From Shinella sp. WSJ-2 (GTDB taxonomy: Bacteria; Pseudomonadota; Alphaproteobacteria; Rhizobiales; Rhizobiaceae), in the NCBI RefSeq assembly GCF_003432075.1, contig NZ_QWBU01000003.1, positions 124,001 through 188,000 on the forward strand: a stretch of DNA of 64,000 nt. Direction: 5' to 3'. Each line of letters starts with the position of its first letter. Position 1 is the stretch's first letter. This document shows, in pieces, positions 1 to 64,000 of this stretch. The notes under the pieces were generated by a model that worked only from the letters and a program-made list of their open reading frames with translations, ran no database searches and was not told the origin of the DNA. The translations under genes were made by a program, and so were the position numbers.

Positions 1-500
1 CGGCGCACGAGGAAGCGCGGGCGGCGATCTGCGAAATAGGAGTGGCGGCGGCGCGGCTTGGCGGGCCGGTTCGTGCCGGTCAGGTGGTCGTCGAGCGGGC
101 GGGCGACGCCGTCGGCTTCCACCATCAGCATGGGAATACGGTAGGCGTCCGCCCAGCTGCGCCAGTCGGCGGCAATGTCGCAGAGGTCATGCGCCACGAG
201 GAGCGGGATGCAGAGATCCGGATCGTCATGGTGCAGTTCCAGCGTCACGGTCACGTCGCCGTTGCCATGGTCGATGGCGCGGGCGGCGACACCCTTGAAG
301 GCGCGGGCCGGCAGTGCGATGGAGAGCGGCAGGCCGCTCGACGGCAGGATCTTGCGCAGCACGGCGCCGCGTTCGTCGAGGGTGATGGTGGCATCTGTTC
401 CCTCGCCGCGCAGCTCGAAGGTCATCGCCTGCGGGAAGCGCTTGGGATCGAGGCGGAGCGTGGTGCCGGCCCAGGCCGGCTTGGAAACGGTATTCAGCAT
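1..500 (-). CDS. DUF6101-like conserved protein (C-terminus cut off by window edge)
   Basis: Reading leftward from an ATG at 500 gives 166 codons that stay open to the window edge, so the C-terminus is missing. The product starts MLNTVSKPAWAGTTLRLDP and ends in a basic stretch (PAKPRRRHSYF). There is no signal peptide or membrane segment, so it is probably cytosolic. I recall this start from a small rhizobial family of unknown function (DUF6101). That assignment comes from memory of the family and not from a motif. The 285 bp between it and the next, divergent gene must hold both promoters. Confidence 0.65.
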   Translation of the reverse strand, partial: MLNTVSKPAWAGTTLRLDPKRFPQAMTFELRGEGTDATITLDERGAVLRKILPSSGLPLSIALPARAFKGVAARAIDHGNGDVTVTLELHHDDPDLCIPLLVAHDLCDIAADWRSWADAYRIPMLMVEADGVARPLDDHLTGTNRPAKPRRRHSYFADRRPRFLVR

Positions 501-785
501 GTCTTTCGCCCTTGTTTTCCTTGAGAGCCGGTTTCCGGTCTTCTCATCGGGACTTTTCGTCCTCTGAGGGCGAGAATAGGCGTGGCCCCTTCCTCGTCGC
601 TTAAAAATCGCGGTTAAAAAAACTTTGCGCTTTCTGATGGTTATCAAAACCGCACGGGCTAGGGTTTAGGAGAAGTGAACATCGCCCGGGGCATTTGAAC
701 CGTTGCGGAGAAAGGCCCGGACAAGCCACGCGCGCGAAAATACGGTATAATCGGCCTGCGTATGATCCGAAGGAAGAGCGCCTCG

Positions 786-3107
786 ATGCTGTCGACCTAT
801 ACGAGCTACAACCTCATCGCGAACGACATGTTGAAGTCGCTGAACCGCACCGCGACGGAAACGGTCAACGCCCGTGATGCGGAATATTACAAGGAAAACA
901 TTGGCAAGGTCACCTCGGTCGACGAATTCCTTGGCGACTACCGGCTCTATTCCTACGCGGTGAAGGCCTTCGGTCTCGAGGAGATGACCTACGCCAAGGC
1001 CTTTATGAAGAAGGTGTTGGACAGCGACCTGACGGACAGCGCGAGTTTCGCAAACAGCCTGACGGACGAGCGCTACCGTAACTTCGCGGCCGCCTTCAGC
1101 TTCGCCGATTCGACCGCCTCCGCGCAGACCGAAGTGCAGCTCGACGAGACGATCGGCCTCTACACCGCGACCGCCAACAATGCCGGCGACGTCATCAAGG
1201 AAGAGACGCGCTACTACAATATCGTTATCGACAGTACGACCAATGTTGATCAGTTCCTCAACAACGACCGTCTGCGCAATTACATGTTCACGTCCTACGG
1301 CATCGACCCGGACACCTATTCGCGCGCGACGGTCCGCGGCGTGCTGACGAGCGATCTCAACGATCCCGCAAGCTATTTCAACACGCAATTCGAGCCGAAG
1401 AAGACGGCGGCCGTGGCGGCGATCCAGGCCGCATCGGACGAATTGTCGACCTTGGCGAACAACGCCACCAACGCCGCCCGCATTGCCCAGCTGAAGGCCG
1501 AGATCACCAAGCAGAATGCTGTCATCACGGGCGTCGAGAAATATCGTACGCTGGCGGAAGCCTATAATTTCAACCCTGATGGCACGGCGACGGCCGGCAG
1601 CGTTCAGGATGCCAGCCAGAAGGCGGCGACGAACGAGCTCTACACGCTTTCGAACCCGCGCGTGACCTCGGCTGCGGCGCTGCTCAACCGGGCCTATTTC
1701 GAGGAGAAGATCGGCTCCGTCACGAGCGTGAGCGAGCTTGTCAGTGATTCTCGCATGCTGAGCTACGTCAAGACGGCCTTTGGGCTCGACAAGCTCTCGG
1801 TCGTCAGTTCCACGATTTCCAACATCCTGACGAGCAGTGCCGATCCGAGCGACACGTCGAGCTATATCAATCTGTTCGGCGGAGAGGACAAGGCGGCGTA
1901 TTTCGCGCTGCGCAACGCCTTCAACTTCCAGGAGGACGGCACGCTTGCGGCCGGCGATGCCGCCCAGACGGCTGCGCAGACAGCGACTGTCGGCAACGCC
2001 TATATGAACACTTACAACGACAAGGACGACGAGGCGGACGCGACCGCCGTCAAGCGCTTCAAGAGCCAGATCAGCGCGGTCAAGACGGTGGCGGACTTCG
2101 TCGGCGAGTCTTCGGTGTACGACTTCGCGTTGAAGGCCTTCGGCCTCGATCCGAAGAAGGTCTCCGCGCTGACGATCAAGAATGTGCTGAAAAGCGACCT
2201 CAACGATCCCAAGAGCTACGTGTACCAGCTCAAGGACGAACGCTATGTCGAGCTTGCCAAGGCGTTCAATTTTGATGCGAAGGGCACCATCACCGCGCCA
2301 AAGCTCGCGCAATCCGAGGCCGAGATCATCGTCACCTCGCGCGCCTATGTAGTGGAAAAATCCCGTTTCGGAACGGAGGACGACAAGACCAAGGCGCAGG
2401 ACGAGGCGAAATATTACTCCGTCCAGATGCAGAAGATCGAATCCGTCGATGAGCTGCTGGCCGACAAGCGCCTCGTCAACTTCGTGCTCGAAGCCAACGA
2501 TATCGACCCCAAGAGCGTCGATACCACCTTCCTGAAGAAGATTTTCGCCTCCGACCTCGACGATCCCAAGAGCTTCGTCAACCAGCAGGCCGACCGTGCC
2601 TACCGCAAGATCGTCGCCTCGTTCAATTTCAATGCCGAGGGTAAGGTCCAGCAGCCCGATGACGCGCAGATCCAGTCACGCCGCGGCATCTACGAGACGA
2701 TCGACAACTATGTGCGCCAGCAGCTGGAAGAGGAGGCGGGCAACGACAATGCCGGCGTGCGCCTCGCGCTCTATTTCGAGCGCAAGGCCGGCACGATCTC
2801 CAGCGCCTACGACGTTCTCGCCGATGACGCGCTCTTCGAGGTGTTCAAAACGCTCTTCCAATTGCCGGACGAAGTGGGTAGCGCCGACATCGACGCCCAG
2901 GCCGATATGGTCAAGCGCTACCTGAAGCTCGAAGACCTGCAGGACCCGGAAAAGGTCTCGAAGATGATCGTCAAGTTCTCGGTGCTCTACGACCTCGACA
3001 ACCAGGCCACCGACAATCCCGCTTTGTCGGTGCTGACCAGCTCCGGCTCCGCCGGAATCAGCGCTGACACGATGATGTCGCTCGCGCAGCTGCGCACCGG
3101 CGGTTAA
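786..3107 (+). CDS. DUF1217 multi-repeat protein
   Basis: A 773-residue protein starting MLSTYTSYNLIANDMLKSL. An in-frame ATG at 762 exists, but an AAGGAAGAG ribosome site fits the ATG at 786. It is built from about six repeats of roughly 110-130 residues. Each carries a core of the type SVDEFLGDYRLYSYAVKAFG, then a segment ending in SDLxDPxSF, then an aromatic AFNF-like motif. The sixth repeat, near the C-terminus, is more diverged. DUF1217 proteins in rhizobia often sit with flagellar genes, and some are described as flagellar-associated. No flagellar gene is nearby here. There is no signal peptide or membrane helix. Function unknown; family assignment fairly sure. Confidence 0.85.
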   Translation: MLSTYTSYNLIANDMLKSLNRTATETVNARDAEYYKENIGKVTSVDEFLGDYRLYSYAVKAFGLEEMTYAKAFMKKVLDSDLTDSASFANSLTDERYRNFAAAFSFADSTASAQTEVQLDETIGLYTATANNAGDVIKEETRYYNIVIDSTTNVDQFLNNDRLRNYMFTSYGIDPDTYSRATVRGVLTSDLNDPASYFNTQFEPKKTAAVAAIQAASDELSTLANNATNAARIAQLKAEITKQNAVITGVEKYRTLAEAYNFNPDGTATAGSVQDASQKAATNELYTLSNPRVTSAAALLNRAYFEEKIGSVTSVSELVSDSRMLSYVKTAFGLDKLSVVSSTISNILTSSADPSDTSSYINLFGGEDKAAYFALRNAFNFQEDGTLAAGDAAQTAAQTATVGNAYMNTYNDKDDEADATAVKRFKSQISAVKTVADFVGESSVYDFALKAFGLDPKKVSALTIKNVLKSDLNDPKSYVYQLKDERYVELAKAFNFDAKGTITAPKLAQSEAEIIVTSRAYVVEKSRFGTEDDKTKAQDEAKYYSVQMQKIESVDELLADKRLVNFVLEANDIDPKSVDTTFLKKIFASDLDDPKSFVNQQADRAYRKIVASFNFNAEGKVQQPDDAQIQSRRGIYETIDNYVRQQLEEEAGNDNAGVRLALYFERKAGTISSAYDVLADDALFEVFKTLFQLPDEVGSADIDAQADMVKRYLKLEDLQDPEKVSKMIVKFSVLYDLDNQATDNPALSVLTSSGSAGISADTMMSLAQLRTGG

Positions 3108-3110
3108 CGT

Positions 3111-4541
3111 TCAGATCGCGACGACCTTGCCGGGGTTCATGATGCCGGCCGGGTCGAAGGCATGCTTGACCCTTCGCATCAGGTCCATCTCGATCGGCGC
3201 GCGCACCGCCGCCAGCTCATCGCGCTTCAGCTGGCCGATGCCGTGTTCGGCGGAGATCGAGCCGTCGTATTTCAGGACGATGCCGTGCACGAGATGGTTC
3301 ATCTCGCGCCAGCGGTCGAGGAAGGCCTCCTTGTCGGCGCCGACGGGCTGCGAGATGTTGTAGTGGATATTGCCGTCGCCCATATGGCCGAAGGAACAGA
3401 TGCGCGCGCCCGGCATCGCCGCCATCACGGCCGCATCGGCCTCGGCCATGAAAGCCGGAATGGAGGAGACCGGCACGGAGACGTCGTGCTTGATCGAGCC
3501 GCCCTCCGGCTTCTGCGCCGGCGACATGCTTTCGCGCATATGCCAGAGCGCCTTGCGCTGTTCCTCGCTGGAGGCGATCACGGCATTCTCGACCGGTCCT
3601 GCCTCGATGCCTTCGGCCAGCAGCGCCTCCATCATGCGGCTCGCCGTCTCGGCGGCGTCCGACGTCGAGATATCGATCAGCACATACCAGTCATGCCGGG
3701 TGGCGAGCGGATCGCGCACGCCGGGAATGTGCCGCGTGGTGAAATCGACGCCGAGGCGCGGCATCAGCTCGAAGCCGGTCAGTGCCGCGCCGCAGCGGCT
3801 CGCGGCACGCTCGAAGAGGGCGAGCGCATCCTCGACGGATTTCAGTCCGGCAAAGGCCACCTCGTGGCCGAGCGGGCGCGGAAAGAGCTTTAGCACCGCT
3901 CCGGTGATGACGCCGAGCGAGCCCTCGGCGCCGATGAAGAGATCACGCAGGTCATAGCCGGTATTGTCTTTCTTAAGGCGGCGCAGGCCGTTCCACACCT
4001 CGCCGGTCGGCAGCACGACTTCAAGGCCGAGGCAGAGCTGGCGCATATTCCCATAGGCGAGCACCGCGGTGCCGCCGGCATTGGTGGAAAGGTTGCCGCC
4101 GATCTGGCAGGTGCCTTCCGAGCCGAGCGACAGTGGGAAGAGCCGGTCGACCTCTTCCGCCGCCTTCTGTATGTCCGCCAGCACCGCACCGCCGTCGGCG
4201 ACGATGACATTGCCGACCGGATCGACATCGCGGATGCGGTTGAGGCGCGAGAGCGACAGCACGACATCCGCCATGCCCTCGCGCGGCACGCTGCCGCCCA
4301 CATGGCCCGTATTGCCGCCCTGCGGCACGATGGCCGTGCCGGTTTCGGTGGCGAGCGCCAGGATCGCCGAGACCTCCTTCACCGAGCCGGGCCGCAGCAC
4401 CAGCGGCGAGGTGCCATGGTAGAGCCCTCGGCTTTCGACGAGATAGGGCGCGATGTCCTTGTCTTCGACCAGCGCATGGGCCGGACCGGTGATGGCGGCG
4501 AAACGGGCGATCAGCGCGGGGGAAAGCGTTGCGGCAACCAT
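3111..4541 (-). CDS. FAD-binding 2-hydroxyacid dehydrogenase (GlcD/D-2-hydroxyglutarate dehydrogenase type)
   Basis: A 476-residue flavoprotein. The N-terminal half is a PCMH-type FAD domain with the PQGGNTGHVGGSVP motif near residue 75. The C-terminal half is the FAD-oxidase C domain with FGHMGDGNIHYNI and a terminal HGIGQLKRDEL. Family members oxidise D-lactate, glycolate or D-2-hydroxyglutarate, and the exact substrate cannot be read from sequence. I chose the ATG at 4541 because GGAG lies about 9 nt upstream. An ATG at 4556 would start almost on the stop codon of the preceding tsaC-like gene (4558). The two genes are clearly translationally close and probably co-transcribed. Confidence 0.85.
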   Translation of the reverse strand: MVAATLSPALIARFAAITGPAHALVEDKDIAPYLVESRGLYHGTSPLVLRPGSVKEVSAILALATETGTAIVPQGGNTGHVGGSVPREGMADVVLSLSRLNRIRDVDPVGNVIVADGGAVLADIQKAAEEVDRLFPLSLGSEGTCQIGGNLSTNAGGTAVLAYGNMRQLCLGLEVVLPTGEVWNGLRRLKKDNTGYDLRDLFIGAEGSLGVITGAVLKLFPRPLGHEVAFAGLKSVEDALALFERAASRCGAALTGFELMPRLGVDFTTRHIPGVRDPLATRHDWYVLIDISTSDAAETASRMMEALLAEGIEAGPVENAVIASSEEQRKALWHMRESMSPAQKPEGGSIKHDVSVPVSSIPAFMAEADAAVMAAMPGARICSFGHMGDGNIHYNISQPVGADKEAFLDRWREMNHLVHGIVLKYDGSISAEHGIGQLKRDELAAVRAPIEMDLMRRVKHAFDPAGIMNPGKVVAI

Positions 4542-4557
4542 GGTCGTCGTCTCCATA

Positions 4558-5532
4558 TCATCCGCGCGGGGCGGCGGCCCGCTGCAAACGGTCGTTGATC
4601 GCCTCGCCGAGGCCGGTGGCGGGAATGGGTGCGAAGGCGATTGCATCCGCACCCGTGGCGTCCGCCTGTTTCATATAGCCGAAGAGATTGGCGGCGGCTT
4701 CCGCAAGGTCGCCGGACGGGCTGAGGTCGAGCACCAGGGCGGCTTGCGCCTCGCCGGGAAGCGGCGCGCCCCCGAAGCGGATCAGCACTTCGCCGGGCCG
4801 CACGTCGCTTGCATTAAGCCGCACCGGTGCATCCGGCGCATAGTGCGAGGCGAGCATCCCGGGCGCCTCGATGGTCGCGCCGGCCGTCTCGTTGCGCTGA
4901 ACGGTGAGGCCGGTGACGCGTTCGATCTCGGCGGCGTCCAGTCCGCCGGGCCTCAGCAGGCGGATCGTCTCGCCCTCGACCTTGATGATTGTCGACTCGA
5001 GCCCGACCACTGCCGGCCCGCCATCGAGCACCAGTTCGAGCCTCGAGCCGAAATCGTCGGCGACATGGCGGGCGGTGGTGGGGCTGATGCGGCCGGACGT
5101 GTTGGCGCTGGGGGCGGCGAGCGGCTTGCCGAAGACGGCGAGCAGCCGGCTGGCAAATCCCTTGGGAATGCGGATGCCGACCGTATCAAGCCCGGCCCGC
5201 GCCAACGGATGGATGGCGCTCTCGGGTCGGATCGGCAGGATCAGCGTCAGTGGCCCTGGCCAGAACGCTTCGGCGATCTTGCGCGACAGCGGATCGAAAA
5301 CGGCATGTCTTTCCGACATGGCAAGATCGGCCATGTGGCAGATCAGCGGGTTGAAGCGCGGCCGGCCCTTCATTTCATAGATGCGGGTGATGGCGAGCGG
5401 ATTGGTGGCGTCGGCGGCAAGGCCATAGACCGTCTCGGTCGGGATGGCGACCGGCACGCCGCGACCGAGCGTTTCGGCGGCGCGCGCCAGCGCTTCCTCC
5501 GCATCCCTGCGCGTATCAACGATGTCAGCCAT
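4558..5532 (-). CDS. L-threonylcarbamoyladenylate synthase (TsaC/Sua5, two-domain form)
   Basis: Makes threonylcarbamoyl-AMP from threonine, bicarbonate and ATP, the first step of the t6A37 modification of ANN-decoding tRNAs. The 324-residue length and the C-terminal extension beyond the YrdC fold indicate the Sua5-like form rather than short TsaC. Visible motifs are PTETVYGLAADATN, the KGRPRFNPL loop and APSANTSGRISPT. It sits upstream of the FAD-dependent dehydrogenase with 16 bp between stop and chosen start. Nothing looks damaged. The family call is sure; the symbol tsaC or sua5 depends on convention. Confidence 0.9.
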   Translation of the reverse strand: MADIVDTRRDAEEALARAAETLGRGVPVAIPTETVYGLAADATNPLAITRIYEMKGRPRFNPLICHMADLAMSERHAVFDPLSRKIAEAFWPGPLTLILPIRPESAIHPLARAGLDTVGIRIPKGFASRLLAVFGKPLAAPSANTSGRISPTTARHVADDFGSRLELVLDGGPAVVGLESTIIKVEGETIRLLRPGGLDAAEIERVTGLTVQRNETAGATIEAPGMLASHYAPDAPVRLNASDVRPGEVLIRFGGAPLPGEAQAALVLDLSPSGDLAEAAANLFGYMKQADATGADAIAFAPIPATGLGEAINDRLQRAAAPRG

Positions 5533-5689
5533 TTCGCCCTTCCGTCTTTGCCGCTTCCTTTACAGGGCTTTGCCGGCAAATGCCAAGAGTTCGGCGGATG
5601 GCTAAAATTCGAACGGCCGGATTAGAGGGCTCGAAAGACGGGACTGTTATGGTCACGGTGAAAAGTCCCGCAAGCAGGTCCGCATCTGA

Positions 5690-6739
5690 ATGGCAAACAG
5701 GAAATCCTCGACCACCGACGTCGCCTTGCGCGTTGCAACGGCCATGAAGCAGATGGGCATAGACGGCCTGCCGCGCAACTACGAACTGGTCTACGAGGCC
5801 TATGCCGGCAGCAACCCGGATCTCGTACGCGACTTCATCGCGCTCGGTAAATACAAGACCCAGGCCGCGCTCGATGAACTCGGCCGCAAATACCTGCCGC
5901 ACCAGCACGAGGCGAGCGTGCTGCAGCGCTCCGCGGGTGCGATCAGCAACGAGATGAGCAATTTCATGGACCTGCTCAGCCAGGAGCGCTCCTCGCTGAA
6001 CGACTATGGCCGCCTGATCGGCGAGGCCTCGCAGGTGATCGGCAGCGTCGGCGGGGCGCTCGGCAGTTCGCTCGAAGCCTTGCAGCGTGCCACCGAGCTG
6101 CGTGTCACCCACACGGCGGAAATGGCGGAAAAGGTCGCCGCGCAATCGGCCACGATGGACGGCATCCAGAAGGAGATGGCGGAATTCGAGGCGATGAAGT
6201 TCGTCGATCCGCCGACCAAGCTCGGCAATCGGCGCGCCTTCAACAAGGCGCTCGCCCGAGTCTATTCGAACCCCAATCTGCCGATGCTCTGCGGCGTCGT
6301 GGTGGCGGAGGTGGATGCCGAACGCCGCTTCTCACCGGCCCAGATCGAGGCTCTGTCCGATCATCTCGTGACCTTCTACGGCGGCCTCATCCGCCAGGCC
6401 TTCCCGACGAACGACCTTGCCGTACGCTTCGATGGCTTGCGCTTCGGCTTCCTATTCAACACGGCTGATGAAGGGGAGGTGGAGCGGCTGATCGACCTCC
6501 TGCGCGCCGCCTTCCAGACGGTGGCGCTGCGCGACCCGCGCACCAACCGCAATCTCGGCCATCTCACGCTGTCGGCCGGGGTCTGCATGTCGGATCGCGC
6601 CGACAGTGCGCTGGACCTCTCCTCGGCCTGCGAGCGGGCGCTTCTGGAGGCGAAGGCCTCCGGCGGCGACCAGATCGTCATCTACGGCCGCGGCGACGAG
6701 GTGCCGGCGGGCAAGGAATGGATGCTGTATCGGGCGTGA
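5690..6739 (+). CDS. GGDEF-fold protein with degenerate active site
   Basis: 349 residues. The N-terminal ~170 are helical with no membrane segment. A GGDEF-type domain follows, marked by DPPTKLGNRRAF (family form DPLTGLxNRRAF) near residue 182. Where GGDEF/GGEEF should stand, the sequence reads RFDGLRFGFLF, so the metal-binding and GTP-contacting glycines and acidic residues are lost. The end keeps the helix pattern seen in diguanylate cyclases (ALDLSSACERALLEAKASGGDQIVIY). By family knowledge it should not make c-di-GMP. It may sense GTP or act as a partner. The N-terminal region resembles soluble rhizobial GGDEF proteins. Single gene with its own promoter region upstream. Confidence 0.8.
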   Translation: MANRKSSTTDVALRVATAMKQMGIDGLPRNYELVYEAYAGSNPDLVRDFIALGKYKTQAALDELGRKYLPHQHEASVLQRSAGAISNEMSNFMDLLSQERSSLNDYGRLIGEASQVIGSVGGALGSSLEALQRATELRVTHTAEMAEKVAAQSATMDGIQKEMAEFEAMKFVDPPTKLGNRRAFNKALARVYSNPNLPMLCGVVVAEVDAERRFSPAQIEALSDHLVTFYGGLIRQAFPTNDLAVRFDGLRFGFLFNTADEGEVERLIDLLRAAFQTVALRDPRTNRNLGHLTLSAGVCMSDRADSALDLSSACERALLEAKASGGDQIVIYGRGDEVPAGKEWMLYRA

Positions 6740-6780
6740 GAAAGCGATCTCGGAAACCCGCACGGTTCGTGTCGGGCGCG

Positions 6781-7095
6781 TTATAAGTCCGGCTTGGGAA
6801 TGGCCATCAAGGGCCGCGTATCAACACGATTAAACTCGAGTTCCCCGAAGTCGCCCGCGATTGTCTCATAGAGTATGACATCAATGAGCGCACCGTCTTT
6901 GTCATTCGAGAGTTGGGAGGCGGCCAATGTCACGCTCCCAGCCGTGAGCGTGGCGCTTCTGATGGTGTGCGCGTTGTCTACTATGCAATCGACCACTTGC
7001 ACGGCATCCAAATAGTCATCGGGCCAGTCAGGCTCGAACTTTTTTATCCAAAGCCTTTCAAGTTCGACCAGATATCTGGGATTTGCCGTCCACAT
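6781..7095 (-). CDS. Hypothetical protein, 104 aa
   Basis: An open frame starting MWTANPRYLVELERLW and ending PLMAIPKPDL, on the strand of the next upstream gene and 50 bp after its stop. Its base composition is lower in GC than the surroundings and its protein composition (acidic, Asp/Val/Leu-rich) looks real. The reading frame stays open for about 20 codons upstream of the ATG without another start, and the ribosome site is poor. It may therefore be the remnant of a longer gene or an acquired fragment. I do not recognise it and assign no function. Confidence 0.5.
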   Translation of the reverse strand: MWTANPRYLVELERLWIKKFEPDWPDDYLDAVQVVDCIVDNAHTIRSATLTAGSVTLAASQLSNDKDGALIDVILYETIAGDFGELEFNRVDTRPLMAIPKPDL

Positions 7096-7145
7096 GCCGT
7101 TCGACGTCTCGTGCTTTCGAAATCTGATGGCGATCTGTCGACAGA

Positions 7146-7760
7146 CTAAAGCGCCTGAATGATCTTGCGCAGCGCCTCGTTGCGGGCGCCGAGCATCAGC
7201 ACGTTCTTCATGGCGAGCTTGGGATCATCCGTGCGGAAGATAACGCCGTTGCCGCGCACCTTGCGGTCGATCGCGAGACGACCTTCATGGTCCGTCGGCG
7301 TGATGGCCACGGCGAAGTACATGCGGCCGTGCTTTTTCGAAATGCCGGCGAAGAACTGCTCTTCCTCGCCGATCTCGGCAAAGAAATTGGCCATGTAGAA
7401 GGCCCATTGCACATTCTGGAAATCCGCGAAACTCGAATTGGCCACGGTGATATGGCAATAGCCGAGATGCGGTGTCTCTGCGAGCGTGCGGTGGAAGATC
7501 AGCTTCGGAAAATGGATGGAGCGGTGAAAACCGTTGATGCGGTCATGGGTGACGGTGCCGGCGCGTTCCAGCTTGCGGCCCGTGCGTTCGGCCACCTCGG
7601 CATAGGAGAGATAGCGTTTCTCGCTTGGGCTCCAGTTGTCGGGCGTGCGGTCGATGCGGCCGGTGCGCAGGAATTCCGTGTGCACGGCGGATTTCGGCGG
7701 GTTCGCGCGCTTATAGGCCACGGCATCGTAATAGCGAAACTTCGTCTGCTGTTGCTGCAC
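7146..7760 (-). CDS. Conserved alphaproteobacterial protein (DUF6656-like)
   Basis: A 204-residue soluble protein starting at a GTG with GGGAG eight bases upstream. A second GTG at 7769 overlaps that ribosome site and is less likely. Typical stretches are RYLSYAEVAERTGRKLE and INGFHRSIHFPKLIFHRTL. The middle part, HLGYCHITVANSSFADFQNV, suggests a compact alpha/beta fold. I recall this pattern from a rhizobial family numbered DUF6656, from memory only. No catalytic motif, signal peptide or membrane helix is visible. Function unknown. Confidence 0.7.
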   Translation of the reverse strand: MQQQQTKFRYYDAVAYKRANPPKSAVHTEFLRTGRIDRTPDNWSPSEKRYLSYAEVAERTGRKLERAGTVTHDRINGFHRSIHFPKLIFHRTLAETPHLGYCHITVANSSFADFQNVQWAFYMANFFAEIGEEEQFFAGISKKHGRMYFAVAITPTDHEGRLAIDRKVRGNGVIFRTDDPKLAMKNVLMLGARNEALRKIIQAL

Positions 7761-8089
7761 GCCGCGCACTCCCTGTTCGCGCGGCGCTTTGCGCGCACGC
7801 CCTGATGGCGAAAGTTTATGGAAACGCCGTTAAGCATTCCTTGCGGTTTACCCCCTCAAACCTTGCAGGGCGATTTTCATGGTCGCAATATGACAAGGTG
7901 CCGCTTTACGCGCCGCCTTGCCTGTTCTCGCGCCAATACGCGTGATTAAAAGGCATATTATATTGATATATATCGATAAATATTGCAGTGGAGGCAAGCC
8001 GCCTTCATTTCTCGTCTGTCGTCAAATCATGAAGACGCGTCGTTTTTTGACATGTCGAGCCATGATTCTTGCGGTTAGATAAAGACACT
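7761..8089. other. Non-coding region before the cobalamin riboswitch
   Basis: About 330 bp with no convincing gene. The left part is GC-rich. From about 7928 it turns AT-rich and contains an 18-bp near-palindrome (7961-7978). The promoter for the riboswitch-controlled operon must lie in its right half. I cannot fix its -35/-10 boxes with confidence. Confidence 0.6.
7961..7978. repeat. AT-rich 18-bp near-palindrome
   Basis: TATTGATAT directly followed by ATATCGATA, which are reverse complements except for one base. It lies about 110-130 bp upstream of the riboswitch core, in the most AT-rich part of the gap. It could be a regulator site for the betaine demethylase operon or simply promoter-associated AT-rich DNA. 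Confidence 0.5.
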
Positions 8090-8270
8090 CAAGGTGTCGC
8101 CTTCTAGGGAGGGCGGAGAATTGGGAAGCCGGTTGAAATCCGGCGCTGCCCCCGCAACGGTGTTGGAGAAAAAGCGGCAAAAAGCCACTGGACGGAAGTC
8201 TGGGAAGGCGCCGCATCGGTCGCAGGCTTCGTCCTGCATGACCACTCCTCAGCCCGGAAACCAGCCTGGA
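8090..8270 (+). promoter_or_regulatory. Cobalamin (adenosylcobalamin) riboswitch
   Basis: The conserved blocks appear in the right order. They are GGGAAGCCGG with its complement ATCCGGC (8123-8144), the highly conserved GCTGCCCCCGCAAC (8144-8157), GCCACTG (8184-8190), TGGGAAGG (8201-8208) and AGCCCGGAAACCAGCC (8251-8266). These are the J6/3 and B12-box elements of the cobalamin riboswitch class. It lies 120 bp upstream of the oxygenase start codon on the same strand. The outer limits are approximate. Family knowledge says such elements usually switch the downstream gene off when B12 is abundant. Confidence 0.93.
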
Positions 8271-8316
8271 GAAAAGATCGTGACTGGCTGCGGCGGGCGG
8301 CCGGGAAGCGTGCACG

Positions 8317-8336
8317 CCGGGCGTTTTCACGCCCGG
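8317..8336 (+). promoter_or_regulatory. Hairpin between riboswitch and start codon
   Basis: Inverted repeat CCGGGCG / CGCCCGG with a six-base loop (TTTTCA). It has no U-tract after it, so it is not a standard terminator. It is more likely part of the riboswitch expression platform, for instance a regulatory or anti-regulatory stem upstream of the AGGA ribosome site at about 8379. Confidence 0.5.
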
Positions 8337-8387
8337 ATGCCGTCTCCTCCGTGCGCCTCATCCCTAACTGGACTTATGAGGATTGCC

Positions 8388-9629
8388 ATGGATATCCGCA
8401 GCGACGTGCTCCGCAAGCTCAAGAACCGGCGTGAAGGCCACAGCCTCGAACAGGCCTTCTACATCGACCCCGACCTTTATAAGCTCGACATGGAGACGAT
8501 CTGGTATCGCGACTGGCTGTTCATCGGCCATGACTGCGAAATCCCGAAGGCCGGCAATTATTTCACCGTTCAGGTCGGCGATTATCCGGTCGTTATCACC
8601 CGTGACCGCTCGGGCGCGGTCCGCGCGCTGCACAATTCCTGCCGCCACCGCGGCTCGCGCGTCTGCACCCAGCACAAGGGCACCTCGGCCAAGCTCGTCT
8701 GTCCCTATCACCAGTGGACCTACGAACTGGACGGCTCGCTGCTCTTCGCCCGCCACATGGCGGAGGATTTCGACAGGACGCAGCACAGCCTGAAGCCGAT
8801 CCATTGCGAAACCCTCGGCGGCTACATCTTCATCTGCCTTGCCGATGACGCACCGGATTTCTCCGCCTTCCGCGCCACCGCCGAACCCTATCTTGCCCGC
8901 CACCGTCTCGGCGAAACCAAGGTCGCCTTCGAAAGCACGATCATCGAGAAGGGCAACTGGAAGCTCGTCTGGGAAAACAACCGCGAGTGCTATCACTGCG
9001 CCGCCAACCATCCCGAACTCTGCCGCACCTATCCGGAGGCGCCTACCGCCACGGGTGTGCAGGGCGCCAAGGATGATCCTGTCATCGCCGCGCATTGGGC
9101 GAAATGCGAGGCCGCCGGCCTGCCGAGCGAGTTCCGCATGTCGCCGACCGGCCAGTTCCGTGCCGCCCGCATGCCGCTCATCCAGGATGCCGAAAGCTAC
9201 ACCATGTCCGGCGCGCGCGCCGTCCAGCGCCCGCTGTCGAATGATGTACTGGAAAGCGGCATCGGCACGCTGCTGCTCTTCCATTATCCGACGACCTGGA
9301 ACCATGTGCTGGCCGACCACGCCATCACCTTCCGCGTTCTGCCGCTCGGCCCGGAACTGACGCAGGTCACGACCAAGTGGCTGGTCAACAAGGATGCCGT
9401 CGAGGGCGTCGATTACCGGCTCGACGAGCTCACTCATGTCTGGACCGAGACCAACGATCAGGATCGCCAGATCGTCGAGGAAAACGCCTTCGGCATCCGC
9501 TCGCCGGCCTACCAGCCCGGCCCCTATTCGCCGGAGGACGAGGGTGGTGTCATGCAGTTCGTCGAATGGTATTCGAACTTCATGATCGATCGGCTGGACA
9601 ACAAGAAACCGATGTCGCGGGTGGCCTGA
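8388..9629 (+). CDS. gbcA: Rieske oxygenase, glycine betaine monooxygenase-like (GbcA)
   Basis: A 413-residue ring-hydroxylating-type oxygenase. The Rieske [2Fe-2S] ligands are C85-x-H87 and C105-xx-H108. The mononuclear iron histidines are H203 and H208 in NNRECYHCAANHPE. Long stretches such as LVCPYHQWTYELDG and TTKWLVNKDAVEGVDY match my memory of Pseudomonas GbcA, which demethylates glycine betaine to dimethylglycine and formaldehyde. Related stachydrine or carnitine oxygenases cannot be excluded. AGGA before the ATG at 8388 decides the start over the ATG at 8376. The reductase gene follows after one base. A cobalamin riboswitch precedes it. Confidence 0.88.
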   Translation: MDIRSDVLRKLKNRREGHSLEQAFYIDPDLYKLDMETIWYRDWLFIGHDCEIPKAGNYFTVQVGDYPVVITRDRSGAVRALHNSCRHRGSRVCTQHKGTSAKLVCPYHQWTYELDGSLLFARHMAEDFDRTQHSLKPIHCETLGGYIFICLADDAPDFSAFRATAEPYLARHRLGETKVAFESTIIEKGNWKLVWENNRECYHCAANHPELCRTYPEAPTATGVQGAKDDPVIAAHWAKCEAAGLPSEFRMSPTGQFRAARMPLIQDAESYTMSGARAVQRPLSNDVLESGIGTLLLFHYPTTWNHVLADHAITFRVLPLGPELTQVTTKWLVNKDAVEGVDYRLDELTHVWTETNDQDRQIVEENAFGIRSPAYQPGPYSPEDEGGVMQFVEWYSNFMIDRLDNKKPMSRVA

Positions 9630-9630
9630 C

Positions 9631-10734
9631 ATGACGATTGCGAGCCAATTCCGTCACTTCGACGAACTTCACCCCTGGCACGATCGCCACAACCTGCTCG
9701 AATGCATCGCCGCCACCGTGGAAACGGCCGACGTGATGACCTTCACCTTCCGTTCCGATGAGAAGAACTGGTTCCGCTATCTGCCGGGCCAGTTCGTCAC
9801 ACTGGAACTGCCGGTGTCGGAAGACGAGCCGGTGATGCGCACCTATACGCTCTCCTCGACACCCTCGCGGCCGTTCTCCGTCGCCGTGACGGTTAAGGCG
9901 CAGAAGAACTCTATCGGAACGCGCTGGATGTTCGATCATCTGCGCCCTGGCATGACGCTGAGGGCCTTCGGCCCGCTCGGCGATTTCTCCTTCGTGCGCT
10001 ATCCGGCGGAAAAGTACCTGTTCATCTCGGCGGGCTCCGGTGTGACGCCGATGATGTCGATGACGCGTTGGATGGCGGATTGCGCGCCGCAATCCAACGT
10101 CGCCTTCGTCTCTTGCGCCCGCAAGCCCGAGGACCTGCTGTTCAAGCCGGAACTCGAATGTCTCGCCGCCCAGATGCCGAACCTCGCGCTCGGCTTCGTC
10201 GTGGAAGGCCACAATCCGCGTGACGGGTGGCACGGCCTGCGCGGCCGTATCGATGCCGCCCGCCTCTCGCTGCTCGCGCCCGATTTCCGCGAGCGCACCG
10301 TATTCTGCTGCGGCCCCGAACCGTTCATGCGCGGGGTCAAGGACATGCTGAAGGTCTGCGGCTTCGACATGAACCGCTACCACGAGGAAAGCTTCCAGCC
10401 CGCCAATGCGCCCGCTCCGGAGGCGATCGCCATCCGCGCCGGTGCGGGCGAGCAGGCGGTCGACGCTAACGCCGTCTCAACCGTCACCTTCACCATGGCC
10501 GGGAAGGACGCCCAATGCCCCCCCGGCCAGACGATCCTGCAGACCGCCCGCGCCGCCGGCGTGCGCATCGGCGCCGCCTGCGAGGGCGGCCTCTGCGGCA
10601 CATGCCGCGTCATGAAGGTCTCGGGAGAGGTGGAGATGCACCACAATGGCGGCATTCTCGACGACGAAATCGAGGAAGGCTACATCCTCGCCTGCTGCTC
10701 GCGGCCCATCGGCGACGTGCAGATCGAGGCGTGA
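9631..10734 (+). CDS. gbcB: Oxygenase reductase with FAD, NAD(P)H and 2Fe-2S domains (GbcB)
   Basis: A 367-residue electron-transfer partner of the oxygenase encoded one base upstream. The FAD domain carries R70-TYT (RTYTLSS). The nucleotide domain has GSGVTPMMSM near residue 133 and CGPEPFM near 230. The C-terminal plant-type ferredoxin domain has C317, C322, C325 and C355/C356 (CEGGLCGTC ... ACCSRP). It passes electrons from NAD(P)H to the Rieske centre of GbcA. The tight spacing shows one transcript, so it should share the riboswitch control. Nothing is missing. Confidence 0.88.
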   Translation: MTIASQFRHFDELHPWHDRHNLLECIAATVETADVMTFTFRSDEKNWFRYLPGQFVTLELPVSEDEPVMRTYTLSSTPSRPFSVAVTVKAQKNSIGTRWMFDHLRPGMTLRAFGPLGDFSFVRYPAEKYLFISAGSGVTPMMSMTRWMADCAPQSNVAFVSCARKPEDLLFKPELECLAAQMPNLALGFVVEGHNPRDGWHGLRGRIDAARLSLLAPDFRERTVFCCGPEPFMRGVKDMLKVCGFDMNRYHEESFQPANAPAPEAIAIRAGAGEQAVDANAVSTVTFTMAGKDAQCPPGQTILQTARAAGVRIGAACEGGLCGTCRVMKVSGEVEMHHNGGILDDEIEEGYILACCSRPIGDVQIEA

Positions 10735-10777
10735 AGGATGCGCCGGTGCAGCCACGCTGCGCCGGCGGTAATGGCGC

Positions 10778-11872
10778 TCAGAAATCCTGATAGTTCAGCG
10801 GCGTCACCTCGACCATGCGGCGTCCGAGCGTGGTGCTGGCCGTTCCGTGTGCCATGATGCCGGCCCGCACTTCGGCGGTGACGGTAAGGGGGAACGAGGA
10901 CGCCGTGCTCGCGGCGAGCGTGACGGCACCTGCCGTCTGCGCGCCGGTGCCGGCGGCGGCTTCGGCTTTCACGGTTGCCTGGAAGGAGCCGCCGGTCGGA
11001 ATGGAGGCCGTAAGCATCGTGTCGAGCGGCTCTTGCGGCTTTTCCGGCAAAAGGCTGCCAAAGGCCCAGGTCTTGGCGAGGTCCGTCTTACTCATCGGCG
11101 CGACATTGACGTCAATGTCGTTTTCCGCCCCCTTCACGCGGTAGGGGCAGCGGCGCTTGGAGCAATTGACGCCGGCGGAAAACTGCCAGAGCGCGTAATT
11201 GTCCCAGTTGCCCATCGGGAACGCGCCCTCGATGCCTGGCTTGTAGCGGGCGTACCAGAGCGGCAGGCGCGAGAGGATGCGGTACTTATCGCGGTTGAGC
11301 GCGATGGTGCGGGCGGTGGAATGGTTCGTGTAAAGCACCGGATAACGCCCGGTGCGCGTCTTGATATGGCCGGCGAAGATCTGGGCATCCTCGAGCGACA
11401 TGTAATTGTCGGGATCGATGCCCTCGATATCGAGCACCATCATCTCGTCGTCCTGCGGATTGGCATAGTCGAGGAAATGGTTGGCCTGGTCGATCGGATT
11501 GCCGGGGCGGGCAAGATGATAGGCACCCCAGAGCAGGCCCTTGGCGCGCGCCAGGAGGCGGCGCGTTTCGTAGAGCTCGCGGCTGACGGCGTATTTGCGC
11601 CACATGGTCTTGCAGTGGGCGACGGTGTCGCCGCTGTGCTCGCCCTTGCAGCTATAGCTTTCCGGCAGGCCGTCGGAGGCCTTGGAGATGAAGCCAGCGA
11701 TGCGCGTGTCGGAGAGCATTTCCGACCAGTCGATCTCGTTCAGCTCATAGGCATCGATGACGATGGCGTTGTTCGTTTTCTTCCACGGTTCGACGGTGGC
11801 CGCCCCGGCGGAAAGGGGCAGGGCCGCTGAAAAGAGGAGGGCGGCGAGGCCGGAAAGATACTTCTGATGCAA
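10778..11872 (-). CDS. Glycoside hydrolase family 25 (lysozyme-like) exported protein
   Basis: A GH25-type muramidase-like protein of about 364 residues. I place the start at a TTG (11872) because GGAG lies 6 bases upstream and the product then begins with a clean signal peptide ([24 protein letters not shown]). An ATG at 11914 would add 14 residues before it and has no ribosome site. Catalytic-type acidic residues appear in [29 protein letters not shown] and [12 protein letters not shown] are typical GH25 stretches. The last ~100 residues are Ala/Thr-rich and probably disordered. It should act on peptidoglycan outside the cytoplasm. Confidence 0.8.
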
Positions 11873-11964
11873 TGGACGCTCCTGTTCGATCCCCGGTCCT
11901 CCGCGAACGGACATGGTGCGTGGATATGGTTAATGCTCCGCTAACACAGTTTTTTCTGCCGGTC

Positions 11965-11989
11965 GGAACAAACAATCGTAAGCTACGTT
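11965..11989 (+). promoter_or_regulatory. EcfG-type general stress promoter
   Basis: GGAAC (11965-11969), a 16-base spacer, then CGTT (11986-11989). This fits the GGAAC-N16/17-CGTT consensus of EcfG sigma factors in alphaproteobacteria. It lies 56 bp upstream of the BA14K start codon in the correct orientation, giving a leader of about 45 bases. Confidence 0.6.
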
Positions 11990-12045
11990 CTTATGCGAAA
12001 CTGCCGCATCTTCTTCCAAGAGGCGGCGCTTTTGGGAGAGCAGTC

Positions 12046-12570
12046 ATGAAATTTTCAGGAAAATGTTTTGCCGTCGCGATGTCGGCGCTCTTTGCCTTCA
12101 CGCCGGTCGTTCCGGCTGGCGCGATGCCCTTCGCACCCGCTAAGATGCAGGCAACGGGTGGAGAGGGTAACGTCCAGCTCGTCCGCAACAATGAATGGCG
12201 CGAAGGCTGGGATGGCCCGCGTGTTTGGCGTGAGCGCCGTGGTGAGCGCGGTAATCGCCATTGGCGCGCCGATCGGCGTGAGCGCCACTGGCGCGGTGAC
12301 CGCGGCTATCGCCACGGCTGGTATCGCGGTCATCGCGGCTACCGCTATGCCCGACCGGGTTATCGCCACCACAATGGCTACTGGTTCCCGCTGGCTGCCT
12401 TCGGCGCCGGTGCCATCATCGGCGGTGCCATTGCCAACGATCGCGGTTATGTCGGTGGAGGTTCGCATGTGAACTGGTGCGCTAATCGCTATCGTTCGTA
12501 TCGCGCCTACGACAACACCTATCAGCCCTATGGCGGGCCGCGCCGGCAGTGCGTGTCGCCCTATAGGTGA
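12046..12570 (+). CDS. BA14K family exported protein
   Basis: 174 residues. It has a signal peptide ([19 protein letters not shown]) and a long Arg/His/Tyr/Gly-rich middle region with repeated RGxRH/RGYRH units. A short hydrophobic glycine segment ([15 protein letters not shown]) precedes the BA14K end motif, [12 protein letters not shown], followed by [11 protein letters not shown]14K was named for an immunoreactive Brucella protein, and members are common in rhizobia; their biochemical role is unclear. The ATG at 12046 has GGGAGAG upstream. An EcfG-like promoter and a strong terminator flank it, so it is probably a single-gene stress-induced unit. Confidence 0.88.
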
Positions 12571-12608
12571 TCTCTAACAAGAGCGTGCCGGATGGTCCCC
12601 CGGCACAC

Positions 12609-12648
12609 AAAACAGGCCACCCGGTCCGCCAACCCGGTGGCCTGTTTT
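12609..12648 (+). terminator. Rho-independent terminator after BA14K gene
   Basis: Perfect 13-bp inverted repeat AAAACAGGCCACC / GGTGGCCTGTTTT with a 14-base loop. It ends in TTTT. Confidence 0.85.
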
Positions 12649-12755
12649 CGTATGCGACGGCTGCGGCAAGATTGACGTTTACGTAAAAATCAATAATCTG
12701 CCTGGCAGACACAGGGCCACCGGGTCGAGTCCCGAAGGGCGGTCGCAGGAGGATA

Positions 12756-14531
12756 ATGATGTACAAGGCGCCGGTCGAGGAGATTGCCTTCACGCTGAAA
12801 CATGTCGCGGGGCTTGCGCCCGCGCTGGAGGACGGCCGTCTCGGCGACCTCACGGACGACCTCGTCGAGGCCATCCTGTCCGAAGCCGGACGTTTCGCCA
12901 CCGAGGAGGTCGCCCCGCTCGCCGAGATCGGCGACAAGCAGGGCGCCCGCTTCATCGATGGCGTGGTGAAAATGCCGGACGGCTGGCCCGCGCTTTACAA
13001 GGCCTGGGCAGAAGGCGGCTGGAACTCGCTGACCGCAGCACCGGATTTCGGCGGGCAGGGGCTTCCCCATATGCTGCATGTCGCAGCACTCGAAATGTGG
13101 AACAGCGGCTCGATGGCCTTCGCGATCGGCCCGACGCTTACAATCGGCGCCATTGAGGCGCTGACCACGCACGGTTCCGATCATCTCAAGACGACCTATC
13201 TGCCCAAAATGGTCTCCGGCGAATGGATGGGCTCGATGAACCTCACCGAGCCGCATGCCGGCTCGGATCTCGGCGTGATGAAGACACGTGCCGAGCGCCG
13301 CGACGACGGCACGTATCGCCTGTTCGGCCAGAAGATCTTCATCACCTATGGCGAGCATGATTTTACAAACAATATCGTGCATCTCGTGCTCGCCCGCCTG
13401 CCGGATGCGCCGGCCGGCACGCGCGGCATCTCGCTGTTCCTCGTGCCGAAATTCCTCGTCAATGCGGACGGCTCGCTTGGCCCGCGCAACGATGTGCATT
13501 GCCATTCCATCGAGCACAAGCTTGGCATCCACGGTTCCCCGACCTGTACGATGATCTACGGCGACGGCCGCTTTGGCGACGAACCGGGCGCCATCGGCTG
13601 GCTGGTCGGCGAGGAAAATCGCGGCCTCGCCTGCATGTTCACCATGATGAACAATGCCCGCCTTGCTGTCGGCATGCAGGGCGTGGCGATTGCCGAGGCA
13701 GCCATGCAGAAGGCAATTGCCTATGCGAAAGAGCGCACGCAGGGCAAGGCGCCGGGCTGGCAGGGTTCCGGCATGAGCCCGATCATCGAGCACCCGGATG
13801 TCGCCCGCATGCTGCTGACCATGAGGGTGCTGACCCAGGGCGCGCGCGCCATCACCTATGCCTGCGCGCATGCCATCGACATGGCGCATGGCGACGACGC
13901 AAAACATTGGGCCGAGCGCGCCAGCCTGCTCACCCCCATTGCGAAAAGCTTCGCCACCGATGCCGGCGTCGATGTTTCCTCGCTTGGCGTTCAGGTGCAC
14001 GGCGGTATGGGCTTCATCGAAGAAACCGGTGCGGCGCGTCTGTATCGCGACGCCCGCATCGCCCCCATCTACGAGGGCACCAACGGCATCCAGGCGATCG
14101 ACCTCGTGACGCGCAAGCTGCCGCAGTCGGATGGCAACCATATCAGGGGCTTCATCGCGGAACTGCGCGATATCGCCGCCAAGGCGCGTGCGGCCAACAC
14201 TCCGGAACTCGGCGAAACCGGCGCGCGCCTCGAAGCCAGCATCGCCGATCTCGAATCCGCCACCGACTGGCTCCTCGCTACGCTGGCCGAGGGAAAGCAG
14301 GCGGAGGCCCTTGCGGGTGCCACGCCCTACCAGCGTCTTTTCGGTCTCGTCCTGACCGGCGCCTATCTCGCCAAAGGCGCGCTGGCCGATGGCGGCGACG
14401 GCCGCAACGGCGAACGCGCAGCACTCTGCCGCTTTTCCGCGGAAAACATCATCGGCGAGACTGCGGCGCTGAAGGATCGCGTCATCAACGGTGCCGCAAG
14501 CCTTGCGGCGGCCCGCGCGGCTCTCGGCTGA
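12756..14531 (+). CDS. Acyl-CoA dehydrogenase
   Basis: A 591-residue FAD-dependent acyl-CoA dehydrogenase of the long type with an extra C-terminal domain. It contains MNLTEPHAGSDLGVMKTRAE (FAD/substrate loop, near residue 160), the second signature GGMGFIEETGAARLYRD, and YEGTNGIQAIDLVTRKL, which includes the glutamate position typical of the catalytic base. Two ATGs lie side by side (12756 and 12759) behind AGGAGG; either could serve. It catalyses alpha,beta-dehydrogenation of acyl-CoA in beta-oxidation-like breakdown. The enoyl-CoA hydratase gene follows after 10 bp, giving two consecutive steps in one operon. Chain-length preference is unknown. Confidence 0.9.
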   Translation: MMYKAPVEEIAFTLKHVAGLAPALEDGRLGDLTDDLVEAILSEAGRFATEEVAPLAEIGDKQGARFIDGVVKMPDGWPALYKAWAEGGWNSLTAAPDFGGQGLPHMLHVAALEMWNSGSMAFAIGPTLTIGAIEALTTHGSDHLKTTYLPKMVSGEWMGSMNLTEPHAGSDLGVMKTRAERRDDGTYRLFGQKIFITYGEHDFTNNIVHLVLARLPDAPAGTRGISLFLVPKFLVNADGSLGPRNDVHCHSIEHKLGIHGSPTCTMIYGDGRFGDEPGAIGWLVGEENRGLACMFTMMNNARLAVGMQGVAIAEAAMQKAIAYAKERTQGKAPGWQGSGMSPIIEHPDVARMLLTMRVLTQGARAITYACAHAIDMAHGDDAKHWAERASLLTPIAKSFATDAGVDVSSLGVQVHGGMGFIEETGAARLYRDARIAPIYEGTNGIQAIDLVTRKLPQSDGNHIRGFIAELRDIAAKARAANTPELGETGARLEASIADLESATDWLLATLAEGKQAEALAGATPYQRLFGLVLTGAYLAKGALADGGDGRNGERAALCRFSAENIIGETAALKDRVINGAASLAAARAALG

Positions 14532-14541
14532 GGAGAAGAGC

Positions 14542-15297
14542 ATGACCGACCATATCCTGATAGAGCGCCGGGAAAGCGCCCCCGGCGTGCAGGTGATCCG
14601 CCTCAACCGCGTGGAGAAGAAGAACGCCCTCACGCGCGCCATGTATCAGGCGATGACGGATGCGCTGCGGGCGGGCGATGCGGACGAGAGCGTGCGCGCC
14701 ACCGTCTTCCTTGGCTCCGAAGGCTGCTTTTCTGCCGGCAACGACCTCAACGACTTCATGGCATTCGCCATGGGCGGCACGATGGGCCGCGAGGTGATCG
14801 ATTTCCTGCATGCGCTCGCTGCCCACACCAAGCCGCTCGTTTCTGGCGTTGATGGCTTGGCGATCGGCATCGGCACGACAATCCATTTGCACTGCGACCT
14901 GACCTATGCCTCGATCCGTACGGAATTTCGCACACCCTTTGTCGATCTGGCCCTGGTGCCCGAGGCGGCTTCCAGCCTGCTCGCCCCACGCCTGATGGGT
15001 CACCAGCGCGCCTTCGCGCTGCTCGCGGCCGGCGACGGCTTTTCCGCCATCGCCGCGCGCGATGCGGGCCTCGTCTACGCCGTCGTTGAGCCGGGCGTCG
15101 TGGAGGAGCAGACGCTCGCCGCCGCAAAGCGCCTCGCCGCCAAGCCGCCGAAGGCACTCGCTATTGCCCGCAGCCTCATCCGTGGTGATCGCGCGGACGT
15201 CGCGGCGCGCATCGACGAGGAAGCGGGATATTTCGCCGCCCAGCTGAAAAGCCCGGAGGCCCGCGCCGCCTTCGAGGCCTTCATGGCGCGGCGGTGA
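14542..15297 (+). CDS. Enoyl-CoA hydratase/isomerase family protein
   Basis: A 251-residue crotonase-fold protein starting at an ATG with GAGGAGAAG upstream. Typical parts are GCFSAGNDLNDF (oxyanion-hole segment), GLAIGIGTTIHLHCD, and FRTPFVDLALVPEAASSLL, which carries a catalytic-type glutamate. It should hydrate or isomerise an enoyl-CoA made by the acyl-CoA dehydrogenase encoded 10 bp upstream. The exact reaction within the crotonase family cannot be decided. Nothing suggests damage. The 187 bp after it hold the promoter of the next gene. Confidence 0.88.
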   Translation: MTDHILIERRESAPGVQVIRLNRVEKKNALTRAMYQAMTDALRAGDADESVRATVFLGSEGCFSAGNDLNDFMAFAMGGTMGREVIDFLHALAAHTKPLVSGVDGLAIGIGTTIHLHCDLTYASIRTEFRTPFVDLALVPEAASSLLAPRLMGHQRAFALLAAGDGFSAIAARDAGLVYAVVEPGVVEEQTLAAAKRLAAKPPKALAIARSLIRGDRADVAARIDEEAGYFAAQLKSPEARAAFEAFMARR

Positions 15298-15326
15298 TCC
15301 ATCTTGCGATTTGTGGTCTATCAATT

Positions 15327-15341
15327 TTAACAGTGCCTTAA
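15327..15341 (+). promoter_or_regulatory. CtrA-type binding site
   Basis: TTAA, seven bases (CAGTGCC), TTAA. This is the full CtrA consensus of alphaproteobacteria. It lies 144 bp upstream of a chemoreceptor gene, a class often under CtrA control. Evidence is the motif alone. Confidence 0.45.
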
Positions 15342-15484
15342 ACACGTTTTCCTAGGGTGCGGCCATTCTCCGGCCTCTTTGCCGGCGGTCGCATGATGCG
15401 TCCGTTTTTCGCCTTCCCGGCATGCCGTTCAGCATCGCGCTCCCGCCGTCTTCGGCGAGTGCCTCCTAGGGAACATCGCGCCCC

Positions 15485-17578
15485 ATGTCCAAGCGCTCCA
15501 ATCTCATGACGCGCATTCTCGTCGTCGCGTCGCTCGTCGTCATCGCCGCGTTCACCGGTTTCTCCCTCTACATCGACAGCCTGCAGCGCAGCGTGCTGAC
15601 GAAATCCGTCGAGGAGAGCATTGACAGCTCCGGCAAGCAGGCGGCGCAGAGCATCGCCAACTGGCTGAATGCCCGCGTCATGCTGACCGAGACGGCGGCG
15701 AACGCCGCCGGCAAGGCCGCCGATCCGGCAGGCATCACCGCCGTGTTGCAGAACGATGTGCTCGTCGGCCAGTTCATGACCACCTATGTCGGCGACGAGG
15801 CCGGCACCTTCACCATGTGGCCGCAGTCAGCCATGCCCGAAGGCTACGACCCGCGCCAGCGCCCGTGGTATCAGGATGCGGTGAAGGCGAATGGCAGCGT
15901 GCTGACAGAGCCCTATATCGATGCATCGACCAATGAGTTGATCATCAGCGCCGCCACACCCGTCAAGAAGGATGGCAAGGTGCTGGGCGTCGCCGGCAGC
16001 GATTTCTCGCTGAAGTCCCTCGTCGACATGGTCAATTCTGTCGATCTCGGCGGCCAGGGCTTTGCCTTCCTCGTCAGCAAGAACGGCCAGATTCTCGTGC
16101 ATCAGGACAAGGCGCTCGTCACCAAGACGCTGGCCGATGCCTTCCCGCAGGAGACGCCCGCCATCGGCGAAGGCGTGATGCAGACGACCTATGCCGGCGC
16201 GCCGGTGCTCGTCTCCTTCGTCCCGGTCACCGGTCTGCCGTCGGTGGAATGGTATCTTGGTTTCACCATTGACCGCGGCATGGCGTTTTCTGCCATCGAT
16301 CAGTTCCGCATCGCCGCGACGATCGCGACCATCCTCGCCGTCGTGCTGATGATGGGCTTCCTCGCCACCGTGCTGTCACGACTCGTCGTGCGTCCGGTCA
16401 AGGACATGACCTCGGCCATGCAGAAGCTCGCTTCGGGTGACGTGCGCACGGAAATCCCCGGCCAGGAGCGCAGGGACGAGATCGGCCAGATGGCCGCCGC
16501 CGTCGCCGTGTTCCGCGACAATGCCATCGAGCGCACCCGCCTCGAAAACGCCGCAGAAGAGGGCCGCGTGCTGTCCGAAAGCGAGCGCCGCGAGCGCGAG
16601 GCCATGAAAGCGCGCGACGCTGCCGAAATCCAGCATGCGGTCGACGCGCTCGCCGATGGTCTCGGCCGCCTTGCCGAGGGCGATCTCGCCCATCGCATCG
16701 AAAAACCCTTCGCCGGCCATCTCGACCGCCTGCGCGACGACTTCAATCACTCCGTCACCAAGCTGCACACGGCGATGACGACGGTCGGCCAGAACGCCCG
16801 CGCCATCGATGCCGGCGCGACCGAAATCCGCTCGGCCGCCGACGATCTCGCCCGCCGCACCGAGCAACAGGCCGCCTCGGTGGAAGAAACCGCCGCCGCA
16901 CTGGAAGAGATCACGACGACCGTCAAGGACTCGACCCGCCGGGCCGAGGAAGTCGGCTCGCTCGTCTCGCGCACCCGCGCCGGTGCCGAGAGGTCGGGTG
17001 AGGTCGTGCGCCGCGCCGTCTCGGCGATGCAGGGCATCGAAAAGTCCTCGCACGAGATCTCCAACATCATCGGCGTGATTGACGACATCGCCTTCCAGAC
17101 GAACCTACTGGCGCTGAATGCCGGCGTCGAGGCGGCGCGTGCCGGTGAAGCCGGCAAGGGCTTTGCGGTTGTCGCACAGGAAGTCCGTGAACTCGCCCAG
17201 CGTTCGGCCAATGCGGCCAAGGAGATCAAGGCGCTGATCACCACGTCAGGCGAACAGGTCCGCTCCGGCGTGTCGCTGGTCGACGAGACCGGTGCGGCGC
17301 TGGAAGCCATCGTGCGCGAAGTGCAGGAGATCAACGGCCACGTGAACGCCATCGTGCTTGCCGCCCGCGAGCAGTCGACCGGCCTTCAGGAGATCAACAC
17401 GGCCGTCAATACCATGGACCAGGGCACCCAGCAGAACGCCGCGATGGTGGAAGAACAGACCGCCGCCAGCCACGGCCTCGCGTCGGAAGCCGCAGCCCTC
17501 AATGCGCTGCTCGCCCAGTTCCGCCTCGGGCAGGGGGGAGCAACCTACGCCGTCAACCCGGCGCGCCGCGCAGCCTGA
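15485..17578 (+). CDS. Methyl-accepting chemotaxis protein with dCache sensor domain
   Basis: 697 residues. TM1 is at about 10-28, the periplasmic dCache domain at about 30-270, and TM2 at about 280-300. A HAMP domain ([19 protein letters not shown]) follows, then a second HAMP-like linker and the cytoplasmic signalling hairpin with the conserved [20 protein letters not shown] tip. The dCache part reads [10 protein letters not shown], then EPYIDAST, then GVAGSDF. This resembles the amino-acid-recognition motif described for dCache chemoreceptors, so an amino acid or betaine-like ligand is plausible. It couples to CheA/CheW, encoded elsewhere. A CtrA-like box lies upstream and a terminator follows the stop. 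Confidence 0.92.
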
Positions 17579-17597
17579 TTGGCAGCTTCAGCTGAAG

Positions 17598-17628
17598 AAA
17601 AGGCCCGGGGTCGCTCCCGGGCCTTTTT
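17598..17628 (+). terminator. Rho-independent terminator after chemoreceptor gene
   Basis: Stem AGGCCCGGG / CCCGGGCCT with a short loop, flanked by AAA and TTTTT. It starts 20 bp after the chemoreceptor stop codon. Confidence 0.85.
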
Positions 17629-17700
17629 GTTTTGGCATTCTCGGTTGCAGCCTGACCGGATATAGCTTGGTTGCACATTGCACAGACGAGGATGCGAAGA

Positions 17701-18459
17701 ATGGTTGAATTGAGCGGGCGAACGGTCGTCATCACGGGCGCCGGCCGTGGGTTGGGTGCGGCGCTTGCCACGTCGTTGGCCGAGGCAGGATGCACGATCG
17801 TCCTGTGCGGCCGTACCCTTGCCGCACTTGAAAAGGTGGCGGACGGGATTGCGGAAGCCACAGGGCGCCGTCCCGCCTGCATCGCCGTCGATCTTGCCGA
17901 GAGCGCAAGCGTGCGGCGGGCAATCGAGGCGATCGTCGGCGCACACGAGCACATCGACCTGCTTATCAACAACGGCGCGATGTGGCTGGAGGCGCGCGAT
18001 GAGCCGCATACGGCCGAGGAGGTCCTCGGTGTCATAAACTCCGCCGTCACCGGGACGTTCCTGCTGACTCAAGGCCTTCTGCCGCTGCTCCGGCGCTCCG
18101 CCAACCCGGACATCGTGACCATCGGCTCGGTCAGCGGCCTTCCGAACGGCTTGCTCGATGGCGTTTCCGTTCCCTTCTACGCCGCCAAGCGGGGCCAGAC
18201 GGCGATTGCCGAGGGACTGCGGCAAATGCTGGCGGGAACGCCGGTCCGCTCGATCATCCTGCACCCGCCCGATCTGGACGACATTCAGCCGGGCGAACCG
18301 GCATGGGCCGAGGCGCCCGGCCGGGTCAAGAGTGCGCGCGCCACCAACCGGGATGTGGTGGAAGCCGTCCTGTTCGCCGTCACGCGCCCGCGCAACATCT
18401 CGCTCTCCATCGTGCTGGATGCGGATGATGGCGGGGTGTTTCCCACGCAGATACGCTGA
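17701..18459 (+). CDS. Short-chain dehydrogenase/reductase with altered YxxxK motif
   Basis: A 252-residue Rossmann-fold protein. The nucleotide motif TGAGRGLG lies near residue 12, the structural NNGA near 89, and a catalytic-type serine in GSVSG. Where the family has YxxxK, the sequence reads FYAAK, so a phenylalanine occupies the usual tyrosine place and a tyrosine sits one residue later. This may alter or abolish normal activity. In-frame ATGs at 17671 and 17692 are possible starts, but MVELSGRTVVITG at 17701 is the usual family start. It converges on the RNA methyltransferase gene with 16 bp between stops. Substrate unknown. Confidence 0.82.
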   Translation: MVELSGRTVVITGAGRGLGAALATSLAEAGCTIVLCGRTLAALEKVADGIAEATGRRPACIAVDLAESASVRRAIEAIVGAHEHIDLLINNGAMWLEARDEPHTAEEVLGVINSAVTGTFLLTQGLLPLLRRSANPDIVTIGSVSGLPNGLLDGVSVPFYAAKRGQTAIAEGLRQMLAGTPVRSIILHPPDLDDIQPGEPAWAEAPGRVKSARATNRDVVEAVLFAVTRPRNISLSIVLDADDGGVFPTQIR

Positions 18460-18475
18460 GCCGGGTTGCGGTCGC

Positions 18476-19729
18476 TTACTTCTCCAACACCACCACCGCT
18501 TCCACATGTGCCGACCACAGGAACTGATCAACCGGCGTGACGAGGCGGATGCGGTAGCCGGCGGCCGTCAGAATTGCGAGGTCGCGAGCGAGGCTGATCG
18601 GGTTGCACGAGACTGCGATAACCGTCTTCACGCCGGAGCGGGCGAGCTCCTTGCACTGGTCCTCCGCACCTGCGCGGGGCGGATCGAAGACCACGGCGTC
18701 ATAGACCTTGAGCTCGGAGGCCATCAGCGGGCGGCGGAACAGATCGCGCCGCTCCACCGTGACAGGCTTGAGGCCCTGCGTGTTGCGCGCGGCGAAATCC
18801 AGCGCCTTCAGCGCCTTTTCGTCACCCTCGACGGCATGTACCTTGGCCTGGCGGGCGATCCTGAGCGCGAAGGTGCCGGAACCGGCGAAGAGATCGGCGA
18901 CGCGCTTGGCCTTGCCGAGCGCCGTCAGCACGATCTCGGCCATGGCATCCTCGGCGGGCTTCGTCGCCTGGGTAAAGCCGCCGGCGGGCGGCGAGACGCG
19001 CACGCCGGAAAACTCGATCTCCGGCTTCTGCGGCTCGATGACGATCTCGCCGTCGCTGGAAACGCGGTTGATGCCGGCGCGCAGCGCAAGCACGGTCTCG
19101 GTGACGGCGCGGCGCTGTTTATCGCCGACCTTCTTGACGCCTTCGAAGGCGAGGTCGAGGCCACCGAGTGTTTCCAGCACCGTGACGCGGAACGGTTCCG
19201 CCGAGGTGGCGATGGCCGCGGCGACGCGGCGGATCGCCTCGAGTCTTCCGATGATGCCGTCGCTGGAAATCGGACAGTGATCGATGGAGACGATGTGGTG
19301 GCTGCCGGCCTGACTGAAGCCGACCAGCATGTCCTTTTCCGTCCTGCGCAGGGTGAAGACGACGCGGCGGCGTTCGCCGGGCCGGGCGATGACGAGCGGC
19401 GCGACCTCGGCCGTAAGACCCTTGGATTTCAGCGCCTGGACGACGAGGTTGCGCTTGAAGTCATGATAGAGCGCATCGCTGGCATGCTGCAGCGTGCAGC
19501 CGCCGCAGGTGCCGTTCTTGCCGTCGGGGCCGAAGTGCACGCAGGGCGGCGTTACCCGCTCGGGCGAGGCCTCGGACATCGACATGACCGTGCCGTGGTT
19601 CTTCACGCGCGCCACGGCGACGACTTCGCCGGGCAGCGTGAAGGGCACGTAGACCGGACCGCCGGTCGTTTCCGCAATGCCGTCGCCGCCACTGCCGAGC
19701 CGCGCGATGGTGAGGGTTTCCGTCGTCAT
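18476..19729 (-). CDS. Class I SAM-dependent RNA 5-methyluridine methyltransferase (TrmA/RlmD family)
   Basis: A 417-residue protein. An N-terminal TRAM-like part precedes an iron-sulfur cysteine set (CVHFGPDGKNGTCGGC and a later DHCPI). The SAM motif DLFAGSGTFALRIA, FDPPRAG and the catalytic SCNP follow. This is the layout of RumA/RlmD-type enzymes that methylate U to m5U in 23S rRNA. Which uridine is modified cannot be read. Its start overlaps the stop of the tlyA-like gene by four bases (ATGA), so the two RNA-methylation genes are translationally coupled. Confidence 0.88.
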   Translation of the reverse strand: MTTETLTIARLGSGGDGIAETTGGPVYVPFTLPGEVVAVARVKNHGTVMSMSEASPERVTPPCVHFGPDGKNGTCGGCTLQHASDALYHDFKRNLVVQALKSKGLTAEVAPLVIARPGERRRVVFTLRRTEKDMLVGFSQAGSHHIVSIDHCPISSDGIIGRLEAIRRVAAAIATSAEPFRVTVLETLGGLDLAFEGVKKVGDKQRRAVTETVLALRAGINRVSSDGEIVIEPQKPEIEFSGVRVSPPAGGFTQATKPAEDAMAEIVLTALGKAKRVADLFAGSGTFALRIARQAKVHAVEGDEKALKALDFAARNTQGLKPVTVERRDLFRRPLMASELKVYDAVVFDPPRAGAEDQCKELARSGVKTVIAVSCNPISLARDLAILTAAGYRIRLVTPVDQFLWSAHVEAVVVLEK

Positions 19730-20478
19730 GGCTTGCGACCTCCGAGCAGGAACTCGACATTGCCGTCACCACCGGCAATCGGCGAGGGGATGAGGCCGAG
19801 GCTCTGCCAGCCCATGTCTTCCACAAGCCAGCGTTCGAGCTCCGCGGCGACGGCCGGCGCGCTCTCCGGATCCTTCAGCAGGCCGGCCTTGCTGATCGCC
19901 TCGCGGCCCGCCTCGAATTGCGGCTTGACGAGCAGGACGCAGAAGGCGCCGGGTTCAGCAAAGCCGAGCGCCGGGGGCAAGGCGAGTTTCAGCGAGATGA
20001 AGGAGACGTCGGAAACGACGACGCCGATCTCGCGATCCTCAAGATGGTCCTCGTCGAGGACGCGGGCATTCAGGCCCTCGTAATTGGTAATGCGCTCGTC
20101 TTCGCGAAGCCGGGGATGCAACTGGTCATGGCCGACATCGACGGCGATGACGTGGTTTGCGCCGCGCTCCAGCAGCACATCGGTAAAACCGCCGGTGGAG
20201 GCGCCGATATCCAGACAGTCGAGCCCGGCGGGGTCGAGGCCGAATTCATCGAGTGCGGCCTTCAGCTTCAGCGCGGCGCGTGACACATAGGCCTGGGCGG
20301 GGTCGTCGATCTCGATCTTCACATTGGCGGGAAAGGTCGAGCTCGGCTTGGTAACGGTGCGGCCGTTGACGCGCACGGTGCCGCGCGAAATGGCGTCGCG
20401 CGCGCGGGAGCGGCTGGCAACGAGGCCGGCATTCAGCAGGAGCTGGTCGAGGCGGATGGTTTCGATAGGTCGGGACAT
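19726..20478 (-). CDS. tlyA: TlyA family rRNA 2'-O-methyltransferase (hemolysin A homologue)
   Basis: 250 residues with an N-terminal S4 RNA-binding domain (IRLDQLLLNAGLVASRSRAR, then VRVNGRTVTKPS). An FtsJ/RrmJ-like Rossmann domain follows (DIGASTGGFTDVLLERGA, then VVSDVSFISLKLALP). TlyA enzymes methylate the 2'-OH of cytidines in 16S and/or 23S rRNA; older annotation calls them hemolysins. It overlaps the downstream RNA methyltransferase by four bases. In related genomes, as I recall, tlyA lies next to dxs. Here a broken chemoreceptor and two other genes lie between them. Confidence 0.9.
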   Translation of the reverse strand: MSRPIETIRLDQLLLNAGLVASRSRARDAISRGTVRVNGRTVTKPSSTFPANVKIEIDDPAQAYVSRAALKLKAALDEFGLDPAGLDCLDIGASTGGFTDVLLERGANHVIAVDVGHDQLHPRLREDERITNYEGLNARVLDEDHLEDREIGVVVSDVSFISLKLALPPALGFAEPGAFCVLLVKPQFEAGREAISKAGLLKDPESAPAVAAELERWLVEDMGWQSLGLIPSPIAGGDGNVEFLLGGRKP

Positions 20479-20578
20479 CGCCTCTCATGACGCCTCATGG
20501 GGCGGGTGGCAAGCCCCGTCGCCGTCAAACCTCCTCATATGGTCTCTGCCGGAATGGCGAGCCCCCAAAGAAACACTA

Positions 20579-20609
20579 TGTCATATTCATTCTTTCTTAA
20601 ATTATGACA
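20579..20609. repeat. Inverted repeat upstream of the broken chemoreceptor gene
   Basis: TGTCATA and TATGACA, perfect reverse complements, 17 bp apart in AT-rich DNA. They lie about 120-150 bp before the start codon. They could bind a dimeric regulator. Confidence 0.45.
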
Positions 20610-20727
20610 ATCACCGTTCGTTAAGGATAACCGGGATGTGACCGGCATTTGGCTCCATGTGCGGACGGAGCGCTTCCAAAGGTTTTCAGCAATGGCGACC
20701 CGTCGGGAACGGGCGCAAGGAGCATCC

Positions 20728-22914
20728 ATGACCCTACGTCTGTCCCACCGGATCGGCCTGATGGCGCCGATTGCCGTCGCGGGCATACTTCTCATCGTCG
20801 GTATTTTCGAAGTCGAGCGGCGCACCGCTTAAGAATATGGCGCCAAGGTGGAGCGTCAGCGCAGCGCCGACGACGCCCTGCGCGAGTTGGAGATCGACTT
20901 CCTGCAGAACCGGCGCGCGGAAAAGGATTTCCTGCTGCGGCGCGACGAAAAATACATCGCCGCCCATAAGGAGATTTCGGCAAAGGCCGAAAAGTCGCTC
21001 GAAAACCTCGGAACGCTCCTCGACAATCCCGCGACCCGCGCCGATCTGCAGACGATTTCCGACGGCTACACCGCCTATCAGCGCAGCTTTGCAACGCTTG
21101 CGCAGGCCAGCATCGCGCTCGGCCTCGACCCGTCGTCGGGCCGGGAAGGGGCGATGCGCACGGCGGTGCACGCCATCGAGGAACTGTTAAAAGCTGTCGA
21201 CGACAAGGGTCTTCAGGCAAGCATGCTGATGATGCGCCGCCACGAAAAGGATTTCATCATGCGCCGCGACGCGAAGTACGTCGCCAAGCACGCCGAAGAG
21301 CGCGCCGCCTTCGCCAAGACACCGGCCGAAAAGTTCGGCGGCGCGGCAAACCAGGCGACGATCCTCAAGGCGCTCGACGACTACGGCAAGGCCTTCGAGG
21401 ACTATGCCGCGATCGCCGGGACGGAGGCCGCCGCCCGCCAGAGCGTGTCCGAAGCCTTTGCCGCGGTGGAACCCGTCTTTGATCAGATGTCTGCCGGTAT
21501 TGCCGCCGACAAGGCTGAGGCCGAGGCGGAGAGCGTGAAGGCGCTGGAATTCGCTCATTCGGTCGCCATCGCCGCAATCCTGGCCGCGATCGCCACAATC
21601 GCTGCGACGGTTCTTTTGATTGGCCGGTCGATCTCGCGCCCCATCGTCGCCACCACGAAGGCGATGACGGTTTTGGCCGGCGGTGACACCGCCTCCGCCA
21701 TTCCCTATGCCGGGCGTCGCGACGAGATCGGCGAAATGGCCGGCGCTGTGGAGGTCTTCCGCCAGGCAGCCATCGCCAATCGCCGGCTTGAAGCCGAAGC
21801 GGCGGAAAACCGGAAGCGCGCCGAGGCCGAACGCATCCACCTCCAGGAAGCGGCGGAAGCGGCCGCGCAGGCCCGCCTTCAGCAAGCGACCGCAGGCTTG
21901 GCAGGTGGTCTGCGCCGTCTCGCGTCGGGTGATCTAAGCTTCCAGCTGACGGAACCCTTTGCGCCCGATTTCGAGCAGCTGCGCCACGATCTCAACTCCG
22001 CCGTCGCCGAACTCGGTGCGACGCTCGGTGCCGTCGCGCAATCGAGCGGTTCTATCGACGATGGTTCGCGCGAGATCAGCGTCAGCGCTGACGATCTCTC
22101 CAAGCGCACGGAGCAGCAGGCCGCGTCGCTGGAGGAGACCGCCGCGGCACTCGACGAGATCACCGCCAATGTTGCCAACTCCACCAAGCGGGCCGATGAG
22201 GCACGCAGCGTGGCGGGCGAGGCCAACCGCAGCGCCCAGAAATCCGGCGAAATCGTCGCCGGTGCAATCGAGGCGATGAAGCGCATCGAGCACTCCTCCG
22301 GCCAGATTTCCAACATCATCGGCGTGATCGACGAGATCGCCTTCCAGACCAACCTGCTGGCGCTGAATGCCGGCGTTGAAGCGGCGCGCGCTGGTGACGC
22401 CGGCAAGGGCTTTGCCGTCGTCGCGCAGGAGGTGCGGGAACTGGCGCAGCGTTCGGCGCAGGCCGCCCGCGAGATCAAGGACCTAATCCGCAACTCCACG
22501 GCCGAGGTCGAGGGCGGCGTGCGGCTGGTGCAGGATACCGGCGCCTCGCTGCAGGCGATCGGCCTGCATGTCGCGACGATCAACCAGCATATGGATGCCA
22601 TCGCCATTTCGGCCCGTGAACAGTCGGTCGGCCTTTCGGAGGTCAACACCGCCGTCAACCAGATGGACCAGGTGACCCAGCGCAACGCCGCAATGGTGGA
22701 AGAGACCAACGCCGCCAGTGCCTCGCTCGCCAATGGAGCGGTGCGGCTACGGGATCAGATCTCCCGCTTCGTACTCCCGAGCGTTTCCGGTGGCATGCGC
22801 GACCTGAAGGCCGTGCATCGCAAGATGGAAACGGTGGCGCGCGCACCTGTTCGGCCAGCGCCGCTCGCTTCTCACGGCAATGCCGCGCTCAAGCAGGAAT
22901 GGACGGAATTCTGA
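20728..22914 (+). pseudogene. HBM-type methyl-accepting chemotaxis protein interrupted by in-frame TAA
   Basis: Starting at the ATG at 20728 (AGGAGC upstream) the frame reads TM1 (GLMAPIAVAGILLIVGIFEV) then ERRTA and a TAA at 20830-20832. The same frame then continues EYGAKVERQRSADDALREL without further stops to 22914. The second part has a helical bimodular sensor with two similar motifs (FLLRRDEKYIAAHKE and FIMRRDAKYVAKHAE), TM2 near VAIAAILAAIATIAATVLLI, a HAMP domain, and the signalling tip [21 protein letters not shown] restart at GTG 20848 would lack TM1, so the sensor would not be exported. It is a recent nonsense mutation, a sequence error, or a read-through case. Confidence 0.85.
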
Positions 22915-22935
22915 GCGAAGATCTTTCGTAAATAC

Positions 22936-22963
22936 AAACGCCCCGGTCATGCCGGGGCGTTTT
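22936..22963 (+). terminator. Rho-independent terminator after chemoreceptor pseudogene
   Basis: AAACGCCCCGG / CCGGGGCGTTT with a five-base loop, followed by TG and TTT. It may work in both directions, because the next gene is convergent. Confidence 0.8.
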
Positions 22964-22980
22964 GTTTGTGGTAGGGCCGG

Positions 22981-23253
22981 TCAGAGCCAGATGATGCGGC
23001 CGGAATAGGTTTCGATCGTTTCGAACTCGGTCATGGCGGAAATACCCTGCGGCTTCATCTCGTCGCGTGCCGCACGCACAAGGCCGGGATCGCCTGCGAT
23101 ATCATGCGACTTGCGGATGTCCGGTAGCTTTTTCTGCAGGATGGCGATTGCCGCGGCCTCGATGGCCGGGTCGTATTCCGGCCGCTCTTCGGCGGCCGCG
23201 ATGGAGGTATGGCAAAGCGTGGCGGCAAGAGCCGCAAGCAGCGCGTATCGCAT
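22981..23253 (-). CDS. Small exported protein, 90 aa
   Basis: Begins with a clear signal peptide (MRYALLAALAATLCHTSIAAA), with cleavage likely after AAA. A ~68-residue mature part follows that is charged and mostly helical (PEYDPAIEAAAIAILQKKL). AGGGA stands eight bases before the ATG, which supports the start. No family is recognised. It converges with the chemoreceptor pseudogene across a shared bidirectional terminator. It is divergent from the DUF4424 gene, with about 190 bp between their starts. It is likely periplasmic; no function can be assigned. Confidence 0.7.
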   Translation of the reverse strand: MRYALLAALAATLCHTSIAAAEERPEYDPAIEAAAIAILQKKLPDIRKSHDIAGDPGLVRAARDEMKPQGISAMTEFETIETYSGRIIWL

Positions 23254-23443
23254 AGTGAAAATCCCTGTCCGGCTTTTCTTTTCGTTGCGGGGACACTAGC
23301 AGCCGGAGGTTTCGCAACGGCCAAGGGATGTGGTTACGCGGTTGCAAAACGGGATGGTTGAGAAAGCGTGAGGGCCGCTTTCCCGCGCTTGCCGTGCCGA
23401 GAGATTTCGGTTGTTATCGCGCCACACGCCATTGGAGATTTCC

Positions 23444-24460
23444 ATGAAAAACGCTTTGCGCCACCTGCCGCTGCTTTTCGCGCTTTCGGCAGCACCAGCT
23501 CTCGCCAATGACACGATGGCGGAGCTGAAGACGGGCGGGCTCACCTTCGTGCGCACGCCGGAAGTGGAGATGACAAAGGAGGCGCTGTTCATCTCGCCGA
23601 GCGAAATCCGCGTCGACTATGTCTTCACCAACACCTCGGACAAGGACGTGTCCGGCCTCGTCGCCTTCCCGATGCCCGATATCGGCGGCGATCCCTATGC
23701 CAATATCGCGATCGACGATTTCGAGACGGACAACTATCTCGGCTTCACCGCCGCGCAGGATGGCAAGGCGGTAGCCGTCACCCTCCAGCAGCGCGCCTAT
23801 GCCTCCGATATCGATGTGACGGAGGACCTGAAAGCGCAGAATATTCCGCTCCTGCCGATGTCCAAGGCCGCCAAGGAGGCGCTGAAGAACCTGCCGGAGG
23901 ACGTCGCCGCCGACTGGATCGCCCGCGGCCTCATCTTCATCGATACCTATGACGATGACGGTACCGGCATGAAGGACTACCGCACGCCGCTCTGGTCGCT
24001 GAAGTCGGTCTATTGGTGGCGCACCACCTTCCCGGCGGGCAGGCAAGTGACGGTGCAGCACCGTTACAAGCCGAGCGTCGGCGGCACGGTCGGCATCTCC
24101 TTCCTGGAGGACGGCCAGCCGAAGGGCGAGCGCTATCAGGATTACGTCAAGCGCTACTGCATCGAGGACGCTATCGTGCGCCGCGCCCAGCAGGCCGAAA
24201 AGGACATGCAGGCAGGCAAACCCTATCTCTTCGAGGCCTGGATTTCCTACATCCTGTCAACGGGCGCCAATTGGGGCGGCCCGATCAAGGATTTTTCGCT
24301 GACCATCGACAAGGGGGCTGCGGAAAATCTCGTCAGCTTCTGCGGCGAGGGCGTCAAGAAGATCGGCCCGACGACCTTCGAGATGAAGGCCAAGGATTTC
24401 ACGCCGACCAACGAGATCGATATTCTGCTGCTGAAGCCAAGCGGGGCGCAGGCGCAGTAA
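23444..24460 (+). CDS. DUF4424 exported protein
   Basis: 338 residues with a signal peptide (MKNALRHLPLLFALSAAPALA). The start matches the DUF4424 family: NDTMAELKTGGLTFVRTPEV, then SPSEIRVDYVFTNTSDKDV. The rest is beta-rich with no membrane helix, so a periplasmic or secreted location is likely. The in-frame ATG at 23411 would put 11 extra residues before the signal peptide and is rejected. The gene converges on dxs with only 25 bp between the stops. The family has no established function that I know of. Confidence 0.88.
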   Translation: MKNALRHLPLLFALSAAPALANDTMAELKTGGLTFVRTPEVEMTKEALFISPSEIRVDYVFTNTSDKDVSGLVAFPMPDIGGDPYANIAIDDFETDNYLGFTAAQDGKAVAVTLQQRAYASDIDVTEDLKAQNIPLLPMSKAAKEALKNLPEDVAADWIARGLIFIDTYDDDGTGMKDYRTPLWSLKSVYWWRTTFPAGRQVTVQHRYKPSVGGTVGISFLEDGQPKGERYQDYVKRYCIEDAIVRRAQQAEKDMQAGKPYLFEAWISYILSTGANWGGPIKDFSLTIDKGAAENLVSFCGEGVKKIGPTTFEMKAKDFTPTNEIDILLLKPSGAQAQ

Positions 24461-24485
24461 AAGCACGAGGGTAGGGCGGAGGCGG

Positions 24486-26405
24486 TCAGCCCGCCGCGCC
24501 CACACCGACGGCCTTCTGGCCGAGCGCCTTGAACACCGTCGCGACGATGCCGGCGCGGTCCAGTCCGGCCTTGGCGTACATCGCCTCGGGCTTGGCCTGT
24601 TCCATCCAGATATCGGGCAGCACCAATGGGCGCACCTTGAGCCCATGATCGAGCAGGCCTTCCATAGCGAGGAACTGCAGCACGTGGCTGCCGAAGCCGC
24701 CGACGGCGCCTTCCTCGATGGTGATCAGCACCTCGTGGTGGCGGGCAAGCTGGCGGATGAGGTCGTGATCGAGCGGTTTGGCGAAACGCGCATCGGCGAC
24801 CGTCGTCGAAAGGCCTGCGGCATCGAGGTCTTCGGCGGCCAGCAGGCAATCCGCAAGGCGCGTGCCGAAGGACAAGAGCGCGACCTTCGATCCCTGCTTG
24901 ACGACGCGGCCCTTGCCGATCTCCAGGATTTCACCACGGGCGGGCATGTCGACACCCACACCTTCGCCGCGCGGATAGCGGAAGGAGATCGGGCCGGCGT
25001 CATAGGCGGCTGCGGTGCGCACCATATGCTTCAGCTCCGCCTCGTCGGCGGCGGCCATCACCACGAAACCGGGAAGCGTTGCGAGATAGGTCGTGTCGAA
25101 GGAACCGGCATGGGTCGGCCCGTCGGCGCCGACGAAGCCGGCGCGGTCGATAGGAAAGCGCACGGGCAGGCCTTGGATGGCGACATCGTGCACCACCTGG
25201 TCGTAGCCGCGCTGCAGGAAGGTGGAATAGAGCGCGCAGAATGGCTTGTAGCCCTCGGCTGCAAGGCCGGCGGCGAAGGTCACGGCGTGCTGTTCGGCGA
25301 TGCCCACGTCGAAGGTGCGCATGGGATAAGCGGCGGCGAGCTTGTCAATGCCGGTGCCGTTGGGCATGGCGGCCGTGACGCCGACGATCTTCTCGTCGAA
25401 ACCGGCTTCCTGCACCAGCGCTTCGCCGAAGACCGAGGTGTAGCTCGGCGCATTCGGCTTGGCCTTGGCCTGCGTGCCGGTGATGACGTCGAAGGTGTTG
25501 ACGCCGTGATACTTGTCGGCGGCGGCTTCGGCGGGCGGATAGCCCTTGCCCTTCTGCGTCACGACATGGATCAGCACCGGACCCTTGGAATTGTCGCGCA
25601 CATTGCGCAGCACGGGCAGCAGGTGCTCAAAGGAATGGCCGTCGATCGGTCCGATGTGATAAAAGCCCATCTCCTCGAACAGCGTGCCGCCGGTCACATA
25701 GCCGCGCGCGTGCTCGACGGCGCGGGTGATTGCCCGGTCGACCTTCTTGCCGAGATAGGCCGTCAGTTTCTTGCCGAGTTCGCGGAAGCCCATATAGGTG
25801 CGACCGGAGGCGAGACGCGCCAGATAGGCGCTCATCGCGCCGGTCGGTGGCGCAATCGACATGTCGTTGTCGTTGAGAATGACGATGAGGCGTGCATCGA
25901 GCGCACCGGCGTTGTTCAGCGCCTCATAGGCCATGCCGGCCGACAGCGCGCCATCGCCGATGACGGCGATGACATTGCGGTTCGCGCCGGAGAGATCGGC
26001 GGCGACCGCCATGCCGAGGCCGGCGGAAATCGAGGTCGAGGAATGGGCCGCACCGAAGGGGTCGTATTCGCTTTCCGCGCGGCGGGTGAAGCCGGACAGG
26101 CCGTCTTCCTGGCGCAGCGTGCGAATGCGGTCGCGCCGGCCGGTCAGGATCTTGTGCGGATAACATTGATGGCCGACATCGAAGATCAGCCGGTCATCGG
26201 GCGTGTTGAAGACCTTGTGGATGGCGATGGTGAGCTCCACCACGCCAAGCCCGGCGCCGAGATGGCCGCCCGTGCGCGAGACGGCGTCGATCATTTCCGT
26301 GCGCAGCTCGCTGGCGAGCTGCGGCAGGTCGCGATCGTCCACAGCCTTCAGGTCCGCGGGAATGCGCACCTTGTCGAGCAGGGGGGTGGCTGGCGTTTGT
26401 GTCAC
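24486..26405 (-). CDS. dxs: 1-deoxy-D-xylulose-5-phosphate synthase
   Basis: 639 residues, full length. It makes DXP from pyruvate and glyceraldehyde 3-phosphate, the first step of the MEP isoprenoid pathway, which also supplies thiamine and pyridoxal precursors. Visible motifs are the thiamine-diphosphate block [18 protein letters not shown], then [14 protein letters not shown], and the transketolase C-domain [14 protein letters not shown]. The start is a GTG (26405) with GAGG seven bases upstream. It stands alone on its strand; the previous same-strand gene starts 238 bp upstream. In relatives it is usually near xseB and tlyA. Confidence 0.97.
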
Positions 26406-26643
26406 TCTCAGGCCTCGTCTTCTCGCCCGCGTGCCGAAGCTCCCTCGCGGAACCCGGTCCGGCGTTACGGTTCGTAACCGCGCTAGTCTGTCAAATGCAG
26501 AATGCGGCGCGCGATTTCAACCGTTTCGGCAAGTCTAGAGCGTATTTCGCCGGATTGATACCACGCAATCCGACGCAGCCTCGCGTTCTCCAAGGCAAAT
26601 CAGGCATTTTGCGGACGTGACGAACGGCAAAAACCGTCGATAT

Positions 26644-27042
26644 CTACTTCTTCTTCTTGGTGCGAGAGGCCTGATTCAAGGCGACGGCGGCGCGGATCAG
26701 CGCCTTCAGCGCGTCTTCGTCGATGTCAGCCCCTTCCGGGAAATCGATGGCGCGGCGCGTATTGCCCTCGAGGCTGGAGTTGAAAAGGCCGGCGGGATCA
26801 TCGAGCGACGCGCCCTTGGCGAAGGTCATCTTCACCACGGACTTGTAGGTCTCGCCGGTGCAGAGAATGCCGTCATGCTCCCAGACGGGCACGCCGCGCC
26901 ACTTCCATTCCTCGGTCACGTCTGGATCGGCCTGTTTGATCAGCGCCCGCAGCCGCGCGAGCATGACGCCGCGCCAGTCGGCGAGTTCGGTTATGCGCTT
27001 GTCGATCTGCGCCGATGGGGATTCGGTTTCAGTCGTGCTCAT
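26644..27042 (-). CDS. DUF1801 family protein (second of a pair)
   Basis: A 132-residue soluble protein. It carries the DUF1801 pattern: VTEEWKWRGVPVWEHDGILC, then YKSVVKMTFAKGASLDDP. Family members (YdhG/YobT-like) have a frataxin-like fold, and some were proposed as iron chaperones; this is not proven here. It ends in a lysine run (TKKKK). It is the last gene of a five-gene operon starting with an ArsR regulator, 14 bp after the other DUF1801 gene. The two paralogues are only weakly similar, so the duplication is old or they came separately. Confidence 0.85.
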   Translation of the reverse strand: MSTTETESPSAQIDKRITELADWRGVMLARLRALIKQADPDVTEEWKWRGVPVWEHDGILCTGETYKSVVKMTFAKGASLDDPAGLFNSSLEGNTRRAIDFPEGADIDEDALKALIRAAVALNQASRTKKKK

Positions 27043-27056
27043 GGTGTCATCCCGCG

Positions 27057-27467
27057 TCAGAGGCGTTCGCCGGGAAGTGCTGCTGCCTGCCGGATCCAGC
27101 CGGAAAGCAACGCTTCATCGAGCGCTTCGCCCTCGTGAATATGAAAATAGCGCGTTTCCGCTGTTTTCGAGGCGACCGGCGGCACCGGATGGAGTGCTGC
27201 GCCGCGAAAGAAGGTCAGCTTTATGTATTTCGCAAAACAGTGATAGCTGAGGAACCAGCCGTCGCCTTCCTTGCCATAGAAGGGCGAGTTCCATTTCACC
27301 GCCTTGGCAACACCGGGCACGGTCTTTTCGACCAGCGCATCGAGTCTTCGGCCGACATCGCTTTTCCAGCCGGGCATGGTGGCGATATAGGCCTGGACCG
27401 GCCCGTCGCCATACCCTTTCGCAATCTGCGGATTGCCGCCGGATAGCAGCACCGGTTCGTCGCTCAT
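27057..27467 (-). CDS. DUF1801 family protein (first of a pair)
   Basis: 136 residues with KAVKWNSPFYGKEGDGWFLS and KYIKLTFFRGAALHPVPP, typical of DUF1801. It is probably cytosolic; no signal or membrane segment is seen. It lies 9 bp after the small membrane protein gene and 14 bp before the second DUF1801 gene, so it is surely co-transcribed. A frataxin-like or YdhG-like role is only a family-level guess. The gene looks intact with a normal ATG start. Confidence 0.85.
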   Translation of the reverse strand: MSDEPVLLSGGNPQIAKGYGDGPVQAYIATMPGWKSDVGRRLDALVEKTVPGVAKAVKWNSPFYGKEGDGWFLSYHCFAKYIKLTFFRGAALHPVPPVASKTAETRYFHIHEGEALDEALLSGWIRQAAALPGERL

Positions 27468-27476
27468 CCTTGTCTC

Positions 27477-27683
27477 CTAGCCGCGTCGCGCACGGCCAAT
27501 ATAGGGCAGCGCGAAGAGATAGAGACCGCTGACCAGCAAAAGGATCAGCGGAAAGAGCGCCAGAAAGCCGACCCAGAGCGGCGGCTGGCCCTGCGTCATC
27601 GCCGCGATGTTGACGAGCACGGCGAGCGTGAAGAGGATCGAAATCCAGCGGTGCCCCTGGCGGATCAGAAGGTTCCAGTTCAT
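27477..27683 (-). CDS. Small membrane protein, 68 aa
   Basis: Two predicted membrane helices: SILFTLAVLVNIAAM and WVGFLALFPLILLLVSGLYLF. Positively charged ends (MNWNLLIRQGHRW, GRARRG) put both termini in the cytoplasm. It lies 12 bp after the SRPBCC gene and 9 bp before a DUF1801 gene. As far as I recall, small proteins of this shape accompany SRPBCC/ArsR pairs in other proteobacteria. No enzymatic motif. Confidence 0.78.
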   Translation of the reverse strand: MNWNLLIRQGHRWISILFTLAVLVNIAAMTQGQPPLWVGFLALFPLILLLVSGLYLFALPYIGRARRG

Positions 27684-27695
27684 TGCCGCTTTTCC

Positions 27696-28124
27696 TTATT
27701 CCAGTCCCGCCAGAACCCGCTCGAGGTTGGTGAAATGCGCCTCCCAGCCAAAGCGGGCGCCGCCGAAGGCCTGTTTCTGTTCCGGGCGGAAGCCGGTCTG
27801 CTCCATACGCAGATGCGTGCCCGTCGCCGTCGGCGTCAGGGTGAAGCTGACCACGCTGGTGAGGTTGAAGGCCGGGTCTTCATGCGGGTGGTCCCAGCGA
27901 TAGGTCAAAACCTTGCCGGGCTCGACCGTCAGCACTTCGCATTCGACGCCGCCCCAGTCGCCGCTGAGTCGGAACTTGTGGCCGGCGGCGGGCTGGAAAT
28001 CATCGTTGCGCATCAGCCATTCCGAAATCAGGTGCGGCTGCGTCAGGGCACGCCAGAGCTTTTCCGGCGGATGGGCGATATCGCGCTCGACGACGACGGA
28101 GCGCACCACGGATGCGGTGGTCAT
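27696..28124 (-). CDS. SRPBCC (AHSA1-like) ligand-binding protein
   Basis: 142 residues with the START/Bet v1-type fold. It begins VVVERDIAHPPEKLWRALTQ and has ISEWLMRNDDFQP and a C-terminal GWEAHFTNLERVL helix. The family binds small hydrophobic molecules; earlier names use activator of Hsp90 ATPase. Its ATG overlaps the stop of the ArsR gene by four bases, a very common arrangement for ArsR/SRPBCC pairs, so the two are translationally coupled. The ligand is unknown. Confidence 0.9.
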   Translation of the reverse strand: MTTASVVRSVVVERDIAHPPEKLWRALTQPHLISEWLMRNDDFQPAAGHKFRLSGDWGGVECEVLTVEPGKVLTYRWDHPHEDPAFNLTSVVSFTLTPTATGTHLRMEQTGFRPEQKQAFGGARFGWEAHFTNLERVLAGLE

Positions 28125-28444
28125 TGATCCATTCTCCTCAGCAAATTTTCGAGATCGTCGAAGCGCTGCTCCCAGAACCGCGCCATCTGGCTGGTCCAGT
28201 CGACCAGCGGGGTGAGCGCGCCGAGCTGTGCGCTGTAATGCGTCTGGCGTCCCTCGTGGCGATCGCGCACGAGGCCGGCCTGCTTGAGCAGGCCGAGATG
28301 TTTGGAGACGACCGGCTGCGAAACGCCGGCCTGCGCCGTCAACGCCCCCACCGTCTTTTCCCCCTCGCGACACAGCCGCTCGAAGAGCGCGCGCCGTGTT
28401 GGGTCCGCAAGCGTGCGGAACAGCATGTCATGGGCTTCAGCCAT
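28121..28444 (-). CDS. ArsR family transcriptional regulator
   Basis: A 107-residue winged-helix repressor-type protein. It has DMLFRTLADPTRRALFERL and the recognition segment VGALTAQAGVSQPVVSKHLGLL. Cysteine metal sites of classic ArsR/SmtB are absent, so it is not an obvious metal sensor. Two starts are possible: ATG at 28453 is only one base from the GAGG ribosome site, while ATG at 28444 is about ten bases away and is preferred. Likely autoregulated through repeats in its own upstream region. First gene of the five-gene operon 28444-26644. Confidence 0.88.
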   Translation of the reverse strand: MAEAHDMLFRTLADPTRRALFERLCREGEKTVGALTAQAGVSQPVVSKHLGLLKQAGLVRDRHEGRQTHYSAQLGALTPLVDWTSQMARFWEQRFDDLENLLRRMDQ

Positions 28445-28460
28445 TAGATCCATACCTCGT

Positions 28461-28496
28461 TGGCTATGGATTTTTATATAGCTGAATGGCTATGAA
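28461..28496. promoter_or_regulatory. Candidate ArsR operator
   Basis: TGGCTATG occurs twice in direct orientation (28461-28468 and 28487-28494). ATAGC (28478-28482) and GCTAT (28489-28493) form an inverted pair in between. It lies immediately upstream of the ArsR start codon on the minus strand. Confidence 0.5.
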
Positions 28497-28507
28497 TAAG
28501 TCAACGC

Positions 28508-28541
28508 CAAAAAAGCGAGGCGCCCCACTGGCGCCTCGCTT
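28508..28541 (-). terminator. Rho-independent terminator of the pirin gene
   Basis: AAGCGAGGCGCC / GGCGCCTCGCTT with a five-base loop. Read on the minus strand, the stem is followed by a run of T. It lies 30 bp past the pirin stop. Confidence 0.8.
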
Positions 28542-28571
28542 ACATATTTTCCATTCTGTTGCGGCTATATA

Positions 28572-29495
28572 TCAGCCGGCTGGAAGCGGGACGAATTCTT
28601 CTTCGTCGCCCGGCACGATGTCGAAGCGGCCGGTGCGCCATTCCTCCTTGGCCTGCTCGATACGCTCCTTGGAGGAGGAGACGAAATTCCACCAGATATA
28701 GCGCTTGGAGCCAAGCGCCGCGCCGCCGAAAACCATGATGTGACAGCCTTCGGGGCCGGCCTTGAGCGTAATGGCATCGCCGGCGCGGAAGACGAGCAGC
28801 TGATCTGCGGCGAAGACGTCGCCCGCCACATCCAGCGTGCCGGACAGCACATAGACCGCGCGTTCCTCCCAGTCCGCCGCCAGCGGAGCCGAAGCGCCAG
28901 GCGCCAGCATCAAATCGGTATAGAGCGTGTCCGTGGGCACGCTGACGGGCGAGGCATGGCCCTCATATTTGCCGATGATCGTGCGCCCGGCAATGCCGTC
29001 GGCCGAGAAGGCGGGAAGCTCGGCCTTCGTCGTGTGCGAAAAGACCGGCGCCATTTCCTCGTGGCTATCGGGCAGCGCAAGCCAGGTCTGCAGCCCGGAA
29101 ATCGACTGCGGTCGCCCACGCAGGTTTTCCGGCGAGCGCTCCGAATGCACGATGCCGCGCCCCGCCGTCATCAGGTTGATATCGCCGGGGGCGATGACCA
29201 TCTCGGTGCCGAGACTGTCACGGTGCTTGATCTCGCCGTCGAACAGATAGGTGACGGTGGAAAGCCCGATATGCGGATGCGGCTTGACGTCGATCGCCTC
29301 GCCGGCGCGCAACAGCGCCGGCCCCATGCGGTCGAAGAAGATGAACGGTCCGACCAGCCGGCGCTTGGCCGAAGGCAGCGCACGCCGCACCTCCAGCCCG
29401 CCGATATCGCTGGTGCGCGGAATGATCAGATGCTCAAGCGCATCACACGCCGCCGCATCGCCGGCCTCGGGGTCTTTTCCGGGAAAGAAGCTCAT
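28572..29495 (-). CDS. Pirin family protein
   Basis: A 307-residue bicupin. The N-terminal cupin keeps the metal-binding set HPHIGLSTVTYLFDGEIKH and a following GRGIVHSERS, so iron binding is likely. The C-terminal cupin is less conserved (ERAVYVLSGTLDV, then GPEGCHIMVFGGAALG). Some bacterial pirins have quercetin dioxygenase activity; others bind regulatory or metabolic enzymes. The ATG has AGGAGGGCG upstream. The gene is monocistronic, ending at its own terminator. No partner is suggested by neighbours. Confidence 0.92.
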   Translation of the reverse strand: MSFFPGKDPEAGDAAACDALEHLIIPRTSDIGGLEVRRALPSAKRRLVGPFIFFDRMGPALLRAGEAIDVKPHPHIGLSTVTYLFDGEIKHRDSLGTEMVIAPGDINLMTAGRGIVHSERSPENLRGRPQSISGLQTWLALPDSHEEMAPVFSHTTKAELPAFSADGIAGRTIIGKYEGHASPVSVPTDTLYTDLMLAPGASAPLAADWEERAVYVLSGTLDVAGDVFAADQLLVFRAGDAITLKAGPEGCHIMVFGGAALGSKRYIWWNFVSSSKERIEQAKEEWRTGRFDIVPGDEEEFVPLPAG

Positions 29496-29647
29496 TGCGC
29501 CCTCCTGTGATTGGGTTCGTTGGGTGCATGCTAGCGGGCAGGGTGGGGTGTGGATAGGGCGGCTGATGTTGACGGTGTGGTCAATCTTTTCCGCCTCTGG
29601 CCTTTGCCGCGATCCGCGCCATATTCGCCAGAAGCAGGGAGACGATC

Positions 29648-30034
29648 ATGACCGGACAGGAACTGGCAGCACTCTACCGTGGCTATATCGCCTGCCTCAA
29701 CAGGCAGGATTGGGCCAGCCTCGGCAGCTTCGTCCACGAGGAGGCGCATTACAACGGCAAGCGCATCGGCCTTTCAGGCTATCGCACGATGCTGGAGGGC
29801 GATTTTCGCGCCATCCCGGACCTGCATTTCGCCATCGATTTCCTGGTGATCGAACCGCCACGCGTGGCAAGCCGCCTGCTGTTCGACTGCACGCCCGTCG
29901 GCGAACTCTTCGGCCTGCCGATCGACGGCCGCAGGGTGTCGTTCACCGAAAACGTCTTCTACGAATTCGAGGATGCGCGCATCTGCAATGTCTGGTCGAT
30001 CATCGATAAGGCGGCGATTGCCGCGCAGCTCTGA
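29648..30034 (+). CDS. SnoaL-like/ester cyclase family protein (NTF2 fold)
   Basis: A 128-residue small alpha+beta cone-fold protein. It starts MTGQELAALYRGYIACLNRQ and contains HEEAHYNGKRIGLSGYRTML and DCTPVGELFGLP. The pattern matches the SnoaL-like polyketide-cyclase group commonly annotated as ester cyclase. The real substrate is unknown. It is convergent with xseB, with only three bases between the stop codons, and divergent from pirin with about 150 bp between starts. No signal peptide, so cytosolic. Confidence 0.82.
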   Translation: MTGQELAALYRGYIACLNRQDWASLGSFVHEEAHYNGKRIGLSGYRTMLEGDFRAIPDLHFAIDFLVIEPPRVASRLLFDCTPVGELFGLPIDGRRVSFTENVFYEFEDARICNVWSIIDKAAIAAQL

Positions 30035-30037
30035 GGC

Positions 30038-30286
30038 TCACGCCCCGTCCAGCGGTTCCGTGCCCTGCGGCTTGCCGGCGCGGTCGAGGCGGATTTTCTC
30101 GATGCGGTTTTCGGCGGCCGAAAGCAGGGTTTCGCAATGCTTCTTCAGGGCTTCGCCGCGCTCGTAGATCTCGATGGAACGATCGAGAGGCACGTCGCCG
30201 CGTTCCAGCGCGGCAACGATCTTTTCCAGTTCCTCGACGGCCTGTTCGAAGGAGAGGGCGGAAACATCGGGAGCAGGATTGGTCAT
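30038..30286 (-). CDS. xseB: Exodeoxyribonuclease VII small subunit
   Basis: 82 residues, the usual length. Core motif: [20 protein letters not shown] then [20 protein letters not shown]. It binds the XseA large subunit to form exonuclease VII, which degrades single-stranded DNA in both directions. It follows the deacetylase gene by two bases, so they are co-transcribed. As I recall, xseB next to a histone-deacetylase-like gene and near dxs is a usual alphaproteobacterial order. Confidence 0.95.
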
Positions 30287-30288
30287 GG

Positions 30289-31215
30289 TCAGCCTCTCAT
30301 CAGGCGGTAGATATGGGTGGCGGCGGATTCGGCCAGGCCCGTCAGGTCGTAGCCGCCTTCCAGCAGGCTGACCACCCGGTTGTTGGCCGATTTTTCGGAA
30401 AGTTCCATCAGCTTGGCCGTCGCCCAGTCGAAATCGTCGGCGACGAGGTTGATTTGCGCCAAGGGATCGCGGTGATGCGCATCGAAGCCGGCGGAGATGA
30501 TGATGATATCGGGCTTGAAATCGGCGACGCGCGGCAGGACGCGGGACCTGAATGCCTCGCGAAAATGGTCGCTGCCGTCATTGGCCGAGAGCGGCGCATT
30601 GACAATGTTGCCGGCCCCGGTCTCGGTCTTGGCGCCGGAGCCGGGATAGAGCGGCATCTGGTGCGTCGAGCAGAACAGCACGGACGGGTCGTCGTAAAAG
30701 ATATCCTGCGTGCCGTTGCCGTGGTGCACGTCCCAGTCGACGATGGCGACGCGCTCGGCGCCGTAGGCTTTCTGCGCATGGCGGGCGGCGATGGCGGCGT
30801 TGTTGAAGAAACAGAAGCCCATCGCCTTGTCGCGCTCGGCATGGTGGCCGGGCGGGCGGGCGAGCACGAAGGCATTGTCCGCCTTGCCGGTAAAGACCGC
30901 ATCGACAGCCGCCATCGCTGCGCCGATACCGGTCAGGGCCGCCTGGAAGCTGGCAGGACTGGCATAGGTGTCGGATTCGATCTGCTCGATGCCCTCTTCG
31001 GGCATCGCCGACATCACGGCGCGCAGATGGCTTTCCGGATGGGCGAGCAGCACGAAATCCTCGTTGGCCTGCGGTGCCTTCTCGCGCTTCAGCGGGAGAA
31101 AGCGCTCGTGTTCCAAGGCGAGATTGATCGCGCGGATGCGGTCGGACCGCTCCGGGTGGCCCTCCGGCGTGTGATGCTCGAGGAAGATCGGGTTCTCTAG
31201 GAGACACGTCGTCAT
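30289..31215 (-). CDS. Histone deacetylase family protein (class II-like amidohydrolase)
   Basis: 308 residues, full length. Zinc and catalytic motifs are intact: [35 protein letters not shown], and [18 protein letters not shown] loop near the C-terminus holds the likely transition-state tyrosine. Bacterial members act on acetylated polyamines or other acetyl amides; the substrate here is not known. It is upstream of and two bases from xseB. The start ATG at 31215 has no strong ribosome site, but no better one exists before the conserved [17 protein letters not shown]. Confidence 0.92.
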
Positions 31216-31285
31216 GGCCGGAAGCTATCCATTGCAATTGGCGCGGTCCACGGGAAATGGGCCGGCCGCACTGTCTTTTCAACAG

Positions 31286-32236
31286 TCACGGTGCAAGCAG
31301 CAGTTTTCCGGCGCGGGCCGGATCGTCCTGCCGGGCAAGTGCGGCAGGGAGATCGGAGAGGGCGAAAACCGTGTCGATGGCGGAGGCGAGGTGCCCGGCG
31401 CGGATGCCGGCGAAGCTGCGTTCGAATTCGGCGGCGATCTCCGCATGCGCGGCGGAATGCACCCAGTTGCGCAGCCAGAGGAAGGAGAAGGCAACATCCT
31501 CGCGACGGGCAGTGATGAGCGCCGGATCGAGCTGCGCACCGGACAGTGCGCCATATTGCACGAAGGCGCCGCCACGGTGGAGGGTGCGGAAAAGCGCATT
31601 GCCCGCTTCGCCGCCCACGGCATCGAGGACGGCATCGAGCGGCGGGGCATTGGCGATGACGATCTCGCCGGAAAAGCCCTCGGCCAGCCGTTCGGCCGTC
31701 GCGGCGCTGCGCACGACAGCGACGGGGCGGAAACTGGCCTCGGCCAAAAGCGTGAGCAACATCCTGCCGATGGCCGACGCCGCGGCCGTTACGCCGATGC
31801 GCTGGCCCGCGGCCATGCCGAAATGCGTTTTCACGGCATCGACCAGCCGGAAGGCCGTGAGCGGATTGACATAGGCCATGGCGGCCTGATCGTCAGTGAT
31901 ATCGTCCGGCACGGCAAAACACCAGGCGGCCGGACGCACAAGATAGGCCTGCCAGAGCCCGCTTGCGCCGATCGGCAGCACGCGCTGGCCGGGGGCAAGA
32001 TCATCAACGCCCTCGCCAAGGCGGGTGATTTCGCCGACGCCCTCGAAGCCGGGCACGAAGGGCAGGCTGGTGCGGCTGCGATAGGCGCCGGTGACGGGAA
32101 TGAGGTCAGAAGGGTTGATGGCGGCGCGGCGGATGCGGATCTCCACCTCGCCGGGGCCGGGGGCGGGGCGCTCCGCCTCTTCCAGCCCGATCACTTGCCG
32201 GGGGTCGCCGAAGGCTCTAACAACGGCACAAAGCAT
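31286..32236 (-). CDS. Zinc-independent quinone oxidoreductase/enoyl reductase-like MDR protein
   Basis: A 316-residue medium-chain dehydrogenase/reductase. The GroES-like N-terminus has AAINPSDLIPVTGAYRSR and FVPGFEGVGEI. The nucleotide domain has a modified glycine motif in GVTAAASAIGRMLLTLL. No structural-zinc cysteine cluster is present. The SDLIPVTGAY pattern resembles MECR/2-enoyl thioester reductase-like members, but quinone reductase is the safer label. The ATG at 32236 has GAGG seven bases upstream. It stands head to head with a thioesterase gene, only 21 bp apart. Confidence 0.85.
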   Translation of the reverse strand: MLCAVVRAFGDPRQVIGLEEAERPAPGPGEVEIRIRRAAINPSDLIPVTGAYRSRTSLPFVPGFEGVGEITRLGEGVDDLAPGQRVLPIGASGLWQAYLVRPAAWCFAVPDDITDDQAAMAYVNPLTAFRLVDAVKTHFGMAAGQRIGVTAAASAIGRMLLTLLAEASFRPVAVVRSAATAERLAEGFSGEIVIANAPPLDAVLDAVGGEAGNALFRTLHRGGAFVQYGALSGAQLDPALITARREDVAFSFLWLRNWVHSAAHAEIAAEFERSFAGIRAGHLASAIDTVFALSDLPAALARQDDPARAGKLLLAP

Positions 32237-32257
32237 GAAACGACCTCGGGATACGAC

Positions 32258-32659
32258 GTGGAACAGGCGGCAGACATCACGGTCAGCGAAGTCAGGATAC
32301 CGTTTCGCGATATAGACATGCACGGCCATATGCACAATGCCGCCTACTACGCCCATGCGGAAGCGGCCGTCGCCGGGCTGTGGCGTCACCGGCCGGTCGG
32401 GCCAAACGATCCCGTCTATTTCGTGCGCAAATCCGGCTGTACCTTCCACAAAGGTCTGCGGCTGGATGACATGGCCCGTTTCAAGGCTTCGGTGACGCGC
32501 ATCGGCGCCACCTCGGTCAGCTTCGCCGTGGCGATCGCCTGCGATGGCGCAGCGGTGGCGGATCTGGAGATCGTCTGGGTCGCCGTCGATCCCGCAACCC
32601 GCCAGCCCGTCAACGTGCCGCAGCCGATCCGCGACTGGCTGAAATCATTCCTCGCCTGA
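32258..32659 (+). CDS. Acyl-CoA thioesterase (4-hydroxybenzoyl-CoA thioesterase-like)
   Basis: A 133-residue HotDog-fold protein. The catalytic-type motif DIDMHGHMHNAAYYAHAEAA (D-x-D-x-x-G-H-x-x-N-x-x-Y) is clear. It starts at a GTG with a GGGA ribosome site; no upstream ATG fits. It hydrolyses an acyl-CoA. The neighbouring acyl-CoA ligase, thiolase and enoyl-reductase-like genes suggest a shared theme of acyl-CoA chemistry, but this gene is on the opposite strand. Its last 15 bp overlap the end of the convergent GFA gene. Confidence 0.82.
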   Translation: MEQAADITVSEVRIPFRDIDMHGHMHNAAYYAHAEAAVAGLWRHRPVGPNDPVYFVRKSGCTFHKGLRLDDMARFKASVTRIGATSVSFAVAIACDGAAVADLEIVWVAVDPATRQPVNVPQPIRDWLKSFLA

Positions 32660-33040
32660 GGCGGTGTCCACGCTGAGCCAGCCCGGCCGGCAATCCTCGA
32701 AGGAATGGTATTGCGGCGTAAAGGCCGGATCGGTGGGCTCGTCGAAGCCGCCGATCAAGAGTGCCACGACCGGCTCGTCATCGATCGCGCCGATGGAGCT
32801 GCCGCAGGCTGGACAGAAGGCGCGGCTGGAATAATCCGACGAGCGCCAGGTCGAGGGTTTTGCACCCGTGCCGGTCCATTGCACGCGGTCGGCAGGGAAC
32901 TCTACCCAGGCGGCGGTTGGCACGCCGGTATGCTGCTGGCAGAAGCGGCAGGAGCAGGTATGCGGCTTTTCCGCCGGCCCCGTCGCCTCGAAACGAACGG
33001 CGCCGCACAGGCAGCCGCCGGTATAGATCTTTTGGCTCAT
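32645..33040 (-). CDS. GFA family protein (CENP-V/GFA, glutathione-dependent formaldehyde-activating type)
   Basis: 131 residues. Zinc cysteines: CLCGAVRFEA (N-term), CSCRFCQQHTG, and CPACGSSIG. The family is named for Paracoccus Gfa, which joins formaldehyde and glutathione, but most members have no proven function. It is the last gene of the bioMNY-ligase-thiolase-GFA run and overlaps the thiolase stop by four bases, so translation is coupled. The presence of a GFA gene at the end of a biotin-uptake operon is unusual. Confidence 0.9.
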   Translation of the reverse strand: MSQKIYTGGCLCGAVRFEATGPAEKPHTCSCRFCQQHTGVPTAAWVEFPADRVQWTGTGAKPSTWRSSDYSSRAFCPACGSSIGAIDDEPVVALLIGGFDEPTDPAFTPQYHSFEDCRPGWLSVDTASGEE

Positions 33041-34230
33041 CCTGTTCCCCCCAGCTTGCGAAACAAGGTCGCAATGCCCATGCCGCCGCCGATGCCCATC
33101 ATGGCGAGCGCTTCGGTTTCCGCATCAGCCTCCCGCATCTGCGCAAAGAGCCGCGTGACGAGAATCGCACCGGACGCACCGTAGGGATGGCCGAGCGCAA
33201 GCGCACCACCCTCGCGGTTGACGATCGCGTGATCGATGCCGAGCGCATCGAGGCTGGCGAGCACCTGGGCGGCGAAGGCCTCGTTGAATTCGATATAGGG
33301 GATGTTTGTGGCGTCGAGACCCGGATTGCGCGCGACAAGCTTTTCCATCGCCGGAACGGGGCCGAGACCGAGCAGGTTGGGGTCGACACCGACCGTGACG
33401 CTGTCGACGAGTTCCAGGAGCATCGTCAGGCCACGCCGCCGGGCTTCGGCCAGCGAGGTCACCAGCACGACGGCGGCACCGTCATTGACCGGGCAGGCAT
33501 TGCCCGCCGTCACGGTTCCATCCGGGCGGAAGACCGGCTTCAGCGCCGCCAGCTTTTCCAGCGAGGTGTTTTCGCGCGGGCATTCGTCCTGCGCGACGCG
33601 ACCAGCTGGTGTGTCGAGCGGCACGATCTCGCCGGCAAAGCGACTGGCCTTTTGTGCGGCAACGGCGCGGCGATGGCTTTCCAGCGCAAAGGCATCCTGC
33701 CGTGCGCGGCTGATACCGGCGTGGCGCGCGACGTTTTCGGCGGCGATGCCCATGTCGGGGTCGCCGATGGCATCGGGCGCCATGCGGGCACGGCGCACGG
33801 GCTCTGGCGCGCCGTCTGATGTGAGCGGCGGACGGAAGCGCAGATGCGCACGACTGCTGCTTTCGGTGCCGCCGGCAAGATAGATGCGTCCGGCACCCGC
33901 GGTGACCAGCCGGGCGGCGAGCGCGATCGCCTCCAGCCCCGAGCCGCATTGCCGGTCGACGGTCAGTCCGGGCACGGAAACGGGAAGCGCCGCCTCCAGC
34001 GCCGCGAGCCGCGCCAGATTGCCGGCGCTGTTGGCGGCATTGCCGAGCAAGACGTCATCGACATCTTCGGCGGCAAGGCCGGTGTCCTGCAGGATGCGGC
34101 GGATCAGCGGCGCGGCAAGGCTTGCCGGCTCGATGGCTGAAAGCGTGCCGTTGACCCGGCCGATCGGCGTGCGGAAGGCGGCGGCGATAACGGGAATGCG
34201 TTCGGGATCAGCGGAGCGGTTCAAGGACAT
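33037..34230 (-). CDS. Thiolase family protein lacking the second catalytic cysteine
   Basis: A 397-residue thiolase-fold protein. The nucleophile cysteine is present (LTVDRQCGSGLEAI), as are NEAFAAQ and the histidine in GHPYGASGAI. The C-terminal signature reads MMGIGGGMGIATL, where thiolases have CxGGGxG, so the acid/base cysteine is a glycine (codon GGC). By family knowledge such a change should strongly reduce thiolysis or condensation. The gene overlaps the upstream ligase by 23 bp and the downstream GFA gene by four. It may perform a related acyl-transfer step. Confidence 0.88.
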   Translation of the reverse strand: MSLNRSADPERIPVIAAAFRTPIGRVNGTLSAIEPASLAAPLIRRILQDTGLAAEDVDDVLLGNAANSAGNLARLAALEAALPVSVPGLTVDRQCGSGLEAIALAARLVTAGAGRIYLAGGTESSSRAHLRFRPPLTSDGAPEPVRRARMAPDAIGDPDMGIAAENVARHAGISRARQDAFALESHRRAVAAQKASRFAGEIVPLDTPAGRVAQDECPRENTSLEKLAALKPVFRPDGTVTAGNACPVNDGAAVVLVTSLAEARRRGLTMLLELVDSVTVGVDPNLLGLGPVPAMEKLVARNPGLDATNIPYIEFNEAFAAQVLASLDALGIDHAIVNREGGALALGHPYGASGAILVTRLFAQMREADAETEALAMMGIGGGMGIATLFRKLGGTG

Positions 34231-35695
34231 CGCTCTCCTCCGCCACCCATTGCCGCACGGTTTTCGCCTCCACCTTGCCCGAAGGGGTCGTCGGCATTTT
34301 AGCGCAGAGCCAGAGCCGGCGCGGCTGCTTGTAGCGCGGCAGCAGATCGGCCAGCGCCGTGGTGAGCGCCGCAGTCGTCAGGCCCGGTGCTGTGGGCTCG
34401 ATCACCGCCACCAGTTCGCTGCCGAGATCGGCATGCTCGCGGCCGAAGACATGGGCGGCGCGCACGAAAGGCAGGCTTTGCAATGCCGCCTCGACCTCGG
34501 AAGGATAGATGTTGTTGCCGCCTGACAGGACCATGCCGCCGGCGCGTCCGAGGAGATGCAAGGTGCCGTCCGCCTCCAGGAAGCCGAGATCGCCGACGGT
34601 CGCCAGCGCGCCGAACCGCGCCAGTCCCGCACCGTCGCCGGCCCCGAGATAGCCAGTGGCGACAAGCGGGCTTCGGACGAAAACGGTGCCGGTCTCGCCT
34701 GTGGGCACGGGAGTGCTGGCCGCACCGAAAACCGAGATCGCAACACCCGGAAAGGCCTTGCCGACGGCCGTGGACGAGGCGGCATCGTCGGGCGCGGTGA
34801 CGGTGATGAAGCCGAGTTCCGAGGCGCCGTAATATTCCCTCAGTGCCGCGCCGGGAAAGTGGCTGCCACAGAGCGCGTGGTCGCCCGCCGTGAGCTTCGC
34901 GCCGGCCACGGTGATGGCCGCGACATTTTCGAGCGGCGCACCCTCACAGAGCCGGCGCAGCATGGTCGGCACGAGTACGAGGCGCTGCATGGCATGCCGC
35001 CGGATCGTCTCCCGTGCTCCGTGCGCGTCAAAATGCCGGGTGGAATGGAAGGCAGCACCGGCCAGCAGGCACTCCGTCATGGCATAGAGCGCAAGCCCAT
35101 GGGCGAGCGGGCCGGGGGCATAGGTGCTGGTCTGCGCCGCAATACCGAAGAACGGTGCGCCGGTGGCAAGGCTGATGCGCCAAGACCTGCGGTCGCGGAT
35201 GATCGGTTTCGGATCGGCCGTCGTGCCCGAGGTGAAGACGATGAGGAAAGGCGCATCCGCCAGCCCTTCCGGCAGGGCGGGATCGGTCGCTTCCGCCTGC
35301 TCCGCGACAGTTTCGGCAGCACCTCGCCTCGGGGCGCGGACGTGGAGATTGTCGCCTTCGGCTGTGACGATGAGGTCGGGATCGATCTTGTCGAGCAGCC
35401 GCTGCCGGGTCGCTTCGGGCAGATGCGGATCGATGAGGGCGGCGCACATTCGGCCCGAGGTTGCGGCGGCGAAGGCCGCTGGGAACAGCGCGTGATTGCC
35501 GGTGACGAGTGCGATCAGCCGGTTGTCAGGGCCGATGCTGCTTTGGCCGTCCGGCGCCAGATTCGAAAAAATGGCGTGCAGGCGCCGCGCCGTGGCTGCA
35601 AGCGTACCGTAGGACAAAACCCGGCCGTCCAGATGGAAGGCCGGGTTTTGAGGATTTCGGGCGGCGTGCCGTTCGAGGGCGCCGGAAAGCGGCAT
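34208..35695 (-). CDS. AMP-forming acyl-CoA synthetase-like protein
   Basis: A 495-residue ANL-superfamily enzyme. The ATP loop is IVFTSGTTADPKPI (family TSGTTGxPK). REYYGASELGFITV, TVGDLGF (adenylate ribose contact), GGNNIYPSEVEAAL and the C-terminal lysine in PTTPSGKVEAKTVRQW are present. It activates a carboxylic acid as acyl-AMP and transfers it to CoA. Its place directly after bioY (4 bp) and before the thiolase gives the same trio as Bacillus yhfU-yhfT-yhfS, as I recall it. The substrate could be pimelate- or biotin-related, or a fatty acid. Confidence 0.88.
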   Translation of the reverse strand: MPLSGALERHAARNPQNPAFHLDGRVLSYGTLAATARRLHAIFSNLAPDGQSSIGPDNRLIALVTGNHALFPAAFAAATSGRMCAALIDPHLPEATRQRLLDKIDPDLIVTAEGDNLHVRAPRRGAAETVAEQAEATDPALPEGLADAPFLIVFTSGTTADPKPIIRDRRSWRISLATGAPFFGIAAQTSTYAPGPLAHGLALYAMTECLLAGAAFHSTRHFDAHGARETIRRHAMQRLVLVPTMLRRLCEGAPLENVAAITVAGAKLTAGDHALCGSHFPGAALREYYGASELGFITVTAPDDAASSTAVGKAFPGVAISVFGAASTPVPTGETGTVFVRSPLVATGYLGAGDGAGLARFGALATVGDLGFLEADGTLHLLGRAGGMVLSGGNNIYPSEVEAALQSLPFVRAAHVFGREHADLGSELVAVIEPTAPGLTTAALTTALADLLPRYKQPRRLWLCAKMPTTPSGKVEAKTVRQWVAEESDVLEPLR

Positions 35696-35699
35696 CGGC

Positions 35700-36263
35700 T
35701 CAGGCGCGCTGCGGCAGGAGCGGGTAGCCCGACAGCACGGCGCGGCCGGCCAGCATGGCGACGAAGGCCTTCACGAGATCGCCCGGCAGGAAGACCAGCG
35801 AGGCGGCCGCCGTCTCGAAGAAGGCCTTGCCGCTCATATAGGCGAGCCAGGGCATGCCGAAGAGATAGACGACACCGATGCCGCCGATAACGGCGGCAGC
35901 GAGGAAGGAGAGGAACTGCGTGAGTTCCGGCTGCTCTTCGCGCACGAGGCGTTCGGCGACGAGGCCGCAGACGAAGGCGCCGAAGACCCAGCCGACGAGG
36001 TAACCCGCCGTCGGGCCGGCGAAGACCGCAAGGCCGCCGCGACCACCCGAAAGCACCGGCAGGCCGATGGCAACGAGCAGCAAGACGAGCAGCACGGCGC
36101 TCGCACCGCGCTTGGCGCCGAGAATGCAGCCGGCCAGCATGACGCCGAGCGACTGCGCGGTGATCGGCACCGGAATGAAGCCGAGCGTGATCGGCGGCAG
36201 CAGGCCCAGCACCACGATGATGGCGGCGAAAAGGGCGATGAGGACGATGTCTCTGGTGTTCAT
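35700..36263 (-). CDS. bioY: BioY biotin transporter S-component
   Basis: A 187-residue membrane protein with about six helices. It starts MNTRDIVLIALFAAIIVVLG and contains the BioY-typical GFIPVPITAQSLGVMLAG and GPTAGYLVGWVFGAF segments. It binds biotin and works with BioM (ATPase) and BioN (energy-coupling T-component), both encoded just upstream on the same strand. An ATG at 36263 gives the family start. The 36 bp gap to bioN is compact, and the acyl-CoA ligase follows 4 bp after the stop. Confidence 0.95.
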   Translation of the reverse strand: MNTRDIVLIALFAAIIVVLGLLPPITLGFIPVPITAQSLGVMLAGCILGAKRGASAVLLVLLLVAIGLPVLSGGRGGLAVFAGPTAGYLVGWVFGAFVCGLVAERLVREEQPELTQFLSFLAAAVIGGIGVVYLFGMPWLAYMSGKAFFETAAASLVFLPGDLVKAFVAMLAGRAVLSGYPLLPQRA

Positions 36264-36299
36264 GTCTGGTTCCCCGATGGACAAAGTTGGGTCGAATGC

Positions 36300-36905
36300 T
36301 TAGTGCCGCCGAAAGCCACGCGCGTCAATCGCCATGGCGATCGTGTCGGCATCCTTCAGCGTCAGAATGATGAGCGGCACAAGCGTGGTGAGCGGCCGCA
36401 CGGGCAGGCCGCGCGCCTTGTGTGCGGCCGCAATCTCGCCGTAGCGCGCAAAAATCTCCGGCACGAAGCGGATGACGAGCCCGACCGCGAGACTGACATC
36501 CGCCGCCCTTACGAAACCGAATCGCTCTAGCGGCGTGATCAGCCGGGTGATCTCATCCATGAAGGCGGAAATGCTCGTCGTCGCCGTCACGGCGGCGGCC
36601 AGCAGCACCAGTGTCGAGAGCCGGCAGAAGACGACCACACCTTCATGCGGCGACTGGAAGACGTAATTTGCCGCCGCGACGAGCAGCACGGTGAACAGCG
36701 CGAAACGCGTACGCCGCACCGCCTCACCAACGCCGATTCCCGTTGATAAATAGAGCACTACCGAGAGGCCGAGTGCCGGCACGAGCAGGCGCAGGTCGGA
36801 GAGAAGGAACAGCGCGATGGCGGCGGCAAACAGCAGGAGCAGCTTGCCGCGCACGGGCATGCGGTGCAGCGGCGAATTGCCCTCGATATCGAGCCCGTTC
36901 AACAT
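36300..36905 (-). CDS. bioN: BioN energy-coupling factor T-component
   Basis: A 201-residue CbiQ/EcfT-type membrane protein. It has four to five hydrophobic segments (LLLLFAAAIALFLLS, FTVLLVAAANYVFQ). The coupling motif AAHKARGLPVRP and a C-terminal AMAIDARGFRR represent the two Ala-Arg-Gly signatures that touch the ATPase. It joins BioM and BioY into the tripartite biotin importer known from rhizobia. Its start overlaps the end of bioM by seven bases. Confidence 0.93.
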   Translation of the reverse strand: MLNGLDIEGNSPLHRMPVRGKLLLLFAAAIALFLLSDLRLLVPALGLSVVLYLSTGIGVGEAVRRTRFALFTVLLVAAANYVFQSPHEGVVVFCRLSTLVLLAAAVTATTSISAFMDEITRLITPLERFGFVRAADVSLAVGLVIRFVPEIFARYGEIAAAHKARGLPVRPLTTLVPLIILTLKDADTIAMAIDARGFRRH

Positions 36906-37579
36906 GCCGCGATCTCCCGATAGGCGCGGATCGCTTCGGCCGGCCGGTCATCCGCCGCCATCCGCCCGTCATGGAACACCAGAACGCGGTCGAAATCCTC
37001 GATCAGCGCAAGGTCGTGGGTGATCACCAACACCTGTTCGGGCAGGCCGGCAATGGTGCGTGCGATCAGCGCGCGGTTCTTCAGGTCGAGCTGGTTGGTG
37101 GGCTCGTCGAGGATCAGAAGCTCCGGGCCGGTGACGAGCACGCTGGCAATGGCGCCGAGCTGCGTTTCGCCGCCGGAAAGCTCATGCACGCGGCGGCGCG
37201 CGAGATGCGAAATGCCGAACCGGGCGAGCACGGCCTCGGTGCGCCCGGCGATCTCGGCCTTGCCCAGCCCGCGGTTCTTCAGGCCGAACGCGATGTCCTC
37301 TGCGAGGATCGGCAGGATCATCTGGTGCTGCGGGTTCTGGAAGATGAAGCCGGTCTTGCCGCGCGCGGCCTGTTCGTCCCCGACCGTGTCGAGCCCGCCC
37401 ACCGTGACGGTGCCGGCGGTCGGCTTGACGAGCCCGTTGATCAGCCGTGCCATGGTCGTCTTGCCGGAACCGTTGAGGCCGACGACGCCGATGCGTTGCT
37501 CTGAGAGCCGCAAATCCAGCGACTGGAGCGCCGTGCGGCTGCCATAACGCACCGTTGCAGCGGAAAAGACGATGTCCAA
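36899..37579 (-). CDS. bioM: BioM biotin-importer ATPase
   Basis: A 226-residue ABC ATPase. Walker A: GLNGSGKTT. Q-loop: FQNPQHQMILP. Signature: ELSGGETQLGA. Walker B: ELLILDEPTNQLD. Switch His: VLVITHDLAL. It energises biotin uptake with BioN and BioY. The apparent start is a TTG (37579) with only a weak GGGA upstream. It is the first gene of the run bioM-bioN-bioY-ligase-thiolase-GFA. I found no perfect BioR box (TTATMKATAA) upstream, so regulation is open. Confidence 0.94.
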   Translation of the reverse strand: MDIVFSAATVRYGSRTALQSLDLRLSEQRIGVVGLNGSGKTTMARLINGLVKPTAGTVTVGGLDTVGDEQAARGKTGFIFQNPQHQMILPILAEDIAFGLKNRGLGKAEIAGRTEAVLARFGISHLARRRVHELSGGETQLGAIASVLVTGPELLILDEPTNQLDLKNRALIARTIAGLPEQVLVITHDLALIEDFDRVLVFHDGRMAADDRPAEAIRAYREIAAC

Positions 37580-37669
37580 GAGCCAGGTCCCGGTTCGCGG
37601 ATGAGTGCAGGACCTATAAGCAATTTAGCGGGACCTGCGAAGAGCTTTTGCGTGAGCTCCCCTGATTAT

Positions 37670-37712
37670 GTTGAACAATCCGCAGAAAGTGTTGAAATCC
37701 GCTTTGTTCAAC
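37670..37712. repeat. Perfect inverted repeat between bioM and the YcaQ-like gene
   Basis: GTTGAACAA and TTGTTCAAC, a nine-base perfect inverted repeat with 25 bases between. It lies in the shared upstream region of two divergent genes. It may be an operator for either or both. No poly-T follows it. Confidence 0.55.
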
Positions 37713-37761
37713 CTGTGGAAAACGGGTGGAACAAACCAAGAATATGTGCGTATCATCCGGC

Positions 37762-38961
37762 ATGACGATTCTTCTTTCAAATGCCGATGCTCGGCGCATT
37801 TTCCTCGCCCGCCAGGGGCTCAGCGCGCCGCCCGCCCGCCAACTCGGCAAGGCGGGGCTGCTGCAGCTCATCCACGATATCGGCTTCGTGCAGGTGGACA
37901 GCATCGCCACCGTCGAGCGGGCGCATCACCAGATTCTCTTCTCGCGCAACCAGACCTATCGGCGCGAGCACCTGACGGAGCTTCTGGAGAAGGACGGCGA
38001 TCTCTTCGAGCACTGGACGCACGACGCCTCGATCATTCCGAGTACCTTCTTCCGCTATTGGAAACACCGTTTCCGCCGCAAGGAGGCCTCGATCCTCGAG
38101 CGCTGGAGCAAGTGGCAGGGGGAGGGCTTCGACAAGGCGTTCAACGAGACCTATGAGCGCATCGCCTCCGGCGGCGCCGTGCTGTCGCGCGAATTGAAGA
38201 CGGACGATCACAAATCCGGCGGCTGGTGGAACTGGCATCCGAACAAGACGGCGCTGGAATTCCTCTGGCACACCGGAAAACTCAGCATATCCAGGCGCGA
38301 GAATTTCCAGAAGGTCTATGATCTCACCGAACGCGTGGTGCCGCCGCATCATCACGAGCCCGCCGTCGAACACGATGCCTTCGTCGACTGGGCCTGCCGC
38401 AGCGCGCTGACCCGACTGGGCTTTGCCACCCATGGCGAAATCGCCGCCTTCTGGGCGCTGATCTCGCCGGAAGAGGCGAAGACCTGGGTGGACGCCCATC
38501 GCGACGAACTGCGCCCCGTCTCGATCGAAACCGCCGATGGCGGCAAACCACGCCTCGCTTATGCCTTCGACGGCTTCCCGGACAATCTCGGCGATATCCC
38601 CGAACCGCCGGCCCGCCTGCGCGTCCTCTCGCCCTTCGACCCCCTGATCCGTGATAGAAACCGCACCGAACGCCTTTTCGGCTACTACTACCGCATCGAG
38701 GTCTTCGTACCGGAGCCGAAGCGCCAATACGGCTACTACGTCTTCCCGCTCCTCGAAGGCGACCGGCTCGTCGGCCGCATCGACATGAAGGCCGACCGCA
38801 AAACCGGCACGCTCGACGTCAAACGCCTCTGGTGGGAGCCAAAGGTCCGCGCTTCGGCGGGACGGATGGAGAAGCTGGAGGCGGAACTGGCAAGGCTTGC
38901 GAAGTTTACCGGGGTGGAGGGGGTTCGGTATCTCGATGGGTGGAAAGGCGAGGCGAGCTAG
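37762..38961 (+). CDS. YcaQ/AlkX-like DNA glycosylase (winged-helix, HTH_42)
   Basis: A 399-residue protein of the AlkZ/YcaQ superfamily. The N-terminal part has the catalytic-type QVD triad in IGFVQVDSIATVERAHH. This matches the Q-x-D form of E. coli YcaQ rather than the Q-x-Q form of Streptomyces AlkZ. FWALISPEEAKTW and LRVLSPFDPLIRDRNRTERL are typical. YcaQ unhooks DNA interstrand crosslinks made by nitrogen mustards. GTG (37726) and ATG (37744) starts are possible; I take the ATG at 37762, which begins just before the conserved SNADARRIFLARQGL. It is a lone gene, divergent from the biotin operon. Confidence 0.88.
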   Translation: MTILLSNADARRIFLARQGLSAPPARQLGKAGLLQLIHDIGFVQVDSIATVERAHHQILFSRNQTYRREHLTELLEKDGDLFEHWTHDASIIPSTFFRYWKHRFRRKEASILERWSKWQGEGFDKAFNETYERIASGGAVLSRELKTDDHKSGGWWNWHPNKTALEFLWHTGKLSISRRENFQKVYDLTERVVPPHHHEPAVEHDAFVDWACRSALTRLGFATHGEIAAFWALISPEEAKTWVDAHRDELRPVSIETADGGKPRLAYAFDGFPDNLGDIPEPPARLRVLSPFDPLIRDRNRTERLFGYYYRIEVFVPEPKRQYGYYVFPLLEGDRLVGRIDMKADRKTGTLDVKRLWWEPKVRASAGRMEKLEAELARLAKFTGVEGVRYLDGWKGEAS

Positions 38962-38970
38962 GCCCCGGCT

Positions 38971-39930
38971 TCAGGCCGTTATCGCCCTTCCGCCAAAGGC
39001 GCCCTTGGCCTGCTCCGTCAGCGCGCGGAACTTCTCCGAGGCCCCTGTCAGCTTGGCGTCCCAGTCCGGGTCCGGCACTTGGCCGCGGATCGTGTCAAAA
39101 TAGACGGCCATCAGGGCGGCGATGGCGAAGGGTTCCAACACGGCGGCCTTGAAGGCCCAGGCGAAGACGAGGGCGACGATGAAGCTCAGTGCCGCGAGAT
39201 CGCCGGGGAAGAGATAGACGATCGCCGCCGCCGGGGCCAGCGCCATGAGGAAGACGACAATGGAGAGGATCCACAGGAAGACCGAGAGCCAGACGGCGTT
39301 CTTCACCATCTTCAGGCCGTTCTGCGCATAGAGCACCAGACCGCGGCGCGAGCTTTCCCAGGCATTGTCGCTGCCGGTGCGGATATTGTAGCCGAGGATG
39401 ATCTCGTCGACATAGGTCATGGACAGGCGGATGACGGTGTTGGCGAAGCGCACGATGCCGTCGAGGCCAGGAATGGGCAGGAAGGCTGCGATGCCGCCGA
39501 GCAGCCCGGTGATGGCGGCGATCACGCCCTTGATGAGCTGGTCGAGCGCGAAAAGCACGTTCGCCTCGCCGAAGCGGGCGGTGACGACCTCGCGGCCATA
39601 GGCGACCTGGCCTTTGCCGTCAGGCAGGGGTTCGCCGTCGATCAGCTTGACCATGACGGCGATATGGGCGGCCTTGACCATATAGAGCAGCCACTCGCGC
39701 GCCCAGTAGACGGCGGTGCCGACCAGCCCCATGCCGAAGATGCCGCCCCAGACGGCGAAGGATTCCGGGCTGTCGGAGAGCGAGCCGACGCCGTAGCCGA
39801 TGCCGGCCCCCGTGCCCGTCGCCAGGATGAAGGCGAGCGTGATGACGAAATAGATCACCATCCGCGTGATGATGAAGGGCATGGTCTTCAGCAGGATGCC
39901 GATGGTCTTGCCGATGCTGAAATCCCACAT
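38971..39930 (-). CDS. Multi-pass membrane protein of unknown function
   Basis: 319 residues with five to six hydrophobic helices. These include TRMVIYFVITLAFILATGTG near the start, VIAAITGLLGGIAAFLP and VWLSVFLWILSIVVFLMALA. Between helices lies a soluble segment with EPLPDGKGQVAYGREVVTA. The ATG at 39930 with GGGGA about eight bases upstream is preferred over a TTG at 39945. I recognise no transporter motif. It is convergent with the YcaQ-like gene (9 bp between stops) and lies downstream of ribB on the same strand with 81 bp between. Confidence 0.78.
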   Translation of the reverse strand: MWDFSIGKTIGILLKTMPFIITRMVIYFVITLAFILATGTGAGIGYGVGSLSDSPESFAVWGGIFGMGLVGTAVYWAREWLLYMVKAAHIAVMVKLIDGEPLPDGKGQVAYGREVVTARFGEANVLFALDQLIKGVIAAITGLLGGIAAFLPIPGLDGIVRFANTVIRLSMTYVDEIILGYNIRTGSDNAWESSRRGLVLYAQNGLKMVKNAVWLSVFLWILSIVVFLMALAPAAAIVYLFPGDLAALSFIVALVFAWAFKAAVLEPFAIAALMAVYFDTIRGQVPDPDWDAKLTGASEKFRALTEQAKGAFGGRAITA

Positions 39931-40011
39931 GCCGTAATTCCCCAAAGAAAATCCCGCGATCCGAACCGTCGCGCCAAAGGCAAACGTTTCGGAACCGCGG
40001 GATATTCGGGG

Positions 40012-41112
40012 TTAGCAGAGATCCGTCGAGCTGATCTGGATGCCGAAGCCCTCGAGGCCGACATAGTGGCGCTCGCGGGATGCCATCAGGCGGATCGAGG
40101 TGATGCCGAGATCTTTGAGGATCTGCGCGCCGAGGCCGATTTCCAGCCATTCGCTTTCGCGCGCCTGCGCCTCGTCGTGGCCTTCGCGGTCGTGCTTGCC
40201 CTTGCGGGCCGTCGAGGACTGGCCAACGCCGACGGAGCCTTCACGCAGATAGACGATGACGCCGCGGCCCTGTTCGGCGATGCGCTTCATGATCGCATCG
40301 ATCTGGCGTCCCGCGCCAAAAACGTCGTCGCCGACATTTTCCAGATGCAGGCGCACCGGAATGTCGACGCCGTCCCTGATGTCGCCGAAGACGACGGCGA
40401 GGTGCTGCATCGGATCCCAAGGCAGCGTGTAGGTCGAGGCCTTCGCCTTGCCGTAGGGCGTCTCGATGTCGAAGCTGCCGACCTGCTCGATCAGGGTTTC
40501 CTTGCGCTGGCGGTAGGCGATGAGATCGGCGACGGAGACCTGCTTCAGGCCGTTCTTTTCCGCGAAGGCCGCGACCTGCGGGCCGCGCATCACCGTGCCG
40601 TCGTCGTTGACCAGTTCGCTGATCACGCCGATCGGCGGCAGGCTCGCGAGCTTGCAGAGATCGACGGCCGCTTCGGTATGACCCGAGCGCATCAGGACGC
40701 CGCCTTCGCGCGACACGAGCGGGAAGATATGGCCGGGGCGCACGAAATCCGCAGCGCCGACATTCGGATTGGCGAGGTTGCGCACCGTCAGCGTGCGGTC
40801 GTCGGCGGAAATGCCCGTCGTCGTGCCGTGCTTGAAATCGACGGAAACGGTAAAGGCGGTGGTGTGGGCCGAATCGTTTTCCGCCACCATGGCGTTGAGG
40901 TTGAGGCGCTTGGCCTCCTCGCGCGGCATGGGCGTGCAGACGATGCCGGAGGTGTGGCGCACGATGAAGGCCATCTTTTCCGGCGTGCAATGCACGGCGG
41001 CGACGATGAGGTCGCCCTCGTTCTCGCGGCCGTCGTCATCCATCACGACGACGATTTCGCCGGCCTCGAAAGCGCGGATGGCATCGACGACACGTTTTTG
41101 ATCGTAGCTCAT
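40012..41112 (-). CDS. ribB: 3,4-dihydroxy-2-butanone-4-phosphate synthase with degenerate RibA domain
   Basis: 366 residues. The N-terminal ~205 form an intact RibB: DDDGRENEGDLI, AENDSAHTTAFTVSVD and RPGHIFPLVSREGGVLMRSG, with catalytic acidic and histidine residues kept. It turns ribulose 5-phosphate into the four-carbon unit of riboflavin. The C-terminal half keeps the GTP cyclohydrolase II fold outline (PVRLHLENVGDDVFGAGRQI), but the zinc cysteines of RibA (CxxxxxxxxxxCxC) are all gone. It is thus a RibBA shape with only RibB activity expected. aroC lies 27 bp upstream on the same strand. Confidence 0.92.
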   Translation of the reverse strand: MSYDQKRVVDAIRAFEAGEIVVVMDDDGRENEGDLIVAAVHCTPEKMAFIVRHTSGIVCTPMPREEAKRLNLNAMVAENDSAHTTAFTVSVDFKHGTTTGISADDRTLTVRNLANPNVGAADFVRPGHIFPLVSREGGVLMRSGHTEAAVDLCKLASLPPIGVISELVNDDGTVMRGPQVAAFAEKNGLKQVSVADLIAYRQRKETLIEQVGSFDIETPYGKAKASTYTLPWDPMQHLAVVFGDIRDGVDIPVRLHLENVGDDVFGAGRQIDAIMKRIAEQGRGVIVYLREGSVGVGQSSTARKGKHDREGHDEAQARESEWLEIGLGAQILKDLGITSIRLMASRERHYVGLEGFGIQISSTDLC

Positions 41113-41139
41113 GGCAAGGGTCCTATTTCAAACGGCCAA

Positions 41140-42237
41140 TTATTTCAGACGGCCTGTCTGGCCGCGATCACGGAGATAGTGGTCGGCAACGGCGCAGGCG
41201 ACCATGGCCTCGCCGATCGGTACGGCGCGGATGCCGACGCAGGGGTCATGGCGGCCCTTGGTGCGCACATCGACATTGTTGCCGTCGGCGTCGATCGAGC
41301 GGCGCTCGGTCAGGATGGACGAGGTCGGCTTGATAGCGAAACGCGCGACGACCGGCTGGCCGGTGGAAATGCCGCCGAGAATGCCGCCGGCATGGTTGGA
41401 CAGGAAGATCGGATTGCCGTCATTGCCCATGCGCATCTCGTCGGCATTGTCCTCGCCGGTGAGCTCGGCCGAGGCAAAGCCTTCGCCGATTTCCACACCC
41501 TTCACGGCGTTGATCGACATGAGCAGCGAGGCGATGTCTTGGTCGAGCTTGCCGTAGATCGGCGCGCCGATACCGGCCGGAACACCCTCGGCGACCACTT
41601 CCACGACCGCGCCGATGGACGAGCCGGCCTTGCGGATGCCGTCGAGATACTCTTCCCAGACGGGCACGATGGCCGGATCGGGGGCGAAGAACGGATTGTT
41701 GTTGACCTCGTTCCAGTCCCAGTTGCGGCGGTCGATCTTGTGTTTGCCGATCTGCACGAGGGCAGCGCGGACGGAAAGCCCTGGCACGACCTTGCGGGCA
41801 AGGCCGCCGGCGGCGACGCGCGCTGCCGTCTCGCGGGCCGAGGAACGGCCGCCGCCGCGATAGTCGCGGATGCCGTATTTCACGTCATAGGTATAGTCGG
41901 CATGGCCGGGGCGGTAGCGCTTGGCGATCTCGCCATAGTCCTTCGAGCGCTGGTCGGTGTTCTCGATCATCATCGAGACGGGCGTGCCCGTCGTGATCAT
42001 CGTCTCGCCGTCCTCGTCCAGCATGACGCCGGAGAGCACCTTCACCAGATCGTCCTCGCGGCGCTGCGTCACGAAGCGCGACTGGCCGGGCTTGCGCTTG
42101 TCGAGCCAGGCCTGGATTTCGGCAAGCGTGAAGCGGATACCGGGCGGGCAGCCATCCACCACGCAGCCGAGTGCTATCCCATGGCTTTCGCCCCAGGTGG
42201 TGACGCGGAAAAGATGACCGAAACTGTTGTGCGACAT
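41140..42237 (-). CDS. aroC: Chorismate synthase
   Basis: 365 residues, full length. It makes chorismate from EPSP with reduced FMN, the last common step of the shikimate pathway. It starts [50 protein letters not shown] and [20 protein letters not shown] signatures are all present. It lies 27 bp upstream of ribB, so the two are probably co-transcribed. The pairing may reflect a shared need for flavin: chorismate synthase uses FMN and ribB feeds riboflavin. Confidence 0.97.
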
Positions 42238-42337
42238 GAGCGGACCCGGACCCGATAGAAGTTCGCCCCCTCCTTAGTGGAAAAGGCGGGGGCGGGACAA
42301 GGGTTTCGCACAGCGCGTCGTCTTTTGCGCCGGTGGG

Positions 42338-42826
42338 CTACTCCGGCTGTGCCTTCGAAAGATTGGGCGAGTAGGTCCCGTCGTCGGTCGCCGCATCCCG
42401 GCGTTCCTGAAGCCAGATGATGAACTGCGTCATCGACGTCGTCGTCTGGTCGCCGTTCTTGCCGAAGAATGCGAATTCTTCCATGCGGCCGCTGTGTCTG
42501 ACATGGGCAAAGAGCGCGATCTGCTTTTCGACCTGCTCATCGCTCAGGGCGGCGATGTCCGCATCGGCAATTGCTTCGTGTATCTTCTTGTCGGTGAAAT
42601 CCTTGGACGTGTCGGGTGGCAGTAAATATGCACCCGATCTATGTCTCTCTGCGGCTTCAATCGCGCGAGCAAACCCCTCCTGAGCCTCGGGTGAAAGGTC
42701 TTCAACTTCTACAACCGCCGAAGCAGGCACGCTTCTCCAATCCGAGAAATCTGAAATCTTGGGACCAGACCGATACCGGTCGAGCTCCGCCATGATGCTC
42801 GGGCTTATGGTGCTCGCATTCAGCAT
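42338..42826 (-). CDS. Hypothetical protein, 162 aa
   Basis: A soluble, acidic, largely helical protein starting MLNASTISPSIMAELDRYRS, with AGGA eight bases before the ATG. It contains FTDKKIHEAIADADIAALSD and TSMTQFIIWLQERRDAATDD. Codon use is less GC-rich than neighbours such as aroC, which may mean later arrival. No signal peptide or membrane segment. I do not recognise a family. It is isolated by about 100 bp from aroC downstream and about 180 bp from the next upstream gene. Confidence 0.65.
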   Translation of the reverse strand: MLNASTISPSIMAELDRYRSGPKISDFSDWRSVPASAVVEVEDLSPEAQEGFARAIEAAERHRSGAYLLPPDTSKDFTDKKIHEAIADADIAALSDEQVEKQIALFAHVRHSGRMEEFAFFGKNGDQTTTSMTQFIIWLQERRDAATDDGTYSPNLSKAQPE

Positions 42827-43003
42827 CTAGAAAATCCTTCAGATTGCGCATTCTTTACGTTCATTCCATCATAACGCGAAATCCTTACATATGGTTATCA
42901 AAGCATTAGCGCGCAGCGAAACTGTCGGCGCATAGAAAACGCCGCTCGCGCCGTTTGGCCGTGGCAAGAGCGGAGAGGCAATCTGTCGAGGGCAGGGGGA
43001 GGC

Positions 43004-46000
43004 TTACGACGCCAGCTTCCAGCGCATCTCGCTGCCGAAGGCCAGGAAGTCGTCGCGCGACAGGGGCTTGGCAAAGGCGTAGCCTTGCAGGAGGTCGCAG
43101 CCGAGCAGGCCGAGCATTTCGGCGTGGTCCATGGTCTCGACGCCTTCGGCGACGATCTCGATATTCAACGAGCGGCCGATCTCGATGATCGAGCGTACCA
43201 GCGCCTGTTCGTTGTGCGAATTGAGGATGGGGGCCACCAGCTGACGGTCGATCTTCAGGCGCTTGGGCTTCAGCTTCAGGAGGCTGACAATCGAGGTGTG
43301 GCCGGTGCCGAAATCGTCGATTTCGATATCGATGCCGAGCGCCTTGATGCGTTCGAGATTAGAGAGAACGATGTCGTCGCTCTCGTCGAGGAAGATCGAT
43401 TCCACCAGTTCGAAGGAAATCTGGCCGGGCTGGATGGCAAGGCCGGTCAGGCTGTCGATCAGGCTTTCGTCGCGCAGGCGGCGCGCCGAGACGTTGACCG
43501 AGATTTTCGGCATGATCAGGCCGCGGGCGGCCCAGCGGGCGCAATCGACGAGCGCCTTTTCCAGAACGATCCGGTCGAGCGTCGCCATGACGTTGAGGTC
43601 TTCGGCGATCTTGAGGAAACGGTCGGGCGTCAGGAGACCGTCGCGCGGGTGGTTCCAGCGGATCAGCGCCTCGGCGCCGGCGAGCTTCAGCGTGCCAGCG
43701 TCGATCTGCGGCTGGTAATAGGGCACGAATTCGTTGTTCTCGATGCCGGCGAGGATATCGTCGGCGATGCGCTTGTTCGCGATGATCTCGGCCTGCAGCA
43801 CCTCGGTGAAGAATTCGTGGCGGTTGCGGCCCATGGCCTTCGCCCGGTAGAGCGCGATATCGGCGTTGACGAGCAGCTTCGCCGTATTGATCGAATAGCC
43901 CTCGGCGAGCGCTACCCCGATGCTAACGCCGAAGCGGCAGAGATGGCCCTCATACTCGACCGGTTGCTGCATCAGCGTGATGATGCGGCGCGCCAGTGTG
44001 CTAAGATAGGTCTGGTCGGTGGTGTTGGTGACGACCACCACGAATTCGTCGCCGCCGATGCGCGCGACGATATCGCCTTTGCGGGTGGAGGCGCGCAGCA
44101 CTTCCGAGGCGTGCACCAGCAGCGCGTCGCCGGCAGCATGGCCGAGCGTGTCGTTGATCTGCTTGAAGCGATCGAGGTCGATATGGAGGATGGCGACGCG
44201 CACCTCCATGGTCTCGCTGAGATCGGCAATGCCGGTCAGTTCGTCGTCCAGCATGCGCCGGTTGCCGAGGCCCGTCAGCGGGTCGTGCAACGCATTGTGC
44301 TCGATGCGGTCCTTCGCCTGTTCCAGTTCGACATTCTTGGCGTCCGCCTGTTCCTTCGCAGCCTTGAGATTCTGCTTGAGGATGACGTCCTCGGTGACGT
44401 CGAAGGCGAGGCCGACGAGCTTGCGCGTGCCGCCGTGACCGTAGTGGATCTTGCCAACGGAGCGCACATAGCGGATTTCTCCGCCCGGCAGCGCGACGCG
44501 CGCCTCGTGCACATAGGGCAGATCCTGTTCGATGCAGCGCGCGACATTCTCGACGATCGCCTCGCGGTCGTCGGCATGAATGGCCGCCAGCCACGCCTCT
44601 TGCGAAACGATGCCGTTGGTGAAGGTCAGCCCGTAGAGCTGGTGCATGCGCGGATCCCAGAAGGTGCGGCCGAGATCGAGATCGGCTTCCCAAAGGCCGC
44701 ACTGATAGGAATCGAGCGCGAGGTCGAGGCGGCGGGTGGTCTGCTCCAGCTCGGCGTTCTGAAGTTCGGAGCGCTCCTTCGCCTCCTTGAGGCGCGCGGT
44801 GATCAGCACGTCCTCGGTCACGTCGAAGGCGAGGCCCACCAGCTTGCGTCGGCCGTCCTGCTCGACATGGAGCTTGCCGACGGACTGGACGTGGCGGATC
44901 GTGCCGTCCGGGTGGACGACCCGCGAGGTCCGCATATAGGGCACGCCTTCCTCGATGGTCGTGTCGGCCTTGCGTTGGGCTTCCTCGCGGTCGTCCGGGT
45001 GGATGGCGTTGACCCAAGTCTCGTGGGTGATGCGCTTGCCTGTGTTCTTCACGCCGTAGAGCTGGTGCATGCGGTCGTCCCACAGCGTCAGCCCATCTTC
45101 GATATCGGCCTCCCAGAGGCCGCACTGGTAGGCGTCGAGCGCCAGATCGAGACGCTGAGTGAGCTTGGCCAGCTCGGCGTTCTGGACTTCGGCGTGCTCC
45201 TTGGCGGTCTTCAGTGCCTCATTCAGCAGCACGTCCTCGGTGACATCCCAGCTGATGCCCGTCAGCTTTTCCTCGCCGTTCGGGCCGATCAGGCGCGAGC
45301 CGACATTGCGGATATGGTGCCAGCCGCCGTCGGGCATGCGAATTCGATATTGTGACCTGTAGTCGTTGCCGCCGGCGCGGATGAGGTCCATTTCGGCTTT
45401 GGCGCTGGCGATGTCGTCGGGGTGCAGTGAGGTGCGCCAGAGATCGTCGGTGGGCGTCTCGTTTTCCGGGAAGCCGTGCAACCGGTGCATCTGGGCATCC
45501 CAGTTGCGCCCGCCGGTCGAAAGCTCGACCTCCCAGATGCCGATTTTGGAGGCGTCGAGCGCAATATCCAACCGCTGTGAGAGCGACTGAACCTGTCGCT
45601 CGCGCGCCCGCAGCCGCGCGATATTGCGCTGGCGTTCGCTGACGAGGCTGCCGGTCAGCAGGATCGGAACGATGATGACCAGCGCGGCTGCGAGTATGAA
45701 CATCCGCACCTGCGTCAGGTTCTCCGGCGGATGGTGCCAGCCCTTCTTGGGAACGGCGGCAAGCTCCCAGCGTCCGCCCGGAAAATCGAGCGTCTGCACG
45801 ACGGGGTCGTTTTCGAAGATCTCCGCATCTCCGAAGAACGGATCGATGACATTGTCCGCGACGCTGATGTCTCGGATCGCAAGGTCGATATCGGTCTCGT
45901 GCTGGCCCATCGCCATCTGGGCATGGGTGTCAGGGCCGAGACCCGCATCGCTGAGCAACCTGCGCTCGTCGACCAGCCCGTCGATATAACCCCAGAAGTA

Positions 46001-46555
46001 ATGCCGTGCGTCGACGGTTCCGAACACCGGCATGAAAAGATGGAAGCCGCGCCCGCCTTTGGCGAATTCGACTGGGCCGAGCATCAACGGGCGGCCGCGC
46101 GATCGGCCCGCTTGGGCGGCGTGGCGGAAGGAGGGGAAGCGATTGAAATCTGTGCCCAGATAATGCTGGTTGCCGTCGAGCGGAAAGGCCTGGGTGACCT
46201 TGCCGCCCGGCGCGATGCCGATACGGCGGAAATGGTTGTTCTGCAACAGCAGCTTGCGGGCGAAGACGTTGAACTGCAAAGACGCCTGCTGCGGCGCGAC
46301 GGCGAACATGTTGGCGACGCTGCGCAACGCCGCGACATCGCTGTTAACCTCGCTTTGCAGCCGCGCGCCGACCAGTGCGAGATCGCCGGAGACATGGGCT
46401 TTAAGCTCGTTGCGGTAGATCCGCTCGTTCTGCTGTTCGTAGAACACGCCTGCCGTCAGGATCACGACACCGGCAATCGCCGCCGGCAGGAGCGAAGGCC
46501 GCGCCCATTCTGCGATGGACGCCAGATGGTGGCGAAAGGCGGCAGGCAAAGACAA
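43004..46555 (-). CDS. CHASE-PAS-PAS-PAS-GGDEF-EAL c-di-GMP signalling protein
   Basis: 1183 residues. TM1 is at about 20-38, a CHASE-type periplasmic sensor at about 70-280, and TM2 at about 285-305. Three tandem PAS-PAC modules follow (about 330, 470 and 610), joined by near-identical coiled-coil linkers. The GGDEF domain has intact RIGGDEFVVVV. The EAL domain has GAEALIRW, VNVSARR, IDDFGTGHTS, LKIDRQLV and VAEGVET. Both catalytic sites look complete, so it could both make and break c-di-GMP. The start is a TTG (46555) with GGGGA eight bases upstream. The PAS linker pattern suggests internal duplication. It stands alone on its strand. Confidence 0.92.
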   Translation of the reverse strand: MSLPAAFRHHLASIAEWARPSLLPAAIAGVVILTAGVFYEQQNERIYRNELKAHVSGDLALVGARLQSEVNSDVAALRSVANMFAVAPQQASLQFNVFARKLLLQNNHFRRIGIAPGGKVTQAFPLDGNQHYLGTDFNRFPSFRHAAQAGRSRGRPLMLGPVEFAKGGRGFHLFMPVFGTVDARHYFWGYIDGLVDERRLLSDAGLGPDTHAQMAMGQHETDIDLAIRDISVADNVIDPFFGDAEIFENDPVVQTLDFPGGRWELAAVPKKGWHHPPENLTQVRMFILAAALVIIVPILLTGSLVSERQRNIARLRARERQVQSLSQRLDIALDASKIGIWEVELSTGGRNWDAQMHRLHGFPENETPTDDLWRTSLHPDDIASAKAEMDLIRAGGNDYRSQYRIRMPDGGWHHIRNVGSRLIGPNGEEKLTGISWDVTEDVLLNEALKTAKEHAEVQNAELAKLTQRLDLALDAYQCGLWEADIEDGLTLWDDRMHQLYGVKNTGKRITHETWVNAIHPDDREEAQRKADTTIEEGVPYMRTSRVVHPDGTIRHVQSVGKLHVEQDGRRKLVGLAFDVTEDVLITARLKEAKERSELQNAELEQTTRRLDLALDSYQCGLWEADLDLGRTFWDPRMHQLYGLTFTNGIVSQEAWLAAIHADDREAIVENVARCIEQDLPYVHEARVALPGGEIRYVRSVGKIHYGHGGTRKLVGLAFDVTEDVILKQNLKAAKEQADAKNVELEQAKDRIEHNALHDPLTGLGNRRMLDDELTGIADLSETMEVRVAILHIDLDRFKQINDTLGHAAGDALLVHASEVLRASTRKGDIVARIGGDEFVVVVTNTTDQTYLSTLARRIITLMQQPVEYEGHLCRFGVSIGVALAEGYSINTAKLLVNADIALYRAKAMGRNRHEFFTEVLQAEIIANKRIADDILAGIENNEFVPYYQPQIDAGTLKLAGAEALIRWNHPRDGLLTPDRFLKIAEDLNVMATLDRIVLEKALVDCARWAARGLIMPKISVNVSARRLRDESLIDSLTGLAIQPGQISFELVESIFLDESDDIVLSNLERIKALGIDIEIDDFGTGHTSIVSLLKLKPKRLKIDRQLVAPILNSHNEQALVRSIIEIGRSLNIEIVAEGVETMDHAEMLGLLGCDLLQGYAFAKPLSRDDFLAFGSEMRWKLAS

Positions 46556-46853
46556 GAAAGCGGTCCCCGATGACGGTAAAACGGTACGGGGGGCTTCCTT
46601 AAGATTGCATTTATAAGCAACTGAAATACTTGTATTTCTGCCTCGAAAGCCGGTGGCATTTCCCGATTTTAGACAGCCCTGCAGACGGTTCTGTCGGACA
46701 ATCCGGGGGATGACTTGGCGGTGTGCCTTGATTCATATGATCTTTCCGGCCATCCATTTCGACATTGTCGGCGACGGTGGCGAATTTCGCCATATTTGGG
46801 GGGCATCTGACGTGACCAGCAAAAAGACTGATTCATTTCCAGGGGTTCGTACG

Positions 46854-47114
46854 ATGCGGTTGTTGATCGCAGCTTTGATGGCCACGGCCTTCTTCCTTTC
46901 TCCACTCGTCGCCTCGGCCGAAAGCGCCGACGTGGAAGCGACGATCACCAATGTGGACACGGGCAATCTCTCGCTGTCGCTTGACGACGGCAAAAAGTAT
47001 CAGGCGCCGGAAGAGTTCAACTTCGACGGCCTGGAGCCGGGCGTGAAGGTGCTGGTGTTCTACACCGAGGTCGATGGCAAGCGCGTCATCAACGACCTCG
47101 AAATCATCCAGTAA
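46854..47114 (+). CDS. DUF1344 small exported protein
   Basis: 86 residues: a signal peptide (MRLLIAALMATAFFLSPLVASA), then a small beta domain (ATITNVDTGNLSLSLDDGKK, then PGVKVLVFYTEVDGKRVIND). This fits DUF1344, a short periplasmic family of rhizobia and relatives with no known role. The ATG at 46854 has AGGGG eight bases before it. It lies convergent to the histidine phosphatase gene, with 15 bp between stops, and 298 bp from the divergent c-di-GMP gene. The gap upstream holds no convincing gene. Confidence 0.88.
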   Translation: MRLLIAALMATAFFLSPLVASAESADVEATITNVDTGNLSLSLDDGKKYQAPEEFNFDGLEPGVKVLVFYTEVDGKRVINDLEIIQ

Positions 47115-47129
47115 CCAGGTCTTCGACCG

Positions 47130-47711
47130 TCAGAGCCAGCGCATGCCCGTCTCATCCAGCCTGAGCACACGGTCCTGGAAGATGGGGGTGTTGGCCGCTT
47201 CCTCCTCGGCCATGCCGTTCAGCCGGAAGGCCGCGCGAAAAACGCCGCCATGGCTGACGCAGACGGTCGGCCGGTCGATCTCGGCGAGAAACGAGCCGAT
47301 GCGCCAGCAGAGGATTTCATAGCTTTCGGCTGCCTCGCCCGGCGGAATGAAGTTCCATTTCGAGCGCCGGCGCTCATCCACGCGGCCGGGTGTCGAGGCC
47401 TCCAGCTCTTCCAGCGTATGGCCCTCCCAGTCGCCGAAGGAGACTTCGACGAGGCGCTTGTCGGTGCGGTAGGCGAGGGGATCGAGGCCCATGGCGCGGC
47501 GCAGGATTTCCATCGTCTCGCGCGTGCGCCCGAGCGGGCTTGCCACAAAATCGAAATCCGAAACAGCCGTGCCGAGAAGTGCCTTAAGAGTGCGGCCGTT
47601 GCCGGCCGCCTGCGCGCGGCCGGTATCGTTGAGCGGAATGTCCTTTTGTCCCTGCAGCCTGCCCTCAGCATTCCACGCGGTCTGGCCGTGTCGGATCATG
47701 TAGATAAGCAA
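47130..47711 (-). CDS. Histidine phosphatase family protein (phosphoglycerate mutase-like)
   Basis: 193 residues. The phosphohistidine motif is IRHGQTAWNAEGRLQG near the start. SPLGRTRETMEILR and the second catalytic histidine in VCVSHGGVFRAAF are present. It is a broad-specificity phosphatase of the cofactor-dependent PGM superfamily. The true substrate is unknown; it need not be phosphoglycerate. It lies 16 bp after fabI on the same strand, so co-transcription is likely. As I recall, a gene of this family stands next to fabI in several rhizobia. Confidence 0.9.
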   Translation of the reverse strand: MLIYMIRHGQTAWNAEGRLQGQKDIPLNDTGRAQAAGNGRTLKALLGTAVSDFDFVASPLGRTRETMEILRRAMGLDPLAYRTDKRLVEVSFGDWEGHTLEELEASTPGRVDERRRSKWNFIPPGEAAESYEILCWRIGSFLAEIDRPTVCVSHGGVFRAAFRLNGMAEEEAANTPIFQDRVLRLDETGMRWL

Positions 47712-47727
47712 GATGCGGGGCTCCGGG

Positions 47728-48546
47728 TCAGTCCTTGATGACGGAGATGTCGGGCGCGTCGACGGCCTTCATGCCGACGACATGGTAGCCGCTGTCGGCG
47801 TGATGCGTCTCGCCGGTCACCGAGCGCGACAGGTCGGAGAGCATGTAGAGGCCGACATCGCCCACTTCCTCGATGGTGACGGTACGGCGCAGCGGCGCAT
47901 TGTACTCGTTCCACTTGAGGATGTAGCGGAAGTCGCCGATGCCGGAGGCGGCCAGCGTCTTGATCGGGCCCGCCGAGATGGCGTTGACGCGGATATTCTT
48001 CGGGCCGAGATCGACGGCGAGATATTTTACGCTGGCTTCAAGAGCGGCCTTGGCAACGCCCATCACGTTGTAGTTCGGCATGACCTTTTCCGCGCCGTAG
48101 TAGGTCAGCGTCAGCATGGAGCCGCCATCGGTCATAAGCTTTTCCGCACGGCGCGCGACCGAGGTGAAGGAATAGACCGAGATCTGCATCGTCTTGGCGA
48201 AGTTGCCCGGCGTCGTGTCGACGTAGCGGCCGGTCAGTTCGTCCTTGTCGGAGAAGCCGATGGCGTGCACGAGGAAGTCGATCTTGCCCCAGATCTTCTC
48301 GATATTCTCGAAAACGGCGTCGATGGAGGCTTCGTCGGAGACGTCGCAGTCACCGGCCAGCACGGCGCCGATTTCAGCGGCCAGCGGCTCGACGCGCTTC
48401 TTCAGCGCATCACCCTGATAGGTCAGCGCGATTTCGCCGCCCTGTGCATGGATGGCCTTGGCGATGCCCCAGGCGATGGAACGGTTGTTGGCGACGCCCA
48501 TGATGACGCCGCGCTTGCCCTTCATCAGACCAGATGCCTGAACCAT
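47728..48546 (-). CDS. fabI: Enoyl-[acyl-carrier-protein] reductase (NADH)
   Basis: 272 residues. It reduces enoyl-ACP in the last step of each fatty-acid elongation cycle. FabI-type nucleotide loop: MGVANNRSIAWGIAKAIHAQ. The catalytic Tyr-x6-Lys is in YNVMGVAKAALEAS, and GPIKTLAASGIGDF follows. It is the target of triclosan in other bacteria. A GGGGCA ribosome site stands before the ATG. The phosphatase gene follows after 16 bp, and the next upstream gene on this strand, the DnaJ-like gene, ends 188 bp away. Confidence 0.95.
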   Translation of the reverse strand: MVQASGLMKGKRGVIMGVANNRSIAWGIAKAIHAQGGEIALTYQGDALKKRVEPLAAEIGAVLAGDCDVSDEASIDAVFENIEKIWGKIDFLVHAIGFSDKDELTGRYVDTTPGNFAKTMQISVYSFTSVARRAEKLMTDGGSMLTLTYYGAEKVMPNYNVMGVAKAALEASVKYLAVDLGPKNIRVNAISAGPIKTLAASGIGDFRYILKWNEYNAPLRRTVTIEEVGDVGLYMLSDLSRSVTGETHHADSGYHVVGMKAVDAPDISVIKD

Positions 48547-48734
48547 GGTTTGCCCCTTTGAAATCTAGAGCAACCCCCGCAAATACGTGAAAAAGCTTTG
48601 CGTTCTTGGAGTTGCGTGAATAAGCCAAAATTGCCTATGGCATAGGCGGCAGTGCGGTTCAAGCGCGCGCCAGTTCAGGAACTGTTAGCATCCGTAACAA
48701 TGGGTGCATCTTTCACTGAAAGTTCATAAATCGA

Positions 48735-49811
48735 TTAAAGGTAGAGGCCTTCGCGCAGCGACCGCATGAGGTCGATCATCTTTGCGTCGGGTTTTTCCCA
48801 AAGCAGCAGGCGGACTTCAGCGATGAGATCGCCGCGTTCGCCGTTGTCCTTGACGAGGCCTTCGTCGGGAATGCGGATCGTCTGATCGGAACCGGACCAG
48901 GCGGGGACCGTGACGGAAAGCGGACCGGTCGGGCCGTCGATGGTCATTTCGCAGCCGAGAACGGCGTTCTCGATCGTCACCGGCAGATCGACCCTGAGGT
49001 CGAAGCCATCGACGCGGAAGCGGCCGGGCGCCACACGCACGGTGATAACGGCATCGCCGCGCTTGAGGTTTTCGATGCGGTGGCCGGCCTCCTTGAGGCG
49101 GATCACCTGTCCATCGGTCGTGCCGGCGCCGACGGGCACGCGGATGGTCTGCCCCTCCGGCGTCTCGATGGTCGGACGCACGCGGTTGAGGATGTCTTCC
49201 ACGCTGACGGTGACGTCGGCAACGAGATCCGGCGCCTTTTCCACGGTGGCCCGCGCGCCGCGGATGCGGCGGATGATGGCGGAAATGATGGCGGCACCTG
49301 GTGCTGTGCCGCGGGCAGGCATCGGCGGTTGTTCGGTGGCCGGCTCCTCGGCAGCCTTGCGGCCCTCCTGGGCGGGCGCGGCCGCACTGGCTTGCGCCTG
49401 CGCCTGGGGTTGTGCCTGCGGCTGCGGGCGCGATTTCGGCTCGGCCGGCTGGCCGCGGGAATCGACGCCGAAGATGCGGGCGATCATGTCTTCGGCCGCC
49501 TCGCCGGAGACGCGCGGACCGTCCTGCGCACGGGGGCTTTCGGCCTTCGCCTTGCGGTCGGCCTGCTGCTGGCGCATCTGTTCCATACGGCGAAGCTCGG
49601 CCTCGCGCTGTTGGCGGTCGTAACGGCTGCGCTTGTCGGGATCGCGCAGAAGATCATAGGCGCGGCCGGCCTCGGTGAAGCGCACGGTCGCGTTGGGGTC
49701 GTCGTGATTCTGGTCGGGATGCACGGCTTTCGCCACCGAACGCCACGCCGCCTTGATTTCGTCCTGGCCGGCATTCCGCTTCACGCCAAGAACCGAATAG
49801 GGATCACGCAT
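48735..49811 (-). CDS. DnaJ-like co-chaperone (CbpA type)
   Basis: About 358 residues. J domain at the N-terminus: MRDPYSVLGVKRNAGQDEIK, then the key HPD motif in AVHPDQNHDD. A charged linker rich in Gln/Ala/Pro follows (PQPQAQPQAQAQASAAAP). The DnaJ C-terminal substrate domain begins near DVTVSVEDILN and includes GTTDGQVIRLKEAGHR. There is no zinc-finger region, so it is CbpA-like rather than true DnaJ. I take the ATG at 49811, which begins right at the J domain; an ATG at 49841 would add ten residues. It helps DnaK. Confidence 0.88.
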   Translation of the reverse strand: MRDPYSVLGVKRNAGQDEIKAAWRSVAKAVHPDQNHDDPNATVRFTEAGRAYDLLRDPDKRSRYDRQQREAELRRMEQMRQQQADRKAKAESPRAQDGPRVSGEAAEDMIARIFGVDSRGQPAEPKSRPQPQAQPQAQAQASAAAPAQEGRKAAEEPATEQPPMPARGTAPGAAIISAIIRRIRGARATVEKAPDLVADVTVSVEDILNRVRPTIETPEGQTIRVPVGAGTTDGQVIRLKEAGHRIENLKRGDAVITVRVAPGRFRVDGFDLRVDLPVTIENAVLGCEMTIDGPTGPLSVTVPAWSGSDQTIRIPDEGLVKDNGERGDLIAEVRLLLWEKPDAKMIDLMRSLREGLYL

Positions 49812-49913
49812 ACCTACCACCCGTTTCGTTTTGCTGCTCATGGTAGCGGGCGACGTTCTAACCGGCGGTTACGCGTTAGGGTTTACGGATTGCTAAGACG
49901 AGAGTGGTCGGGT

Positions 49914-50360
49914 TCAACCCTGGCGGTCGAAGGCGAGCAGCAGCCATTCGCCCGATGTGCCCATGCAGGTGCGGCCGGAATAATTGGCGATGCCTTGATA
50001 GGAGTGTTTCGTCGTCACGAAATCGCGGCAGGTGCGGCCGGCACCGTCGCGGTTTTCCGCAATCGTGCTGATGACGCCCGCACTTCCCGAAGCGGAATTC
50101 GCCCAGGGAATGGGCTGGCCGGCGCCCTGCGCGAGATCGGCGGAGGAGACGGCATTGCGCACGGTCGTCTCGTCGGACAGCCGCTCGCCATTGGCAACCG
50201 TGCTGGTGCGAATGGTGCTGTCGACCTTGCTGTCTTCGAAGAGGTCGAGGCCGCTCATGCAGCCCGACAGGAACGCGGCCGAGGTCGTGACTGCTGCGAG
50301 GACGATGCAGCGCGTCCAGTATGGCTTTGTCTCCGGTCGCGACTTTGCTATGACGTTCAC
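49914..50360 (-). CDS. Surface lipoprotein of the RT0821/Lpp0805 type
   Basis: A 148-residue lipoprotein. The signal peptide ends in the lipobox LSGC ([13 protein letters not shown]), so it is lipidated at that cysteine and anchored in a membrane. The mature part ends [19 protein letters not shown] and contains CRDFVTTK. This fits the 17-kDa surface antigen-like family (RT0821/Lpp0805) common in alphaproteobacteria. The start is likely a GTG at 50360. Upstream in-frame codons would run into the promoter of the divergent pdxH gene. Confidence 0.78.
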
Positions 50361-50428
50361 CCCAGCTGCCTCATGCAGTCGAAAAGCGTGGCCAAAATCG
50401 GCCCAAAAAGATCGGCATTGAATCGAAT

Positions 50429-51049
50429 ATGAGCGAAAATGCGTTAACAAGCGGTGACTTCACCGAGGAAAACGAACCCTATGCCCTGTTCGGACGCTGG
50501 CTGGCGGATGCTGGCAAGAGCGAGCCGAACGACGCCAACGCGCTGGCGCTCGCCACGGTCGATGAGACGGGCCTTCCCAATGTTCGCATGGTCCTCCTGA
50601 AGGGGTTCGACGAGCGGGGCTTCGTGTTCTACACGAATTTCGAGAGCCGCAAGGGCCAGGAAATCCTCTCGGCAGGCAAGGCCGCGATGTGTTTCCACTG
50701 GAAATCGCTGCGCCGCCAGATCCGCATCCGCGGCGAGATTGAGGTCGTCAGCGAGGCCGAGGCCGACGAATATTACGCCTCGCGCCCGCGCGGCAGCCGC
50801 ATCGGCGCCTGGGCCTCGAAACAGTCGCGTCCGCTCGAAAGCCGCTTCGCGCTGGAGAAGGCCGTCGCCGAATACACCGCCCGCTACGCGATCGGCGACA
50901 TTCCCCGCCCGCCGCACTGGTCCGGCTTCCGCCTGAAACCCGTCTCGATCGAATTCTGGCACGACCGCCCCTTCCGCCTGCACGACCGCGTGGAATTCCG
51001 CCGCGTGGACGACGGTAAGGGTTGGACGAAGGTCAGGATGTATCCTTGA
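50429..51049 (+). CDS. pdxH: Pyridoxamine 5'-phosphate oxidase
   Basis: 206 residues, the normal length. It uses FMN and O2 to convert pyridoxamine or pyridoxine 5'-phosphate into pyridoxal 5'-phosphate. [59 protein letters not shown] and the end [16 protein letters not shown] are all family signatures. It is divergent from the lipoprotein gene with 68 bp between starts. As I recall, pdxH stands beside a DnaJ-like gene and a lipoprotein gene in Agrobacterium and relatives. Confidence 0.96.
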
Positions 51050-51059
51050 GGATACGGGT

Positions 51060-52115
51060 CTAGCGCCGCATCAGCCGGAAGGGGATACCGGAGGCGAGTG
51101 CGCCGACATATTTCGGCTTCTGGTACAGCCCGTTCAGCGAAATGCGGGGTAGCGCCGTCGGCGTGTCGAAGGAGCGGGCTGAGAGCGTGCCGGGATCCGT
51201 GAGGACGGCCACGCGGAAGCCGAGATCCTTGGCGAGTTGGAGTTCGCGCGGCGAGACGGCGGCGCGGTCACCATAGGGATAGGCGAAGGTATCCGGACGG
51301 CGGCCGGTGATCGCGGCGATGCGCTCGGCGGATTCGTCCATCTCGCGGCGGGCTTCCGCATCCGAAAGCCGGGCCAGCGCCCGGTGGCTCACCGTATGCG
51401 CGCCGATCGTCGCGAGCGGGTTGAGCACGAGGCTTTTCAATTCCGGCTCGCGCATGACCAGCCGTTCGGTGATCATCAGCGGATCGATGCCATGGGCGCG
51501 GGCGGCTGCATCGAGCATCTCGATGGCGACGCTCTCCTCGGCATGTGCGTGAATGAACTGGGCGAAGCGCTCATAGGCCGCCTGTTTCTGGAAAGGTGTG
51601 GCGAGCGGCAGGGTGACGGAGCCGGAGCCGAAATCGAAGCCGAGATGCGGCGCGGCGCGCAACAGCTCCGTCAGCGTCTCCCACCAGATGCCATGGGTCT
51701 TGCAGGCGAAGCCGGGGGCGACGAACACCGTGAACGGCACCTTGTGGCGCGTGAAGACCGGCTGGGCATGCACCGCATTGTTGCGATAGCCGTCGTCGAG
51801 CGTGAAGGCGGCGAAGCGTTCGCCCGCGCGGGCAATGGCAAGACGCGCCGGCATGTCGGCAAGCGCCACGAACTGGTAACCTTCCTCCGTCAGATGGCTG
51901 ATGGCGGCCTCGAGGAATTCGGGCGTGATCTCCAGATGGGCATTCGGATCGAAGACTTGCGACGTCTTCGGCCGCACATGATGGAGGGTGAAGATCGCGC
52001 CCATGCCGCGCGCCGAGGCCATCAGGCCGGCGCGTTCCGCCAGATGCGCGACTTCGAGCCCGCCGGTGATGACGGCGCGTTTGAGCCCCTGTCGCATGAC
52101 GCTGCGGATCGGCAT
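51060..52115 (-). CDS. Polysaccharide deacetylase family protein (NodB-type fold)
   Basis: 351 residues. NodB-type motifs: FTLDDGYRNNAVHAQPVF, with the metal/catalytic Asp pair, and IGAHTVSHRALARL, with the metal histidines. There is no typical signal peptide. The AGGAGGCGGGA stretch before the ATG at 52115 is a very strong ribosome site. It probably removes acetyl groups from a cell-envelope or capsule polysaccharide, or from an intermediate. The substrate is unknown. It converges on pdxH with 10 bp between stops. Confidence 0.88.
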   Translation of the reverse strand: MPIRSVMRQGLKRAVITGGLEVAHLAERAGLMASARGMGAIFTLHHVRPKTSQVFDPNAHLEITPEFLEAAISHLTEEGYQFVALADMPARLAIARAGERFAAFTLDDGYRNNAVHAQPVFTRHKVPFTVFVAPGFACKTHGIWWETLTELLRAAPHLGFDFGSGSVTLPLATPFQKQAAYERFAQFIHAHAEESVAIEMLDAAARAHGIDPLMITERLVMREPELKSLVLNPLATIGAHTVSHRALARLSDAEARREMDESAERIAAITGRRPDTFAYPYGDRAAVSPRELQLAKDLGFRVAVLTDPGTLSARSFDTPTALPRISLNGLYQKPKYVGALASGIPFRLMRR

Positions 52116-52230
52116 TCCCGCCTCCTGATCGTTGAACCAGCCGCCTTTATGGGGCTTGCATGGTATCCGAGGCGTTAACGTGGTCTATCCGCAATGCATT
52201 GTCGCTTGAACGGCGTTGTTTCCCAGCGTT

Positions 52231-52452
52231 TCAGCACCGTTCCGCCTGTGGAAGAAGCGGCGATCTCGCCGCCGTTTCGTCTCGGAAATCGGGCAGCCGC
52301 GCCGCAGCGGGGGCACAGCGTTCGACAGGTGGAAGGTCGTGTTCCACTTCGGGGCAGGGGTAAACGAATGGCATGCTTCCCTCGACCCTTGGCGGCTGGA
52401 AGGTTAACAGGCGGACGACGTCTGAGAAAACGGTGATGATCGGGATGAACAT
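52231..52452 (-). CDS. Small protein, 73 aa, divergent from LysR gene
   Basis: An open frame starting MFIPIITVFSDVVRLLTFQP and ending in a Cys-containing proline-rich tail (PLLPQAERC). The case for a real gene is its ribosome site: GGAGGAGATGAC directly before the ATG at 52452. It also has the classical divergent location next to a LysR regulator, with 103 bp between starts. The mature product has one short hydrophobic segment. I do not recognise the family. It could be a regulated target of the LysR protein. Confidence 0.5.
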   Translation of the reverse strand: MFIPIITVFSDVVRLLTFQPPRVEGSMPFVYPCPEVEHDLPPVERCAPAAARLPDFRDETAARSPLLPQAERC

Positions 52453-52555
52453 GTCATCTCCTCCGGGCAAACTTGAATTGCCGTTATTGTCCGCCCGCTT
52501 GCCTCTGTCGCTCAAACAAGTTTATCGTCGATTTCGAATGACTTGAGGTTATGCG

Positions 52556-53461
52556 ATGAAGCGCGGACGGTTGCCCCTGACGGCATTGCGGAGTTTCGAG
52601 GCGGCGGGCCGGCTCGGCAGCTTCACGCTCGCGGCCGATGAGCTTGCGGTCTCGCAGGCGGCCGTCAGCCGGCAGGTGAAGGAACTGGAGGCCGAGCTCG
52701 GCAAGCCGCTCTTCGAACGCCGCCACCGGGCGGTGCGTCTCACGCCGTCGGGCCATGTGCTGCTCGGCGTGCTCTCGCGCAGCTTTGACGCGATGGATGC
52801 CAGCCTGTCGGAAATCCGAGGCCGGCGCGGCGGCGGGCTTCTCGAAATCAGCGCCGAGCCGTCCTTTGCCGCCGGCTGGCTCGTCTCGCATCTCGACGAT
52901 TTCCGCACCGGACATCCTGAGGTGGACGTGGCCGTCGATTCCGACATGCGGCTTATCGAATTCCGCACGCACGAGGCCGAGATCGCCATTCGCCACGGCA
53001 TGGACGCCAAGGCCTGGCCGCGCACGGAGGTCGATCACCTGGTGGACGTGGACATGGTGCCGGTCATCGCGCCCGGCCTGCTCTCAATTAACCCGCCGCT
53101 CGAAACGCCCGCCGATCTTCTGATGCATACGCTACTGCACGAGGAAACCCGCAGCGTCTGGGAGCGCTGGTTCGCTGCCGCCGGCCTGCCGGATGCGCCC
53201 CTCGGCCGCGCGCAGATTTTCGCCGAGGGCAATCTGGTGCTGCAGGCGGTGCTGCGCGGCCATGGCGTGGCGCTGGTCGATCGTTTCCTGGCCGCCGAGG
53301 ACATCGCCGCCGGCCGCCTCGTCCAGCCATTCGATCTCTCGATCCGCCACGGCGCCTATTGGCTGGTGGCGCGCAGCTTCAAGCGCCTTTCGCCGGAAGC
53401 GCAGGCGTTCCGGCTGTGGCTGTTGCAGCGTCTCGATGTAGGGGCAGGGGGCGGCGCTTAG
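52556..53461 (+). CDS. LysR family transcriptional regulator (GcvA-like)
   Basis: 301 residues. The N-terminal winged helix-turn-helix reads LPLTALRSFEAAGRLGSFTL, then AADELAVSQAAVSRQVKELE. The C-terminal periplasmic-binding-fold sensor has PEVDVAVDSDMRLIEFRTHE. The RLPLTALRSFEAAGR start resembles GcvA-like activators. The likely target is the small divergent gene or itself. It overlaps tldD tail to tail by four bases. Confidence 0.9.
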   Translation: MKRGRLPLTALRSFEAAGRLGSFTLAADELAVSQAAVSRQVKELEAELGKPLFERRHRAVRLTPSGHVLLGVLSRSFDAMDASLSEIRGRRGGGLLEISAEPSFAAGWLVSHLDDFRTGHPEVDVAVDSDMRLIEFRTHEAEIAIRHGMDAKAWPRTEVDHLVDVDMVPVIAPGLLSINPPLETPADLLMHTLLHEETRSVWERWFAAAGLPDAPLGRAQIFAEGNLVLQAVLRGHGVALVDRFLAAEDIAAGRLVQPFDLSIRHGAYWLVARSFKRLSPEAQAFRLWLLQRLDVGAGGGA

Positions 53462-54873
53462 GTCTTCGTCCCGCCAACCGTGATCTGGTCCATGCGCAGA
53501 TGCGGCTGGCCGACGCCGACGGGCACCCATTGGCCGGCCTTGCCGCAATTGCCGATGCCGGTGTCGAGCTTGGTGTCGTTGCCGACCATCGAGACGCGGC
53601 GCATGGCATCCGGGCCGTTGCCGATCAGCATGGCGCCCTTGACGGGGGCCGTCACCTTGCCGTTCTCGATGAGATAGGCTTCCGTGCAGCCGAAGACGAA
53701 TTTGCCGGAGGTGATATCCACCTGCCCGCCGCCAAAGGAGACGGCGTAGATGCCGTTCTTCACCGAGGCGATGATCTCGTTCGGCGTCTTGTCGCCCGAG
53801 AGCATGTAGGTGTTGGTCATGCGCGGCATGGGGCGGTAGGCATAGCCCTGGCGGCGGCCGTTGCCGGTCGCCTTCATGCCCATCAGCCGGGCATTCTGCC
53901 GGTCCTGCATATAGCCGACCAGCTTGCCGTCCTCGATCAGCACATTGTAGGCCGAAGGCGTGCCCTCGTCATCGACGGTGATCGAGCCGCGGCGGTTGTC
54001 GATCGTGCCGTCGTCGACAACGGTGACGCCCTTGGCCGCCACCTGCTCGCCCATCAGGCCGGCAAAGGCCGAGGTCTTCTTGCGGTTGAAATCGCCTTCC
54101 AACCCGTGACCGACGGCCTCGTGCAGCATCACGCCCGGCCAGCCGTTGGAGAGCACGACATCCATCGTGCCTGCCGGGGCCTCGATCGCCTCGAGATTGA
54201 CGAGTGCCTGACGCAGCGCCTCGTCGGCGCCGGCATGCCAGCTCTCTTCGGTCAGGAACGCATCGAAGGTCGTGCGCCCGCCGACGCCGTAGCTGCCGGT
54301 CTCCTGCCTGTCGCCCTGGCCGACGACGACGGAAATGTTGATGCGGGTCATCGGCCTGATATCGGTGACGCGGTGGCCATCGGCACGCAGGATGTTGACG
54401 ACCTGCCAGCTGGCGGCAACCGAGGCCGTGACCTGCCGCACCTTCGGGTTCTTGCCGCGCAGATAGGCGTCGATCTCGGTCAAGAGCGCCACCTTCGCTT
54501 CGAATGTCGGGGAGCCGATCGGATTGTCGGGGCTGTAGAGCTGGCGGTTTGTGCCCTGCGGGGCGGCGGCATAGGTGCCGGAATAACCGCGCGTCACGGC
54601 GCCGGCCGAATCGGCCGCGCGCTTCAGCGCCGACAGCGTCATCTCGCCGGAATGCGCATAGCCGACAGCCTCACCGGCCACGGCGCGCAGGCCAAACCCC
54701 TGGTCGGTGTTGAAACTGCCGCCCTTGAGGCGGCCATTGTCGAAGGACAACGATTCCGCCTGCGCATGTTCAAGAAACAGTTCGCCGTCGTCGGCGCTTT
54801 TCAAGGTTTCCCGAAGCACCGCCTGCACGGATGCCTCGTCGGCATCGAAAAGGGAGAGGAGGTCGGTGTTCAT
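53458..54873 (-). CDS. tldD: Metalloprotease TldD
   Basis: 471 residues, full length. Zinc protease motif HEAVGHGLEGDF (HExxxH) is in place. LRAVAGEAVGYAHSGEMTLS near the N-terminus and the C-terminal GIGNCGKAGQWVPVGVGQP are signatures. TldD forms a heterodimer with TldE/PmbA and cuts unfolded peptides, for example CcdA and microcin B17 precursor in E. coli. It stands in the usual alphaproteobacterial location near the ctaC operon, though here an IalB-like gene, a TetR operon and the cta genes follow on its upstream side. No defects. Confidence 0.95.
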   Translation of the reverse strand: MNTDLLSLFDADEASVQAVLRETLKSADDGELFLEHAQAESLSFDNGRLKGGSFNTDQGFGLRAVAGEAVGYAHSGEMTLSALKRAADSAGAVTRGYSGTYAAAPQGTNRQLYSPDNPIGSPTFEAKVALLTEIDAYLRGKNPKVRQVTASVAASWQVVNILRADGHRVTDIRPMTRINISVVVGQGDRQETGSYGVGGRTTFDAFLTEESWHAGADEALRQALVNLEAIEAPAGTMDVVLSNGWPGVMLHEAVGHGLEGDFNRKKTSAFAGLMGEQVAAKGVTVVDDGTIDNRRGSITVDDEGTPSAYNVLIEDGKLVGYMQDRQNARLMGMKATGNGRRQGYAYRPMPRMTNTYMLSGDKTPNEIIASVKNGIYAVSFGGGQVDITSGKFVFGCTEAYLIENGKVTAPVKGAMLIGNGPDAMRRVSMVGNDTKLDTGIGNCGKAGQWVPVGVGQPHLRMDQITVGGTKT

Positions 54874-54952
54874 GGCAGGCTCCGCAGCATTTAAATCACC
54901 GGGTTCATGTAAGTCCCCCGATGGCGGGCGGCAAGCCCGCCGGACGCCAGGT

Positions 54953-55483
54953 TTACGGCAGCGCGTCGTAGCCTTCGCCGAAGCCCTTGAGGTCGACGGG
55001 GATGCCGATGCCCTCTTCCGGCGACTGGAAGACGATGAAGGTGGCGGTCGCGCCGGAGCGGAAGGTCTTCAGGAGTTCGTCCTCGAGCACGACTTCCGCA
55101 TAGCAGCCATCGGCAAAGCAGCGCACGAAATAGGCGCGGCCGATATCCTTGCCGTCGACATTGAGGCCGAGCCCGTTGGGCAGCAGCACGCCGAGCGGCG
55201 CGAGCACGCGGAGAATCTTTGCCTTGCGGTCGGCGGTCTTCAGCACGACGACGGAGAGGCCGAGTTCCGGGCGGTCTTCGGCCAGCACGTTCTGCATCAG
55301 CGCGCATTGTTCACCCGAGGCCCCGGCCGGCTGGTCGCAGACGATGGACCAGGCGCCATGGTTCGATTTCACGGTGCCGGGCTGCTGGGCCGCTGCGAGC
55401 GACGGAAGCGCCATGGCGCCGAGCGAGAAGACGGCAAGGCCGAATGCCGCCCGGGACAGCCGGGAAAGGGAAGAAAAACCCAT
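54953..55483 (-). CDS. Invasion-associated locus B (IalB) family protein
   Basis: A 176-residue exported protein. The signal peptide is at about residues 1-33 (RAAFGLAVFSLGAMALPSLAAA). The mature domain starts with GTVKSNHGAWSIVCDQP and has four cysteines (IVCDQP, EQCALM, VRCFADGCYAE) that could form two disulfides. IalB was named from Bartonella, where it aids entry into red cells; the family is widespread in free-living rhizobia, so the name need not imply virulence. It lies 79 bp upstream of tldD on the same strand. A terminator separates it from the next upstream genes. Confidence 0.92.
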   Translation of the reverse strand: MGFSSLSRLSRAAFGLAVFSLGAMALPSLAAAQQPGTVKSNHGAWSIVCDQPAGASGEQCALMQNVLAEDRPELGLSVVVLKTADRKAKILRVLAPLGVLLPNGLGLNVDGKDIGRAYFVRCFADGCYAEVVLEDELLKTFRSGATATFIVFQSPEEGIGIPVDLKGFGEGYDALP

Positions 55484-55540
55484 GAAAACCTCGGAATCTC
55501 GAATCAGTCGGGGTATCTTTGAAGGGACGGCATGGAAATG

Positions 55541-55598
55541 AAAAGCCCCGAGCGCTCCTTTCCGATTGATTGAAGGCGGAAATTGGACGCTCGGGGCT
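55541..55598 (-). terminator. Terminator of the TetR-GFA-DUF6958 operon
   Basis: On the minus strand AGCCCCGAGCG pairs with CGCTCGGGGCT across a 33-base loop and is followed by TTTTC. It lies 32 bp past the DUF6958 stop. Confidence 0.7.
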
Positions 55599-55629
55599 GC
55601 ACTTTATAATAGGGGGTGGGTAACGCCTC

Positions 55630-55929
55630 TCAGGCGGTGGGCCGGTAAAGCCGCACGGGACTGTTCGGCGCGCGCCGGATGACGCCCTTGGCTTCGAGGT
55701 CGAGCTGCACGGCCTTCAACCACCAGCCGGCCTTGTCGCCGCCGGGAAACAGCGCTTCCGAAAGGTACGGCAGAAGCGCATCGCGCGCGGCGGGCACGGT
55801 GAGGCCGGGAGCCTCCTCGGGCAGGATGGTCAGAAGGGCCGACCGCATCGCCTCGTATTTCGTACGATCGGCGCGATAGGTCTTGCCGGGCCGAAGCACG
55901 TTTTCGATGGATATCTTTTCGCTAGGCAT
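55630..55929 (-). CDS. DUF6958-like small protein, 99 aa
   Basis: Starts MPSEKISIENVLRPGKTYRA and ends GVIRRAPNSPVRLYRPT. The segment LFPGGDKAGWWLKAVQLDLE is the most distinctive part, and I recall it from a family numbered DUF6958; this is from memory. Soluble, helical, with a probable winged-helix-like end. Its ATG overlaps the end of the GFA frame by eight bases and has GGAG seven bases upstream. Third gene of the TetR-GFA-DUF6958 operon. Function unknown. Confidence 0.78.
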   Translation of the reverse strand: MPSEKISIENVLRPGKTYRADRTKYEAMRSALLTILPEEAPGLTVPAARDALLPYLSEALFPGGDKAGWWLKAVQLDLEAKGVIRRAPNSPVRLYRPTA

Positions 55930-56459
55930 CGATTGCTCCTCTCACATCGATCTTGGGGGCTCGGAAACCCATCGCGATCCAGGCTTTCAGAAGCTTGGCA
56001 TAGAATGTCAGGTGATGGGTCTTCAGGTTGCGGATGTCGGCGGGAAGGTCGGAGGCGTCCTTCAGGTCGCCGACCATGGTGCGCAGCTCCGGCTTCGGCC
56101 GGGTCGCGGCGGGCCAGAGGTGCAGGTAGACGCTCAGCCAGTGTGCGCTTTTCATTTCCAGGAAAACCGGCGTGTTGCAGCAGGTCGCGACGATGCGCCG
56201 CGAGCCGGCGTCGGGCGGTGAGGCGAAATTCCCGGAGGTTTTCCGCGCCGGACAGGATTTTGATGCGATCCTTGCGGTATTCCGCGCTCGGCGTCGCCTG
56301 ATAGGACGTCAGCATGGGTTTTGCGCCGGGCAGGCGTTCGAGACGGGCGGCAGCCGCCCGGCAGCTGTTGCACAGGCATTCCGAAACGAGGATCGGTTCG
56401 CCCGTCACCTCGAAATGCGTCTTGCCGCATTCGCATCCGATGATCGTGGTCTTCGTCAT
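55922..56459 (-). pseudogene. GFA/DUF6151-type protein with frameshift
   Basis: The frame from the ATG at 56459 reads MTKTTIIGCECGKTHFEVTG with zinc-type cysteines (CLCNSC) up to LREFRLT near 56217. It then runs into Arg-rich nonsense. In the neighbouring frame, from exactly this point, the sequence reads PDAGSRRIVATCCNTPVFLE and continues to the stop at 55922. One extra base in the stretch around 56212-56218 explains this. The joined protein would be about 178 residues and fits the GFA superfamily. It starts four bases inside the TetR stop. It is either a natural frameshift or a sequence error. Confidence 0.85.
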
Positions 56460-57091
56460 GCTGCATGCTCCCTCGTTAAATGAAACAAGTGCCGGATGTA
56501 TCGATCGAGATGGTCGAGGCTTTCGCGGGCCAGCGCCGGGTCGTTGGCGGCCTTGGCGAGCACGAAGGCGCCCTGGATGACGGTCTGGGTGTGGCGGGCG
56601 AGGCTTTCGGCCGTCCAGTCCGCCTTGATGCCGCGTGCCTGCCGGGCAGCCTCGATATCGGCCTCCAGCGTTGCGGTATGGCCGAACATGCTGCGCGCGC
56701 AGGCATCGCGAATGCCGGGCGCGCTGGCATAGACCTCCTGCGCCAGCGTGCCGACGAGGCAGGTGAATTCGGCGATCTCGCCTTCAATGATCGCCTTGCG
56801 GAACGCGACATAGGCGAGCACGCGGTCGAGCGGGTCGGCCGGGCCGTGATAGGGCGCGGCCTCGAAGAAGGCGCTCGTCGTCTCCGCCCAGAAATCGGCT
56901 GCCGCGACGCCGAGCGCCTCCTTGCTGGCGAAATGGTGGAAGAAGGCGCCCTTCGTCACATCCGCCGCCTTGCAGAGATCATCCACGCTGGTGCCGGCGA
57001 AGCCCTTGGCGCGGATGAGGTCGCGGGCGGCTTCGAGAAGCCGAGTGCGGGCATTGCCCCGTTCGGGCGCATGTTTGGTCGGTCTGGACAT
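56456..57091 (-). CDS. TetR/AcrR family transcriptional regulator
   Basis: 211 residues. N-terminal helix-turn-helix: ARTRLLEAARDLIRAKGFAG, then VDDLCKAADVTKGAFFHHFA. The C-terminal ligand domain matches the TetR_C group with EIAEFTCLVGTLAQEVYA. Its gene starts the operon that continues with the GFA frame (four-base overlap) and the DUF6958 gene. A palindrome directly upstream suggests autorepression. The inducer is unknown; GFA genes under TetR control have been seen elsewhere near electrophile or aldehyde detoxification. Confidence 0.9.
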   Translation of the reverse strand: MSRPTKHAPERGNARTRLLEAARDLIRAKGFAGTSVDDLCKAADVTKGAFFHHFASKEALGVAAADFWAETTSAFFEAAPYHGPADPLDRVLAYVAFRKAIIEGEIAEFTCLVGTLAQEVYASAPGIRDACARSMFGHTATLEADIEAARQARGIKADWTAESLARHTQTVIQGAFVLAKAANDPALARESLDHLDRYIRHLFHLTREHAA

Positions 57092-57098
57092 AATCGCA

Positions 57099-57120
57099 AC
57101 ATACCAAACGGTCGGTATGT
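57099..57120. promoter_or_regulatory. Palindromic TetR operator
   Basis: ACATACC and GGTATGT, perfect inverted repeat with eight bases between. It lies 8 bp upstream of the TetR start codon. The centre also contains ACCAAACGGTCGGT, typical of TetR-family operators. Confidence 0.7.
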
Positions 57121-57492
57121 GTCAAGCTTCGCGGATCTCAATACCATCGACCGATGTCGCCGGCCTTTTCAGGCCTGTCTCGGAGGGCGGTTGCGGGATC
57201 TTCGGGCAGGGTGAGGGAAGGGGGCTGCGCACGATTGGGGCGACTGTGCGCCAAAATGTGTTCGGTCGGCGCAAAATGAGTCGCGTTTAGTGGGTCCCCT
57301 TGGCGCGCCGACCCGAGGGTCGCGGTGGGCAAACCTTTCATGCTATAGGGAATTGTGTGGAAACTGTGGGGATACGCGGGAGGCTTTTGCTTTTGCGCAA
57401 AAATGCCGCACAGACGCAGCCCCATGGCTGTTGCGGCGAGCATGAAACTGTGGTTTTAAGCACTCAGTATAGCAGGGATTCTGCGCGTCTGT
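57121..57492. other. Non-coding region before the cta operon
   Basis: About 370 bp between the divergent TetR and ctaC genes. Small open frames are present but show no ribosome site or protein-like composition. The ctaC promoter must lie here; apart from the FNR-type box at its right end I can name no element. Confidence 0.6.
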
Positions 57493-57506
57493 TTGATCCC
57501 AATCAA
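57493..57506 (+). promoter_or_regulatory. FNR/FixK-type box
   Basis: TTGATCCCAATCAA, a perfect match to TTGAT-N4-ATCAA. It lies only 20 bp before the ctaC start codon, so it is most likely at or after the transcription start, a position suited to repression. Confidence 0.75.
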
Positions 57507-57526
57507 ACGCCTTGGGGAGATACGTT

Positions 57527-58411
57527 GTGAAAAACAAAGCTTTTGCAGTTCTGGCCGCCATCGGCTGTCTGCTCTTTGCTTCGACCGCTTTCGCTGATCA
57601 GCCGTTTCCGTGGCAGAAGGGCCTCCAGCCCGCTGCGACCTCGATCATGGAAGAGATCAGCTGGTTCGAGCATTACACACTCTGGTTCATCGTCCCGGTC
57701 ACGCTGTTCGTCCTCCTCCTGCTCATCATCGTCGTCGTGAAGTTCCGCGAAAGCGCGAACCCGGTTCCGTCGAAGACCAGCCACAACACGCTGATCGAAG
57801 TCGTCTGGACGCTCGGTCCGGTCGTCATCTTGCTGTTCTTGGCCGTTCCCTCCTTCCAGCTTCTCACCAAGCAGCTCGCACCGACGGAAGAGCCGGAGCT
57901 GACGATCAAGGCCACCGGCTACCAGTGGTATTGGGGTTACGAATACCAGGTCGGCGATAAGCCGGTCTCTTTCGACAGTCTTCTGCTGGCTGATGCCGAC
58001 CGCGCTGCTGCCGGCAAGGAAGACAAGTCCGTCTATCCGCGCCTGCTCGCCGTCGACAACGAAATCGTCATCCCGGTCGGCAAGCACGTCCGTCTGCTCG
58101 TCACGGGTGCGGACGTGATCCACGCCTTCGCGATGCCCTCCTTCGGCGTGAAGATCGACGCGGTGCCGGGCCGTCTCAACGAAACCTGGTTCAAGGCAGA
58201 CCGCGAAGGCCTGTTCTATGGTCAGTGTTCCGAGCTCTGCGGCAAGGACCATGCGTTCATGCCGATCGCCATCCGCGTCGTCTCGCAAGAGAAATACGAT
58301 ACCTGGCTTGCTGCCGCCGCGACGAATGTCGGCGAGGCAAACAAGGCCCTGATGGCGTCTGTCGACGGTGCGGCGAAGGCCGTAGACGTCGCCCAGAACG
58401 CCGCGCAGTAA
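57527..58411 (+). CDS. ctaC: Cytochrome c oxidase subunit II (aa3 type)
   Basis: 294 residues. The signal peptide (VLAAIGCLLFASTAFA) is followed by two membrane helices (TLWFIVPVTLFVLLLLIIVV, then LGPVVILLFLAVPSFQLL). The periplasmic CuA domain has ligands in VIHAFAMP and QCSELCGKDHAFM. It accepts electrons from cytochrome c and passes them to haem a in subunit I. The start is a GTG (57527) with GGGGAGA six bases upstream. First gene of the cta operon; ctaD follows after 18 bp. Confidence 0.96.
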   Translation: MKNKAFAVLAAIGCLLFASTAFADQPFPWQKGLQPAATSIMEEISWFEHYTLWFIVPVTLFVLLLLIIVVVKFRESANPVPSKTSHNTLIEVVWTLGPVVILLFLAVPSFQLLTKQLAPTEEPELTIKATGYQWYWGYEYQVGDKPVSFDSLLLADADRAAAGKEDKSVYPRLLAVDNEIVIPVGKHVRLLVTGADVIHAFAMPSFGVKIDAVPGRLNETWFKADREGLFYGQCSELCGKDHAFMPIAIRVVSQEKYDTWLAAAATNVGEANKALMASVDGAAKAVDVAQNAAQ

Positions 58412-58426
58412 TACTAGGGAGTCTGA

Positions 58427-60097
<1,671 letters not shown>

Positions 60098-60112
60098 GAT
60101 CTCTGTAAACAC

Positions 60113-60136
60113 GAGGCCGCCGGTTACGGCGGCCTC
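60113..60136 (+). repeat. Intergenic hairpin between ctaD and ctaB
   Basis: GAGGCCGCC / GGCGGCCTC with six bases between. No T-run follows, so it is more likely an mRNA-stabilising or attenuating stem that protects the abundant ctaCD message than a full terminator. Confidence 0.6.
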
Positions 60137-60175
60137 ATAAATCAAAGACCGGATGAACCGGTCGAACGCGACGGA

Positions 60176-61126
60176 ATGAACATGGCGGTCATCGAGCATC
60201 ACGAAACGGTTCCGGGCGGCGGCGAGGTCTACCTCTCCGAAGCGTCTCCGCGTGATTTCTTCGAGCTGCTGAAGCCGCGCGTCATGTCGCTCGTCGTCTT
60301 CACGGCCTTTGCCGGCCTGGTCGTCGCCCCCGGCACGATCAACCCGTTCATCGGCGCCATCGCCATTCTCTGTATCGCCGTGGGCGCCGGAGCCTCCGGT
60401 GCCCTGAACATGTGGTACGATGCGGATATCGATGCGGTCATGACCCGCACCGCCAAGCGTCCGATCCCCTCGGGCCGCATCCGTCCGGAAGAAGCGCTCG
60501 CCTTCGGCCTGACGCTCTCGGCCTTCTCAGTCTGCATCCTTGGTCTTGTGGTCAACTGGCTGTCGGCCGGCCTGCTCGCCTTCACCATCTTCTTCTATGC
60601 CGTCATCTACACGATGTGGCTCAAGCGCTCGACGCCGCAGAACATCGTCATCGGCGGTGCGGCCGGCGCCTTTCCGCCGATGATCGGCTGGGCCTGCGTG
60701 ACGGGCGGCGTCTCCATCGAGAGCGTCGTGCTCTTCCTCATCACCTTCCTGTGGACGCCGGCGCATTTCTGGGCGCTCGCGCTGTTCAAGATGCGCGACT
60801 ATGAGGCCGTCGGCGTGCCGATGCTGCCGAACGTTTCGGGCGAAGCTACCACGAAGGTGCAGATCGTCATCTATGCGGTGCTGACCGCCGTCATCGCCGT
60901 CGTGCCCACCTGGCTCGGCCTTGCCAGCATCGGGTATGGTCTCTTTGCCGCAGCGCTCGGCCTGGGCTTCGTGTGGTATTCCATCGGCGTGTTGCGCATG
61001 CCGGAAGGCGACCGCGCGATGGTGCCGGCCAAGAAACTCTTCGCCTTCTCCATCGTCTATCTGTTCGCGGTCTTCTCCGGCCTGATGTTCGACCGACTGA
61101 TCGCGTCATTCGGATGGGTGCTGTAA
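60176..61126 (+). CDS. ctaB: Protoheme IX farnesyltransferase (heme O synthase)
   Basis: A 316-residue UbiA-type membrane prenyltransferase. The first Asp-rich motif reads [20 protein letters not shown] second, less acidic one is [14 protein letters not shown]. It makes haem O from haem B and farnesyl diphosphate for the aa3 oxidase. Two in-frame ATGs lie close together (60176, 60182). It ends one base inside the coxF-like start (TAATG). Also called coxD or cyoE. Confidence 0.95.
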
Positions 61127-61266
61127 TGGAAACCGTAAACCTCACTGAAAGCCAGAAGAAGGCCCGCCGCGGCCGCAACATCGCGCTCGGCGCGGTGCTT
61201 CTGGGTCTCGTCGTCGTGTTCTATGTCGTGACGCTGATCAAGTTCGGCGGCGGAATGGCAGGTTGA
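61126..61266 (+). CDS. CoxF-like small membrane protein, 46 aa
   Basis: One membrane helix ([19 protein letters not shown]) behind a basic start ([11 protein letters not shown]). Its ATG overlaps the ctaB stop by one base and its TGA overlaps the ctaG ATG by one base. Small proteins at this position in alphaproteobacterial cta operons are called CoxF. It is probably an assembly or structural accessory of the oxidase; no biochemical role is certain. Confidence 0.88.
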
Positions 61267-61874
61267 TGGTGAGCGACATGAACAAGACCGAACCGAAGAA
61301 GAAGGGCAACGGCGCCGTCGTCGCCATGTGCTGTTCCTTCGTCATCGGCATGGGCGCGATGGCTTATGCCGCCGTGCCGCTCTACGAGATGTTCTGCAAG
61401 GCGACCGGCTATGGCGGCACGACGCAACGCGTCGAGCAGGCCTCCGACGTCATTCTCGACCAGACGATCAAGGTGCGCTTCGATGCCAATACCGGCCCTG
61501 GCCTGCCCTGGACCTTCGAGCCGGTTCAGCGCGAGGTCGAGCTGAAGATCGGCGAGACAGTGCAGATCCTCTACAAGGCGCGCAACAATTCGTCCAAGGC
61601 GACGACCGGCCAGGCGACGTTCAACGTCACCCCGGAACAGACCGGTGCCTATTTCAACAAGGTCCAGTGCTTCTGCTTCACCGAAACGACGCTGCAGCCT
61701 GGCGAAGAAATGGAAATGCCCGTCGTCTTCTTCGTCGACCCGGAGATCGTCAAGGCGGTCGAGACGAAGGGCATCCACACGATCACGCTGTCCTACACCT
61801 TCTATCCGCATGAGGCGTCGAAGCCGGTGGCTTCGGCTGCGGATAACAAGACGGACGACGTAAACAAGCTTTGA
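61266..61874 (+). CDS. ctaG: Cytochrome c oxidase assembly protein CtaG (Cox11)
   Basis: 202 residues. One N-terminal membrane helix ([20 protein letters not shown]), then a periplasmic immunoglobulin-like domain with the copper-binding CFCF motif in [19 protein letters not shown]. It delivers copper to the CuB site in subunit I. I take the ATG at 61266, which overlaps the coxF stop; ATG 61278 with GGTGAG upstream is also possible. Confidence 0.95.
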
Positions 61875-61932
61875 AAGACATGCGTTTCCGGCTATGCCGG
61901 GGACAGAACGCGATACATTCGGGGACAATCAC

Positions 61933-62811
61933 ATGGCCGATGCGCATCAGAAGAAACACGACTACCACATCATCGACCCCAGCCCATGGCCGCTTCTCGC
62001 CTCCATCGGCGCGTTCGTCATGGCGCTCGGCGGCATCGGCTACATGCGTTACGTCTCGGGTGGCGCCTTCCACCTGTTCGGCGTCAACCTCGCCACGCCG
62101 TGGATTTTCTTCATCGGCCTGCTGATTGTACTCTACACCATGTATGCCTGGTGGGCAGACACGGTGAAGGAAGCCCATGAGGGTCACCACACCCGCGTAG
62201 TTTCGCTGCACCTGCGCTACGGCATGATCATGTTCATCGCTTCGGAAGTGATGTTCTTCGTCGCTTGGTTCTGGGCCTTCTTCGACGCCAGCCTGTTTGC
62301 CGCCGAGCCCATCCAGGCCGCACGTGCCGCCTATACCGGCGGTGTCTGGCCGCCGAAGGGCATCGAGGTTCTCGATCCCTGGCACCTGCCGCTCTACAAC
62401 ACTGTCATCCTGCTGCTTTCCGGCACCTGCGTGACCTGGGCACACCACGCCCTCCTGCACAACGACCGCAAGGGCCTGATCAACGGCCTGACGCTGACCG
62501 TTCTGCTCGGCCTGCTGTTCTCCTTCGTGCAGGGCTACGAATACGCGCACGCTCCGTTCGCCTTCAAGGATTCGATCTACGGCGCGACCTTCTTCATGGC
62601 GACCGGCTTCCACGGCTTCCACGTTCTGGTCGGCACGATCTTCCTGATCGTCTGCCTCATCCGCGCACTGCGTGGCGATTTCACCCCCAAGCAGCACTTC
62701 GGTTTCGAAGCCGCCGCCTGGTACTGGCACTTCGTCGACGTCGTCTGGCTCTTCCTCTTCTTCTCCATCTACATCTGGGGTGGCTGGGGCGCGCCGATCG
62801 CGCACATGTAA
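61933..62811 (+). CDS. ctaE: Cytochrome c oxidase subunit III
   Basis: 292 residues with seven membrane helices. Signatures: [47 protein letters not shown] and [14 protein letters not shown]. It stabilises the aa3 complex and proton pumping. The start ATG at 61933 has GGGGA eight bases upstream. It ends at a strong terminator, so some transcripts stop before the DUF983 and surf1 genes. Confidence 0.96.
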
Positions 62812-62834
62812 GCCGATACGGAAAAACTGTTTCG

Positions 62835-62866
62835 AACGGCCGCAGCGATGCGGCCGTTTGTTTTTG
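62835..62866 (+). terminator. Rho-independent terminator after ctaE
   Basis: AACGGCCGCA / TGCGGCCGTT with a four-base loop, then TTGTTTTT. Confidence 0.85.
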
Positions 62867-62978
62867 GGGTATGGCCCGGCGCTTTGTCGCAGCTTTAATA
62901 TTGGACGCGCGGGCAGGGCGGCGTTACCTATCGACATCAGGCCTGAGGGCCGACCACCTCTTTGACTGGAATGGCATC

Positions 62979-63362
62979 ATGGACGAGGACAAGGCACTCT
63001 ATCCCCCGGTCGATCCCATCAGCGCGGGCCTGCGCGGCTGCTGCCCGCGCTGCGGCCAGGGCAAGCTGTTCGACGGCCTTCTGACGGTAAAGCCGGCCTG
63101 CGCCAATTGCGGCCTCGACTATTCCTTCGCCGATTCCGGTGATGGTCCCGTCGTCTTCGTGATCCTGATCGTCGGCTTTATCGTCGTCGGCTCGGCGCTG
63201 TGGATGGAGGTGAACTACAACCCACCGCTCTGGGTGCATTTCATGCTGTGGATACCCCTCGTCATCGTGCTCGGCCTCGCGCTGACGCGTATCCTCAAGG
63301 GCCTGCTCATCACCCTGCAATACCGCAACAATGCCCGCCCCGGCGAGATCGACCGTGGCTGA
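62979..63362 (+). CDS. DUF983 membrane protein
   Basis: 127 residues. An N-terminal zinc-ribbon-like set of cysteines (GCCPRCGQGKLF and CANCGLDY) is followed by two membrane helices (GPVVFVILIVGFIVVGSALW, then FMLWIPLVIVLGLALTRIL). DUF983 genes typically stand between ctaE and surf1 in alphaproteobacteria, suggesting a role in oxidase assembly or haem/copper handling. It overlaps the surf1 start by eight bases. Confidence 0.92.
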   Translation: MDEDKALYPPVDPISAGLRGCCPRCGQGKLFDGLLTVKPACANCGLDYSFADSGDGPVVFVILIVGFIVVGSALWMEVNYNPPLWVHFMLWIPLVIVLGLALTRILKGLLITLQYRNNARPGEIDRG

Positions 63363-64000
63363 GGTTCCGGCAAGCCATCGTCCGCGTACGCCCGCGGGCA
63401 AAGGAAAGCTGGTCCTGACGGGCATCGCCTGCTTCATCGCGCTCGCCGTCCTGCTGTCGCTCGGCACCTGGCAGGTCCAGCGCCTGCACTGGAAGGAAAA
63501 GCTGCTTGCCGACATCGCCGAGCGCCGGGTCGCGGCACCCGTAGGCCTTGCCGATATCGAGGCGATGGCCGCCAAGGGCGAGGATATCGAATATCGCCCG
63601 GTCACCGTCACGGGCGTCTTCGCCAACAACCGCGAGCGCCACTTCTTCGCCACCTGGAACGGTCAGACCGGCTACTACGTCTATACGCCGCTCCAGCTCG
63701 CCGATGGCCGCTTCGTCTTCATCAACCGCGGTTTCGTGCCCTTCGAGGCAAAGGAGCCGGAGATGCGCAAGCAGGGCCAGCTCACCGGTGAGCAGACCGT
63801 GACCGGCCTTGCCCGCGCCCGCCTCGCCGGAAAGCCGTCTTCCATCGTGCCGGACAACGACGTCGCCAAGAACATCTTCTACTGGAAGGACCTTGACGTG
63901 ATGGCCACGAGCACCGGCATATCCGCCGACAGGCTGGTGCCGTTCTTCGTCGATGCCGGCGATGCCCCGAACCCGAAGGGCCTGCCGATCGGCGGCGTCA
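63355..64000 (+). CDS. SURF1 family oxidase assembly protein (truncated by window edge)
   Basis: 215 codons visible from a GTG at 63355; the C-terminus with the second membrane helix is missing. TM1 lies at ACFIALAVLLSLGTWQVQRL. The SURF1 core is seen in EYRPVTVTGVF, ATWNGQTGYYVYTPLQ and FVFINRGFVPFE. SURF1 helps insert haem a into subunit I. It overlaps the DUF983 stop, so both are translated together. The frame is open to the edge. Confidence 0.93.
   Translation, partial: MAEVPASHRPRTPAGKGKLVLTGIACFIALAVLLSLGTWQVQRLHWKEKLLADIAERRVAAPVGLADIEAMAAKGEDIEYRPVTVTGVFANNRERHFFATWNGQTGYYVYTPLQLADGRFVFINRGFVPFEAKEPEMRKQGQLTGEQTVTGLARARLAGKPSSIVPDNDVAKNIFYWKDLDVMATSTGISADRLVPFFVDAGDAPNPKGLPIGGV

Follow-up and report, generated by a model that had tools for sequence, protein, structure and literature searches.

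This locus raises the question of why a cobalamin riboswitch should stand before genes for an oxygen-dependent enzyme of betaine demethylation. We consider it likely, judging from comparative sequence patterns, that the leader is an AdoCbl-sensing OFF switch for an O2-dependent betaine demethylase that needs no B12 and stands in for a B12-dependent counterpart, and the gbcAB leader is probably a third B12 isozyme switch. An earlier note on this DNA had suggested such switching, with the oxygen enzyme used at low B12 and a corrinoid route at high B12, and the idea gains comparative support from the MtgBCDE homologues of the same genome, from the joint occurrence of the riboswitch with MtgB and MtgC, and from the gbcAB locus of a Mesorhizobium genome. 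The features of interest within the window (the whole 64,000-nucleotide stretch of Shinella sp. WSJ-2 DNA that was analysed) are as follows.

7985..8084, + strand: conserved promoter-region block ending in TTAGATAA, common to leaders with and without the riboswitch
8075..8283, + strand: cobalamin riboswitch aptamer (RF00174, 106.4 bits)
8286..8302, + strand: P13-type hairpin with a 6-bp stem and loop GGCGG, conserved in leaders
8356..8381, + strand: CCUCAU/AUGAGG hairpin over the Shine-Dalgarno (SD) region, candidate expression platform (from sequence and constrained folding)
8388..9629, + strand: Rieske oxygenase alpha subunit, GbcA/Stc2-like quaternary-amine demethylase, 413 aa (PF00355, PF00848)
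9631..10734, + strand: reductase subunit, GbcB-like (FAD, NAD, 2Fe-2S), 367 aa (PF00970, PF00175, PF00111)

That a complete cobalamin riboswitch lies directly before gbcAB-like genes, as had been claimed, was borne out by the covariance model. RF00174 matches over its full length (model positions 1-189) with a high rather than a poor score (106.4 bits against a gathering score of 31.5, E 1.2e-25), and this is the sole RNA family match in the 64 kb at the gathering threshold. The same aptamer scores 198 bits with our model R1, which includes this aptamer among its members. The element had been placed at 8090, but it begins 15 nt earlier, at 8075. Its last base is separated from the gbcA start by 104 nt that hold no other gene, and in each of the 75 leaders examined the corresponding distance falls at 93-218 nt; 34 of them, besides that of the window, were read, and no separate cobalamin gene was found in between. 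Many Rhizobiaceae and Phyllobacteriaceae share the riboswitch-gbcAB order.

The identity of the enzyme is less specific than the earlier name, glycine betaine monooxygenase, implied. Rieske and catalytic domains with an adjoining GbcB-type reductase are evident from Pfam, and the window protein falls in the same Rieske group as GbcA and the stachydrine demethylase Stc2. However, it reaches only 515 bits with the GbcA equivalog model NF058607 (cut-off 670), and its partner only 381 bits with the GbcB model NF058606 (cut-off 500), so the name is not supported as it stood. Five orthologues (L103, L068, L113, L051 and L033) score 501-527 bits with NF058607, Stc2 scores 493 and 3n0q scores 497. Stc2 (3vca), an N-demethylase and the nearest solved relative of known function, is matched at 529 bits over 391 residues. 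With a score under the GbcA cut-off and a stachydrine demethylase scoring alike, the Rieske pair is named here more broadly, as one that probably strips methyl groups from betaine-type compounds. No GbcA paralogue above the NF058607 cut-off was found elsewhere in the genome, where the next best match has 136 bits. Among 102 genomes, gbcB is absent from the examined gbcA locus in 20.

An isozyme switch calls for a B12-dependent partner, and the search for an mtgB/mttB-type corrinoid methyltransferase that the earlier note proposed returned a full set. By Pfam, NCBIfam and protein search, the Shinella genome encodes MtgB, MtgC, a DUF1638 protein, a PF12225 protein, a MetF-like protein and MtgD at C1:333-341 kb, and MtgE at C1:323632-324627; the MTTB, corrinoid, pterin-binding methyltransferase and homocysteine methyltransferase components are thus all present. 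The MtgC candidate scores below the curated MtgC models (211 versus 370 bits and 178 versus 310 bits), and MtgC of aerobes is described as distinct from that of anaerobes (PMC12478193). All parts of the glycine betaine demethylase/split methionine synthase MtgBCD(E) of Ruegeria pomeroyi have homologues here, together with DUF1638 and a MetF paralogue. In Ruegeria, MtgBCD demethylates glycine betaine and serves methionine synthesis, and some GbcAB bearers without MtgBCDE are mentioned; the available text of that paper draws no tie to a B12 riboswitch or to GbcAB control (PMC12478193).

The riboswitch and the B12-dependent partner are largely retained or lost together. We compared 102 distinct genomes that carry an orthologous gbcA (at least 66% identity, reached by 27 genomes, Shinella included, of one set of 61): 71 have both the riboswitch and an MTTB gene, 27 have neither, three have the riboswitch only and one has MTTB only. 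Hence an MtgB-type gene is present in 71 of 74 riboswitch-bearing genomes and absent from 27 of 28 riboswitch-less ones, the pattern expected if the riboswitch is kept only where the partner exists, albeit through few independent events. This set leaves out L013, L018, L030 and L032 (proteins identical to those of L039, L040, L049 and L112), L064, which has the riboswitch, and, as non-orthologous, L036, L037 and L038 (58, 48 and 46% identity) with all weaker matches; the latter three have no riboswitch and 0, 0 and 5 MTTB genes. MtgC, at 90-96% identity, occurs in all 23 riboswitch-bearing MTTB genomes tested and in one of 26 riboswitch-less genomes. L056, with MtgB and MtgC and no riboswitch, is a counter-example to the coupling.

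Perhaps the riboswitch instead serves one-carbon or methionine balance. If methionine synthesis through the B12-dependent MetH or MtgCDE ran short, the Rieske pair would supply C1 units as formaldehyde, or remove accumulated betaine, without sharing a substrate with MtgB. This is consistent with the position of metH beside gbcAB in three of 87 loci (L072, L095 and L097) and with the second role of MtgCDE as a split methionine synthase (PMC12478193). Nevertheless, we think it unlikely: a MetH-like B12 domain lies in an open frame of 1,264-1,300 aa in 26 of 26 riboswitch-less genomes examined, and therefore dependence on MetH does not by itself predict the riboswitch, whereas MtgBC does.

The joint distribution might also be a matter of inheritance, with chance loss of both traits in a few clades (Agrobacterium and the R. 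leguminosarum group) and a riboswitch that is put to some unrelated use. Indeed, 22 of the 27 double-negative genomes belong to one clade, and a sign test on independent pairs, which cannot reach 0.05 here, gives a median p of 0.25 (0.06 with damaged riboswitches counted as absent). However, each trait changes about six times on the gbcA tree with no paired comparison in the opposite direction, and a Pagel-type test on that tree yields LR 22.9 (p 1.4e-4) with damaged riboswitches counted as present and LR 36.2 (p 2.7e-7) with them counted as absent. Furthermore, outside that clade, the MTTB-less genomes that still have a riboswitch carry damaged ones: of 85 invariant positions, 22, 6 and 6 are changed, and among all 75 riboswitches only these three depart from the ACT within the CCACTG core. 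Against the isozyme reading, changed aptamers also occur in MTTB-positive genomes (10 changes in L107, 7 each in L065 and L074, and 6 in L116), and damaged aptamers still exceed the Rfam cut-off (57.9 bits in L050, in which MtgC was sought and not found, and 64.8 in L027). Overall, we give shared inheritance little credence.

Least probable of all is that the pair supplies a corrinoid component, by synthesis or salvage, or performs an O2-dependent B12-linked step such as lower ligand chemistry, under end-product repression: many cobalamin riboswitch targets are B12 synthesis or transport genes, and other riboswitches of the Shinella genome lie before genes for a BluB-like protein, a BtuF/FecCD-like transporter and CbtA, but riboswitch-less genomes retain gbcA while keeping cobalamin riboswitches elsewhere (26 of 26 searched, with at least one other over the family cut-off in 27 of 27 riboswitch-less or damaged genomes searched), Stc2 is an N-demethylase, and no tie to MtgBC is predicted.

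The gene neighbourhood in one genome also favors the isozyme switch. nrdAB and metE encode the two classic B12-independent isozymes, whose partners are nrdJ and metH. In the Mesorhizobium MAG L109, riboswitch-nrdAB, riboswitch-gbcAB and metE-riboswitch units lie together, with gbcAB between the other two. Separately, an undescribed microprotein of ~60-80 aa is encoded behind gbcB in some genomes, and in Shinella the same microprotein precedes metH behind a B12 riboswitch of its own.

The leaders offer some leads on how the aptamer may exert control. Upstream, a promoter-block profile derived from riboswitch-bearing rows (from 90 nt before to 10 nt inside the riboswitch) matches 37-175 nt upstream of gbcA in 28 of 28 riboswitch-less loci, in L063 as the second-best match only (E 0.012). 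No sigma-70 consensus match was found at 7900-8500; a hand-made promoter pattern matched only 12 of 102 rows, and the profile was used instead. Downstream, the P13-type hairpin, with loop pattern GG[C/T/A]GG, is present in 74 of 75 leaders with compensatory stem changes, and all six stem pairs are kept in 69; the L050 leader lacks it. A kissing contact between a P13-type hairpin and the L5 loop is a feature of the cobalamin riboswitch class, and by analogy the hairpin at 8286-8302 is expected to kiss the C-rich aptamer loop L5.

An intrinsic terminator was sought as the platform, and none lies on the + strand at 7900-8500. The CCUCAU/AUGAGG hairpin is a weak candidate, because SD pairing in the window does not exceed that of shuffled leaders (p 0.91). 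A simple duplex that masks the SD was likewise set aside, with a shuffle p of at most 0.1 in 13 of 75 leaders and at most 0.05 in 10, the window not among them. When P13 was enforced in folding (74 of 75 leaders, excluding L050, which has no P13), mean SD openness was 0.30, compared with 0.32 in free folding and 0.40 and 0.41, respectively, for shuffled leaders. Openness with P13 was below the free value in 51 of 74 leaders and below the shuffled mean in 54; in the window it was 0.10 versus 0.16. P13-dependent SD closure, which would imply translational control, is kept as a weak lead from these models.

If the leader is indeed an isozyme switch, plentiful corrinoid would close the aptamer, the P13 hairpin would kiss L5, and gbcAB would not be made. 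MtgB would then take methyl groups from betaine-type compounds and hand them to the corrinoid protein MtgC, from which MtgD would move them to tetrahydrofolate or MtgE to homocysteine. Under corrinoid scarcity, with MtgBCDE stalled and the leader open, the Rieske pair would use O2 and NAD(P)H to demethylate the same substrate or a similar one, and formaldehyde would presumably be released.

The earlier note knew of no described case of this pairing. That appears to hold for the explanation but not for the arrangement, since S. meliloti SMc00982 is listed as an Rfam-predicted cobalamin riboswitch target (PMC2245857, PMC2573895), and it is probably the counterpart of the window gbcA. SMc00982/SMc00981 are described as a likely dioxygenase and a putative ferredoxin protein (PMC2848018, PMC12542648), and the 637-nt intergenic gap reported for SMc00982 compares with 634 nt in S. 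medicae (L051). Unlike our account, the available text of these reports proposes no function or partner. Our literature search, mostly of top-ranked matches, returned no paper joining the riboswitch to MtgBCD or betaine demethylation, none covering gbcA, riboswitch and cobalamin together, and none covering cobalamin riboswitch, glycine betaine and Rieske. Rodionov (2003) reportedly noted B12-regulated ardX-frdX genes (dioxygenase and ferredoxin), which we presume may be the same pair as gbcAB.

If correct, our proposal would account for an S. meliloti riboswitch target that has stood in lists with no role given for it since 2007 or earlier (PMC2245857), and would carry the isozyme rule beyond methionine and DNA precursors into osmolyte catabolism. 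B12 or cobalt supply would decide the fate of betaines in these soil and plant bacteria, either oxidation with O2 or passage of their methyls into methionine. Furthermore, bhmt mutants of S. meliloti that are given methionine can still use glycine betaine for growth, and therefore another route must exist; the gbcAB locus is a candidate for it, beside the one proposed in the same paper (PMC12478193). More tentatively, gbcAB may be a third B12-independent set beside metE and nrdAB, its riboswitch shifting rhizobia and their relatives between two modes of betaine breakdown, a corrinoid route (methionine, tetrahydrofolate) and a formaldehyde-releasing oxygen route, with the ~60-80 aa microprotein as a further part of the B12-scarcity response.

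Among the closest known systems are the metE/metH and nrdAB/nrdJ switches. The metE/metH strategy has been tested (PMC9600662). The present case differs in its pair of enzymes, a putative Rieske N-demethylase set against a corrinoid methyltransferase, and repression is here a prediction. In both classic switches, as here, a B12 aptamer precedes the B12-independent enzyme and the B12-dependent counterpart is encoded in the same genome.

The earlier note had placed a cobalamin riboswitch directly before gbcAB-like genes, and this arrangement proved both real and conserved. In the window (contig C22:124001-188000 of the Shinella genome, G000), Rfam identifies a complete riboswitch at 106.4 bits (gathering score 31.5), the sole RNA family in the 64 kb at gathering threshold, followed by a Rieske oxygenase/reductase pair:

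8075-8283 (+), cobalamin riboswitch
8388-9629, Rieske oxygenase gene (gbcA), 413 aa, starting 104 nt past the riboswitch
9631-10734, reductase gene (gbcB), 367 aa, after a one-base gap

The genome holds five cobalamin riboswitches. The other four lie before a CbtA gene, a BluB-like protein (nitroreductase family in Pfam; the BluB name is ours), a periplasmic binding protein with a FecCD permease, and a small ORF (71 aa) ahead of metH.

The oxygenase carries Pfam domains PF00355 and PF00848, and the reductase PF00970, PF00175 and PF00111. The gbcAB-like naming holds insofar as GbcA and GbcB are the nearest NCBIfam models, but both cut-offs are missed (515 bits versus 670 for the oxygenase, 381 versus 500 for the reductase). 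Five orthologues (L103, L068, L113, L051 and L033) score 501-527 with the GbcA model, and the aligned parts of PDB entries 3vca (Stc2, a stachydrine demethylase) and 3n0q score 493 and 497. Because these scores are similar, homology gives the group rather than the substrate, and places the predicted enzyme among the quaternary-amine N-demethylases without deciding whether glycine betaine, stachydrine or another compound is the substrate. A search of the Shinella genome gave no better GbcA candidate.

Relatives came from a protein search (61 genomes, of which 27, G000 included, match at 66% identity or more) and from the best 80 of 594 loci in a genome collection (the named loci). Rfam detects the riboswitch at 19 of 20 loci in one set and 6 of 14 in another, the latter including three non-orthologous loci. 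The earlier note's suggestion to look for the riboswitch-gbcA order with a covariance model was borne out: a model trained on 19 riboswitch sequences, the window's own included, finds it at 54 of these best 80 named loci, and in the window and 23 of 26 orthologous loci from the protein search. At all 28 riboswitch-less loci, a promoter-block profile made from riboswitch-bearing rows has a match lying 37-175 nt ahead of gbcA (in L063 as a second-best match only, E 0.012), so those leaders lack the aptamer yet retain the promoter block. The three genes upstream in the window (FAD oxidase, Sua5 and DUF6656), with likeness judged by opening residues, are kept at five of the seven loci with genes listed (L051, L056, L062, L068 and L087; one with the riboswitch, four without), while L041 has two of the three and L103 none. 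Separately, gbcB was not found in the fetched gbcA locus of 16 of 28 riboswitch-less genomes (L034, for which the fetched flank is only 1.5 kb, L062, L066, L067, L070, L073, L075, L077-L079, L081, L082, L084, L085, L090 and L091) and 4 of 74 riboswitch-bearing ones (L065, L074, L076 and L089; the window, which has gbcB, lay outside this search).

A study in Ruegeria (PMC12478193) reports that the bacterium cannot do without MtgC and MtgD when it demethylates glycine betaine and makes methionine; it describes MtgB and MtgE as additional modules and argues that Bhmt of S. meliloti is an MtgE. The mtgB/mttB-type methyltransferase that the earlier note proposed to seek is present in the Shinella genome, with MtgC- and MtgD-like neighbours:

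C1:333322-334818, MTTB (MtgB-type) protein
C1:323632-324627, MtgE
C28, MetH-type ORF, 1,271 codons

Clustered with MTTB are a B12-binding protein, DUF1638, a formyltransferase-like protein, PF13769, PF12225, a MetF-like protein and a pterin-binding methyltransferase. In this genome, scores fall below the cut-offs of both MtgC models in NCBIfam (211 versus 370 and 178 versus 310 bits). In another Shinella genome, G006, another MTTB gene (C11:635160-636650) adjoins a distant Rieske paralogue (35% identity; C11:636740-637900; locus L145:5140-10542), and a dimethylglycine dehydrogenase look-alike, named from opening residues, lies at the same locus.

For MTTB (PF06253), the count took in all 61 relatives and every one of the 80 named genomes but L064 (79); with L064 and four duplicates set aside, 102 genomes remain. 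Among these 102 genomes, whose named members represent the best 80 of 594 loci, riboswitch and MTTB are both present in 71 and both absent in 27; three have only the riboswitch and one only MTTB. Among the MTTB-less genomes of this count, those from the protein search are 96-99% complete. MtgC at 90-96% identity occurs in 23 of 23 tested riboswitch-bearing MTTB genomes and, of 26 riboswitch-less ones, only in L056; it was not found in L050 in this search, which covered 50 of 79 genomes. Ciceribacter lividus L056 (4640-5000) has MtgB and MtgC and no riboswitch before gbcA, and 78 nt separate the end of its promoter block from the start.

Each trait requires six changes on the gbcA tree. A Pagel-type likelihood test, run on the gene tree with midpoint root, flat root prior and some rates at their bounds, gives LR 22.9 (p 1.4e-4), or LR 36.2 (p 2.7e-7) with damaged riboswitches scored absent. 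In paired comparisons none runs opposite, with at most five supported pairs, too few to reach 0.05. At least one cobalamin riboswitch above the family cut-off is kept elsewhere in all 27 named genomes with a missing or damaged gbcA riboswitch, and all 26 riboswitch-less genomes have an open frame of 1,264-1,300 aa with a MetH-like B12 domain. Because these remain, the coupling of the gbcA riboswitch to MtgB/MtgC is specific.

Damage was scored in 75 riboswitches at 85 positions invariant in 19 references, themselves among the 75; 46 show no change. The three MTTB-less riboswitches are L050, the most damaged with 22 changes, and L026 and L027 (identical gbcA proteins) with six each, and only in these is the ACT of the CCACTG core altered. 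L050 (57.9 bits) and L027 (64.8) still exceed the Rfam cut-off. Against a clean rule, MTTB-positive L107 has 10 changes, L065 and L074 seven each, and L116 six. The isozyme switching proposed in the earlier note is favored by the joint presences and absences, but not by the changed aptamers of MTTB-positive genomes or the few supported pairs.

No intrinsic terminator was seen on the + strand of the leader. Contact between L5 and L13 through kissing loops is a feature of this riboswitch class, and fitting with it is a P13-type hairpin after the aptamer, searched for with its own loop pattern GG[C/T/A]GG, that has six stem pairs in 69 of 75 leaders and at least four in 74 (L050 alone lacks it), with covarying stem letters. 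The window's leader also allows a pairing of CCUCAU (8356-8361) with AUGAGG (8376-8381) that would cover the ribosome-binding region. Across the leader set such sequestration is weakly supported, so we infer that the riboswitch would exert translational OFF control of gbcAB. Most likely, gbcAB is a B12-controlled reserve demethylase, and we regard the whole explanation, a B12 OFF switch on an isozyme backing up MtgBCDE, as reasonably probable.

One locus sets gbcAB among isozyme genes. In a Mesorhizobium MAG (L109, 73-10440), whose genome has both MTTB and MtgC, one riboswitch (122.5 bits) lies before nrdA-nrdB and the following one (92.9 bits) before gbcA; metE and a riboswitch of its own (134.5 bits) approach from the other side. 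This arrangement occurs once in 87 loci searched, with flanks mostly of 5 kb and some of 1.5 kb; metH lies beside gbcAB in three (L072, L095 and L097). Apart from this, the 71-aa protein between a cobalamin riboswitch and metH (L119:4657-4869 (+); G000:C28:148656-148868) is conserved and has no Pfam or NCBIfam match. A riboswitch accompanies similar ORFs at 18 of 20 further loci, and metH at 19 of 21, its own locus included. Such an ORF also follows gbcB in six relatives (L033, L096, L097, L105, L109 and L118), and L072 has one that faces gbcAB and carries a separate riboswitch.

The earlier note knew of no described case of the pairing, but it has been listed: PMC2245857, drawing on Rfam, places a riboswitch before S. 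meliloti smc00982, and PMC2573895 includes it in a list. Elsewhere SMc00982 is described as likely to be a dioxygenase (PMC2848018), and SMc00981 as a putative ferredoxin protein (PMC12542648). The intergenic gap at this S. meliloti locus, 637 nt, agrees with the 634 nt from the DUF6656-like gene to gbcA in S. medicae, and we infer that SMc00982 is the counterpart of the window's gbcA. An isozyme explanation was not found in the literature searched, mostly top-ranked matches. The pairing as such had been listed earlier; new here are its connection with MtgBCDE, the loss of both traits together, the riboswitch damage, and a locus that unites nrdAB, gbcAB and metE.
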